From: Robiginitomaculum sp.
GTDB taxonomy: Bacteria; Pseudomonadota; Alphaproteobacteria; Caulobacterales; Maricaulaceae
Length of the DNA: 41,817 bases
Assembly: GCA_027080345.1 (NCBI GenBank)
Contig: JALWSB010000164.1
Span: forward strand, 1 to 41,817
Reading direction: 5' to 3'
Of the stretch, positions 1 through 41,817 are shown piece after piece (position 1 is the first letter of the stretch; every line of letters starts with the position of its first letter). Below the pieces are notes generated by a model. The model saw only the letters and a program-made list of their open reading frames with translations, was not told the origin of the DNA and ran no database searches. A program made the translations under genes and the position numbers.

Positions 1-86
1 CGGCCATCAATTTTGTCCTGTGGGCGGATAAATCCCCCGCCGAAGCGGTCGAAGCGGCAATGTTTGAAACCGCCGGAGAGGCCTGA
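1..86 (+). CDS. C-terminal end of a YbjN-family protein (partial)
   Basis: An open frame runs in from the left edge (codons from base 3) and stops with TGA at 84-86. The visible 27 residues (ending EAVEAAMFETAGEA) resemble the C-terminus of the YbjN-type sensory-transduction-like proteins that commonly sit just upstream of proC in Alphaproteobacteria. The stop overlaps the proC start (ATGA), so the two are probably co-transcribed and translationally coupled. Most of the gene lies outside the window, so the family name rests on gene order and a short tail only. Confidence 0.55.
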   Translation, partial: AINFVLWADKSPAEAVEAAMFETAGEA

Positions 87-937
87 TGGTGTGCAAGCCC
101 CGCCAGGCACTGGTTGGCGCCGGCCATATGGGCAGCGCCCTTCTGGCCGGTTGGCTGAATAACGATCTGGCGGTGCGCGGCGGCGCCCTGATCATTGCCG
201 ACCCGGCCCCGACGCAAAAAACCAAAGACCTTGCCACTGCTTTGCAGGCCAGTCTGGTGCCTGCATTGGAGCGGGAAAAATGCAGCCTTCTTGAAACCGT
301 TGTTTTGGCGTTAAAGCCAGATCTTATTGGCCGCGCCGCGCCGCAAATCCGCGACGCCTTACCCGCCAGGGCGACCGTGGTTTCGGTAGCTGCCGGGGTG
401 CCACTGGCGCGGCTGGCCGCACTTTATGGCGATCGCCCGCTGGTCCGGGCCATGCCCAACACCCCGGCCGCGATTGGCCGGGGCGCAACGGTCTATGCCA
501 CCAATGGAGCGCTTGACAAGGCCACAGAAGAAAATGTCCACGCACTGTTGGCGGCCACGGGCTTTGCCGAGAAAACCGCCGATGAGCGCCATCTGGACGC
601 GGTAACGGCGGTGTCAGGCTCCGGCCCCGCTTATGTTTTTTTACTGGCCGAGACCATGATGGCGGCGGGTATCGCCGAAGGATTGACCCCGGAACTTGCC
701 CGCAAACTGGCCTGCGAAACGGTCGCCGGGGCGGGTGAATTATTGCGCCAGGGCGGCAATGATCCGGCTGCTTTACGCCATGCGGTCACCTCACCGGGCG
801 GCACGACCGCGGCGGCGCTTGATGTGTTGATGGGCGCGGGCGGCTTTGCCGAAATGATGCGCCGGGCGGTCAATGCGGCGGCGCGGCGCTCAAGCCAGTT
901 GGGGGCCGGCCAGATCAGACCACCGGCGGAAGACTGA
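86..937 (+). CDS. proC: Pyrroline-5-carboxylate reductase
   Basis: This cytoplasmic enzyme reduces 1-pyrroline-5-carboxylate to L-proline with NAD(P)H, the last step of proline synthesis. The 283-residue product (family about 270) has the N-terminal Rossmann fingerprint GAGHMGSALLAGW at residues 11-23. It also has the cofactor/substrate loop VRAMPNTPAAIGRG, the dimerisation-domain signature AVSGSGPAYVFLLAE and the conserved TSPGGTTAAAL. The start ATG overlaps the TGA of the upstream YbjN-like gene, which decides the start and suggests coupling. Its 3' end overlaps the convergent histidine-kinase gene by 23 nt. Confidence 0.95.
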   Translation: MVCKPRQALVGAGHMGSALLAGWLNNDLAVRGGALIIADPAPTQKTKDLATALQASLVPALEREKCSLLETVVLALKPDLIGRAAPQIRDALPARATVVSVAAGVPLARLAALYGDRPLVRAMPNTPAAIGRGATVYATNGALDKATEENVHALLAATGFAEKTADERHLDAVTAVSGSGPAYVFLLAETMMAAGIAEGLTPELARKLACETVAGAGELLRQGGNDPAALRHAVTSPGGTTAAALDVLMGAGGFAEMMRRAVNAAARRSSQLGAGQIRPPAED

Positions 938-2318
938 CCAGCGCCCGCAAGCCCCCCTTTGGCGATTTTTCCAACCACACATCACCGCCATGCGCCCGGG
1001 CAATATCGCGCGCGATGGAAAGCCCCAGCCCGACGCCCTGAACAGGTGAAGAATCGGAGGCGTTCAATGAGCGCGCTTCATCAAAACGGTTAAACGGGAT
1101 AAAGGCCTCTTCAAAATGTGCTTCATCAAGGCCTGGCCCGTCATCGTCAACACAAATGCGTATGGTCTCGCCGCGCCCTTTTTCGCCCGCCTTTAACGCG
1201 GCGCTTATCCAGACATGGGTGCCATGGCGCATGGCATTATTGACCAGATTGGAGAGGCACCGTTGCAAGGCCTCCTCGCGGCCAATGCACACCAGATCAG
1301 TGGCGATAGAGGTTTCAACCGCACCCCCGGCACGCCTGCTGTTTTTGGCAATACGCGCCACCAGCGCCGACACATCAACCGGCGCCCCGGCCTTTTCACG
1401 CGCCCCTGATGCAAACGCCAGATACGCATCCAGCATGGTTTCCATTTCCGCCAGATCGGCCTTTGCCGCCTCGACATCGGCATTTTTTTCCATCAGGGCA
1501 AATTGTAATTTCAAGCGCGTTACCGGGGTGCGCAAATCATGACTGACGGCGGCCAGCATGGCGGTGCGCTGTTCGACAAAACGCTGGATGCGCTGGCGCA
1601 TGGTGATAAAGGCCCGCGCCGCCTGGCGCACTTCACGCGCCCCTGAAGGGGAAAAGGCCGGGGCGTCCAGATCCTTGCCGAACCGGTCCGCTGCATCGGC
1701 AAGGCGCTGTATCGGGCGCACCTGATTGCGGATAAACAAAATCGCGACTGTGGTCAAAAGCGCCGTTGTCAGGGTCAGCCAAAAAACAAAAATATGCCCG
1801 GTTGTGGAAAATACATTGCCGCGCGGCGCAATAAAACGCATCACCCCGCCAGGCACCGCCACGCGGATATCCACATAGGCAGGATAGCGCGTGGTATCAA
1901 ACCAGAACGGGGCCTCAATCTTGCTCTCCAGCGCCTTGCGTACCGTTCGGTCCAGCAATGAATAAACCGAAGAGCGCGTCGAGGTGGGCAAGGTTTCGCC
2001 GCTTTCCAGACGCATGGAAAGATTCATTTTCTTGAGCGAATATTGCGCCAGTTTTTGCAAATTCTGCGGGCTGGGGTCGTCTTCATAAAGTTTCAGAATC
2101 ACCGCCACATCCCCGGCCACGCCTTCGGACAAACGCGCGGTTACGGTGATCCATTGCGAATCGAAAAACATCCACAACACCCCCGCCTGCATCAGCACCA
2201 CCGGCAAAGCGATAATCAGCAAAGAGCGTTGAAAAAGCCCCTTGGGGGTAAAGTCGCGCAAACGCCGATGGCGGGAAAACCAGTTTGCCAGACGCGCGGC
2301 GTACGTGTTTTTTTTCAT
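915..2318 (-). CDS. EnvZ-like sensor histidine kinase
   Basis: This inner-membrane sensor kinase is the partner of the OmpR-type regulator encoded just upstream. The 467 residues show a first membrane helix at about 33-52, a periplasmic segment at about 53-172, a second helix at about 175-197, and a HAMP linker (QVRPIQRLADAADRFG). The HisKA dimerisation helix carries the phospho-acceptor His260 in AAVSHDLRTPVTR. The HATPase domain has an N box (NLVNNAMRHG), G1 (DDGPGL), F box (FIPFNRFDEA) and G2 (GVGLGLSIARDIARAHGG). The start overlaps the regulator stop by 4 nt, so translation is coupled. The signal is unknown; EnvZ/OmpR pairs usually respond to envelope or osmotic state. Confidence 0.92.
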   Translation of the reverse strand: MKKNTYAARLANWFSRHRRLRDFTPKGLFQRSLLIIALPVVLMQAGVLWMFFDSQWITVTARLSEGVAGDVAVILKLYEDDPSPQNLQKLAQYSLKKMNLSMRLESGETLPTSTRSSVYSLLDRTVRKALESKIEAPFWFDTTRYPAYVDIRVAVPGGVMRFIAPRGNVFSTTGHIFVFWLTLTTALLTTVAILFIRNQVRPIQRLADAADRFGKDLDAPAFSPSGAREVRQAARAFITMRQRIQRFVEQRTAMLAAVSHDLRTPVTRLKLQFALMEKNADVEAAKADLAEMETMLDAYLAFASGAREKAGAPVDVSALVARIAKNSRRAGGAVETSIATDLVCIGREEALQRCLSNLVNNAMRHGTHVWISAALKAGEKGRGETIRICVDDDGPGLDEAHFEEAFIPFNRFDEARSLNASDSSPVQGVGLGLSIARDIARAHGGDVWLEKSPKGGLRALVSLPPVV

Positions 2319-3016
2319 GCGCCCCCCCGCTTTGGTGCAAAACGGGCCATCAGCCGGTAACCGGCTCCGCGCAAGGTTTGCAAGTGTTGCGGGTGGCGCG
2401 GGTCGGCCTCGATCTTGCGGCGCAGGCGCGCCATTTGCACATCAATGGCCCGCTCGGAGGTGGCAAAACTGCGCGACAAGGCGCTGCGCCCGACCACCAT
2501 GGCCGGGGTCTTGGCCAGAGCATTAAGCAATCGTGCTTCCGCCCCGGTCAGCGGCACACGGCCCTGCGGTCCGGTTAATTCATGACTGGCCGGGGTGTAA
2601 TGCCAAGGCCCGAAAACCAGCGACATCGTCTCATCAAGGGGTGGTTTTGAGCGGCGCAAAATCGCCTCAATACGGAGCAGCAATTCTTCGGGTTCAAACG
2701 GTTTGGCCAGATAATCATCGGCCCCGGCGCGCAAGCCTTCGATACGTTCATCCGGCGCGCCGCGCGCGGTCAGTAATAAAATTGGCGCGCCATCATCCGG
2801 CGACAAAGCGCGGGTGAAGCTGATGCCATCTTCGCCGGGCATCATCACATCGACAACCATCAAGTCAAACTGTAATCCGGCCATCATTTTGCGTGCTTTT
2901 TGCGCATTGGCCGCCACCGACACATGATAGCCTTGGCGTCCGAGATAGGTTTTCAACAAACCACGAATGCGATCATCATCATCAATAACCAGTATATGTG
3001 TATCGGTTTTTGCCAC
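2315..3016 (-). CDS. OmpR-family response regulator
   Basis: This is the DNA-binding partner of the adjacent histidine kinase. With the start used here the receiver domain carries the acidic cluster IDDDD at 11-15, phospho-acceptor Asp56 (LMVVDVMMPGEDG) and Lys105 (DDYLAKPF). A winged-helix DNA-binding domain follows, with the typical end RRKIEADPRHPQHLQTLRGAGYRL. A GTG at 3016 is preferred because AGGACGG lies upstream and the protein then begins MAKTDTHILVIDDD, as usual for the family. An in-frame GTG at 3055 would add 13 residues but lacks a ribosome site. It is divergent from ilvE. Confidence 0.9.
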   Translation of the reverse strand: MAKTDTHILVIDDDDRIRGLLKTYLGRQGYHVSVAANAQKARKMMAGLQFDLMVVDVMMPGEDGISFTRALSPDDGAPILLLTARGAPDERIEGLRAGADDYLAKPFEPEELLLRIEAILRRSKPPLDETMSLVFGPWHYTPASHELTGPQGRVPLTGAEARLLNALAKTPAMVVGRSALSRSFATSERAIDVQMARLRRKIEADPRHPQHLQTLRGAGYRLMARFAPKRGGA

Positions 3017-3111
3017 GCGGTTTGCCCGTCCTGCGTATAAGAGTGTGATTGGCACATTTATTTTGCCATACCACCCTGATAAGTTAAGGGTCCCCGATTG
3101 GAGCGCAAATC

Positions 3112-3990
3112 ATGGCAGCACACAAACTTTTTCGTCAGACAAATGGTCAGATGTGGTGGAATGGGGCGTTTGTTGCGTGCGCCGATGCGCTGATTTCCAT
3201 CCAGACCCATGGCCTGCACTATGGCTCGTGCGTGTTTGAGGGTGAACGCAGCTATGACGGGCAGATTTTCAAAAGCGCCGCGCATACGGATCGCCTGATT
3301 AATTCAGCCCGCCTGCTCGGCATGGACATACCGTTTAGCGCCGCGCAAATCGAAGCGGCAAAAAAAGAAACGCAAGAGCGCAGCGGCATTGCACAGGCTT
3401 ATTTACGCCCCGTTGTCTGGCGCGGTGACGAGCAATTGGGCGTCTCAGCGGCCAATAACCGCATCCATATGGCCATCGCCATTTGGGCTATGGATAGCTA
3501 TTTTGCCAATAAAATGGCCGGCATCCGCCTATGCCTTTCCGACTGGCGGCGCCCGCCCCCCGCGTGCGCCCCGGTCAAGGCCAAGGCCGCCGGGCTTTAT
3601 GTGATTTGTACGCTTTCCAAGGATGCGGCGGCGCAAAAAGGCTATGATGATGCGTTAATGCTCGATTATGAAGGCCGGATTGCCGAATGCACCGGCGCGC
3701 ATATTTTCTTTGTCCGCGATGGGCAATTACACACCCCTTCCGCCGACTGGTTTCTTGACGGCATTACCCGCGCCACAGTTTTGGAAATGGCGGCAGCGCA
3801 AAATATTCCCGTTCACGAACGCACCATAATGCCTGATGAGTTGGGCACATTTTCCGAGTGTTTTATTGTCGGCACGGCGGCGGAGATCACCCCGGTGCGC
3901 GAGATTGCCGGCACGCCCTACACCCCCGGTGCATTGTCGCAAAATATGATCGACGCCTATGACGCCCGCATCCATAGCCGTGCGGGTTAG
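3112..3990 (+). CDS. ilvE: Branched-chain amino acid aminotransferase (class IV PLP)
   Basis: This enzyme transfers the amino group from glutamate to branched-chain 2-oxo acids, the last step of valine, leucine and isoleucine synthesis, and can run in reverse for catabolism. The 292 residues show the fold-type IV pattern: N-terminal WWNGAFV, HGLHYGSCVFEGERSY at 33-48, and the likely PLP-binding Lys158 in KAKAAGLY. They also show the GYDDALMLDYEGRIAECTG block and WFLDGITRATV near the C-terminal cofactor site. An ATG at 3112 follows GGAG (TTGGAGCGCAAATC). Neighbouring class IV enzymes (D-amino acid transaminase, ADC lyase) are alternatives, but the size and EGERSY motif favour IlvE. Confidence 0.9.
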   Translation: MAAHKLFRQTNGQMWWNGAFVACADALISIQTHGLHYGSCVFEGERSYDGQIFKSAAHTDRLINSARLLGMDIPFSAAQIEAAKKETQERSGIAQAYLRPVVWRGDEQLGVSAANNRIHMAIAIWAMDSYFANKMAGIRLCLSDWRRPPPACAPVKAKAAGLYVICTLSKDAAAQKGYDDALMLDYEGRIAECTGAHIFFVRDGQLHTPSADWFLDGITRATVLEMAAAQNIPVHERTIMPDELGTFSECFIVGTAAEITPVREIAGTPYTPGALSQNMIDAYDARIHSRAG

Positions 3991-3997
3991 GCCATGC

Positions 3998-5560
3998 CTA
4001 TCCCCTGATCGCCATTTCCAGGCCATTGGCGTCCCGCTCAGGCTTTTTGGGCAGGGTTTCACTGGCCCCCAGTAAAATGCGCTGCGCCGACCAGGCACTG
4101 GCGCAGGCGTCAAGAAAATCATCGGGGCGCGCATCGCTGAACGGGGTAAAGCGTGTGGCTTGTAAAAACTCTTTGTCAAAGCCGGCTTTTTCCAGCGCCT
4201 GCAGACGCTCAGCACGCCCGGCATCGGTCTTTTTCGGATATTCACACGGCACATTATCGCGCAAAAGCGCAAAAGATAATTCCGGGTGCACCTCAAAAAT
4301 ACGGCTTTGCATATCGGGGGTGATGCGGGCGTCAATTTCGCGCATTTTATCGAAAATACCAAAGACCTGCTTGCTGATCTTGGGGGCATTTTCACCGCTC
4401 TGGGCATTGGCATTACAGGCATTTTCATAACTGGTGGTATAGAGCGCCCGGCGGCACGGGGCCGAAAACACACTTGATTTACGCGCCCCAAGACGCTCTC
4501 GCGCCGCCGCATCACAGGCCCGCCCGCCGGGCCTTGCCACTTCGGCAAAACCAATGGGCATATCCACCGCGACAATTTGCGGACGTTCGGGTACATTCAG
4601 AACGTCCCAAAACGAACGCAACATCATCAGGCGCGGCGCATGTTGGCCCGCCACATCAAGAAGCACCGCAATCCATCCGCCCGGACAGCCATCAAGCCCG
4701 GCCACCCAGCGCCCGGGTTTGCGCGATTGCAAAGGCGGGCGGGCGGTCACCCCGGTGCGCGGATTGGCCAGCCGGTCCTGCGTTGCCACCAGCGGCAACT
4801 CACTGACCCCCATGCGCGCCGCTTCGCCAATCACCGCATCAACCGAGGACACCGCGTTTTCCAGCGCCACATTGATCGGCAGACCATTAAGAAGATGGGC
4901 GCTGAACAGCGCCATAAGAAGATCGCCCGTGCCCTTGGGGACATCCTTGTAACACGGCACGCTGACGCACCAGGCATCGCTTTTGGTCACCGCCATTGTG
5001 GTGCAATTGGTGTCCGAACGGATCGACGAGACAAGCGTCAGATCACAGCCGACATGCCGCGCCGCGCTCGCCGCCGAGGCTTCGTCAAAAACCGGATGAT
5101 CGGCCAGCCAGGCCAACTCCCAGGCATTGGGGGTGATGATGTCGGCCCGGGGTAATAACGTGCGGGCAATCGCGTCGGCCACCGCCTCGCGCACATAAAG
5201 CCCCTCTGGTTCATCGCCCATTACCGGATCAACAATGATTTTGGCATCGGGCTTGGCTTTGCGGACATAATCGATCATAGCCGCCGCCGCAGTCACCTGA
5301 CGCGAGGTATGAAAATACCCCGTTACCACCGCGTCAATATGTTCCAAAACTCCTTGCGCCTGCACCGCGAGAAACAGGCGCGACAACCCGTCCGCATCAA
5401 TTTCCACAAGCCCCGGATCGCCCCACCCCGGATGGCGTCCGACAATCACCGTGGGCAGGGTAATGACCTCGATACCCAACCGTTCAAAGGCAAAAGCACT
5501 GGCCGATGCACCAATTCGGCTTGAAGCGGCTTGCGAAGAGATCAAAAGTACGGTTTTCAT
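3998..5560 (-). CDS. pdxY: Pyridoxal kinase fused to a C-terminal DUF429 domain
   Basis: Residues 1 to about 275 are a pyridoxal kinase of the ribokinase fold (ATP-dependent phosphorylation of pyridoxal in B6 salvage). The visible marks are VVTGYFHTS, the IIVDPVMGD block at 108-116, the ITPNAWEL motif, and the GTGD phosphoryl-transfer loop with Asp213. Residues from about 284 to 520 form a DUF429 domain, a predicted RNase H-like nuclease fold, with AGLDGCPGGWIAV, VAVDMPIGF, KSSVFSAP, FEVHPELSF and a terminal DDFLDACASAW. A normal PdxY is about 285 residues, so this is a two-domain fusion with no stop between the halves. It shares a 29-nt divergent gap with the CoA-lyase gene. The job of DUF429 is unknown. 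Confidence 0.88.
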   Translation of the reverse strand: MKTVLLISSQAASSRIGASASAFAFERLGIEVITLPTVIVGRHPGWGDPGLVEIDADGLSRLFLAVQAQGVLEHIDAVVTGYFHTSRQVTAAAAMIDYVRKAKPDAKIIVDPVMGDEPEGLYVREAVADAIARTLLPRADIITPNAWELAWLADHPVFDEASAASAARHVGCDLTLVSSIRSDTNCTTMAVTKSDAWCVSVPCYKDVPKGTGDLLMALFSAHLLNGLPINVALENAVSSVDAVIGEAARMGVSELPLVATQDRLANPRTGVTARPPLQSRKPGRWVAGLDGCPGGWIAVLLDVAGQHAPRLMMLRSFWDVLNVPERPQIVAVDMPIGFAEVARPGGRACDAAARERLGARKSSVFSAPCRRALYTTSYENACNANAQSGENAPKISKQVFGIFDKMREIDARITPDMQSRIFEVHPELSFALLRDNVPCEYPKKTDAGRAERLQALEKAGFDKEFLQATRFTPFSDARPDDFLDACASAWSAQRILLGASETLPKKPERDANGLEMAIRG

Positions 5561-5589
5561 AGGCCTTCACTATAACGAAAGACATTAAC

Positions 5590-6483
5590 ATGTCACCAAT
5601 ATGCAGATCAGCCCTGTTCATCCCCGCCGCCAATGCCCGGGCCATGGCCAAAGCCCCCACCTTGGCCGCAGATATGATTATCCTTGACCTTGAAGATGCG
5701 GTGGCACCACAACAAAAAGAAAAGGCACGCGCCGGTGCGCTTGCCGCTTTGCGCCAAACCTCCTGGCAAAGCCCGTGCCGGGCGGTGCGTATCAATGGTC
5801 TTGATACGCCATGGGGGGCGGGTGATGTGCGCGCCCTTGGCACCGAAAATATCGATGCGCTGATCATCCCCAAAGTGCAAAGCGCCGATGATGTAAAGCG
5901 CGTGCATGATCGCCTCATTGGGGCCGGTGCGAAAACAATGCCGGCCCTTTGGGCGATGATCGAAACCCCCGCCGGGGTGTTGGCACTTGGCGATATAACC
6001 ACCAATGCGCAACCTTGCGGGTTGCGCGGCCTGATTGCCGGCACCAACGATCTGGCTTTGGGTCTACACTGTGACGGGCTGGCCAATAACCGCCAAGCCT
6101 TGATCGGACATTTATCACAAATCGTCCTGCACGCCCGCGCCGCCGGATTGATGGCGCTGGACGGGGTATATAATGCGTTTGATGATGCGGCGGGCTTTGC
6201 CGCGCAGGTCAAACAGGGGCGGCAATTGGGTTTTGACGGCAAAACCCTGATCCACCCGGCGCAAATCGAAACCGCCGCGCGCGCCTTTGGCCCCACCAAT
6301 GATGAGATCAAGCGCGCCCGCGCCATTGTCCGTGCGTTTGGGTTGAAAAAGAATGCCGGGCTGGGGGCCATTTCCCTTGGCGGTGAGATGATCGAGCGTT
6401 TACATCTGCACGAAGCGCAAAACCTGCTGGCAAGCCTGCCAAAAAGTGCTACAGCAAAAGAAAAAGGCAAATCACATGCGTAA
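5590..6483 (+). CDS. HpcH/HpaI-family CoA-ester lyase (CitE/malyl-CoA lyase type)
   Basis: Members of this TIM-barrel family cleave or form acyl-CoA esters such as malyl-CoA, beta-methylmalyl-CoA or citramalyl-CoA with Mg2+. The 297-residue protein shows ADMIILDLEDAV at 28-38, Arg68 in AVRINGLDTPWG and IIPKVQSADDV. Metal ligands Glu125 (WAMIETPAGV) and Asp154 (IAGTNDLALGL) are present, and the C-terminal GFDGKTLIHPAQI follows. The substrate cannot be told from sequence alone. It heads a tight + strand run with an exported protein, ArsC and a MATE transporter. The ribosome site is weak (GAAAG). Confidence 0.88.
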   Translation: MSPICRSALFIPAANARAMAKAPTLAADMIILDLEDAVAPQQKEKARAGALAALRQTSWQSPCRAVRINGLDTPWGAGDVRALGTENIDALIIPKVQSADDVKRVHDRLIGAGAKTMPALWAMIETPAGVLALGDITTNAQPCGLRGLIAGTNDLALGLHCDGLANNRQALIGHLSQIVLHARAAGLMALDGVYNAFDDAAGFAAQVKQGRQLGFDGKTLIHPAQIETAARAFGPTNDEIKRARAIVRAFGLKKNAGLGAISLGGEMIERLHLHEAQNLLASLPKSATAKEKGKSHA

Positions 6484-7075
6484 GTTTTGGGTTTTAACAT
6501 TCCTCGCCAGCTTTTTTCTGGCCCCGCCATTACTGGCCGACACCGCGCAAGAGGCGGGAGCTTGTGTGCTGGATGACAGCACTCTGATCGCCCAGTCAAA
6601 ACTGGAATACCGCGACTTTCACTATGGGGCGAACGGCTGGCGGCCGCTGACCGATGCCAAATGTTATGCGCAGGCCGCCGCGTCGATTGTCTCCTGGCTG
6701 GTTGACCATCAAAAGAGCCTGACCCCCGGGCAGGTGCGCACATCGCATTATCAGGCGGCGCGCAATTTTGCCTTTGCCGGACAAAGAGAAGTGGCGCTGG
6801 TGCAATTGCATATGGCCTATGTCAGCGATCAGCCAAAAGACGTTAGCATGGACTGGAACGCCTATCTTGATGCGTTTTCCGCCTGGCTGGAGAACGATCA
6901 GGCAGCCTATGAAACGGCAATTGCCCAATTACAGGCGCAGGCAGTGGACGAAAACGGGAAAAAACCCAATGTCGCAGCCGCGGCGCGTTTCGCCAATTGC
7001 TGGAACAAGAATTATACGGCAATAGAATATGATCCGGCCTGTGAGGTCGGCAAACAAGCAAAGGCTATTCCATGA
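6476..7075 (+). CDS. Exported protein of unknown function
   Basis: I do not recognise this 199-residue protein. It begins with a clear Sec signal peptide (MRKFWVLTFLASFFLAPPLLADTA, cleavage near residue 22-24), so it should be periplasmic. The mature part is mostly helical-looking, with two Cys (residues 29 and about 61) near the N-terminus and two near the C-terminus (FANCWNKN, DPACEVG), which could form disulfides. Its ATG overlaps the end of the CoA-lyase gene by 8 nt, and its own stop overlaps arsC by 4 nt, so it is co-translated with both. An upstream in-frame ATG at 6446 is rejected because it would bury the signal peptide. Confidence 0.75.
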   Translation: MRKFWVLTFLASFFLAPPLLADTAQEAGACVLDDSTLIAQSKLEYRDFHYGANGWRPLTDAKCYAQAAASIVSWLVDHQKSLTPGQVRTSHYQAARNFAFAGQREVALVQLHMAYVSDQPKDVSMDWNAYLDAFSAWLENDQAAYETAIAQLQAQAVDENGKKPNVAAAARFANCWNKNYTAIEYDPACEVGKQAKAIP

Positions 7076-7419
7076 GCGTCACCATTTATCATAATCCGCG
7101 CTGTTCCAAATCCCGCGCCACCAAGGCACTTTTGGACGAAAACAATATTGCCCACGAGACCGTGCTTTATCTTGAAAATCCGCCCACTACGGATGATCTG
7201 CATGGCCTGCTCAAGGCGCTTGGGTTGACGTCGGCACGCGATATGATGCGCACCGGCGAAGATATTTATAAAGAGCTGCGCCTGGACACGGTGGATGATG
7301 ATGAGGCCCTGTGCGTTGCCATGAGCGAACACCCGCGCCTTATTGAGCGGCCCATCGTGGTCAAGGATGGCGTCGCCCGCATTGGCCGTCCGCCCGAATC
7401 CGTTCTGGAGCTTTTTTAA
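7072..7419 (+). CDS. arsC: Arsenate reductase, glutaredoxin-type (ArsC family)
   Basis: This small thioredoxin-fold reductase of 115 residues has the catalytic loop IYHNPRCSKSRATKALL (Cys11) near the N-terminus. The substrate-side motif LIERPIVVKDGVARIGRPPE follows near the C-terminus, as in glutaredoxin-coupled arsenate reductases. ArsC converts arsenate to arsenite, which then needs export. No arsB, acr3 or arsR is nearby; the adjacent transporter is a MATE protein. It may therefore act on another substrate, since the family also contains ArsC-like proteins of unknown role. The ATGA overlap with the upstream exported-protein gene fixes the start. Confidence 0.88.
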   Translation: MSVTIYHNPRCSKSRATKALLDENNIAHETVLYLENPPTTDDLHGLLKALGLTSARDMMRTGEDIYKELRLDTVDDDEALCVAMSEHPRLIERPIVVKDGVARIGRPPESVLELF

Positions 7420-7428
7420 CAAAAACCC

Positions 7429-8775
7429 ATGGCCACGGCGCATAGTCCCCTGACCCGAAGGCGCGTGGCCGCATTAACCTGGCCAATGATTTTCGCCAAT
7501 GCCCTGATCCCCATGGTCGGGGTGATCGATACCGCGGTGATCGGTCTTGCGGGCGATGCGGCGGCCATTGGCGGGGTGGCGCTCGGCGGGGCGGTGTTCA
7601 GCGTTTTTTACTGGAGCGTTTATTTTTTACGCATGGGGGTCACTGGCTTTACCGCCCAGGCCATTGGCAAGGGCGATACAAGCGAAAGCCAGCGCGTGTT
7701 GGCGCGCGGGCTGGTGCTGGCCGTGACCTTGGGCGGGGCGGCGCTGATCCTCAAACAGCCAATTAATGTTGGCGCATTTGCGCTTTTACAAGGCAGCGCC
7801 GCGGTTGAAAGCCATGGCAGCGCCTATGTCGCCGTGCGCTTTTGGGGCGCCCCGGCGGCGCTGGGCCTGTTCAGCGTCACCGGCTGGCTGATCGGCGCTG
7901 GGCGCACCCGTTCGGCGCTGGTATTGCAGGCGGTTTTGGCGCTGATCAACGGCGCTTTGGATAGCTGGTTTGTCCTTAAACTGGGGTGGGGGCCTGCCGG
8001 TATTGCGGCGGGGACGGTGATCGCTGAATGGGTGGCGCTTTGCCTTGGCCTGTTCATTGTGTTTTCGCATTTTGCCAGGGATGGCACAATTTCATGGCGG
8101 ATTTTCAGCCCGTCCATATTACTTGACCCGGCCGCGTTGCGGCGCATGATCGGGGTGAATTTTGATCTTTTCATCCGCTCAATCTGCATGGTCATCGGCT
8201 TTACCTGGTTTGCCAATGCCGGGGCGCGCCAGGGCGACACCCTGCTGGCCGCCAATCAGATTTTATTACAATTCATTGTCGTTTGGGCGTTTGTTCTTGA
8301 TGCCTTTGCCTATACCGCCGAAGCGCAAACCGGGCGCGCCGTGGGCCAACATAATTTACCCAATTTACGCCGGGCGGTGCGGCTGACCGGTGAATTTTCC
8401 GCCATAAGCGCCCTTCTCTTCAGCCTGTTAACATTTGTCTTTGCACCCTTTGTTATTGACCATATTGTCACCGATCCGGGCGTGCGCGCCGCCGCCAAGG
8501 CCTATGTGCCGTTTTGCGCTGCCGTGCCAATTCTGGGCGCGCTGGCCTGGCTTTTGGACGGGGTATTTATTGGCGCCACTTTTGGCCGTGCCATGCGCAA
8601 TGCGGCCATTGCCGCCCTCGTCATTTATCTTGTGAGCGATGCCCTTTTAACCCCGCGTCTTGGCAATGCCGGGGTATGGGCAGCGTTTTTGATTTATTAT
8701 GTGGCGCGCGGCATCACCCTGTTGATCGCCTATCCGTCGCTTGAGCGGCGTATCACTGGCCAACCGCATCCATAA
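7429..8775 (+). CDS. MATE-family efflux transporter (DinF-like)
   Basis: This inner-membrane multidrug or metabolite exporter is driven by H+ or Na+. The 448-residue chain is strongly hydrophobic with about 12 predicted helices in two repeated halves. It starts TRRRVAALTWPMIFANALIPMVGVIDTAVIG, the MATE first helix, and has the family's GAGRTRSALVLQ region and a second-half VNFDLFIRS. Its length and N-terminus resemble the DinF branch. It follows arsC by 9 nt and is probably the last gene of that operon. The last 23 nt overlap the 3' end of pyrD on the other strand. Substrate unknown. Confidence 0.9.
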   Translation: MATAHSPLTRRRVAALTWPMIFANALIPMVGVIDTAVIGLAGDAAAIGGVALGGAVFSVFYWSVYFLRMGVTGFTAQAIGKGDTSESQRVLARGLVLAVTLGGAALILKQPINVGAFALLQGSAAVESHGSAYVAVRFWGAPAALGLFSVTGWLIGAGRTRSALVLQAVLALINGALDSWFVLKLGWGPAGIAAGTVIAEWVALCLGLFIVFSHFARDGTISWRIFSPSILLDPAALRRMIGVNFDLFIRSICMVIGFTWFANAGARQGDTLLAANQILLQFIVVWAFVLDAFAYTAEAQTGRAVGQHNLPNLRRAVRLTGEFSAISALLFSLLTFVFAPFVIDHIVTDPGVRAAAKAYVPFCAAVPILGALAWLLDGVFIGATFGRAMRNAAIAALVIYLVSDALLTPRLGNAGVWAAFLIYYVARGITLLIAYPSLERRITGQPHP

Positions 8776-9817
8776 TATTGGCAAACCCATCGGCTTTCAG
8801 GCGCGCCGCCAGATCGGCCTTGATGGTCTGCACCAGAGCGGGGCCATGATACACCATGGCGGTATACAATTGCACGGCGCTGGCCCCGGCGCGAATTTTG
8901 GCATAGGCCTCCCCCCCCGAAGCGATACCACCAACACCGACCAGGGGAATGCGGCCGCCCGCCGCCGCATGGAATTGACGCAAAATACGCGTTGAAAGAT
9001 CAAACAAAGGTGCGCCGGAAAGTCCGCCCTTTTCACCCCGCGCCCGCCCGCGCAAATCCGCCGGGCGGCTGATCGTGGTGTTGGCTACAATAAGCGCGTC
9101 AATGCCGTGCCGGATGGCCGCCTCGGTGATGTTATCAATCTGCCGCGCATCAAGATCCGGGGCGACTTTGAGAAAAAGCGGCGTATCGCCCCCCTTATTT
9201 TGCATTTTTTTACGGGTGTGCATGAGCCGTTCGAGCAATTCATCCAGCGCCGCGCCGGTTTGCAGATCGCGTAAATTCGGCGTGTTGGGCGAGGAAATAT
9301 TGACCGTAAACCAGTCCGCCAGTCCCCATAGGCGCGTCAATAGCAAACAATAATCCCCGGCCCGATCGGCGCTCGTTTTATTGGCCCCGATATTGGCCCC
9401 AAGGGCGCCGGGAGTGCGCACCAAAGCGCGCTGCTTTTCAAACGCAGCGGCAAAAGCCTCGGCACCTTTATTGTTAAACCCCATACGGTTGATCACCGCG
9501 CCATTGTGCGGCAGGCGAAACAAGCGCGGATGGGCATTGCCGGCCTGCGGCAAGGGCGTCACCGTGCCGCTTTCCGCCCAGCCAAACCCGGCCGCCAGCA
9601 TAGCCGCACCAACATGGGCGTTTTTATCGAACCCGGCGGCCAGGCCAATGGGGTTGGGCAAATCAAGGCCGGCAAAGCGCGTGCGCAATATCGGATCGTC
9701 CGGGCCGGGGGCGCGCGGCCCCAGACCCGCGCGCAACGCCTCGATCGTCAGCGTGTGCGCCATTTCCGCGGGCAAAGCCCGTAAAGACCGCGTGGCCAGA
9801 GCATGGAAAAGACTCAT
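8753..9817 (-). CDS. pyrD: Dihydroorotate dehydrogenase (quinone), class 2
   Basis: This membrane-associated flavoenzyme oxidises dihydroorotate to orotate, passing electrons to quinone (pyrimidine synthesis). The 354 residues have the class 2 N-terminal helical extension (LFHALATRSLRALPAEMAH), GLAAGFDKNAHVG, INRMGFNNKGAEA, and the catalytic-Ser loop NISSPNTPNLRDLQ. FLKVAPDLD, IVANTTISRP, GGLSGAPLF and the FMN phosphate-binding GVGGIASG follow. Its ATG overlaps the stop of the upstream DUF952 gene by 4 nt, so the two form an operon. Convergent with the MATE gene. Confidence 0.96.
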   Translation of the reverse strand: MSLFHALATRSLRALPAEMAHTLTIEALRAGLGPRAPGPDDPILRTRFAGLDLPNPIGLAAGFDKNAHVGAAMLAAGFGWAESGTVTPLPQAGNAHPRLFRLPHNGAVINRMGFNNKGAEAFAAAFEKQRALVRTPGALGANIGANKTSADRAGDYCLLLTRLWGLADWFTVNISSPNTPNLRDLQTGAALDELLERLMHTRKKMQNKGGDTPLFLKVAPDLDARQIDNITEAAIRHGIDALIVANTTISRPADLRGRARGEKGGLSGAPLFDLSTRILRQFHAAAGGRIPLVGVGGIASGGEAYAKIRAGASAVQLYTAMVYHGPALVQTIKADLAARLKADGFANIMDAVGQ

Positions 9818-10167
9818 GTCAAAAACTCAGGCGCGAAAACATGCTCCCCCGCCGCATTACGGGCCAGACGCACGGTGGAGATCACCGCCCGCATCGGCAA
9901 ATCCCCATAAAGATGAGGAAAGAGCGCCCCGCCGCGTGAAACCTCCCATTTCAACGAAGACCCCAAAGCCACCGCATCAACAGCAATCAGCATAAGCGGA
10001 TCAACACCCGCATAATGCCGCCGCGCCGTTTCCACCAACTGATCAGCCGTGGAGAAATGGATAAACCCGTCGCGTACATCATCCGTGCCGCCGCAAAACA
10101 CCCCGGCCCGCGTGGCTGCATCCCACAGATTTTTTTCACAAAGGCGATAGATAATTGCGTCTGTCAT
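9814..10167 (-). CDS. DUF952 domain protein
   Basis: This small cytoplasmic protein of 117 residues belongs to the DUF952 family. The family marks are IIYRLCEKNLWDAA at the N-terminus, the conserved GFIHFSTADQL and the LFPHLYGDLPM block. The biochemical role is unknown; the fold is thought to resemble glutathione-S-transferase-unrelated ADP-ribosyl-type enzymes, which I cannot support from sequence. It is directly upstream of pyrD with a 4-nt overlap, an arrangement seen often in Alphaproteobacteria. It diverges from the S24 repressor gene. Confidence 0.85.
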   Translation of the reverse strand: MTDAIIYRLCEKNLWDAATRAGVFCGGTDDVRDGFIHFSTADQLVETARRHYAGVDPLMLIAVDAVALGSSLKWEVSRGGALFPHLYGDLPMRAVISTVRLARNAAGEHVFAPEFLT

Positions 10168-10209
10168 AGCCCCGACATACCCCCTTGCCCGGCCCCGTTC
10201 AAGCGCAGG

Positions 10210-10233
10210 AAAATAGGTTTACATTCCTATTTT
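10210..10233. promoter_or_regulatory. Perfect inverted repeat, candidate operator of the S24 repressor
   Basis: AAAATAGG at 10210-10217 and CCTATTTT at 10226-10233 are exact reverse complements separated by 8 nt. The spacer contains the -35 hexamer of the next promoter, so a protein bound here would block RNA polymerase. The site lies 38 nt before the repressor start codon, which suggests autoregulation. The symmetry is seen directly; operator function is inferred. Confidence 0.55.
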
Positions 10234-10245
10234 GGGGTGTATATT
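10218..10245 (+). promoter_or_regulatory. Candidate sigma-70 promoter for the S24 repressor
   Basis: TTTACA (10218-10223) and TATATT (10240-10245) are separated by 16 nt and stand 25 nt upstream of the start codon at 10271. The -35 sits inside the palindrome described separately. Confidence 0.55.
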
Positions 10246-10270
10246 CCGATTCTCGGGGAAAGGTGAAGCG

Positions 10271-10909
10271 ATGCTGACCCATAAACAGATCTGGCGCGGG
10301 CTGGACGCGGTTGCCATGCGCGCAGGACTCAGCGTTTCGGCTCTGGCGCGACTGGCCGGGCTGGATGCCACTGCATTTAATCCGTCAAAACGCTATGCGG
10401 CCAATGGTACACGCCTGCGCTGGCCCTCAACCGAAAGCATTGCCAAAGTGCTTGATGCGGTCAATATCAGCTTTGAAGAATTTGCTGTGTTGGCGTCGGG
10501 GCATCATGGCGCCGGCGAGGTCGGTCGCCCGGTACCGCTGATCGGCATGGCCCAGGCCGGATCGGGCGGTTATTTTGACGATGCCGGATTTCCCGTCGGC
10601 AGCGGTTGGGACGAGGTCAGGTTTCCCGGTTTTGATGGCGAACATGCCTATGCGCTGGAAATTAGCGGCGATTCCATGCTGCCGGTTTTTCGCGATGGGG
10701 ACCGCATTGTCGTGGCCCCCGGCGAGGATGTAAGGCGCGGCGACCGGGTGGTCGTGCGCACAAAAGAGGGCGAGGTCATGGCCAAGGAATTGCGCCGCAT
10801 CACCGGCACCCGGATCGAGTTGATATCGCTTAATAAAGACTATCAAAACCGGGAATTGGAACGGCGCAATGTTGACTGGATTGCGCGCATTGTCTGGGCC
10901 AGCCAGTAA
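10271..10909 (+). CDS. S24-peptidase transcriptional repressor (LexA/CI-like)
   Basis: This 212-residue regulator has an N-terminal helix-turn-helix region (about 12-75, with LSVSALARLAGLDATAFN) and a C-terminal LexA-type self-cleavage domain. The catalytic pair is Ser135 (SGDSMLPVF) and Lys172 (GEVMAKEL). A candidate Ala-Gly cleavage bond is at residues 96-97 (GMAQAGSGG). Such proteins dimerise on DNA and cleave themselves when RecA is activated or on other stress. The ATG at 10271 is chosen because AAAGGTGA precedes it; an ATG at 10232 would place the start inside the operator. No phage genes are nearby, so it looks like a resident chromosomal regulator. Confidence 0.88.
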   Translation: MLTHKQIWRGLDAVAMRAGLSVSALARLAGLDATAFNPSKRYAANGTRLRWPSTESIAKVLDAVNISFEEFAVLASGHHGAGEVGRPVPLIGMAQAGSGGYFDDAGFPVGSGWDEVRFPGFDGEHAYALEISGDSMLPVFRDGDRIVVAPGEDVRRGDRVVVRTKEGEVMAKELRRITGTRIELISLNKDYQNRELERRNVDWIARIVWASQ

Positions 10910-10921
10910 GTTTTCAGGCGA

Positions 10922-11704
10922 TCAGGACGTGCCGATTTCCAGATAACGGACCGCCTGGGCGCGCGCCGCGTCCACGCCTTCACGATCAAAAATATCCACA
11001 AGGGTTTTGGCCCGGGCGATCATGGCGCGATCATAGGCCAGCGTCACCCGCTGTGCCGCCGCTGAGCGGCGCAAGGCCGCCATGGCCGGAGCCTGCATGG
11101 CCGCCTCATCCAGCGCCAGCATCGCCACGCCGCATTGCATATCAATCACCGGGTCATTGTGTGACAGGCGCGCGGCGGCTTCACAATCGGCGCGGCCTTC
11201 ATCACTATTGGCCCCAGTCATACGTGCCCCGAAATTGCCACCCCGGCGTATAATCTCCAGATTCCACAAGCCATGCACCGCATGCGGCCAGGGTGCCGCA
11301 TTATCAATGGCCAGCGCCGCCATAATCTCTTTTTTGCCTTTGCGCGCCAGCCCTTTGCGAAACCCCTTAAACCGCCCCATAGTGCGCGCCCGATAGCCAA
11401 TGGCCGCCGCCGTCAACACGTGCGCTTCGGTATTTTTGGGGTCCAGAACCGCCGCCCGGCGCGCCATTTTTTCAGCAATTTTTGCCTCCCGGCGCACCGC
11501 CTTGACCAGACCCAAATCAATACGCGCCAGCCGCGCCCGCGTCGCCAGCACCAAAGCGGCCGCACTGGCTTCCTGTTCGCCAAGTTCTATGGTCGCCTGA
11601 TAATCCCCGCGCGCATAGGCATCGGCCGCCGTATCAGCCCGAAGCGATGCCGAAAGACTGACACAAACGCAAAACACAAACGCTAAAATGGAATTTTTTT
11701 TCAT
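10922..11704 (-). CDS. Exported TPR-like repeat protein of unknown function
   Basis: The 260-residue product starts with a signal peptide (FVFCVCVSLSASLRADTA, cleavage near residue 23-25), so it is probably periplasmic. The mature part looks like degenerate tetratricopeptide repeats: DAYARGDYQATIELGEQ, ARRAAVLDPKNTEAHVLTAAAIGY, and EAAARLSHNDPVIDMQCGVAML. Proteins of this type act as scaffolds. No partner is indicated by the neighbours. A 13-nt palindrome (11705-11717) covers the ribosome-binding region. Convergent with the S24 repressor gene, 12 nt apart. Confidence 0.72.
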   Translation of the reverse strand: MKKNSILAFVFCVCVSLSASLRADTAADAYARGDYQATIELGEQEASAAALVLATRARLARIDLGLVKAVRREAKIAEKMARRAAVLDPKNTEAHVLTAAAIGYRARTMGRFKGFRKGLARKGKKEIMAALAIDNAAPWPHAVHGLWNLEIIRRGGNFGARMTGANSDEGRADCEAAARLSHNDPVIDMQCGVAMLALDEAAMQAPAMAALRRSAAAQRVTLAYDRAMIARAKTLVDIFDREGVDAARAQAVRYLEIGTS

Positions 11705-11717
11705 AGGACCCGGTCCT
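11705..11717 (-). promoter_or_regulatory. Palindrome over the ribosome-binding region of the TPR-like gene
   Basis: AGGACC, a central C, then GGTCCT form an exact inverted repeat directly adjoining the start codon at 11704 on the minus strand. It includes the only AGGA-like ribosome site, so it might affect translation. The stem is too tight to fold on itself as an RNA hairpin, so a protein site is as likely. Functional meaning is uncertain. Confidence 0.3.
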
Positions 11718-11860
11718 TCATTTTCCCTGTCTTCATAATCATATCAAGTAGATTTGTAACCATCTGCTCACGCCATTTTTTGTCGGTGTAAACGATAAGG
11801 TCTTATTAAGCCCGTCCGTCTAGACTGATGGTCAACCGGATAAAAACAGGCCCACCTGTC

Positions 11861-12073
11861 ATGCGCACTCTGAAAATAACCCTTGCCCTGAGTCTTATCA
11901 TCAGCCTTGCTGCCTGTGCCTCGGTATTCAGTGGCGGCATGGAAATCGTCAGCGGCACCGTCTCGACGGCCGGCAAAGCGGTGCACACCGTTGGCAAGGT
12001 GACAAAAAAAACCGTTCATGCGGTTGCCGGCGACAAAAAGAAAAATGAACCGGCGCCGGAGCCGGCCTCCTGA
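11861..12073 (+). CDS. Small outer- or inner-membrane lipoprotein
   Basis: The 70-residue product has a lipoprotein signal peptide with lipobox SLAAC, lipidated Cys19. The mature part is about 50 residues: a Gly/Val/Thr-rich stretch (SGTVSTAGKAVHTVGKVTKKTVHAV) and a Lys- then Pro/Glu-rich tail (DKKKNEPAPEPAS). I do not recognise a function. The ATG at 11861 is preferred over an in-frame ATG at 11828, because the latter would add a charged stretch before the signal peptide. Confidence 0.65.
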   Translation: MRTLKITLALSLIISLAACASVFSGGMEIVSGTVSTAGKAVHTVGKVTKKTVHAVAGDKKKNEPAPEPAS

Positions 12074-12083
12074 TCAGGCCCGC

Positions 12084-12112
12084 TTGGTGATTATGCGCAC
12101 CTGTGCTATCCT
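12084..12112 (+). promoter_or_regulatory. Candidate promoter for the exported protein at 12147
   Basis: TTGGTG (12084-12089) and TATCCT (12107-12112) are 17 nt apart and lie 34 nt upstream of the start codon. The match is moderate. Confidence 0.35.
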
Positions 12113-12146
12113 TTATCTCAAGCGGGGGTCAGACAGGAGAGTTCTC

Positions 12147-12719
12147 ATGCACAACCGTTTTTTGATTTCCAGCGCCGTAACCACTGCCATAGCGCTCGTG
12201 GCCAGCCCGGCAAGCGCCATTGATGTTGATTATTCCAGCACCGTCAGCGCCAATAACATCCCCATTGCCAGCATAACGGTCGGGGCCACAGACGAGGTTC
12301 TTGCGGATAATAAATTTTATGACCGCAAGGATGTGGAATATCTCGAAGCCGATTTGCGCAAGCATCTGGAAAAAGCCTTTGGCAAGGCCGGGCTTCTGGT
12401 GGCCGGTGGGGCCGGTGCCAAACTGGATATTGAATTTACCAAGCTGACCTCGAACCGCCCTACTTTGCAGGCTTACCGCAAAAAGCCCGGTCTTGATTTT
12501 CGCAGCTTCGGCCATGGCGGTGCCGCCATCAAAGGCCATTTGACCGCTGCTGATGGCACTGATCTTGGGTCATTTGAATATTCCTGGTATGAGGACCAGT
12601 TCCATCCTGGATCTGCTGATGTCAGTGTCTGGTATGACGCCCACCGCGCCATTGCCACCATTTCGCGGCGCCTCGCTCGTGAATGGTCGGACGGCAGGCC
12701 GGATAGCGCCTCCAGCTAG
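12147..12719 (+). CDS. Exported protein of unknown function
   Basis: This 190-residue protein has a signal peptide with an ASPASA-I cleavage site near residue 25. The mature region (IASITVGATDEVLADNKFYDRKDVEYLEADLRKHLEKAF and onward) has the look of small periplasmic alpha/beta domains such as the DUF3313/DUF4410 or LptE-like type, but I cannot assign it to one. It ends with RAIATISRRLAREW. The ATG at 12147 follows CAGGAGAG, a strong ribosome site, and puts the signal peptide at the N-terminus. The stop TAG shares the palindrome CTAG (12716-12719) with the stop of the convergent queD gene. Confidence 0.7.
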   Translation: MHNRFLISSAVTTAIALVASPASAIDVDYSSTVSANNIPIASITVGATDEVLADNKFYDRKDVEYLEADLRKHLEKAFGKAGLLVAGGAGAKLDIEFTKLTSNRPTLQAYRKKPGLDFRSFGHGGAAIKGHLTAADGTDLGSFEYSWYEDQFHPGSADVSVWYDAHRAIATISRRLAREWSDGRPDSASS

Positions 12720-13135
12720 GATTTGGGCTGGCGCACATCCAATTGGCAGGTTTCTTTCAAGGATGGCCGTGACACGCATACCGCTTTTAATGTTGTAAAG
12801 CGTGGGGCCATTTTGGCCGCAATCCAGGCGCACAGGCGCTCCAAAGATGGCACTTCCAGCCCGTCAATCTCGTTAAGGTAGGCGTGATCAAGCGTCTTGC
12901 GCAGATCCTCAAGCGCCGCCTCGACTGCGCCCAAATCCTCGACCCAGCCATTTGGCCCGGACGGCACCCCCTCCAGGATCAGTTCGATCTTGAAGGAATG
13001 GCCGTGCAGGCGCTTATAGCCTTGGGTGTCATTACATTCAGCCAGATGATGCGCCGCCTCGAACCAGGCGGCGCGGCTGATGCGCGCGGGAAGGGCGCGA
13101 TAATGCGCCAGCTCGTCTATAAAATTCCGGTCCAT
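12716..13135 (-). CDS. queD: 6-carboxytetrahydropterin synthase-like protein
   Basis: QueD makes 6-carboxy-5,6,7,8-tetrahydropterin from dihydroneopterin triphosphate, the second step to preQ0 and queuosine. The product (139 residues from the ATG at 13135) has the zinc-binding FEAAHHL and RLHGHSFKIEL histidines. It also has LDHAYLN, a conserved Glu (LEVPSLERLCAWI) and a C-terminal VCVSRPSLKETC. The catalytic Cys usually found four residues before HGH is Tyr here (GYKRLHGHS); a Cys lies earlier in AECND. Location directly after queE and queC supports the role. The start is uncertain: in-frame ATG at 13162 and TTG at 13180 also exist, none with a clear ribosome site. Confidence 0.82.
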   Translation of the reverse strand: MDRNFIDELAHYRALPARISRAAWFEAAHHLAECNDTQGYKRLHGHSFKIELILEGVPSGPNGWVEDLGAVEAALEDLRKTLDHAYLNEIDGLEVPSLERLCAWIAAKMAPRFTTLKAVCVSRPSLKETCQLDVRQPKS

Positions 13136-13758
13136 TTGTGTGTCTGCAGGCTCAGGCCCCATCGGGGGTGTTTCAGGCAATAGTCTATAGCGCTGCGCGT
13201 ATAGTCCACCCGGTGCGGTCCGTCCATGGGCTGCAACACAAATCGTTCAAAATCCAAATGCTCAAAATCCGAAGGAACGCAGGCCTCCTGCGGATAAACC
13301 AGCTTTAACTCATTGCCCGTTTTTTGCACCAGCGTATTATCCGCTTTGGGGCTGACGCATAGCCAGTCTATGCCTGCCGGGGCGGCAATGGTGCCGTTTG
13401 TCTCCACCGCAATGGTAAAATCCATATCGTGCAACGCTGCGATTAGCGGCGCATCAAGCTGTAAAAGCGGCTCGCCTCCCGTACACACCACAAAGGGCTT
13501 TACACGGCCCGTTTGCGCATCCGGCCAAAGCGCCAAAACAGCCTCAGCCAATGACGGCGCATCGGTAAAGCGTCCGCCATTATCACCATCCGTGCCGATA
13601 AAGTCGGTATCGCAAAACGTACAGGCGGCCCCGGCCCGGTCCTGTTCGCGCCCGGTCCATAAATTGCACCCGGCAAAACGCAAAAAAACCGCCGTACGGC
13701 CCGCCTGCGCGCCCTCCCCCTGCAAGGTCAAAAAGATGGATTTAACGCTATAACTCAT
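13117..13758 (-). CDS. queE: 7-carboxy-7-deazaguanine synthase (radical SAM)
   Basis: QueE rearranges 6-carboxytetrahydropterin to 7-carboxy-7-deazaguanine, using a [4Fe-4S] cluster, SAM and Mg2+. The 213-residue protein has the QueE-specific extended cluster motif: CNLW, fourteen residues, then CTFC, giving C-x14-C-x2-C. It begins with [15 protein letters not shown] and has the SAM-side CTGGEPLLQ and AVETNGT. VSPKA and a terminal LSLQTHKW follow. The ATG at 13758 is chosen because it overlaps the queC stop by 4 nt; upstream in-frame codons lie inside queC. The last 19 nt overlap queD. Confidence 0.94.
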
Positions 13759-14480
13759 GCGCCTTTTTTCCAGACTTGCCAGCCGCGCGCCCGTAACACA
13801 CAGGCCGGGCAGGTGCCACACCCCTTGCCCCAGTCATGGGTTTGGTCACGCACGCCGCGATAACAGGTGTGGGTGTCTTCGACAATCAGATCAACCAGCG
13901 CCATCCCGCCAAGCTCGAAAGCCAGCGCCCATGTCGCCGCTTTGTCTATGTGCATAAGCGGGGTGAGGATTTCAAAATCCATGCCCATGCCCAAAGACAG
14001 GGCCTTTTGCAGTGCATCAAGCGTATCGCGGCGGCAATCAGGATACCCCGAATAATCGGTCTCGCACATGCCGCCGACCAAAACGGGCAAGCCACGCCGA
14101 TAGCCCAATGCCGCCGCCGCTGTCAAAAACATCACATTGCGCCCCGGCACAAATGTATCGGGCAGACCGTCTTCGCGCATGCGAATCGCCCGGGGCCGGG
14201 TCAGGGAGGATTCAGCCAGCGCCCCATAGCCGCGTAAATCAACACAGTGATCTTCACCCAAAGCCGCCGCCAAAGCCGGGAATTCGGCCCGCAGTTTTTC
14301 CAGCAAGGCTGTGCGGCATGCCAGCTCCACACTGTGGTTTTGACCATAATCAAAGCCAATGGTTTCCACACGGGCATAATGCCGCAGCGCCCAGGCCAGA
14401 CAAACTGTACTGTCCTGTCCGCCAGAAAACAAAACCAGCGCCGCGCCTGTTGCCGATGATGATGATGAGCCTGTGGACAC
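13755..14480 (-). CDS. queC: 7-cyano-7-deazaguanine synthase
   Basis: QueC converts 7-carboxy-7-deazaguanine plus ammonia and ATP to preQ0. The 241 residues have the PP-loop ATP pyrophosphatase motif [16 protein letters not shown], then [19 protein letters not shown] and [15 protein letters not shown]. The C-terminal zinc cysteines are CYRGVRD and [14 protein letters not shown]. The start is GTG at 14480 with GGAGAAAAAC just upstream. The N-terminus carries a run of Ser residues (GSSSSSATG) coded by repeated TCA triplets. First gene of queC-queE-queD; queF and GTP cyclohydrolase are not in the window. Confidence 0.95.
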
Positions 14481-14547
14481 GTTTTTCTCCGGTGAATGGG
14501 CGCTTCATATAGCCAAAAAAAGCAAGAATCCATCTCTGCACTGAGAT

Positions 14548-16056
14548 ATGGACAAGGCCGGAAAAAAAAGAAACAGTGCGCTCATGGGTAATCATAGTCA
14601 GCGTATTTTACAGTGCGCCATTATCGGTGCGGGGTTTGCCGGTATTGGCATGGGCATACAATTACGCCGCGCCGGGATTGAGAACTTTACCATTTTTGAA
14701 AAAACCGGCGGCATTAGCGGCACCTGGTATGACAACACCTATCCCGGCGCCGCCTGTGATGTGCCCTCGCACCTTTATTCCTATTCCTTTGCCAAAAAAA
14801 CCGATTGGAGCCGTATTTATGCGCCGCAAGCCGAAATCCGCGCCTATGTCGAAGACTGCGCCCGACGCTTTGGCGTGAGCGGCCATGTCCGGCTCAATAC
14901 CGCCATCACGGCGGCGCATTATGACGATGATAAACAGCTTTGGCAAATAATCACGCAAGACGGCGAGAAGATCAGGGCGCGCTTTTTGATCAGCGCCAGC
15001 GGTCCTTTGAACATTCCCGCCATTCCGCCCATTGAGGGACTGGATGATTTTTCCGGGCCGGTTTTTCACTCTGCCCGCTGGCGTCATGATGTGGATATGC
15101 GCGGCAAGCGGGTGGCGATCATCGGCAGCGCCGCCAGCGCCATTCAAATCGCCCCCAAACTGGCCGGCAAAACCGCGCATCTCGATATTTTTCAGCGCAC
15201 CGCAAACTATATTATGCCGCGCCGGGACCGCGCCTATAAAGCGTGGGAAAAGACCCTGTGGCGTACTTTCCCGTTTTTGTTTTCGCTTAAACGAGCCTGG
15301 ATGGCGTTCAGCCGCGATATGTGGACGTTTCGGGCGTTTCGTAAAAACAGCCTTTTGGCGCGCCTGTTCACCAGGCTCAGCATAGCCAGCATGCATGATA
15401 TTGTGCACGCGCCGCAATTACGCGCCCAATTAACCCCGCCATACCAGCTAGGCTGTAAGCGTATTTTGCTTTCTGATGATTATTATCAAACCTTGTTGCG
15501 CGCCGATGTTGCCCTGCACACAGACGGGATTGCCCGCATTACCGCGCACGGCATTGAGACAAAAAACGGCGCAGATATTGCCGCCGACATCATCATCATG
15601 GCCACCGGGTTCGAGGCGACAAGCTTCATGAAAGGCCTCTGCATTACCGGCGCAAATGGCAAAGATCTGCACCAGACTCTGGCACATCGCATGAGCGCCT
15701 ATCGCGGGGTATCCTATCCGGGCTTTCCAAACTTTTTTACCATTCTTGGCCCCAATACCGGGCTTGGCCATTCATCGATGATTTTGATTATCGAAGCGCA
15801 GATTGGCTATATCCTGAAATGTATTCAACAAACAAAGAATGGCGCGCTGGACGTACGCGCCGAAGCGGAAAGCCGCTATACACGCGCCATCAATAAAGCC
15901 ATGAAAAACATGGTCTGGGCCGGTTCATGTTCCAGCTGGTACAAAGCCAAAGACGGCAGCATCCCCACATTATGGCCCCACTCCACCGCCGCCTTTGCCC
16001 GGCTTATGGCCAAGCCGGACTTCCAGGATTATGAATTCAAAGATACGCGCCAGTAA
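14548..16056 (+). CDS. Flavin-dependent Baeyer-Villiger-type monooxygenase
   Basis: The 502-residue protein has two dinucleotide folds: FAD site GAGFAGIGMGIQL at about 27-39 and NADPH site GSAASAIQIAP at 193-203. Between them is the type I Baeyer-Villiger signature FSGPVFHSARW (168-178) followed by RHD. GGISGTWYDNTYPGAACDVPS is also typical, as is the late ATGFEATSF. Such enzymes insert oxygen next to a ketone, or oxidise N or S atoms, with NADPH and O2. The substrate is unknown and no catabolic neighbours help. ATG at 14584 (MGNHSQ) is an alternative start, giving a more usual N-terminus; neither has a strong ribosome site. Confidence 0.88.
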   Translation: MDKAGKKRNSALMGNHSQRILQCAIIGAGFAGIGMGIQLRRAGIENFTIFEKTGGISGTWYDNTYPGAACDVPSHLYSYSFAKKTDWSRIYAPQAEIRAYVEDCARRFGVSGHVRLNTAITAAHYDDDKQLWQIITQDGEKIRARFLISASGPLNIPAIPPIEGLDDFSGPVFHSARWRHDVDMRGKRVAIIGSAASAIQIAPKLAGKTAHLDIFQRTANYIMPRRDRAYKAWEKTLWRTFPFLFSLKRAWMAFSRDMWTFRAFRKNSLLARLFTRLSIASMHDIVHAPQLRAQLTPPYQLGCKRILLSDDYYQTLLRADVALHTDGIARITAHGIETKNGADIAADIIIMATGFEATSFMKGLCITGANGKDLHQTLAHRMSAYRGVSYPGFPNFFTILGPNTGLGHSSMILIIEAQIGYILKCIQQTKNGALDVRAEAESRYTRAINKAMKNMVWAGSCSSWYKAKDGSIPTLWPHSTAAFARLMAKPDFQDYEFKDTRQ

Positions 16057-16271
16057 CACACCTCCAAGGCATAGAGTCTACAAAGTAGAATATGCTGGGC
16101 TACAGATAATTTAACTGGTTCCTCGGCATTACAATATTTTAATTGTTTGTACTCTTTATTTATACAACCGGCAACTGTCTTTTTTGCTCAATTTTTTGCG
16201 GCTAATTTCTTGCCAGACGGGCAATATCGCGACATATTCCGCGCAAATGAGGACTGCAATCAGGAAGACCC
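16057..16271. other. AT-rich intergenic region upstream of mucR
   Basis: These 215 nt hold no supported gene. The stretch from about 16105 to 16205 is distinctly AT-rich, with T-runs unlike the flanking genes. MucR/Ros proteins are known to bind AT-rich DNA and often their own promoters, so autoregulation is plausible. No clear palindrome is seen. A ribosome site AGGAAG stands before the mucR start. Confidence 0.4.
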
Positions 16272-16676
16272 ATGACAGAAAAAACTGAACTGACTGAAAT
16301 GGCCGTTGATATTGTTGTGGCTTATGTTGGCAATAATAATGTCGCGGCCGATGAACTGCCCGGTGTTATCACCAGTATTTATAACGCCTTGGCCAGCGCC
16401 GATGCACAGGCTGACGCGCCGCCGCCGCCGGGCAAGCCCGCCGTTTCGCCGCGCCGCTCGGTAACACCCGAATACATCATCTGTCTGGAAGATGGCCAGA
16501 AATTCAAATCGCTCAAACGGCATTTAAGCTCCAAATACGGCATGACCCCGGATGAGTATCGCGCCAAATGGGGTCTGGCTTCGGACTACCCCATGGTTGC
16601 CCCCAATTATTCGGCGACCCGGTCAAAGCTGGCAAAGAAAAGCGGCCTTGGTTATGTCCGTAAAAAATCGCGTTAA
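16272..16676 (+). CDS. mucR: MucR/Ros-family transcriptional regulator
   Basis: This 134-residue DNA-binding protein has an N-terminal oligomerisation helix (about 7-45), a Pro-rich linker, and a prokaryotic zinc-finger-like domain (YIICLEDGQKFKSLKRHL, then YGMTPDEYRAKWGL and YPMVAPNYSATRS). MucR proteins silence AT-rich promoters and control exopolysaccharide, motility and virulence genes in Alphaproteobacteria. Cys71, Asp74 and His84 are present, but the further His of the Ros-type site is replaced (SSKY, Lys88-Tyr89), so the metal site looks incomplete. The start follows AGGAAGACCC. A strong terminator lies 25 nt after the stop. Confidence 0.92.
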   Translation: MTEKTELTEMAVDIVVAYVGNNNVAADELPGVITSIYNALASADAQADAPPPPGKPAVSPRRSVTPEYIICLEDGQKFKSLKRHLSSKYGMTPDEYRAKWGLASDYPMVAPNYSATRSKLAKKSGLGYVRKKSR

Positions 16677-16701
16677 TTCTTAAAATTTCTAATCAATCCT
16701 G

Positions 16702-16734
16702 AAAAGCCGGAAAATTTATTTTTCCGGCTTTTTT
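16702..16734 (+). terminator. Rho-independent terminator of mucR
   Basis: A perfect 13-bp stem (arms 16702-16714 and 16720-16732, core GCCGG/CCGGC) with a 5-nt loop runs into a T-tract. Because it is symmetric and flanked by A-runs it may also work on the other strand. Confidence 0.92.
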
Positions 16735-16836
16735 GTGCGCACCCTTAGGCACGCGCTGCGCCTATCCGCTGCACATCCGCACTGATGCCCACGGCCCGCA
16801 CGGCCTATCTACCTGATTTCATTGTGGACGTGCCTC

Positions 16837-16865
16837 TTTACATATCCTGATAATAGGAAGATTAT
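16837..16865 (+). promoter_or_regulatory. Candidate promoter for the DnaA-C gene
   Basis: TTTACA (16837-16842) and GATTAT (16860-16865) are separated by 17 nt, about 60 nt before the start codon. The first TCCT/AGGA site lies between the two hexamers and the second follows just downstream, a typical repressor layout. The -10 match is moderate. Confidence 0.4.
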
Positions 16866-16879
16866 CCTACTGATAGGAT
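16844..16879. promoter_or_regulatory. Twin inverted-repeat sites upstream of the DnaA-C gene
   Basis: Two related dyads lie here: ATCCT...TAGGA at 16844-16858, and ATCCTA...TAGGAT at 16864-16879 (exact 6-bp arms, 4-nt spacer). Their centres are about 20 nt apart, or two helical turns, so two dimers would sit on the same DNA face. The symmetry is seen directly; operator function is inferred. Confidence 0.5.
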
Positions 16880-16924
16880 TTTTTGCTAGTATGCACAGGT
16901 TCGAAAATTTTGTGGGAGGTCAAT

Positions 16925-17278
16925 ATGAATTCAGAATATATCGCCAAATGTCGTGAAGACGGAGCCAGGGCCAGATTGACCCGCTCTTTGGTTGCTTACG
17001 CTTTTGGCGTGGAAGAGCATGAACTGGATGCCTCGACCCGGCGCGGGGCAAAAATTGCTTTTGCCCGCCAGGTGGCCATGTATCTGACCCATATTGCCTA
17101 TGAATTGAGCCTGAGCCGCGTGGCCGCCGCCTTTGGCCGCGACAGAACCACAGTCGCCCATGCCTGTCATTTGATCGAAGATTGCCGCGACGAACGCGCT
17201 TTTGACGAACGTCTTGACGAACTTGAGGCGGTATTACGGACCACGCCGCCGCCGCAAATCGGGAAAACGGCTGCATGA
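16925..17278 (+). CDS. Free-standing DnaA C-terminal-domain (helix-turn-helix) protein
   Basis: The 117-residue product consists mainly of the DNA-binding domain IV of DnaA (about 20-92). It has RQVAMYLTHIAYELSLSRVAAAFGR and the DnaA signature GRDRTTVAHACHLIED, which contacts DnaA boxes in the full protein. The AAA+ ATPase part is absent, so it cannot initiate replication by itself and is more likely a regulator. The ATG at 16925 follows GGGAGGTCA, a strong ribosome site. It overlaps the DUF6456 gene by 4 nt; this pair is common in Alphaproteobacteria. Confidence 0.88.
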   Translation: MNSEYIAKCREDGARARLTRSLVAYAFGVEEHELDASTRRGAKIAFARQVAMYLTHIAYELSLSRVAAAFGRDRTTVAHACHLIEDCRDERAFDERLDELEAVLRTTPPPQIGKTAA

Positions 17279-18024
17279 GTGTGCCCGCGCAAAAACGTCT
17301 GGCGCGGGTTCTGGCCCGGCTGGATAAATACGACCTGGCTTTGCAGCCGCGCCAGGATGGCTCCTTTGCGGCGCAAAAAAACGGCCGGACTGTCGCCCGT
17401 CTTGGAGCCAAAGAAAGCCGCGCGGCCTTAAGCACCGGTCTTCTTTGCGCCCATGCCGACGGCACATTATCCGTCGGCGAGAATGCCCGCAACTGGTTAA
17501 AACGTAAGACAGCCCCCGCCGATGGCAATGTTTTTGCAGCCCAACATCGCGACATGCAGACCATTCATATTATTGATGACGCAGCTAGGCTGAGCACCGC
17601 GCATTATAATGCGGCGCATTCACCCTTAAGCTGGTTATACCAACGCAAAAACAAAGATGGCAGCCGCTTTTTGAGCGCTGATGAGTTTGCCGCCGGGCAA
17701 CGCTTCAGCGAAGATTATGCCCGCTCCTCATTGGCGCAAAGGGTCTGCGCAGACTGGTCCGCCACGCCGCGCGACAAGACCCCCAAAGGATCGCGCAATG
17801 CCGTTCTCGATGCCGCCGACAGCGCCCTTGCCGCCAAAGACAGGGTGATGGCAGCGCTGGCCGCCCTGGGTCCGGGGTTGGATGATCTTGTTTTTGCCCT
17901 GTGCGTTCGCGGCCTTAGCCTTGATGCACTGGAACGGGCGCGCCACTGGCCGCGGCGCTCGGCCAAAGTGATTTTTAAAATCGCCCTGGCGCGCCTGTCG
18001 GCCCATTACGGCCTGAAGAATTAA
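17275..18024 (+). CDS. DUF6456 domain protein
   Basis: The 249-residue protein carries a C-terminal DUF6456-like domain: SPLSWLYQRKNKDGSRFLSADEF, then the AAGQRFSEDYARS helix, RVCADWSA, and a late WPRRSAKVIFKIALARLSAHYG. The N-terminal 100 residues look like a small winged-helix-type region (RLARVLARLDKYDLALQ). It is likely a DNA-associated regulator, but no function is established. It is co-translated with the DnaA-C protein through an ATGA overlap, which suggests the two work together. Confidence 0.82.
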   Translation: MSVPAQKRLARVLARLDKYDLALQPRQDGSFAAQKNGRTVARLGAKESRAALSTGLLCAHADGTLSVGENARNWLKRKTAPADGNVFAAQHRDMQTIHIIDDAARLSTAHYNAAHSPLSWLYQRKNKDGSRFLSADEFAAGQRFSEDYARSSLAQRVCADWSATPRDKTPKGSRNAVLDAADSALAAKDRVMAALAALGPGLDDLVFALCVRGLSLDALERARHWPRRSAKVIFKIALARLSAHYGLKN

Positions 18025-18070
18025 CCTCATGATGGCTTGTTGCCGCGCACAAATTCCCTAAAATTGGCGC

Positions 18071-18448
18071 ATGACACGCAAAACCCTGACCCCGGCACAA
18101 ATTCAGATTGCCCGCAACAAAAAAACCGAAGCCCCGTTCAGCGGCCCCTGGCTTGATGAAAAACGCCCCGGAACCTATCTCTGCGCCGCCTGCGGTGCGC
18201 CTTTGTTCAATGGTGCCCATAAATACGATTCCGGGTCCGGCTGGCCCAGCTTTTTTGATGTGCCAGACGCGGGCGCGCTCATCGCCAGCATCGATCATGA
18301 TTTGGGCATGCCGCGCACCGAAATTTCTTGCGCGAACTGCGGCGCGCATATGGGCCATGTGTTTGACGACGGCCCCGCGCCAACGGGGATGCGCTATTGT
18401 GTCAATGGCAGCGTTCTTGATTTCATCCCCGACGATGACGGCGCATAA
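18071..18448 (+). CDS. msrB: Peptide-methionine (R)-S-oxide reductase
   Basis: MsrB repairs the R-epimer of methionine sulfoxide in proteins using thioredoxin. The 125 residues have two structural zinc pairs, Cys38/Cys41 (CAAC) and Cys87/Cys90 (CANC). They also have the substrate loop YDSGSGWPSF, GAHMGHVFDDGPAPTGMRYC and the catalytic Cys110 in RYCVNG (canonical RYCINS). No signal peptide, so cytoplasmic. The stop is 5 nt before the peptidase gene, so the two are probably transcribed together. Confidence 0.95.
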   Translation: MTRKTLTPAQIQIARNKKTEAPFSGPWLDEKRPGTYLCAACGAPLFNGAHKYDSGSGWPSFFDVPDAGALIASIDHDLGMPRTEISCANCGAHMGHVFDDGPAPTGMRYCVNGSVLDFIPDDDGA

Positions 18449-18453
18449 TCCCT

Positions 18454-20562
18454 ATGAAATCAGGATTTTGCGGCCTGCCGCCCGCCCCAATTGCCGCCCG
18501 TCATAATAAAAAAACCACCCATTGGGGACAAACCATAATTGACCCTTACGCCTGGCTGCGCGATGAAAACTGGCGCGATGTGTTGCATGACCCGGGCTCT
18601 CTGGACCCAAAAATCCGCCAGCATTTACTGGCCGAAAATGCCTATTGCGATGCCGCCATGAGCGACACAGCCGCTTTGCAAGAGGCGCTTTACAAGGATA
18701 TGCGCGCGCGGATCAGCGATGAGACGACCAGTGTTCCCGATGGCGATGGCGCTTACGCTTATTACACCCGCTATCTTGGCGGACAGGAGCACCCGCTTTA
18801 TGTGCGCTGTCCGCATGCGCAAGGCGCGCCAATGCAAGATGAAGAAGAGATTTTGCTCGATGGCAATGCGCTGGCCGCCGGACAGACCTTTTTTGATCTT
18901 GGTGATGTCATCCACAGCCCCGATCATGCAAGGATTGCCTATGCGATTGATGTCAAAGGCTCTGAATATTTTGATATCCGCATTCGCGATATTAAAAGCG
19001 GCCATGAGCACCCCGAAACCTTGCACGACAGTAATGGCGTCATCGTCTGGACCGGCGATTCGCGTGCCTTTTACTGGGTCTGGCAGGACCAAAACGGGCG
19101 ACCCCGCGAAGTGCGCCGCCATGTTATCGGCACAGATCAGCCCGATACGCTGATTTATAAAGAACAGGATCCGGGCTTTTTTCTCACCCTCGCCCGCAGC
19201 AGTGATCAACGGTATTTATTCATTATTGCCCACGATCACGATACCAGCGAAGTGCATTATCTCGACCTGCATACGCCAAAGCCGGAGGTGCGCACAATCG
19301 CCGCGCGGCAAAACGGCCATGAATACAGCGTCGATCATGCACACGGCCTGTTCTACATCCGCACGAATGGCGACAAGGCGGTGGATTTTAAAATCATGAT
19401 CGTTCCAACGCACCAACCGGAGCGGCAATATTGGCGTGATTTTATCCCGGCACAGGACGGGATCTTACGGCTTGAGCAGCGCCTGTTTGCGCATCACCAT
19501 GTGCGCCTTGAAAAAGAAAATGCGCGTATGCGCCTTGTTGTACATGCGTTAACCGACAATGCCGAGCACATAATAAATTTTGAAGAAGATGCTTATACCC
19601 TTGCTATTGAGCCTCTTTTTGACTTTGAAACCAACACAATGCGGGTGCGCTATTCATCGCCCGCCCAGCCGCAACAGATTATTGATTACACGATGGATAC
19701 GCGGCAAAAGCACGTGCGTAAAATCCAGAAAATTCCCTGCGGTCATAACCCCGATGATTACCGGGTACAGCGCATAGAGATCAAAGCCAAAGACGGCGCG
19801 ATGATTCCCGTCACGTTGCTCAGCCACCGCAAAACACCATTGGACGGCACGGCCCCGGCATTTCTTTATGGCTATGGGGCCTATGGTTATGACACGCCGG
19901 CGGCGTTTTCGAGCAATCGGCTGGCGCTTGTTGACCGGGGCTTTGTGTTTGCCATTGCCCATGTGCGCGGCGGCGACGCTTGTGGCTATAACTGGTACCA
20001 ACAGGGCAAAGGCGAACACAAGACAAATACCTTCACCGATTTTATTGTCGTTGCCCAATCTCTTGGCGATCAAAAGATGTGTGATCCGGGCCGGATTATT
20101 GCGTGCGGCGGGTCCGCCGGGGGGCTTCTTGTCGGGGCGGCCCTTAATATGGCTCCGGGGCTTTTTGCCGGGGCCATTGCCATTGTGCCTTTTGTTGATG
20201 TTCTGAACACCATGTGCGATGCCAGCCTGCCGCTGACCCCGCCCGAATGGCCCGAATGGGGCAATCCGATCAAGGACGAGGCGGCGTTTACGCGTATTCG
20301 CGCCTATTCGCCTTATGATAACGTGCAAAAGACCCCCTACCCGCCCCTCTTCGTGCGCGCCGGCCTGGCTGATGCACGCGTCACCTATTGGGAGCCGGCA
20401 AAGTGGGTGGCCCGCCTGCGTCATGAGGCAAAAGGCGGCGGGCCATTTTTACTGACGACCGAAATGGAGGCCGGGCATGGCGGCGCAAGCGGACGCTATC
20501 AGGCTTTACATGAGAGCGCGCTGGAATATGCTTTTGCCATCAAAGTTGCGGGGTTAAAATAA
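18454..20562 (+). CDS. ptrB: Oligopeptidase B (S9A prolyl-oligopeptidase family)
   Basis: This serine peptidase cleaves short peptides after Arg or Lys. The 702-residue chain starts with the family's NKKTTHWGQTIIDPYAWLRDEN, continues with a seven-bladed propeller region, and ends in an alpha/beta-hydrolase domain. YGYGAYG, HVRGGDACGYNWYQQGK, nucleophile Ser554 (CGGSAGGLLVG), Asp in LADARVTYWEP, and His in AGHGGASGRY mark the active site. No signal peptide, so cytoplasmic. Length fits oligopeptidase B (about 690). It is the last gene before a terminator shared with the convergent TPR gene. Confidence 0.93.
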   Translation: MKSGFCGLPPAPIAARHNKKTTHWGQTIIDPYAWLRDENWRDVLHDPGSLDPKIRQHLLAENAYCDAAMSDTAALQEALYKDMRARISDETTSVPDGDGAYAYYTRYLGGQEHPLYVRCPHAQGAPMQDEEEILLDGNALAAGQTFFDLGDVIHSPDHARIAYAIDVKGSEYFDIRIRDIKSGHEHPETLHDSNGVIVWTGDSRAFYWVWQDQNGRPREVRRHVIGTDQPDTLIYKEQDPGFFLTLARSSDQRYLFIIAHDHDTSEVHYLDLHTPKPEVRTIAARQNGHEYSVDHAHGLFYIRTNGDKAVDFKIMIVPTHQPERQYWRDFIPAQDGILRLEQRLFAHHHVRLEKENARMRLVVHALTDNAEHIINFEEDAYTLAIEPLFDFETNTMRVRYSSPAQPQQIIDYTMDTRQKHVRKIQKIPCGHNPDDYRVQRIEIKAKDGAMIPVTLLSHRKTPLDGTAPAFLYGYGAYGYDTPAAFSSNRLALVDRGFVFAIAHVRGGDACGYNWYQQGKGEHKTNTFTDFIVVAQSLGDQKMCDPGRIIACGGSAGGLLVGAALNMAPGLFAGAIAIVPFVDVLNTMCDASLPLTPPEWPEWGNPIKDEAAFTRIRAYSPYDNVQKTPYPPLFVRAGLADARVTYWEPAKWVARLRHEAKGGGPFLLTTEMEAGHGGASGRYQALHESALEYAFAIKVAGLK

Positions 20563-20592
20563 AAGCCCCCGGCATTTGCCGGAGGCTTTATA
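20562..20592. terminator. Bidirectional terminator between ptrB and the TPR gene
   Basis: AAGCCCCCGGC and GCCGGAGGCTT pair with one mismatch around a 4-nt loop. A-rich and T-rich tracts flank both sides, so it can end transcripts from both converging genes. Confidence 0.75.
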
Positions 20593-20611
20593 AAAAATAA
20601 AGTATCAGGTT

Positions 20612-22096
20612 TTAGCTGGATTTCTTTTTGCGGCGCTCCGCTTTCTTTTTGGCGACACGCTCTTCTTCATTTTTCAAAATGGTTTGACATTCCGCAGAGA
20701 TTTCACCAACCCCTTCAAGAAATTCAGCGCCCATACGTTTTTTGCGATCCAACTGGTTTTTACATTCATCCAGTTTGACTTGCGCCTTAAATTCTTTTTG
20801 CTTGCGCGCCACTTCAAACTCGCCATTGATGAAGCGCACCCAGCCACTGGCGGCTTTTTTGGAATAAGGGTATTGCTCAGCCCTTTTAAACTCTTTCAAG
20901 GCCGCAATCGGTTTATGGCGTTCGTAAAGCGAATTGGCAATCAACACATAAGCATTGCCGGGCTTTTTAATGCCCTTGGCCAGGGCTTTGCGTAAAGCAT
21001 CTTCCGCCTTGGCATATTGCCCTTCAGCGTAATAAGACTCGCCCAATTGCTTGTATATCTTCCCATCAGCGGAGATCGCTGCCGCTTCGGTCAATACCGG
21101 AATCGCCCGGTCATATTCACGGGCTTGACGCCACATATTCGCCAAAGCCTGCAGATTTTTTCTGTTTTTTTCCACCCGGCCTGCATTCATTTCGCGTTCC
21201 AGAATGGAAGCGCCGCGATAAGGCACTTCGTAATAGCTGTAATAGCGCGCCAGAGCGAGAAGCTCATTGCTCTTGGTCAGCATGCCATTGAGATACATAA
21301 TCTTGTTAATCTCAAATGCCTCGCGGGACTTGTTGGCCTGTTGCTTCAAAGAGGCAATGGCTTTCCAAACCCTTTTATCATCGGGCCAGATGGAGACTTC
21401 TTTTTCCAGAAGCGCGGCCTGTTTGCCCGGCATTTTCAACTCGTGATAAAGAAAATTCAGCATGTTAAAATGCTTTTTCTTCACCGGATGGGCCATTCTG
21501 AAGGCCGCCTCCGCATGCCCTAAAGCCTTGCGATACTGATCAACCTGGGACCAGGCCGAAGCAATCATCAAATGAATGCGGTCATTGGCCTTGCCGCCAT
21601 TACGCAACCAGTCTTCAAGAATTCCAGCGCCTTTGGCGTATTGCTCCTGCGAAATATAAAGCTGGCCAATATTTGGCTTGAGCGCATTGACTTCCCCCGG
21701 ATTAAGCGCGCCTGTGTTAATGGCGTGTTCCCAATCCGAAATCGTGCCGCGCACATTGCCCTTGCCATAATTGGCTTGGCCATGAATCTGATAAATCACG
21801 GCCCGCTCGTAAGGTGTTAATTTGGGTTTGGCCAAAAGCTGATCAAGAATTGACAAGGCCAAAGTGTTATTGGGCGGCTCAGCCGCCAGCGCTTCTTGCG
21901 CCGCGACAATTTTCTCACCAACCGCCGTGGACAGCACCCGGCCTTTTGTCTGTTGCTTGTCCTTATCCCGACTTGCCCCGGCGCGTTGTGCCTGCGCCGT
22001 ATCCACCGAAAAAACGGTGGTAAAGGCAAAAGCCAGGAGAAACAGGGCCACTCCGCGGCCCAGATTCAGCCTGGCATTAGACAAAGATCTCAACAT
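20612..22096 (-). CDS. Exported TPR protein of the TonB2-type locus
   Basis: The 494-residue protein has a signal peptide (FLLAFAFTTVFSVDTAQAQ, cleavage near residue 36). About eight tetratricopeptide-like repeats follow, for example QAALLEKEVSIWPDDKRVWKAI and KQLGESYYAEGQYAKAEDALRKALAKG. It ends in a very basic tail (EERVAKKKAERRKKKSS). TPR proteins of this size close the TonB2 operons of Vibrio and relatives, where they are thought to assist the complex in the periplasm. It lies 74 nt downstream of the second tonB copy with its own ribosome site AGGAGAAG. Function is inferred from position. Confidence 0.85.
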   Translation of the reverse strand: MLRSLSNARLNLGRGVALFLLAFAFTTVFSVDTAQAQRAGASRDKDKQQTKGRVLSTAVGEKIVAAQEALAAEPPNNTLALSILDQLLAKPKLTPYERAVIYQIHGQANYGKGNVRGTISDWEHAINTGALNPGEVNALKPNIGQLYISQEQYAKGAGILEDWLRNGGKANDRIHLMIASAWSQVDQYRKALGHAEAAFRMAHPVKKKHFNMLNFLYHELKMPGKQAALLEKEVSIWPDDKRVWKAIASLKQQANKSREAFEINKIMYLNGMLTKSNELLALARYYSYYEVPYRGASILEREMNAGRVEKNRKNLQALANMWRQAREYDRAIPVLTEAAAISADGKIYKQLGESYYAEGQYAKAEDALRKALAKGIKKPGNAYVLIANSLYERHKPIAALKEFKRAEQYPYSKKAASGWVRFINGEFEVARKQKEFKAQVKLDECKNQLDRKKRMGAEFLEGVGEISAECQTILKNEEERVAKKKAERRKKKSS

Positions 22097-22170
22097 TCTA
22101 CTTCTCCTGTGTGCTCATGCACCTGATAATCCCACGGCCCTGTTCACAAGGCCATGTCAATCCAAATCTG

Positions 22171-22770
22171 TTAATCCGCCAATTGGAACTTGAACGGTGT
22201 CACCACGCCGCGGCGGGCAACCGCCTTGCCGTCAACGATTTTTGGATTGTATTTCCATTTTTCAATAGCCCGTGTGGCGGCGCGTACAAACATTGAACTG
22301 CTGCACTTGACCCGGATATTATAAGGCTTGCCATCGGCACTCACATCGAACATGCCTTGGCATGTCCCCTCCAGCCCCCGCTCGGCGGCGCGCGGCGGAT
22401 AAATCGGCTCGATACGCACCAAAGGCTGTGCATCCCGGTCACTGACCTGGAAATTGACATTACCGCGATTAAGCTGCGGCGGTTCAAAATCGGGAATAGA
22501 CCCGGTAACCGAAGCGATGCCTTCTTGCGGCTGCACGGCTTTTTGTTTTTCAATCGCGGGCGGCGGGGGTGGGGGCTTGACGTCTTTGGAGCGCTCCGGT
22601 TTGACATCGCGCTGACGCACTTCCAATTCCTGAACTTTTGGATTGATGTCAAAGCGTACCGCGTCTTGCTTTTCCGCCAGGGTAATATCCCCGGAAATGA
22701 AAAAACGCATCAATAAAAACAGCCCTACAGTAATAATGGCCGCAATCGGCAATACGACAAAAAAGCGCAT
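22171..22770 (-). CDS. tonB: TonB-family energy transducer, copy A
   Basis: This 199-residue protein has one N-terminal membrane anchor (about 7-25), an acidic/basic linker, a short proline run (KPPPPPP) and a C-terminal TonB domain. The domain reads YPPRAAERGLEG, FDVSADGKPYNIRV, ATRAIEKWKYNPKIVDG, then VVTPFKFQL. TonB carries energy from the ExbB/ExbD motor to outer-membrane receptors. The short periplasmic span resembles TonB2 rather than E. coli TonB. The ATG at 22770 follows GAGGAGTTGCAA; a GTG at 22839 would add a Cys-rich extension before the membrane anchor and is rejected. It is about 83 % identical to copy B, with no gaps. Confidence 0.92.
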   Translation of the reverse strand: MRFFVVLPIAAIITVGLFLLMRFFISGDITLAEKQDAVRFDINPKVQELEVRQRDVKPERSKDVKPPPPPPAIEKQKAVQPQEGIASVTGSIPDFEPPQLNRGNVNFQVSDRDAQPLVRIEPIYPPRAAERGLEGTCQGMFDVSADGKPYNIRVKCSSSMFVRAATRAIEKWKYNPKIVDGKAVARRGVVTPFKFQLAD

Positions 22771-22984
22771 TTGCAACTCCTCTTGATCACACGCAAAACA
22801 CGGACAACAAAGACTAGGACAGGCACCAAATGGCGCCACTCCCCTGATTCCCCGTTTACCGGTTTTTTCTTACTTTACCGGGTTGATTGCCTATAGAACA
22901 GCCCTTTTTTGACCTGTAGCGGTAAAAACCCGAAAAGTTTGCACCTCCATAAGACATATCTCAACAATCTGGCGATTTTACGGC
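22171..22984 (-). repeat. Tandem duplication unit A (tonB plus leader)
   Basis: This unit and 23120-23946 are two copies of a tonB gene with its upstream leader, lying in direct orientation 949 nt apart. The noncoding leader here is 22771-22984 (214 nt). Similarity stops sharply after TTTTACGGC. The leader copies differ by about 13 substitutions, three 1-nt gaps and one 16-nt insertion in B. Confidence 0.88.
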
Positions 22985-23119
22985 GTCACGCACAACCTAC
23001 CGGTTATCCGGCCCCATTTTGATTCTGTGCGTGTCTGCCGCCCGATCACCTAAATCTGAAGCTCGTCTTATGGGGACTTGTCTGCAACTGAACTTTATAC
23101 CCAAACCACACTCAGTATG
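22985..23119. other. Spacer between the two tonB units
   Basis: These 135 nt between the stop of tonB copy B and leader A are not duplicated and hold no supported gene or clear terminator. Confidence 0.5.
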
Positions 23120-23719
23120 CTATTCTGAGAGTTGAAATTTGAACGGTGTCACGACATTACGGCGGGCAACGGCTTTGCCATCAACGATTTTTGGATTGTA
23201 TTTCCATTTTTCAATGGCCCGGGTAGCCGCCCGCACAAACATCGAGCTGCTACACTTGACCCGGACATTATACGGCTTGCCTTCGGCACTCACATCAAAC
23301 ACCCCTTCGCATGCGCCTTCCAGCCCCCGTTCAGCGGCGCGCAGCGGGTAGACAGGCTCAATACGCACCAAAGGTTGCGCATCGCGGTCACTGACCACAA
23401 AGACACTATTGTGATGGGCCATTTGTGGCGGGCCAAAATCAGGAATAGAACCGGTGACCGAGGCAATACCTTCTTGTGGTTGAACGACTTTTTGTTTTTC
23501 AATTGTCGGCGGTGGAGGGGGAGGTTTGACCTCTTTTGTGCGCTCGGGTTTGGCCTCGCGCTGATGCACTTCAAGCTCCTGAATGCTGGGATTGATGTCC
23601 AGACGCACGATGTCCTGTTTTTCAGCCAGCTTGATATCCCCGGAAATAAAAAAACGCATCAACAAAAACAAACCCATGGTAATGATAGCCGCTATTGGCG
23701 ATACGGTGTAAAAGCGCAT
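23120..23719 (-). CDS. tonB: TonB-family energy transducer, copy B
   Basis: This second TonB of exactly the same length (199 residues) has the same plan: membrane anchor at about 7-25, linker, KPPPPPP, TonB C-terminal domain. Differences from copy A cluster in the region just before the TonB domain (PQMAHHNSVFVVSD against PQLNRGNVNFQVSD), which could alter receptor or motor choice. The last 75 residues are nearly identical. The start at 23719 follows GAGGAGTTGCAA. It lies downstream of the ExbB-ExbD fusion with leader B between them. Confidence 0.92.
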   Translation of the reverse strand: MRFYTVSPIAAIITMGLFLLMRFFISGDIKLAEKQDIVRLDINPSIQELEVHQREAKPERTKEVKPPPPPPTIEKQKVVQPQEGIASVTGSIPDFGPPQMAHHNSVFVVSDRDAQPLVRIEPVYPLRAAERGLEGACEGVFDVSAEGKPYNVRVKCSSSMFVRAATRAIEKWKYNPKIVDGKAVARRNVVTPFKFQLSE

Positions 23720-23804
23720 TTGCAACTCCTCTTGATCACACGCAAAACACGGACAACAAAGACCAGAACAGGCACCACATGGCGCCACTCCCCTGATTCC
23801 CCGT

Positions 23805-23828
23805 TTACCGGGTTACCGGGTTACCGGT
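23805..23828. repeat. Short tandem repeat TTACCGGG in leader B
   Basis: TTACCGGG occurs twice head-to-tail, followed by TTACCGGT. Leader A has a single unit at the same place, so the array accounts for the 16-nt length difference. A further TACCGGG occurs a little downstream in both leaders. Confidence 0.85.
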
Positions 23829-23965
23829 TTTTTCTACTTTACCGGGTTGTTTCCCTGTCGAACCGCCCTTTTTGACCTCTGGCGGTAAAACCCGAAAAGT
23901 TTGCACCTTCGTAAGACGTATCTCAACAATCTGGCGATTTTACGGCAAAGTTTGCAACTTGCAGG

Positions 23966-24913
23966 TTAGTCAGCCCTGTTGCGTTCAATAGTCCAGGCTC
24001 CGCCAGCGCGCTCTACCTGCTCGACAATATTGACCACAGTACCGTGGCTGGCCTGTTCATTGGGCGCAATCATAACGCCACTATGGGCGTGCTCGGCACG
24101 CAAGCTGGAGACAGCGGCACCCACCCGCGGCAACTCAGTAAGCCGTTGATTGACATACACCAAATCACGTTTTGTGACCTGGATGAGGATCAGCGGATCG
24201 GGATTGTTCTGCACCGTGTTTTCATCATGCGGTTGTGGCACCAAAGAGATTGTTTTTTCCTGTACGAAAACGGCCGTGGCGATAAAGAAAATGAGCATGA
24301 TAAAGACAATATCAAGCATGGGCGTCATATCGACGCTGGCCGTATCCGCGGCGCGTAATCGGCGCGGCCCCCCACTAAAAGTGGCCGGTTCAAGCCGGTT
24401 GGCGAACGTATTGATTCGCGCTTTCGCGGCGGCCTCCAAACGGCGGACAACAATCAGCCCGGAAATCGCCACAACCATACCGGCCATGGTCGTTACGGTG
24501 GCATTGGAAACCCCCGCCGACATGGACCGGATATCTGACGCACCGGTCGCGGCCATAACATCGAAAACAGTGATCATGCCGGTCACCGTCCCAAGCAAGC
24601 CAAGTAAAGGCGAAATAACAACAAGGGTTTGAATAAGCGCGAGATTTTGCTCTGATTTTTGCCGTATAACAGAAATCATTCTGCGACGGATTTTTTGGGC
24701 GCCCCAGGATGTACGCTCAGCGCGCGCCTCCCATTCGCGGGCAAGGCGTCCGGCATCGCGATCACTGGCAAAGAGAAAATAGGCAATACGTTCGAGAATA
24801 AAACTCCACATAATAAATGTGGTAATCATGATCAGCACCAAAACCGGCCCGCCGATTTCCAGAAACAGGCGCAGATTGGTGACAATATCAAGCGGACCGG
24901 ATAAAAATTTCAT
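23966..24913 (-). CDS. Single-chain ExbB-ExbD fusion protein
   Basis: The 315-residue protein joins two motor subunits normally made separately. Residues 1 to about 175 are ExbB (TolQ/MotA family): helix 1 at 22-42, a cytoplasmic stretch, helix 2 at about 98-120 (PLLGLLGTVTGMI) and helix 3 at about 136-157. Residues about 190-315 are ExbD (TolR family): membrane helix 198-217 with the proton-carrying Asp201 (DMTPMLDIVFIMLIFF) and a periplasmic domain. The junction falls where ExbB ends and ExbD begins in the cytoplasm, so the topology works. The halves resemble the separate ExbB (25934-26467) and ExbD (25518-25925). The start follows AAGGGGGAAGCG. It should use proton flow to drive TonB. Confidence 0.92.
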   Translation of the reverse strand: MKFLSGPLDIVTNLRLFLEIGGPVLVLIMITTFIMWSFILERIAYFLFASDRDAGRLAREWEARAERTSWGAQKIRRRMISVIRQKSEQNLALIQTLVVISPLLGLLGTVTGMITVFDVMAATGASDIRSMSAGVSNATVTTMAGMVVAISGLIVVRRLEAAAKARINTFANRLEPATFSGGPRRLRAADTASVDMTPMLDIVFIMLIFFIATAVFVQEKTISLVPQPHDENTVQNNPDPLILIQVTKRDLVYVNQRLTELPRVGAAVSSLRAEHAHSGVMIAPNEQASHGTVVNIVEQVERAGGAWTIERNRAD

Positions 24914-25034
24914 CGCTTCCCCCTTGGCGTGCTTACGTCAAGTGACGCGTGCTTTGCCAGAAGAAGAATAGCGAAAATTTCGCCCGCCGACCGCCAGTGC
25001 GGCAATCAGTCGCTTGTGGTATTGGCGTAATCAC
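24914..25034 (-). promoter_or_regulatory. Upstream region of the fusion gene
   Basis: Because a terminator follows the second exbD, the fusion-tonB-tonB-TPR genes need a promoter in or near these 121 nt. A small perfect dyad CGTCA-AG-TGACG is at 24936-24947. No convincing -35/-10 pair could be chosen by eye. Confidence 0.35.
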
Positions 25035-25070
25035 AAAAAAAAAGGCGCCCCCTGAAAGAGGCGCCTTTAT
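25035..25070 (-). terminator. Rho-independent terminator after the second exbD
   Basis: On the minus strand AAAGGCGCC and GGCGCCTTT form a perfect 9-bp stem with a short loop, followed by a run of T. It stands about 28 nt after the stop of the exbD gene at 25098 and separates the five-gene operon from the fusion gene. Confidence 0.88.
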
Positions 25071-25097
25071 ATAGTGATCGAATTACGCGAAAATCTA

Positions 25098-25493
25098 TCA
25101 GTTTTCGACGGAGACTTTAACCGGAATACCCACCGAAATGAAAATGTCCTGCACGTCAAGGACCGTACCGATTTTGGCCAATTGGTCGCCCTGTATAACG
25201 CCCTCAGCCTTCGGATTTTCTGACTTCATGGTTTCCAGAGCCGCCTTAACACCGGCCTTGGGGACAATTTTCTTGTTAATCCAAATCTGGTCATCACTGG
25301 CAACGGCCACCATGATACTTGGTTTTTCCGCCGGCAGTTCAGGTGTCCAAAGAGGTTTGTTCACATCAACACCCGGCTCTTTTACAAACACGGCCGTCAC
25401 AATAAAAAAGATAAGAAGAATGAACACCACATCAAGCATGGGCGTCATATCGAGTTCAATATCTTCGGCATCCGGTAATGTACGTCTTGCCAT
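25098..25493 (-). CDS. exbD: ExbD-family biopolymer transport protein, second copy
   Basis: The 131-residue protein has a short cytoplasmic N-terminus, one membrane helix with the conserved Asp (DMTPMLDVVFILLIFFIVTA), and a periplasmic domain. The periplasmic part (PGVDVNKPLWTPELPAEKPSIMV, then QGDQLAKIGTVLDVQDI) is clearly different from the first ExbD, so the two are not recent duplicates. Having two ExbD genes side by side is known for some TonB2-like loci. The ATG at 25493 follows GTGGAGAGTATA; a GTG at 25505 is less likely. It ends before a strong terminator. Confidence 0.92.
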   Translation of the reverse strand: MARRTLPDAEDIELDMTPMLDVVFILLIFFIVTAVFVKEPGVDVNKPLWTPELPAEKPSIMVAVASDDQIWINKKIVPKAGVKAALETMKSENPKAEGVIQGDQLAKIGTVLDVQDIFISVGIPVKVSVEN

Positions 25494-25517
25494 TATACTC
25501 TCCACTTTGTGCGCTTT

Positions 25518-25925
25518 TTAAGCGCCCTTGCCCCGTTGAATCATGGTTGGTGCGCCCGTACCCTTGGCCGCTTCAAAAACCTTGATCACAGCACCATGAC
25601 TGGCTTCATCATCCGGAACGATCAAAATGGCACTGTCACCATTATCAGCGCGAAAACGCTCAATCGCCGGACCAACACGCCGAATATCAGTCAACTGATC
25701 ATTCACAAAAATCGTATCACGATCATTGACCTGGATCAGAATCACCGGATTTGATTTTTCCGGCTCACTGTCCGATGGCGGTGGCGGCACCAGGGAAATG
25801 GTCCGCTCTTGCACAAACACGGCCGTAACAATGAAGAAGATCAGCAGAATAAAAACAATATCCAGCATCGGAGTCATATCGACTTCGACTTCTTCCATCT
25901 TGTGGCCTTTTCCACCTCTACGCAT
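25518..25925 (-). CDS. exbD: ExbD-family biopolymer transport protein, first copy
   Basis: The 135-residue protein has a basic N-terminus, membrane helix with Asp (DMTPMLDIVFILLIFFIVTA), then a proline-rich stretch (LVPPPPSDSEPEK) and a TolR-like periplasmic domain (PVILIQVNDRDTIFVNDQL). It is the closest relative in the window of the ExbD half of the fusion protein; both carry TISLVP and the DDEASHGAVIKVFE/NEQASHGTVVNIVE block. It starts 8 nt after the ExbB stop with AGGATAG upstream, so it is co-expressed with ExbB. Confidence 0.94.
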   Translation of the reverse strand: MRRGGKGHKMEEVEVDMTPMLDIVFILLIFFIVTAVFVQERTISLVPPPPSDSEPEKSNPVILIQVNDRDTIFVNDQLTDIRRVGPAIERFRADNGDSAILIVPDDEASHGAVIKVFEAAKGTGAPTMIQRGKGA

Positions 25926-25933
25926 AATCTATC

Positions 25934-26467
25934 CTAACCCAGTTCCATGGCATCAGCGACGCGTTGCGTTTCACGCAAGCCGCGCCGTTGCAGCCGGTTG
26001 GAGAAGATCAGCCCCGAAAGGGCCGCAACCATGCCCGCCATGGTCGGGATGGTGGCCTTGGAGACCCCCGCCGACATGGCCCGCACATTAGACGATCCGG
26101 TTGCTGCCATCACGTCGAACACCTCGATCATCCCGGTCACTGTGCCCAGCAACCCCAAAAGCGGCGCAATGGCAACGAGTGTCTTGATCAAAGAGATATT
26201 CTGTTCGGTCTTCTGACGCACTTGCGAGATCAGCTGATCGCGGATGGCGTGGGCATACCAGGAAGAATGATCTTCCCGGCTTGCCCATTGCTTGATCGCG
26301 CGATTGGCCAGACGCTTGTGCGCATATTGATAGTAAGCGAAGCGCTCCAGGATAAAGGCCCACATGAAAAATGTGGCAACCATGATCAGCAACAAGACAT
26401 TGCCGCCCATCTCCAGAAACTGCTGGAGATTATCCAAAGCAACTGCCGGGTTTAACCAATTGGGCAT
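25934..26467 (-). CDS. exbB: ExbB-family proton-channel subunit
   Basis: The 177-residue protein has three predicted membrane helices at about 22-44, 98-120 and 136-157, with the family core APLLGLLGTVTGMIEVFDVMA and MSAGVSKATIPTMAGMVAALSG. ExbB pentamers surround an ExbD dimer and pass protons to energise TonB. It is smaller than E. coli ExbB, as is usual for ExbB2 proteins. The ribosome site AAGGAGGGCCGTT is the best in the locus. It aligns without gaps with residues 1-151 of the fusion protein, about 59 % identical by hand count. Confidence 0.94.
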   Translation of the reverse strand: MPNWLNPAVALDNLQQFLEMGGNVLLLIMVATFFMWAFILERFAYYQYAHKRLANRAIKQWASREDHSSWYAHAIRDQLISQVRQKTEQNISLIKTLVAIAPLLGLLGTVTGMIEVFDVMAATGSSNVRAMSAGVSKATIPTMAGMVAALSGLIFSNRLQRRGLRETQRVADAMELG

Positions 26468-26494
26468 AACGGCCCTCCTTTACTGGACCAAACC

Positions 26495-27877
26495 CTATTT
26501 CGACCGCGCTTCTGCGTTGGCAGCGACAAGACCCGCCGCCTGCTCTTCCAGCACCTGCTGAATGCTACGGCTCGCCGATGTGGTGAAGCTGTGCAACAGA
26601 AGAAGAGGAATAGCCGACAGAAGACCCAGAACGGTGGTCACCAGCGCAAAAGAGATACCATCAGCCATCAGCTGTGGATCGCCCGCACCAAACAAGGTGA
26701 TCGCCTGGAAGGTCTTGATCATACCAATAACCGTACCCAGAAGGCCCATGAGCGGGGATACCGCTGCCAGCACCTTGATCAGGCTGAGGCCGAAATCGAG
26801 TTTGCCGCTTTCTTTCAAGATCGCGTCATCGAGTTTAAGCTCAATGGTCTCAATGTCCTTGTCCTTGGCGCTTTCATACGCGGCCATGACACGGCCCAGC
26901 GGATTACCCTTGCCAGGTTTCTTGCGGCGCATTTGTGCCCGCACAGCCATTGAGGTCATATAAAGGGCGAACAGACGCCAGACACCGATAAAGGCACCAA
27001 TGGCAGCCATAACCGTCACCGCATAACCGATATTACCACCGGCTTTATAGCGTTCCATCAAGGTTGGCGTCCGCACCACAAGGCTAAGCAAGGAGCCACG
27101 GGTCGGGTCAACCGGCCCTTTGACGATAGTCCCCGGCTTGGCTGACGTCACATTCTTGGCCAGTTTACGCAGGCTGCCACCAGGCTGACGGCCCAAAACA
27201 CCCAGTTCGCCATCTTCAACTTTGAGGAAACTGGAACTTTTGGTCAACCAGGAAGTAAAGGAACCAACACGGGTGATTTTAACCGGCTTGCCGTCATTAT
27301 GCTCGGCAATCGAACCCGTATACGTCACCACATCGCCTTGCGCCTTGGCTTCTTGCAATATGGTTTGATAAATATTTTCCAGCTCGGAAACTTCAGGCAG
27401 CTTGGAGCTGTTGGCCACGGCGTCCAGCCCTTCGCTGCGACCAGGGAACTGACCGGAGATGAAAGAGCTGTCCAGAACAGATTTAAGCTCACCGGCGGCC
27501 TGACGCGCCGCGCCAAACAGCTCACCAAACGAGCCTTGCGCCTTGCGCAGATCCGCATCAAGCTGCAGGATCAATTCTTTATTGGCATCCAGCTTGGCGT
27601 TGTTGGCGCTCTCGGCGGCCCGCAAGGCCCGCAGGCGCGCTTTGGCCTGGTTCAGCAGCTTTTGCTGCTGGGCTTTTTTCTGTATGAACTCCTGCACCCG
27701 GCGCTTGGCTTCCGCATTGGCCTCACGGCTGTCGCGACCTACGCGGGCGATCAGTTCATCAATGGTTTTCGCCGGCGCGGTTTGCGCGAACGCAGCCCCG
27801 GCATTCATGGTCAGCACCGTTGCCGCAACAGCCGCAGCGCCAAGAAGCGTTTTTACATTATACGTCATCGTTTTCAT
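26495..27877 (-). CDS. ttpC: TtpC-type long ExbB/MotA-family protein
   Basis: The 460-residue protein starts with a signal peptide (VLTMNAGAAFAQ, cleavage near residue 32). A periplasmic coiled-coil-rich region follows at about 40-125 (EANAEAKRRVQEFIQKKAQQQ), then a beta-rich middle. The C-terminus is an ExbB/MotA channel domain from about 275, with AVSPLMGLLGTVIGMIKTFQAITLFG and ALVTTVLGLLSAIPLLLLHSF. This layout matches TtpC, an essential extra component of TonB2 systems in Vibrio. The start is uncertain: ATG codons at 27886, 27877 and 27868 are all in frame, and I chose the middle one. It follows the DUF3450 gene by 13 nt. Confidence 0.9.
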   Translation of the reverse strand: MKTMTYNVKTLLGAAAVAATVLTMNAGAAFAQTAPAKTIDELIARVGRDSREANAEAKRRVQEFIQKKAQQQKLLNQAKARLRALRAAESANNAKLDANKELILQLDADLRKAQGSFGELFGAARQAAGELKSVLDSSFISGQFPGRSEGLDAVANSSKLPEVSELENIYQTILQEAKAQGDVVTYTGSIAEHNDGKPVKITRVGSFTSWLTKSSSFLKVEDGELGVLGRQPGGSLRKLAKNVTSAKPGTIVKGPVDPTRGSLLSLVVRTPTLMERYKAGGNIGYAVTVMAAIGAFIGVWRLFALYMTSMAVRAQMRRKKPGKGNPLGRVMAAYESAKDKDIETIELKLDDAILKESGKLDFGLSLIKVLAAVSPLMGLLGTVIGMIKTFQAITLFGAGDPQLMADGISFALVTTVLGLLSAIPLLLLHSFTTSASRSIQQVLEEQAAGLVAANAEARSK

Positions 27878-27890
27878 CCGCCTCATTTTC

Positions 27891-28661
27891 CTATTGAACC
27901 ACAGTCGCGCCAGGCACAGGGGCCGGGAAGACTTCTGGTGTTTTTTGTTCCAGAGCGATACGAGTCGCCGATTGCACATCGAGTTTATAGCTGTCAGGCA
28001 GGTCTTCATAAGCGCCCTTGGCCTTGTTCCAGATGTGCATTTTGTGATTACTGTCCGTATAGATCAGCGCCACCCGGCCAAGCCGCAGGAATTCCACCTT
28101 TTGCGGCTCACCATTAATAAGCGTGTTCTCGGAATAAGAGGTTGTCTGGTTACCGTAAGACAGCTCAATCTGATAGGCGTTGATAATCTGGCGATAGAGC
28201 TCGGCAGGCGACTGGTTGGGATCGCCGGCAAGCTCTTTCAGCTTGGCGATCCGGTTTGTGCGCTCTTCCATCTGGAACGGCACATCCGCGTTAACAAAAG
28301 TTTCCAGTGCGCCAATCATGCGCAACATCATCGGCAGAAGCTGGGATTGAATCTCGTCAACCCGGCCAATCTGGCTTTTCAGGGATTCAATTTCATTTTG
28401 CTGGGATTGCAAAAAGATCTTCTGCTGCTCAACGTTAAGGGCAACCGTGTCCTTTTCTTGCAAGGCTGCGCGATATTCGCGCACGACTTCACCGACCTGA
28501 TCATCAATCTTGTCAATTCTGGCCTGAGCCGCAGCCCCAGCCATTGTTGAACGCTGCGCGGTCTTGACCGCTGAAGAAAGCTGGGCTTGCGCCGCACCAC
28601 CAAAAGCTGCCACCGCGAGGGTAGCGGCACTGATACGCGCCAATAACTTCAACCTCGTCAT
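27891..28661 (-). CDS. DUF3450 periplasmic protein
   Basis: The 256-residue protein has a signal peptide ending AFGGAAQAQ, then a long coiled coil at about 45-115 (residue pattern typical of DUF3450). A conserved region with DVPFQMEERTNRIAKLKELAGDP, INAYQIELSYGNQT and VEFLRLGRVALIY follows. DUF3450 proteins are the usual first gene of TonB2/TtpC operons; their exact role is unknown. The ATG at 28661 is preferred because GGAG precedes it by 7 nt; an ATG at 28676 would add five residues. First gene of the operon DUF3450-ttpC-exbB-exbD-exbD. Confidence 0.92.
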   Translation of the reverse strand: MTRLKLLARISAATLAVAAFGGAAQAQLSSAVKTAQRSTMAGAAAQARIDKIDDQVGEVVREYRAALQEKDTVALNVEQQKIFLQSQQNEIESLKSQIGRVDEIQSQLLPMMLRMIGALETFVNADVPFQMEERTNRIAKLKELAGDPNQSPAELYRQIINAYQIELSYGNQTTSYSENTLINGEPQKVEFLRLGRVALIYTDSNHKMHIWNKAKGAYEDLPDSYKLDVQSATRIALEQKTPEVFPAPVPGATVVQ

Positions 28662-28676
28662 ACTTATGCTCCGCAT

Positions 28677-29037
28677 TTATAAATTCCGCACGACCGGACA
28701 CACCGGCGCACCGTTAAAAAATCTCAAAAAGATATGGCAAAACGCCACAATCCCCACGACTGGCACTTCATTCGTGCCTGCCAAAACCTGGCAAGTTGGC
28801 CAAACCGGCAACACAAGGATCGTATTTACGGAAAAACCGCAACACCCCCCTTATGCCCTGCAGCGGTTAATCCGCTGTTCTTGCATGAAACGACGCAATC
28901 GCCGCTGCACTGATTTTTGGACGCTAACACTGTTACGCGTCGGCAATCAATACTGTCAGTGCAGGAAAATGCAAAGACTGCCAAAGAATATGCAAAAAAT
29001 CGTGCAGGAGGGGAAAAACAAGACAAATAAAGTGAAA
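28677..29037. other. Noncoding region upstream of the TonB2-type operon
   Basis: This region must carry the promoter of the minus-strand operon. It contains a cluster of TGGCA/TGCCA half-sites (28735-28800) and a hairpin CAGCGG-TTAAT-CCGCTG at 28861-28877. No supported gene is seen. No convincing -35/-10 pair could be chosen by eye; TTGCCA with TTAACG 17 nt downstream on the minus strand is a weak candidate. Confidence 0.45.
28762..28793. promoter_or_regulatory. Clustered inverted repeats upstream of DUF3450
   Basis: GGCAC/GTGCC (28762-28778, 7-nt spacer) is followed at once by TGCCA/TGGCA (28779-28793, 5-nt spacer), both exact. A TGGCAAAACGCCA stands nearby at 28735. They may bind a regulator of the operon; no known consensus was recognised. 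Confidence 0.3.
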
Positions 29038-29112
<75 letters not shown>

Positions 29113-29224
29113 CCACGTCAAAACCGGATCAATCCAGTTCCAGCGAGAGGCAGGGTCATACCCCCGACAATTGATATTGGCAACGGCTTTATTCAGCAAA
29201 GTCCGGTTTTCGCCAACGCGGCGT

Positions 29225-31735
29225 TCAGGACGGTGTTTTGGGCTTGCGCCGCGGTTTTTTCCGAACGGCTTTGACGGCCCCCGCCTCTTTGGCGGGGATG
29301 AGATGCACATCGCGCTGCGGGAAGGGGATTTTAATGCCATGTTCGGCAAAGGCCTTATAAATGGCGAAGCGCAAATCACTTTCCAGCCTGATCATATCAT
29401 TAAGGCTGCGGATATTGGTAAAGGCCCGCAGCTCAAAATCCAAAGAGGAGTCGCCAAAATCGGTCCAGTACACGGCGGCGGGGGGCTTGCGCAAAACCGA
29501 TTCGTGAGCCGTGGCGCATTCAAGCAGAATTTCGCGCACCAGCGCCGGATCCGTTCCATAGGCAACCCCGACCTGTAATTTGGTGCGCCCGGTTTTGTCC
29601 TTGTGTGTCCAATTGGTCAACGGCGCCGAAACCAGTTCTGAATTGGGAACCATGATTGATGCCCGGTCAAAGGTGATAATTTCCGTTGACCGCAAGCCGA
29701 TATTTTTCACCAATCCCTGACCGGCGCTGCTGACCACCCAGTCGCCTTTTTTTATGGGGCGCTCAAACAGCAAAATCAGCCCGGAAATAAAATTATTGGC
29801 GATGTCTTTCAGGCCAAAACCAATACCCAGCGACAGGCCGCTGGCAATCAGGGCAATGTTGGAGAATGGCAAACCCAGAGCGCTGAATCCAACCAGCAAG
29901 GCAATCACAAACCCCACATAACCAACCAGTGCCAAAATCGATGCGTTGGCACCGGCATTGATTTCGCCTTGCCCCTTCATGCCCTGACGCAAATAAATCC
30001 GTAAGCCACGAAACAGTAAAATCACCAAAAAGAAAGCCGCAACGGCCCAGGCAATGGCTGTTGGCCGGATGGTGGTGGCCCCAAGCGGGATGCCTTCAAA
30101 AAAACGGTTGATCCATAAATTCAAATCCGAAATCCGGAAACTGGCCAGATTCAGAAACACCCACAACCCGCCCAATACCAAGGCAATATCAGCAAATAAC
30201 CGCAACCAGATATTCATGATAATGCCGCCGGCCGCACTTGGCGGTTCGGCACCGGACGGTCCCGCCCACAGCCAATCCCACAGCAATGCAAAGAGGTTTT
30301 TGAGCACATGCCGGATCAGCACATAGCCAGCCAGGACCAGAACCGTCAGCATCAGAGTCCAGATCAGGGTGCGGCCAAACTCCACATAGCCAATCAACGT
30401 GCTGACAAGGCCGGTAATGGCGACCAAAATGGCCGACAGATGCACCCCCGACAAAACAACATGCGGCGCAGCAAAGCGAAATGTGCGGACAGATGCCTGA
30501 CCGGACAGCACCCCGGAAAACCGCAAGGGTATTTGCAAAACAGCCAGCAAAACAAAAACCCCGACAACAAGCGTAACGCCCGCGCTTTGTGCCTGCAGGG
30601 CCTCCAAAGTCAGACGGATACCCCCATGGCCATAACCCAGCCTCAAAATATGATCGAAAGCCAAAACCCACAACGCCGTCATGGCAAAGAGGTGATACCG
30701 TGCCGCCTGTCGGTCAGACAGACCTGCCAGACGCAAACCGGCCTGCCCCGGCGACAGCACGCTGCGGGCAATGGCATCGGCCGCAATCACCCCGCACAGG
30801 ACAAGCAAGGTTTGATATAAAAACGTGGCATCCGCAGCTTTGGCCACGCCCCCCAACCGCAACAGGGCAAAAACCAAAAGCGCGGCGATGACAAATGAAG
30901 ACACCCGCACAAGGGCGCGCACAAAAGCAATCGTCAGGCGGACTTTCGTGTCAACAGATGACGATGCTGAAGCGGCACCGAAAAGCGGCAGCAAAAAACG
31001 CCGCTCAAGCCAGCCATAAAACGGACTGGCCAGAACCAGCAATAAGAAAAATGAAAACAGAACCGCGCTGGCAAGCCCGACCCGCCGGTCTGCAGGCGCC
31101 TCTTTCAAGCGCCCATTAGCCCACTGCACCACTGCCGTCCTGACCGTTTTGCCCAGCATGCCGATCTGGTGCCAGACCGCAGCGGAGAAAGGCGGGGAGG
31201 AGCGGCTGAAAACAGTCGAAAAATAAAGCGATTTGCGCAGCGACGACACTTGCTGAACCAGTTGATCCGCCTGACTGGCATTCAAATTGGCACGCACCAG
31301 CAGGCCATCCAGCGCCGCCACCTCTTTTTGCAAGGACCTCAGCTTTGCCGCCGCCACCTTGTCCGCCGCCACCGGCTTGTCGGCATCTTCCGGTTGCGCC
31401 TGTTCCAGCGCTGCCTTGGCCGCATCGCGTTCATCGTTTAACGCACGAATATGCTCCAGTGAGCTGGCGCGCAACGCGCTCAATTCATTTACCAGATCAG
31501 CCAATTCCTTGTCACTGACCTGGTGGTTCTCCTTCAAAGTGGCGGCATCCACAACCAGCTTTTTCTCAATGTCGGTAATCGCCGCCTTCATGCTTTGCGC
31601 GGGGGCCGCGCCAAAAGCCTGCCCGGCCCAGAAAAACAGGCAAAGCATGATCACAGAAACAAGTCCGGCCCACCAAAAGCGGGCGCGGTGCCAAGACCAC
31701 TCATTGTGAATTGGGTAAACCGGCTGCCGTGCCAT
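29225..31735 (-). CDS. Large MscS-family mechanosensitive channel with DUF3772 domain
   Basis: The 836-residue inner-membrane protein has a signal-like first helix (about 20-42), a periplasmic coiled-coil and DUF3772-like region (about 45-185), about ten membrane helices, and then the MscS pore and beta domain. The pore helix and following loop read ASGLSLGIGFGLKDIANN and FISGLILLFERPIKKGDWV, and IMVPNSELVSAPLTNW is also typical. The end is a basic tail (VRKKPRRKPKTPS). Such channels open under membrane tension and release solutes on osmotic downshock. It belongs to the large MscK/YbdG/YjeP-like class. The start ATG is followed by a 15-residue cytoplasmic segment. Confidence 0.93.
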   Translation of the reverse strand: MARQPVYPIHNEWSWHRARFWWAGLVSVIMLCLFFWAGQAFGAAPAQSMKAAITDIEKKLVVDAATLKENHQVSDKELADLVNELSALRASSLEHIRALNDERDAAKAALEQAQPEDADKPVAADKVAAAKLRSLQKEVAALDGLLVRANLNASQADQLVQQVSSLRKSLYFSTVFSRSSPPFSAAVWHQIGMLGKTVRTAVVQWANGRLKEAPADRRVGLASAVLFSFFLLLVLASPFYGWLERRFLLPLFGAASASSSVDTKVRLTIAFVRALVRVSSFVIAALLVFALLRLGGVAKAADATFLYQTLLVLCGVIAADAIARSVLSPGQAGLRLAGLSDRQAARYHLFAMTALWVLAFDHILRLGYGHGGIRLTLEALQAQSAGVTLVVGVFVLLAVLQIPLRFSGVLSGQASVRTFRFAAPHVVLSGVHLSAILVAITGLVSTLIGYVEFGRTLIWTLMLTVLVLAGYVLIRHVLKNLFALLWDWLWAGPSGAEPPSAAGGIIMNIWLRLFADIALVLGGLWVFLNLASFRISDLNLWINRFFEGIPLGATTIRPTAIAWAVAAFFLVILLFRGLRIYLRQGMKGQGEINAGANASILALVGYVGFVIALLVGFSALGLPFSNIALIASGLSLGIGFGLKDIANNFISGLILLFERPIKKGDWVVSSAGQGLVKNIGLRSTEIITFDRASIMVPNSELVSAPLTNWTHKDKTGRTKLQVGVAYGTDPALVREILLECATAHESVLRKPPAAVYWTDFGDSSLDFELRAFTNIRSLNDMIRLESDLRFAIYKAFAEHGIKIPFPQRDVHLIPAKEAGAVKAVRKKPRRKPKTPS

Positions 31736-31854
31736 TAATTTTCTGCCCCTTTATGTATTCAGGTCAAGATAACATCATCCATCCCGATGCAAAGTAATAA
31801 TATGAGAGAGGCTCTTGATCGCCTGATCTGGCTCGGATATAAGCCGCGCTTCGT

Positions 31855-31931
31855 CGGAGTATAGCTCAGCCTGGTAGAGCACCGTCTTCGGGAGGCGGGG
31901 GTCGCAAGTTCAAATCTTGCTACTCCGACCA
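31855..31931 (+). tRNA. tRNA-Pro (anticodon CGG)
   Basis: The acceptor stem is CGGAGTA/TACTCCG, the D stem GCTC/GAGC, and the anticodon stem CCGTC/GGCGG. Loop TTCGGGA gives anticodon CGG, and the T arm is GCAAG-TTCAAAT-CTTGC. The 3' CCA is encoded. Confidence 0.95.
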
Positions 31932-32039
31932 GTTTTCCCGCGCCACGATTCACCTGTAATGCAAAATGCGGCACCCGTGCGCCGCGCAAGGCAGGTACGA
32001 ACCCTTCACATTATTTTCAGCACATAGCGCATTTTATTA

Positions 32040-32067
32040 TTGTTTTTCGATAAAAAGTGATTATTAT
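32040..32067 (+). promoter_or_regulatory. Candidate promoter for sppA
   Basis: TTGTTT (32040-32045) and TATTAT (32062-32067) are 16 nt apart in an AT-rich patch upstream of sppA. A small stem TGCGGC-CT-GCCGCA (32087-32100) lies in the presumed leader just before the ribosome site. Confidence 0.4.
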
Positions 32068-32117
32068 ATTATTTTGCACTTTTGCCTGCGGCCTGCCGCA
32101 TTTGTATCGAGGCTATA

Positions 32118-33908
32118 ATGAAACAGTTTTTTCTGACCATGGCGGGCGTGTTCGCCGCCTTTTTTCTTTTGCTGATTATTCCCGTTGTTTTTTTGATTAC
32201 CATGGGCCTGTTTGCCCAAGGCTCGAACAAGGCCTTCACAACAACCGCCCAGGCCCATGCCAAACATATTGTTCTGCGTCTCGATCTGCGCCAGCCCATG
32301 CTGGACCAGAGCAAGCAAAGTGTTTTTGGTACGCAGACGCCATCACTGATCAGTGTGGTTGAAACCTTACGCAGCGCACAAAAAGACAAACGCGTCAAAG
32401 GATTGTTTATTCGCGCCAATTCCGGCTCCATGCCCCCGGCCCAAGCTGAAGAATTGCGGCAGGCACTGAAACGCTTTCGTGATTCGGGGCGCTTTGTTAT
32501 CGCCCACGCACAAGGCTTTGAAGGCACGTCGGTCACCGCTTATCTCGCGGTCAGTGCCGCCGACGACATCTGGATGCAAAAAGCCTCCAACTTTTCCGCC
32601 TCCGGTCTGGCCGCAGAAGTGCCGTTTTATGGTGGTGTCATGGAAAAGTTTCATGCCAAGCCCGAGTTTGAGCAATTTTATGAATATAAAAATGCGGCCA
32701 ATACCTACACCCAAAAGACCTTCACCCCGGCGCACCGCGAATCCATCACTTCTTATATGGGCTCGATTTACCATTCAGCCTTGAAAGACATCAGTGCCGA
32801 TCGCAAAATCCCGCTTGAAAAGCTGACCAATTTGATTGAGAGCAGCCCTTACAGCGCCGCCAAAGCGGTCAAATTGGGGCTGGCTGATCATTTGGGACAA
32901 GTTATCGAGGCCCGCGAAGCGGCGCAGGAAAAAGCAGGCAAAGGCGGTATTGTCGAGCTTTCTGATTACGCCCGGCAAAAATCAAAAACCAAACCCCTCT
33001 CTTCCAAACACCCGGTGATTGCCCTGATTGAGGGCCAGGGGGAGATTGTCATGGGCCAAAGCGTCGATAATCCGTTCTCCAATTCCGTTTCTATTGCCTC
33101 GGACACCATGGCCGAAACCATTGAAGAGGCCAGCAAGGACAAAAACGTCAAAGCCATCGTCCTGCGCATTGATTCGCCCGGTGGCTCGGCCACCGCTTCC
33201 GATCAGGTCTGGTATGCGGTCGAGCGGGCCAAAAAGGCCGGCAAGCCGGTCATCGTCAGCATGGGCCAACTGGCCGCATCGGGGGGCTATTATATCGCCG
33301 CCGGGGCTGATTATATTTTCGCCCAGCCGACCACCATCACCGGCTCGATCGGTGTGCTGGGGGGTAAAATCGTGCTCGATGAGACCTTTGACATGATCGG
33401 TTATAATGTTGAACCGATCAAAGTCGGCGGCGATTTCACGCTGGCCTATTCAGGGGCGCAAAGTTTTACCCCCGCACAGCGCCAGGCGTTTCACGACAGC
33501 ATGGCGCGGGTTTATGAGGACTTTACCGGTATTGTCGCCAAGGGCCGCAAGTTGCCCATTGAAACCGTGCTTAATATTGCCAAAGGCCGGGTCTGGACCG
33601 GCGAACAGGCGCTTGAAAACGGGCTGGTCGATGAAATGGGCGGCCTCTATGAAGCCCTTGACAAGGCGCGCGAGCTGGCCGGGATCAAAGAGGGCGAAAA
33701 AGCGCAAATTCGCCGCTATCCGGCGCAAAAAACGCCTTTGCAGCAATTGCAAAAATACTTTGGCATTTCCTCCGATACCGCCGAAACGCTGGCGATGATG
33801 CAGGTCTTGAGCCGCACGCCGCAAATGAAAGCCATGGTCAAAGCCATGCAAAGCGTTGAAGAGGAACCAGAGGCCCTGAAAGCCGAGGTGCCGGTATTTG
33901 CCCATTAA
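32118..33908 (+). CDS. sppA: Signal peptide peptidase SppA, 67-kDa type
   Basis: This inner-membrane serine peptidase degrades cleaved signal peptides in the periplasm. The 596-residue chain has one N-terminal anchor (about 5-33) and two tandem SppA domains. The catalytic dyad is Lys191 in the first domain ([11 protein letters not shown]) and Ser388 in the second ([17 protein letters not shown]), spaced much as in E. coli SppA (Lys209/Ser409). [17 protein letters not shown] is also typical. The ATG at 32118 follows CGAGG and places the anchor at the N-terminus; an ATG at 32082 would add 12 residues. Its end overlaps the next gene by 11 nt. Confidence 0.95.
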
Positions 33909-35730
33909 ATATCACTTTGCCCCCTTTGCCCTGATCAGACTGTCGGCGCTGGCTTTGCTGCTTTGCCTGGCGCCCGTGGGCGCGTATGCGCAGGAAGCCA
34001 AAGGCAGTACGGCGCAAGAAAAGCTGGACACGCTGATCAGCGATCTGCACGCCTTTGATCTGGCGCAAGATCCAATTACGGCGGCGCGTGAGGGCGATAA
34101 AGCGGCGCGCGCCCGCCTGCCCGATGTCAGCCCGGCGGCGCAGGCCCGGCGCAAAAGTGCCAATGCGGCCTTTGCCAAACGGCTGGCGGCGATAAAGCGC
34201 GATGCGCTGGGCCCGCAGGCGCAGATCAATGCCGATTTGCTCAGCTATGTTTTGCAAGGCCGTGTTGAGCGCAGTGGTTTTGACGAGGCGGCTTTGCCCT
34301 TCACCAATGATTCGGGCTTTCACACCATGCCAGGCTTTTTGGCCCGCGCCACCCGCGTCACCTCGAAAGCCGAAGCGGCGGACTGGAATAAACGGCTGGC
34401 CGCTTTGCCGGTGTTTTTTGCCCAGCATGAAGCAAATTTGCGCACCGGTATAAAGGAACACATCACCCAGCCGCGCCTTGTTGTCGATGCCATTATCGCC
34501 ACCGTACGCGGTACCCTGGACGATCCGGACTTTGAGGCCATATTCCTGCGCCCCCTGAACGCCCTGCCCGCATCCATGCCCGCCGAAGACAAGGCGGAGA
34601 TCAAGGCGCAAACCAAAGATGTGATTCGCCAAAAGGTGCGCCCGGCCTATGAAAACCTTTTGACATTCCTGACCCAGGAATACCGCCCGGCGGCACGCAC
34701 CAGCATCGGCATTTCAGACGTGCCCGGCGGCGCGGCCTATTATAAGGTCTTGGTGCGCGATTTCACCACCACGGATATGACCCCGCGTCAGGTGCATGAA
34801 TTTGGCCTTGCCGAGGTGGCCCGCATCCGCAAGGAAATGGATGCGGTGATTAAAGAAAGTGGTTTTACCGGTGATTTTGCCGCGTTTTTACATTTTTTGC
34901 GCACCGATCCGCAATTCTACGCCAAAACCCCGCAAGAGCTTTTGCGCCACGCCGCCTTTATCGCCAAAAAGGCCGATGACCGCATGCCGCAATTTTTTGG
35001 CCGCCTGCCCCGCCTGCCCTATGGGGTGCGCCCCGTCCCGGCGGCGATTGCGCCGCATTACACCACCGCCCGTTATTGGCCCGGCGATGCCCGTGCGCAC
35101 CGCGCTGGTGGCTATATGATCAACACCTATGCCCTCGACCAGCGGCCGCTTTATGAATTGCCGGCCCTGACCCTGCACGAGGCCGTACCCGGCCATCATC
35201 ACCAGATTTCCCTCGCCGCCGAGCTTGAAAACGTGCCGGCCTTTCGTAAATCCCTCTACATCACCGCCTTTGGCGAGGGCTGGGGGCTTTATGCGGAAAA
35301 GCTGGGCAAGGATATGGGCATGTATACCACGCCTTACGAAGAATTTGGCCGCCTGACCTACGAAATGTGGCGCGCCTGCCGTCTGGTTATGGATACCGGC
35401 ATTCATGCTTTTGGCTGGAGCCGCGATCAGGCCATGCAATGCCTGAAAAACAATTCAGCCTTGGCCTTGCATAATATTGAGACCGAAACCGATCGCTACA
35501 TTTCCTGGCCGGGGCAGGCGCTGGGCTATAAAATCGGCGAAATGACCATTGTCCGCCTGCGCACCAAAGCGCAAAATGAACTGGGCGCGGCCTTTGACAT
35601 ACGCGCCTTTCACGACGAAGTGTTAAAAGACGGGGCCATTACCATGGCCATGCTGGAGGCCAAAATCGATAAATGGATTGCGGCACAAAAGCAAAAAACA
35701 CACCGCCCGCCAGCGCCCCTTAAGAATTAG
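33898..35730 (+). CDS. Exported DUF885 family protein (putative metallopeptidase)
   Basis: The 610-residue protein starts with a signal peptide (LSALALLLCLAPVGAYAQ, cleavage near residue 32). It belongs to DUF885, whose members have a peptidase-like zinc motif: LHEAVPGHHHQISLAAEL, with the supporting FGEGWGLYAEKLGKDMGMY later. Earlier blocks include GGAAYYKVLVRDFTTTDMTP and the late SWPGQALGYKIGE. It is probably a periplasmic carboxypeptidase-type enzyme; substrate unknown. The start is TTG at 33898, inside the end of sppA, with GAGGTG six nt upstream; no ATG or GTG would keep the signal peptide. Confidence 0.88.
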   Translation: MPIKYHFAPFALIRLSALALLLCLAPVGAYAQEAKGSTAQEKLDTLISDLHAFDLAQDPITAAREGDKAARARLPDVSPAAQARRKSANAAFAKRLAAIKRDALGPQAQINADLLSYVLQGRVERSGFDEAALPFTNDSGFHTMPGFLARATRVTSKAEAADWNKRLAALPVFFAQHEANLRTGIKEHITQPRLVVDAIIATVRGTLDDPDFEAIFLRPLNALPASMPAEDKAEIKAQTKDVIRQKVRPAYENLLTFLTQEYRPAARTSIGISDVPGGAAYYKVLVRDFTTTDMTPRQVHEFGLAEVARIRKEMDAVIKESGFTGDFAAFLHFLRTDPQFYAKTPQELLRHAAFIAKKADDRMPQFFGRLPRLPYGVRPVPAAIAPHYTTARYWPGDARAHRAGGYMINTYALDQRPLYELPALTLHEAVPGHHHQISLAAELENVPAFRKSLYITAFGEGWGLYAEKLGKDMGMYTTPYEEFGRLTYEMWRACRLVMDTGIHAFGWSRDQAMQCLKNNSALALHNIETETDRYISWPGQALGYKIGEMTIVRLRTKAQNELGAAFDIRAFHDEVLKDGAITMAMLEAKIDKWIAAQKQKTHRPPAPLKN

Positions 35731-35739
35731 CGCCAAGTG

Positions 35740-36048
35740 TCAGCGCCCCTTGACCACAGAAAACCGGCGGCTGTCAAAAACTTTTAAAACCTGCGCCAGA
35801 TCCGATCCGCGTTTCAATATCCGTCCGCCCATGGCGATAACGCTGTATTGCCCCTGCCGCCGGGCCAGATCAGGATTTTTTTCCACCCGATAAAGCGGCA
35901 TTTCACTGGCATGGCGAAAAATTGAAAACACCGCCCGGCTGGCCAGCCCGTCAATCGCATAGTCCCGCCAATGACCCGCCGCCACCATGCGCCCGTAAAG
36001 CCCCATAATCAGGGTGATTTCACGGCGATCAAAATAAACCCGGCTCAC
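35740..36048 (-). CDS. DUF2794 domain protein
   Basis: This 102-residue protein is conserved in Alphaproteobacteria. Family marks are YFDRREITLIMGLYGRMVA, GHWRDYAID, RAVFSIFRHASEMPLYRVEK and ARRQGQYSVIAMGGRILKRG. Function is unknown; it is cytoplasmic and basic. The start is GTG at 36048 with AGGCAGGA just upstream. It is convergent with the DUF885 gene, 9 nt apart. Confidence 0.85.
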   Translation of the reverse strand: MSRVYFDRREITLIMGLYGRMVAAGHWRDYAIDGLASRAVFSIFRHASEMPLYRVEKNPDLARRQGQYSVIAMGGRILKRGSDLAQVLKVFDSRRFSVVKGR

Positions 36049-36348
36049 TTCCTGCCTGATCAGAACCCACTCTCCCTTTCATGGAATCCAACGAAAAAAT
36101 GATCATGTTGCCTACATTACAGGAATTTTAGACAAAAACACAAAAGTGCCACATTTCGGACCAGAACCGGACACATCAGCAACCGATAGTCCCCTTGTCG
36201 ATCCGGCGCAGCGCGTAACGCCCGTCCTGGTTTCCAGACAGCCCCCCAGCCCCCCGGGTCAGGCAGTTGCATCGGATCGACACCCCCTTCCTTCTTATAA
36301 AGACCATACGCGCTTGCATCATCGCCCGATTCAGCAAACCATGGGTTC
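36049..36348. other. Intergenic region between DUF2794 and the ABC transporter
   Basis: These 300 nt should hold the divergent promoters of the DUF2794 and ABC genes. Short C-runs occur near 36241-36256 and a TATAAA at 36296-36301, but no paired -35 is convincing. No supported gene is seen; a minus-strand open frame at 36117-36374 has no ribosome site and no family resemblance. Confidence 0.4.
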
Positions 36349-37053
36349 ATGCTTGATGTCACCGCCCTTTGCAAAGCCTATGGTCCGCGCCAGGCGCTGG
36401 ATGATGTCAGCTTTGGCGTCCGTCCTGGCGAGATTGTCGGCATTCTTGGCCCCAATGGCGCGGGCAAAAGCACATTAATGCGCCTCATCGCCCACAGCCT
36501 GATGCCCGATAGCGGGGTGATTCGCCGCCGGGACGCCAATGGTGAGGTGGAGCGAATCGGTTATCTGCCCGAAGGCGCACCGCTTTATCCGGAACTGACG
36601 CCGCGCGAATATTTACGTTTCATACTGGGCGGCAATGGCATGCCCGCAAACGTCAGTGCGCCGCGCATTGCCCATATTCTGGACAGTCTCGATCTGCGCG
36701 CCCGCGCCGATGAGCCAATTGCCACATTGTCCAAAGGCTATCAACGACGCACGGCGCTGGCCGGGGCGTTGGCACCAGATGCCCCGCTTTTGCTGCTTGA
36801 TGAGCCATTTGACGGGTTTGACCCGCATCAGCGCCGCGCCGCCATGGCCATGCTGCGCAGTGTCGCCAAAGCAGCGGCGCTTTTAATCAGCAGCCATTCC
36901 CTGCCCGTTGCCAAAGGTCTGTGTACCCGCATTATTATTTTGCATGAAGGGCGCATGATTGCCGATGGCGCGCCGGGTGATCTGATCAAACAAACCAAAG
37001 AGAAATCTTTTGAAGAAGCGTATTTCGCGCTGATTGGCGAGGCGGCGGCATGA
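36349..37053 (+). CDS. ABC transporter ATP-binding protein (GldA-like)
   Basis: The 234-residue ATPase has Walker A GPNGAGKST (34-42), signature LSKGYQRR (127-134), Walker B LLLLDEPFDGFDP (147-159) and an H-loop His in LLISSHSLPVA. It resembles the ABC-2 type ATPases of the GldA/NatA group that power exporters with short permeases. It overlaps the permease gene by 4 nt, so the two are made together. The substrate is not evident from sequence. Confidence 0.93.
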   Translation: MLDVTALCKAYGPRQALDDVSFGVRPGEIVGILGPNGAGKSTLMRLIAHSLMPDSGVIRRRDANGEVERIGYLPEGAPLYPELTPREYLRFILGGNGMPANVSAPRIAHILDSLDLRARADEPIATLSKGYQRRTALAGALAPDAPLLLLDEPFDGFDPHQRRAAMAMLRSVAKAAALLISSHSLPVAKGLCTRIIILHEGRMIADGAPGDLIKQTKEKSFEEAYFALIGEAAA

Positions 37054-39413
37054 GGGCTCTTTTCTTCACGCTGGTGCGCAAGGACATCACCGTATTGGCG
37101 GCGCGCCCGGCCAGTTGGATTTATATGGCGCTGTTTGCCGGCAGCAGCATGGCGCTGGCCTTTTATAGCGGGCGGTTTTTTGACGCCAATGCCGCCGCGC
37201 TGGACCAGCTATTTGTGTTTTTTCCGATTGTCATGATGGTCTTTATCCCGGTGATGAGCATGGACATGCTGGCCGCCGAGCGGCGCGGTGGCACGGATGA
37301 GCTTTATCACGCCATGGGCATAGCGCCGCTGCTGGCCATCAGCGCAAAAGCCTTTGCTTTATGGCTGATGGGTCTGGCCGCATTGGCCCTGACGGCCAGC
37401 CTGTGGGTGGTCATAAGCTGGCTGGGCCATCCCGACCAGATGCGCGTCATCAGCGGCTATTTCGGGGCCGCTTTGATGATGGCCGCCTTTATTGCGCTCG
37501 ATCTTGGAGTCGCGGCGCGCAGCAAAAGCCCCGTTACCGCCTTTCTTCTGGCCTTAAGCCTGAATGCGGTTTTGACCCTGACCGCTCTGCCCGCTTTGCG
37601 CGGCGTGCTTCCGGCGCCGCTTTCCGCCCTGCTTGCGGATTTTACCATGGGTGTGCATTTTACCTCTTTTGTGCGCGGGGTGCTGCGCCTGCCAGATATC
37701 TTGTTTTTCCTTTCCTTGTGCGGTTTTGGGCTGATACTGGCGGGCCTGTTATGGCGACCGGCAGAAAAAGGCAAAGGGCTGTATATATGGCTAAAAGGGG
37801 CCGGGGTGCTGGTCTTTCTTATGGCGCTTAACGCTATCGCCGGCATGGCCGGGCAGGCGGCGCGAATCGATCTGACGCACGATAAACTCTACACATTAAG
37901 CCCGGCTATGCGGCGCTTTGCGGCCAACATGAAAACCGACCGCACCTTGACCTTTTATTATGCGCAAAATCTGGCCCGGCATTTTCCGCGTATGCGCCAA
38001 TACGGCGCGCAGGTGCGCGAAACCTTGCGCGCTTTGCGCGCCGCATCGCACGGTCATTTGCGCGTAATCGAGATTGACCCGCCGCCCGATACGCCGGGCG
38101 AAGACAAGGCCCTGAAAGCCGGTATTTCCCCTTTGCCCACCGATACCGGAAAGCCGCTTTATTTTGGTCTGGCCAGCGACAATGGGGCCGTTTTGGCCCG
38201 GCTCGATCCGGCGCGCGCCGACAGTCTGGAATACGATCTGGCGCAGATATTGAGCGGCCCGCACAAGACAAAACCGGTTCTGGCGCTTTATGACGGCCTC
38301 GATCTGGCGGCGCGCAACTGGTTTGTCTCCGGGCGCAAACCGGCGCTTTTGTTTGAAAACATTGCCAAAAACTATCACGTGCGTTTTTTGGCTGATACGT
38401 TCAGCGCCGATGATTTGCAGGCCGATGTGTTGATGCTGGTGCATCCCCCCGCCTTTGCGCCGCCGCAAAAGACGCTATTGCGCAACTGGCTGGCCAAAGG
38501 CGGGCGGGCATTGATCGCGCTTGATCCTTATAGCGAGGTATCTGCCCGGCCCGGCCTTAATGGCCTGCCGCGCCCGAATGCCCGGCGCAATTCCGATCTT
38601 GCCGGGGTATTGGATATTTTGGGCGTGACATTCGACAGCGGTAAAATCATTTATGACCCCGGTGCCGCCATGCCCGCAAAGCGCGAACAAAACAGCCAGA
38701 CCCGCACCGTGCGGCAACCGGCATGGCTGGGCCTTGGCCCAAATCTTTTGTCATCCAGCGACCCGGTCACAAACCATCTTGGCCGAGGCATTGTCATGGC
38801 CAGCGCCGGGGCGTTTTATCCGCTGGCGCCAAGGCAAAAAATGCAAACGCTGGCGCGCAGTACCAAGGCGGCCCGCGCCGATGATTTTGCCCCTTTTGCC
38901 GCCGATACCGAGCCGGCAAAACTGATGGCCATGCCCGCCGCCGAGGGCGCCCCTTATGCGCTGATTATCCGGCGCGGCAATGCCATTATCATGGCCGATG
39001 CAGATATGCTGGATGATGCCTATTATGTGCAGGCCGATCCGGTATTTGGCCCAAAGGCACGCTTTGACAATGGCCGCCTCGTGCTCAATGCGCTTGATAT
39101 GTTAAGCGGCGCGGATGTGTTACTGGCTTTACGCGCCCGCGCCATGACACCGCGCACGTTGACCCGGATCGAGGCGCTGCGGGCAACGGCGCAACGGCGC
39201 GCCGATATGGCCCAAAGCGCGCTTGAAAAAAGCGGCCAAAACGCCACCGATCAGCGCGCCCAGCTACGGCGCATCCGCAAAGCATTCCATGCCCGGTTGA
39301 ATCGGCTCGAAACCGTCCTGAAATTCATTACGATATGGCTCATACCCGGTCTTGCCGTTCTCGCGGGGTTTTTATTTATCCGCCGACGGCGCCCGGGGAT
39401 TTTGCTTGTATGA
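37050..39413 (+). CDS. ABC-2 permease fused to a GldG-like domain
   Basis: The 787-residue protein joins two parts usually coded separately. Residues 1 to about 240 are a six-helix ABC-2 permease (GldF-like, RKDITVLAARPASWIYM). After another helix (VFLMALNAIAGMAGQ) comes a GldG-like extracytoplasmic region of about 480 residues, starting RIDLTHDKLYTLSPAMRRF. That region holds LFYYAQN-like and LVHPPAFAPPQKTLLRNWLAKGGRALIALDPY segments. A final helix (about 760-780) and basic tail close the chain. In Bacteroidota GldA/F/G take part in gliding; in Proteobacteria the same fold is found in ABC exporters of unknown cargo. Confidence 0.88.
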   Translation: MRALFFTLVRKDITVLAARPASWIYMALFAGSSMALAFYSGRFFDANAAALDQLFVFFPIVMMVFIPVMSMDMLAAERRGGTDELYHAMGIAPLLAISAKAFALWLMGLAALALTASLWVVISWLGHPDQMRVISGYFGAALMMAAFIALDLGVAARSKSPVTAFLLALSLNAVLTLTALPALRGVLPAPLSALLADFTMGVHFTSFVRGVLRLPDILFFLSLCGFGLILAGLLWRPAEKGKGLYIWLKGAGVLVFLMALNAIAGMAGQAARIDLTHDKLYTLSPAMRRFAANMKTDRTLTFYYAQNLARHFPRMRQYGAQVRETLRALRAASHGHLRVIEIDPPPDTPGEDKALKAGISPLPTDTGKPLYFGLASDNGAVLARLDPARADSLEYDLAQILSGPHKTKPVLALYDGLDLAARNWFVSGRKPALLFENIAKNYHVRFLADTFSADDLQADVLMLVHPPAFAPPQKTLLRNWLAKGGRALIALDPYSEVSARPGLNGLPRPNARRNSDLAGVLDILGVTFDSGKIIYDPGAAMPAKREQNSQTRTVRQPAWLGLGPNLLSSSDPVTNHLGRGIVMASAGAFYPLAPRQKMQTLARSTKAARADDFAPFAADTEPAKLMAMPAAEGAPYALIIRRGNAIIMADADMLDDAYYVQADPVFGPKARFDNGRLVLNALDMLSGADVLLALRARAMTPRTLTRIEALRATAQRRADMAQSALEKSGQNATDQRAQLRRIRKAFHARLNRLETVLKFITIWLIPGLAVLAGFLFIRRRRPGILLV

Positions 39414-39432
39414 GAGCAAAGAGGGTGGTATC

Positions 39433-39457
39433 TTAACGGCAGGTGGGCACCTGTTAA
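39433..39457. promoter_or_regulatory. Inverted repeat upstream of the PAP2 gene
   Basis: CAGGTG-GG-CACCTG (39440-39453) is flanked by TTAAC on the left and TTAA on the right. It could be an operator for the PAP2 gene or a weak terminator after the ABC operon; no T-run follows. Confidence 0.35.
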
Positions 39458-39502
39458 TCCTTTCGTGTTAGAGGGGGGATTATCTGTTTAACAGGAGTTT
39501 CT

Positions 39503-40045
39503 ATGAAAACCTATATTATGACAACGGCCGCCGTGCTGGCGTTAGGCGCGGCCGTACCGGCAAACGCAACCAGTGATAAAACCTGGCGAGGCATCAGCAA
39601 TGTCGGCGTAGGAAGTTTGACCGCGGCCGCCTTGCTGACCCCGACCGTGCAAGGGGACTGGAAAGGCCTGAAACAAGCCGGCTTAAGCCTTGCTGTTAGT
39701 GATGGCATTACCTTTGGTCTGAAAAGCGCCATTCATTCCCAGCGCCCGGACAAAAGCGATTTTAACAGCTTTCCTTCCGGCCACACCACAGTGGCATTTG
39801 CCGCCGCGACCACCCTGCACCGGCGCTATGGCTGGAAAGCCGGGCTGCCTGCTTATGGTGTGGCCACCCTGACCGGCGTATCACGTAAATTGTCACACCG
39901 GCACCGCTGGGTTGATGTGGGCACTGGGGCGCTTATTGGCACGGCCAGTGGCTGGTTTTTCACCGACAAGCTCAATGAAAATGTCCAGCTTGTCCCTTGG
40001 GCCGACACCCATGGCGGCGGCGTTTCTTTTGCCATGCGCTGGTAA
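39503..40045 (+). CDS. PAP2-family phosphatase
   Basis: This 180-residue enzyme has the three acid-phosphatase motifs of the PAP2 superfamily: KSAIHSQRP (K-x6-RP), FPSGH, and SRKLSHRHRWVD (SR-x5-H-x3-D). It starts with a signal peptide or anchor (AVLALGAAVPANATS), and the rest has hydrophobic stretches, so the active site should face the periplasm. Likely substrates are lipid pyrophosphates or phosphatidic acid. ATG follows AACAGGAG. It is monocistronic and convergent with the kinase-like gene, 16 nt apart. Confidence 0.92.
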   Translation: MKTYIMTTAAVLALGAAVPANATSDKTWRGISNVGVGSLTAAALLTPTVQGDWKGLKQAGLSLAVSDGITFGLKSAIHSQRPDKSDFNSFPSGHTTVAFAAATTLHRRYGWKAGLPAYGVATLTGVSRKLSHRHRWVDVGTGALIGTASGWFFTDKLNENVQLVPWADTHGGGVSFAMRW

Positions 40046-40061
40046 GCTTTTACCGATACGG

Positions 40062-40805
40062 TCAGTGCCGCACATCTGCCCTTGGCAGATCAAGGTTGGC
40101 ATTGACCGCTTCCACCGCCGTTTCCAGAACCTGCGCATAAGGCACGCGCGCATCAATATCGACAATGTGCGCCCCATTGAACCGTAATTTAGGGGCGGCT
40201 TTTATTTTGTCCTGCAACTCGGTCTGATTGTGATCGGGTTTACGCCGCAGCGCCGTCTCAACATCAACATTCAGGCGAATAACCAAAGACGGCACCTGAT
40301 CGGCCATCCAGCGGTATTGTTTTTCTTCCAGCATAGCCAGTTTATGCACCAGGGGGCTGTCGCTGATTGCCGCGGGCAGGCCCGGTCCATCATAATGAAA
40401 CCCCGGAATTTCCGCTTGCGGATACCGATCCGTAACGACCGTCACCCCGCGCTTTGACAGGGCAATAATTCTTTTTAACTTGCGTTTGCGCCACAAGGAT
40501 AATCCATACATCACCAGCGCCGTCCCCGTACCGGGCAGTTTTTTGCGCATATCCTGGGCGCGGCGGGCTTTGGCCGCCAGATAGTGTTCAAAACGGGGAC
40601 CAAATAGCGGCAGGCGTTTTATCTGATCGCCGGTTTCGCCCGAAATCAAACCAAGATAACGCCGCTCCACCGGGCCTTTGCGCCGTAAATACGCCACAAG
40701 ATCAGAGGTCAGTGAGGACTTACCCGACCCGTCACACCCGATAACCGCGATGACACCACAAAGAGAGGAAGGCACCGTCCCGCCATTTGCTACTGACTCT
40801 TGCAT
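40062..40805 (-). CDS. Thymidylate-kinase-like P-loop protein
   Basis: The 247-residue protein has a Walker A motif IGCDGSGKSSL at about 23-33, a DR-Y motif (VVTDRYPQAE) as in thymidylate kinases, and late RLNVDVETALRRKPDH. A conventional tmk is about 210 residues and has a lid with conserved Arg residues. This one is longer in the middle (a basic segment WRKRKLKRIIALSKRG), so it may act on another substrate such as a nucleoside or sugar phosphate. ATG at 40805 follows GAGGTC. Function remains open. Confidence 0.78.
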   Translation of the reverse strand: MQESVANGGTVPSSLCGVIAVIGCDGSGKSSLTSDLVAYLRRKGPVERRYLGLISGETGDQIKRLPLFGPRFEHYLAAKARRAQDMRKKLPGTGTALVMYGLSLWRKRKLKRIIALSKRGVTVVTDRYPQAEIPGFHYDGPGLPAAISDSPLVHKLAMLEEKQYRWMADQVPSLVIRLNVDVETALRRKPDHNQTELQDKIKAAPKLRFNGAHIVDIDARVPYAQVLETAVEAVNANLDLPRADVRH

Positions 40806-41169
40806 GACCTCGTGATTTTCCCTGCCAAATCAGTGCCCGCGCCATATAAGCGCAAATTCATAAATCTGTCATGTTATTGTCGCAGTTTTGTAAAAACAGA
40901 AAATTCAGCATTTATGGCGGTGTTTGAGCGCTCAGGCGCACAACCGCAATGCCAGGCCCGCTTACCAGTCTGCGCCGGGCAAGGCCCCCAAAAGAGCCGC
41001 GCCGCGCACGCCATTCAAGAGGGGTAGTAACGTCACCCCTCTTGCGGGCGAACCCACAACCATGATCTATTCATGTCGCAGCGCACCTGTAAGCGTAACG
41101 GTGTAGAATCCGCCAATTGGCATGAGCCCTGCCCCTGGACCATGCTCGTAAATACGTGAAGAAAAAAAC
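40806..41169. other. Intergenic region with a perfect hairpin
   Basis: This 364-nt stretch holds no supported gene. Two short open frames (40924-41106 and an overlapping one) lack ribosome sites and have biased Arg/Pro composition. It contains the stem-loop at 41016-41044 and presumably the divergent promoters of the kinase-like and lipoprotein genes. Confidence 0.45.
41016..41044. other. Perfect 10-bp stem-loop
   Basis: CAAGAGGGGT and ACCCCTCTTG are exact reverse complements around a 9-nt loop. No T-tract follows on the plus strand, so it is not a standard terminator. It could be a protein site or part of a small RNA. Confidence 0.6.
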
Positions 41170-41571
41170 ATGAAGAACATCGTCATTTCAATGATCTCGG
41201 TAACAGCCCTGGGACTTGTGGGCTGTGGGCAAAAAACGCAAAAGCAAGACGCGACCAATGTATCAGCACACAAAAGCGAAAAAAAACTGGCCGATATTTA
41301 TATCGACCAGATGACCCAGTGGGTAGAAGCCCTTGAATCGGTAAAAGATGAAGCCAGCGCGCAAAAAGCCGCTGCCAAAATTGCCAAAATCAAAGCCAAT
41401 ATGCGCACATTATCCGAAGACACAAAAAACATGAATCACATGAAGGCGGCATTGGCTTTTGGCAATAAGGGCGCTGAATTTCAACAATTACAAACGCGCA
41501 TGGTGGCCGCAATGCAACGCATTGCCGCGACCGACCCTGCCCTTGTTGAAATCATGAACAAGAATGAATAA
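41170..41571 (+). CDS. Lipoprotein of unknown function
   Basis: The 133-residue product has a lipobox LVGC with Cys19. A helical, Lys- and Ala-rich mature part follows ([38 protein letters not shown]). It ends [15 protein letters not shown]. The pattern suggests a small periplasmic helical bundle. I do not recognise the family. Ribosome site AAGA/GAAGAAAA is weak. Confidence 0.7.
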
Positions 41572-41691
41572 GCCCAGGCATTTATCCGTCCTGTCACAAC
41601 AAGTATGACTTGAGGGGGCTGCGTTTTGCGCCCTGCGCGACCGTTCGCCGCCCCATCGGAGGCGCTTCTTCGCGCCGTGAGACAGAAAAAC

Positions 41692-41768
<77 letters not shown>

Positions 41769-41817
41769 GGATGGCCGTAAAGTGGGGGCCTTATGTTGCC
41801 GTGGGGACTCATCAGGG

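Follow-up and report, generated by a model that had tools for sequence, protein, structure and literature searches.

Can ExbB and ExbD, normally the separate ring and axle proteins of the proton motor behind nutrient uptake, be encoded as one polypeptide, and how would such a chain be accommodated in a motor whose published examples mostly contain five ExbB-type and two ExbD-type subunits (PMC10666116, PMC12905483)? The question is raised by a minus-strand frame in the window, the stretch of 41,817 nucleotides of Robiginitomaculum DNA that was analyzed here. The frame runs for 315 codons from ATG to TAA with zero internal stops, and its ATG is directly preceded by a Shine-Dalgarno-like AAGGGGGA. 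Both Pfam matches fall within the single protein, MotA_ExbB (PF01618) at residues 66–170 (78.8 bits, cut-off 22.9) and ExbD (PF02472) at residues 190–305 (79.8 bits, cut-off 25.4). The ExbB domain hence runs uninterrupted into the ExbD domain, as a preliminary description of this DNA had claimed. The gene and its parts are as follows.

23966..24913, minus strand: fused ExbB-ExbD gene, 315 amino acids (open reading frame; MotA_ExbB and ExbD domains; same fusion in three relatives)
24395..24913, minus strand: ExbB part, residues 1–173, with three long helices and the pore threonines T109 and T142 (domain match, model, alignment)
24329..24394, minus strand: linker, residues 174–195 (low model confidence, conserved length)
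23966..24328, minus strand: ExbD part, residues 196–315 and stop codon, with the transmembrane (TM) helix carrying D201 and the periplasmic domain

Two AlphaFold2 monomer models of the fusion were made, the one from a 4-row alignment (mean pLDDT 65.7) being replaced by one from 34 rows (74.9). In the latter, the ExbB half is predicted to form helices at residues 7–62, 70–123 (broken at 89–90) and 128–174, with the membrane orientation taken from the family. In both models the TM segment of the ExbD half is one helix, from 197 to 221–224. The stretch at ∼178–196 is of low confidence and corresponds to the linker; the alpha/beta periplasmic domain of ExbD is predicted better. Foldseek with the 34-row model returned TolQ, ExbB, and periplasmic ExbD chains, led by TolQ chains, at modest E-values (best 4.2e-04).

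Such a frame would also result if a stop codon had been lost through an error in sequencing or assembly, and the assembly of the window is fragmented (202 contigs, 81.66% complete). The junction was checked for the missed stop or frameshift that the preliminary description had considered, and none was found. A stop-free frame over both domains is present in 4/18 genomes of the genus, namely that of the window (G000), G012, G013, and G015, and the latter three fusions are 60%–63% identical to that of the window at the amino acid level. In all four genomes the gene is placed between exbD2 and an additional tonB; in G013, whose contig is JAJFFP010000061.1 (Robiginitomaculum sp. OFTM175), the fused frame is present letter for letter. 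Unlike the fusion, the in-frame exbB/exbD1 pairs of the relatives have a stop between the genes. Because three other genomes carry the same fusion at the same position of the operon, a missed stop or a frameshift can in practice be dismissed; the fused ExbB halves, which form a clade of their own, likewise count against an artefact, whose probability we put close to nil.

The fused gene lies within a larger cluster, the remaining features of which are listed below.

27891..28676, minus strand: TtpB-like gene (DUF3450; domain match)
26495..28009, minus strand: TtpC-like gene with a long N-terminal region and a C-terminal MotA_ExbB domain (domain match); the coordinates are those of the longest open reading frame, and the true start is probably near 27877
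25934..26467, minus strand: separate exbB, related to the fused ExbB half (domain match, tree)
25518..25925, minus strand: separate exbD1, nearer than exbD2 to the fused ExbD half (domain match, tree)
25098..25505, minus strand: separate exbD2 (PF02472)
25041..25068, minus strand: terminator-like hairpin of 12 pairs in the spacer from exbD2 to the fusion (hairpin scan)
23120..23788, minus strand: tonB copy a (TonB_C; domain match), with a likely ATG start at 23719
22171..22839, minus strand: tonB copy b (TonB_C; domain match), with a likely ATG start at 22770
20612..22096, minus strand: TtpD-like TPR gene (domain match)
20562..20589, minus strand: terminator-like hairpin past the TPR gene, at the end of the cluster (hairpin scan)

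The order, all on the minus strand, is DUF3450, TtpC-like, exbB, exbD1, exbD2, fusion, two tonB, and TPR, with the TonB_C genes directly downstream of the fusion. This is the gene order of TonB2/Ttp systems (DUF3450, TtpC, ExbB, ExbD, TonB, TPR). In the Vibrio TonB2 operon, exbB2 is followed by exbD2. The operon of Vibrio vulnificus is described as having six genes, with all six proteins essential for TonB2-dependent siderophore uptake; TtpB2, a DUF3450 protein, comes first, directly before ttpC, and TtpD2, which bears TPR motifs, comes last, after tonB (PMC6957404). The present cluster is likened to the Vibrio system by its domains and gene order and differs from it by two exbD genes, a second tonB, and the extra ExbB-ExbD single chain. 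A TonB2-type cluster with a separate ExbB, two ExbDs, and a second TonB accompanies the fusion in all four genomes, which bears out the presence of free exbB and exbD genes (exbB, exbD1, and exbD2) at the same locus. Together with the fusion, the cluster of the window encodes three ExbB-type and three ExbD-type subunits, the region 25098–28009 holding two exbD genes, exbB, and the TtpC-like gene.

The terminator scan found 15 sites overall where 11.8 were expected, a count so near expectation that only long stems mean much; the hairpin at 25041..25068 is among the two longest. A terminator-like hairpin of 13 pairs occupies the same spacer between exbD2 and the fusion in G013. The scan returned none in this spacer of G012 or G015, although inspection of the G012 spacer by eye shows an extended inverted repeat that has a larger loop and runs into T's. 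For all four genomes, a promoter scan limited to the sigma-70 consensus gave no site in the spacer that precedes the fused gene. By eye, the motif (A/G)GTCGCAG is shared by the regions that precede the fused gene in G012, G013, and G015 (L025, L026, and L027) and is possibly regulatory.

A wide distribution, which would have made the architecture less unusual, was looked for and not found in the samples searched, where the fusion is limited to the four genus genomes. Matches were required to bridge both halves in the order ExbB then ExbD, with at most 16 candidates scored per genome (5 or 10 in the larger samples); the genome samples partly overlap. Profile A1 was built from the four fusions, and profile A4 additionally contained E. 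coli ExbB-ExbD and TolQ-TolR read through the stop. With A1, the fusion was found in 4/137 genomes of the family (E ≤ 1e-30, among the matches listed), in 3/398 sampled genomes of the order (E ≤ 1e-70; all three are genus members, and G015 was not drawn), and in 1/398 sampled genomes of the phylum (E ≤ 1e-38), which was the window's own; the strict thresholds for order (1e-70) and phylum (1e-38) could miss distant fusions. With A4, the only one of 349 genomes of the phylum with a fusion at E ≤ 1e-32 among the matches listed was again that of the window, and among the matches listed none was found in 188 genomes from the phylum of G824 (labelled Myxococcota) or in a further draw of 200 proteobacterial-looking genomes. 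The samples from the order, the phylum, and the second phylum thus yielded no fusion other than those of the genus, and among the listed matches spanning both halves all but the fusions hold at least one stop. A named genome collection yielded one fused frame, L045 on the same contig as G013, among 80 loci kept of at least 581 relatives. In ten loci chosen by eye for unusually long frames around the ExbB/TolQ match, ExbB and ExbD lie in separate frames, and the same holds for G562 and G797, which were flagged and likewise chosen by eye.

No description of a natural ExbB-ExbD, TolQ-TolR, or MotA-MotB fusion was found in the open-access literature with the phrases searched. TolB-Pal and PorE fusions are described in PMC12204202, a figure legend of which also refers, without giving names, to fusion genes at tol-pal loci, possibly including a TolQR fusion. 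The parts are therefore known, and the ExbB-ExbD single chain is undescribed as far as seen in open-access literature.

The phylogeny bears on how the single chain arose. The fused ExbB halves form one clade, with an ultrafast bootstrap of 100, an SH-aLRT of 100, and recovery in 99% of 200 bootstrap trees, and so share a single origin. The clade sits on a long stem, the ExbB half of G000 being flagged as a long branch, and the best tree places it among the free ExbBs of the genus, beside that of G015, a placement with little support (25/71). The fused ExbD halves group with ExbD1 and not with ExbD2; their unity is weakly supported (67). When a tree was built from five further proteins of the operon, the fusion-bearing genomes were scattered within one clade of 11 genomes. 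The fusion label needs 4 changes on this locus tree, no fewer than the mean of 3.8 for shuffled labels, a patchiness which indicates that the fusion is dispensable or mobile. Most likely it originated once and was afterwards lost several times or transferred. A search for remnants of the fusion in the spacer after exbD2 of genomes without it gave only two chance-level matches of 8 and 9 residues (E 0.6–0.7), of which the one in G015 is a fragment of a TonB.

The genes exbB and exbD1 share one frame in 11/17 genus genomes that have both, and the gap from the exbB stop to the start of the exbD1 frame is 3–12 bases in these in-frame pairs. By our comparison, the linker of the fusion is nearly as long as the exbB-exbD1 stretch read through the stop. 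Loss of the stop between an in-frame exbB and exbD1 is thus a likely origin: a tandem copy of exbB-exbD1 would have lost its intergenic stop codon in an ancestor within the genus, giving a single chain.

Programmed readthrough of the stop was also considered, on account of 11 read-through matches, 10 with one TAG and 1 with two TGA. It was ruled out, since the stops in sister genera vary (TAG, TAA, or TGA), since 6 of the 17 exbB/exbD1 pairs of the genus, including that of the window, are out of frame, and since E. coli exbB-exbD are likewise in frame. These observations indicate ordinary gene spacing, a likely route to fusion.

Pairwise comparison of the four fusions gave pN of 0.19–0.29 and pS of 0.65–0.75, with dS near or past saturation, indicating purifying selection on the protein. 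The pN/pS ratio is 0.25–0.40 for the fusion and 0.07–0.20 for both free ExbB and ExbD1. Core positions are retained, as had been proposed from the single sequence. The fusion shares with E. coli ExbB-ExbD (5:2; 6TYI, 9DDO) its domains and the counterparts of ExbB T148, T181, W38, and the TM2 proline P141, kept in 4/4 fusions, with T109 and T142 equivalent to T148 and T181. The counterparts of ExbD P22 and D25 are also kept in all four, the latter being Asp201 of the ExbD TM helix. The fusion differs from the E. coli proteins in being one chain instead of two (one open frame in four genomes) and in that a large part of the cytoplasmic stretch separating TM1 from TM2 in E. coli ExbB is absent. 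The retained core residues, a join on what is the cytoplasmic side in this family, and a TonB2-type cluster in which the gene has exbD on one side and tonB on the other support the earlier proposal of a modified Ton motor.

Other positions have changed. Nine positions of the ExbB half, T141 and R157 among them, are fixed in the fusions in states absent from 17 free ExbBs. T141 adjoins the TM3 threonine, and the free copies have a proline there. In E. coli, Asn196 of ExbB, with Arg200, hydrogen-bonds to Met15/Glu14 of ExbD (PMC12215075). The Asn196 position, R157 of the fusion, is Arg in 4/4 fusions and Asn (16) or Ser (1) in the 17 free copies, and the Arg200 position is Ala in two of the four fusions versus Arg in 17/17 free copies. 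The fusion is therefore altered exactly where ExbB holds the N terminus of ExbD, a site at which a covalent link would matter. At the position of E. coli E176, all 17 free copies have Lys and the fusions Asn (3) or Arg (1); this change and the missing TM3 proline indicate that coupling is perhaps altered or lost. The position of E. coli P190 is Ser in both free ExbB and the fusions, and Pro in 17/17 TtpC-like proteins.

The linker comprises ∼20 residues, rich in small and charged ones, and its length is constant within one residue across the four species while its sequence drifts. The C-terminal helix of ExbB and the N terminus of ExbD are both cytoplasmic in this family, so that joining them requires no change of topology. 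Residues 158–174 would prolong the third helix, and the ∼20 flexible residues would then return to the pore entrance, which by our estimate from its length the linker can reach. In-frame ATG, GTG, or TTG codons are absent from the linker in G000 and G015, precluding a separate ExbD by internal start there; the linker contains two ATGs in G012 and one GTG in G013.

How such a chain would work depends on its partners. As the preliminary description rightly noted, a 1:1 chain has either to combine with the free subunits or to adopt another ratio. Five ExbDs do not fit the pore of a 5:2 motor, an all-fused pentamer bringing three extra ExbD helices, and this makes mixed rings probable; they are also suggested by the co-occurrence of free ExbB and ExbD in all four genomes. 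On balance, and with modest confidence, we favor the reading that the fusion is an accessory energizer subunit of the TonB2-type Ton motor, derived from a tandem copy of exbB-exbD1 and co-assembling with free ExbB. Its ExbB half would occupy a place in the ExbB pentamer and its own ExbD helix would enter the pore, looping back through the cytoplasmic linker of ∼20 residues. One or two fused chains might be present per pentamer with free ExbB and, if only one, with free ExbD; the chain would thereby pre-pair axle and ring and couple them to the second or a shared TonB, and selection would have kept it in this role. The faster evolution of the fused copy relative to free ExbB counts against the accessory-subunit explanation, as do its patchy presence, the changes at the E176 and TM3 proline positions, the weak support for one origin of the ExbD half, the in-frame start codons in the linkers of G012 and G013, the lack of a sigma-70-like site ahead of the fused gene, and the grouping of the window's extra TonB apart from those of the relatives. 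Should this working be true, it would also show how mixing with free subunits allows a 5:2 machine to retain a fixed 1:1 chain.

That the fusion alone forms homo-oligomers at a ratio other than 5:2 is rather unlikely. Such an assembly might have five chains with two ExbD helices in the pore and three displaced, or a different ring size. The chain is 1:1 by construction, the hairpin between the fusion and the upstream genes in G000 and G013 would permit separate expression, and E. coli ExbBD is reported to occur in vitro at ratios of 5:1 and 6:3 as well (PMC12905483). However, three unpaired ExbD helices per ring would presumably be costly, free ExbB and ExbD are at hand in 4/4 fusion genomes, and 5:2 is given as the ratio common to Ton, Tol, and Mot motors (PMC10666116). 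Cleavage of the linker after insertion, which would release ordinary ExbB and ExbD for an ordinary motor at a fixed supply ratio, is less likely still. In favor of cleavage, the models assign the linker low confidence and it contains many small and charged residues, but no conserved cleavage motif was seen in it, its length and not its sequence is conserved, and a stop-separated gene pair would achieve the same without a protease. Much the same low probability attaches to a regulatory or inhibitory, non-pumping subunit that may poison or tune the main motor, or to a copy nearing loss. The faster protein evolution and patchy presence would fit such a role, as would the changed pore-side residue and the missing TM3 proline; against it, D201 and both pore threonines are invariant in 4/4 fusions, with zero stops or frameshifts over a dS of at least 1.5 and pN well below pS.

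For the accessory subunit, the number of tethers would determine the motion available to the motor. Relative rotation of ExbB and ExbD is described as the favored yet undemonstrated model for Ton and Tol (PMC10666116, PMC12905483), and a natural, selected single chain that restricts the turning of ExbD within ExbB makes the rotary model testable. With one tether and a free ExbD, swivelling would be possible and continuous rotation would remain. Two tethers would wind round each other and allow ExbD to turn only through a limited angle, so that continuous rotation would be impossible for a motor containing two such chains. That a motor whose two axle helices are each covalently joined to one of the five ring subunits nevertheless works, by a limited-angle or rocking motion, is a minority possibility in our estimate; if true, it would be a case of natural energy coupling without continuous ExbD rotation, contrary to the favored rotary model. 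The fused chain also offers a ready means of counting subunits, as it carries exactly one ExbD per chain.

The tonB genes beside the fusion have a history of their own. In a midpoint-rooted tree, with long branches flagged by the program, the extra TonBs of G012, G013, and G015, together with that of G009, form a group apart from the main TonB (90/89). Unlike these divergent relatives, the extra TonB of the window falls with its own main TonB (96/85) and seems to have been copied recently; duplication or gene conversion may have replaced copy a. A dedicated pair of fusion and TonB is plausible in the three species G012, G013, and G015. In G009 (L037, 6115–7440) an extra TonB of the fusion group directly follows exbD2, with neither a fusion gene nor a remnant of one in the spacer, which indicates that fusion and TonB can be uncoupled. 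Another second TonB, in a separate well-supported group, is encoded downstream of the TPR gene in G003 (L039, 2709–3389) and G008 (L040, 1961–2614). E. coli TonB and TolA have His20 and His22, respectively (PMC12215075). No histidine counterpart was found in the TM segment of the genus proteins, the segment aligned to the TM stretch of the window TonB being without histidine in all 25 TonB proteins of the 18 genomes.

The fusion was also compared with the related motors. Among PDB sequences, TolQ and ExbB chains match it best and almost equally well (1.8e-07 and 1.9e-07). The fusion scores far below the equivalog cut-offs for tolQ and tolR (43.8 versus 221 bits and 37.9 versus 127.3 bits); its neighbors are of TonB/Ttp type instead, placing it outside Tol-Pal. 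MotA-MotB stators belong to the same wider family of 5:2 ion-driven motors (PMC12905483); the fusion has TonB genes beside it and no MotA equivalog among its NCBIfam matches. A further ExbB/ExbD-family pair, perhaps TolQR, is present on contig C4. Elsewhere in the window, at 4001–5560, one open reading frame joins a Phos_pyr_kin/PfkB kinase-like domain (residues 60–255) to DUF429 (288–509).
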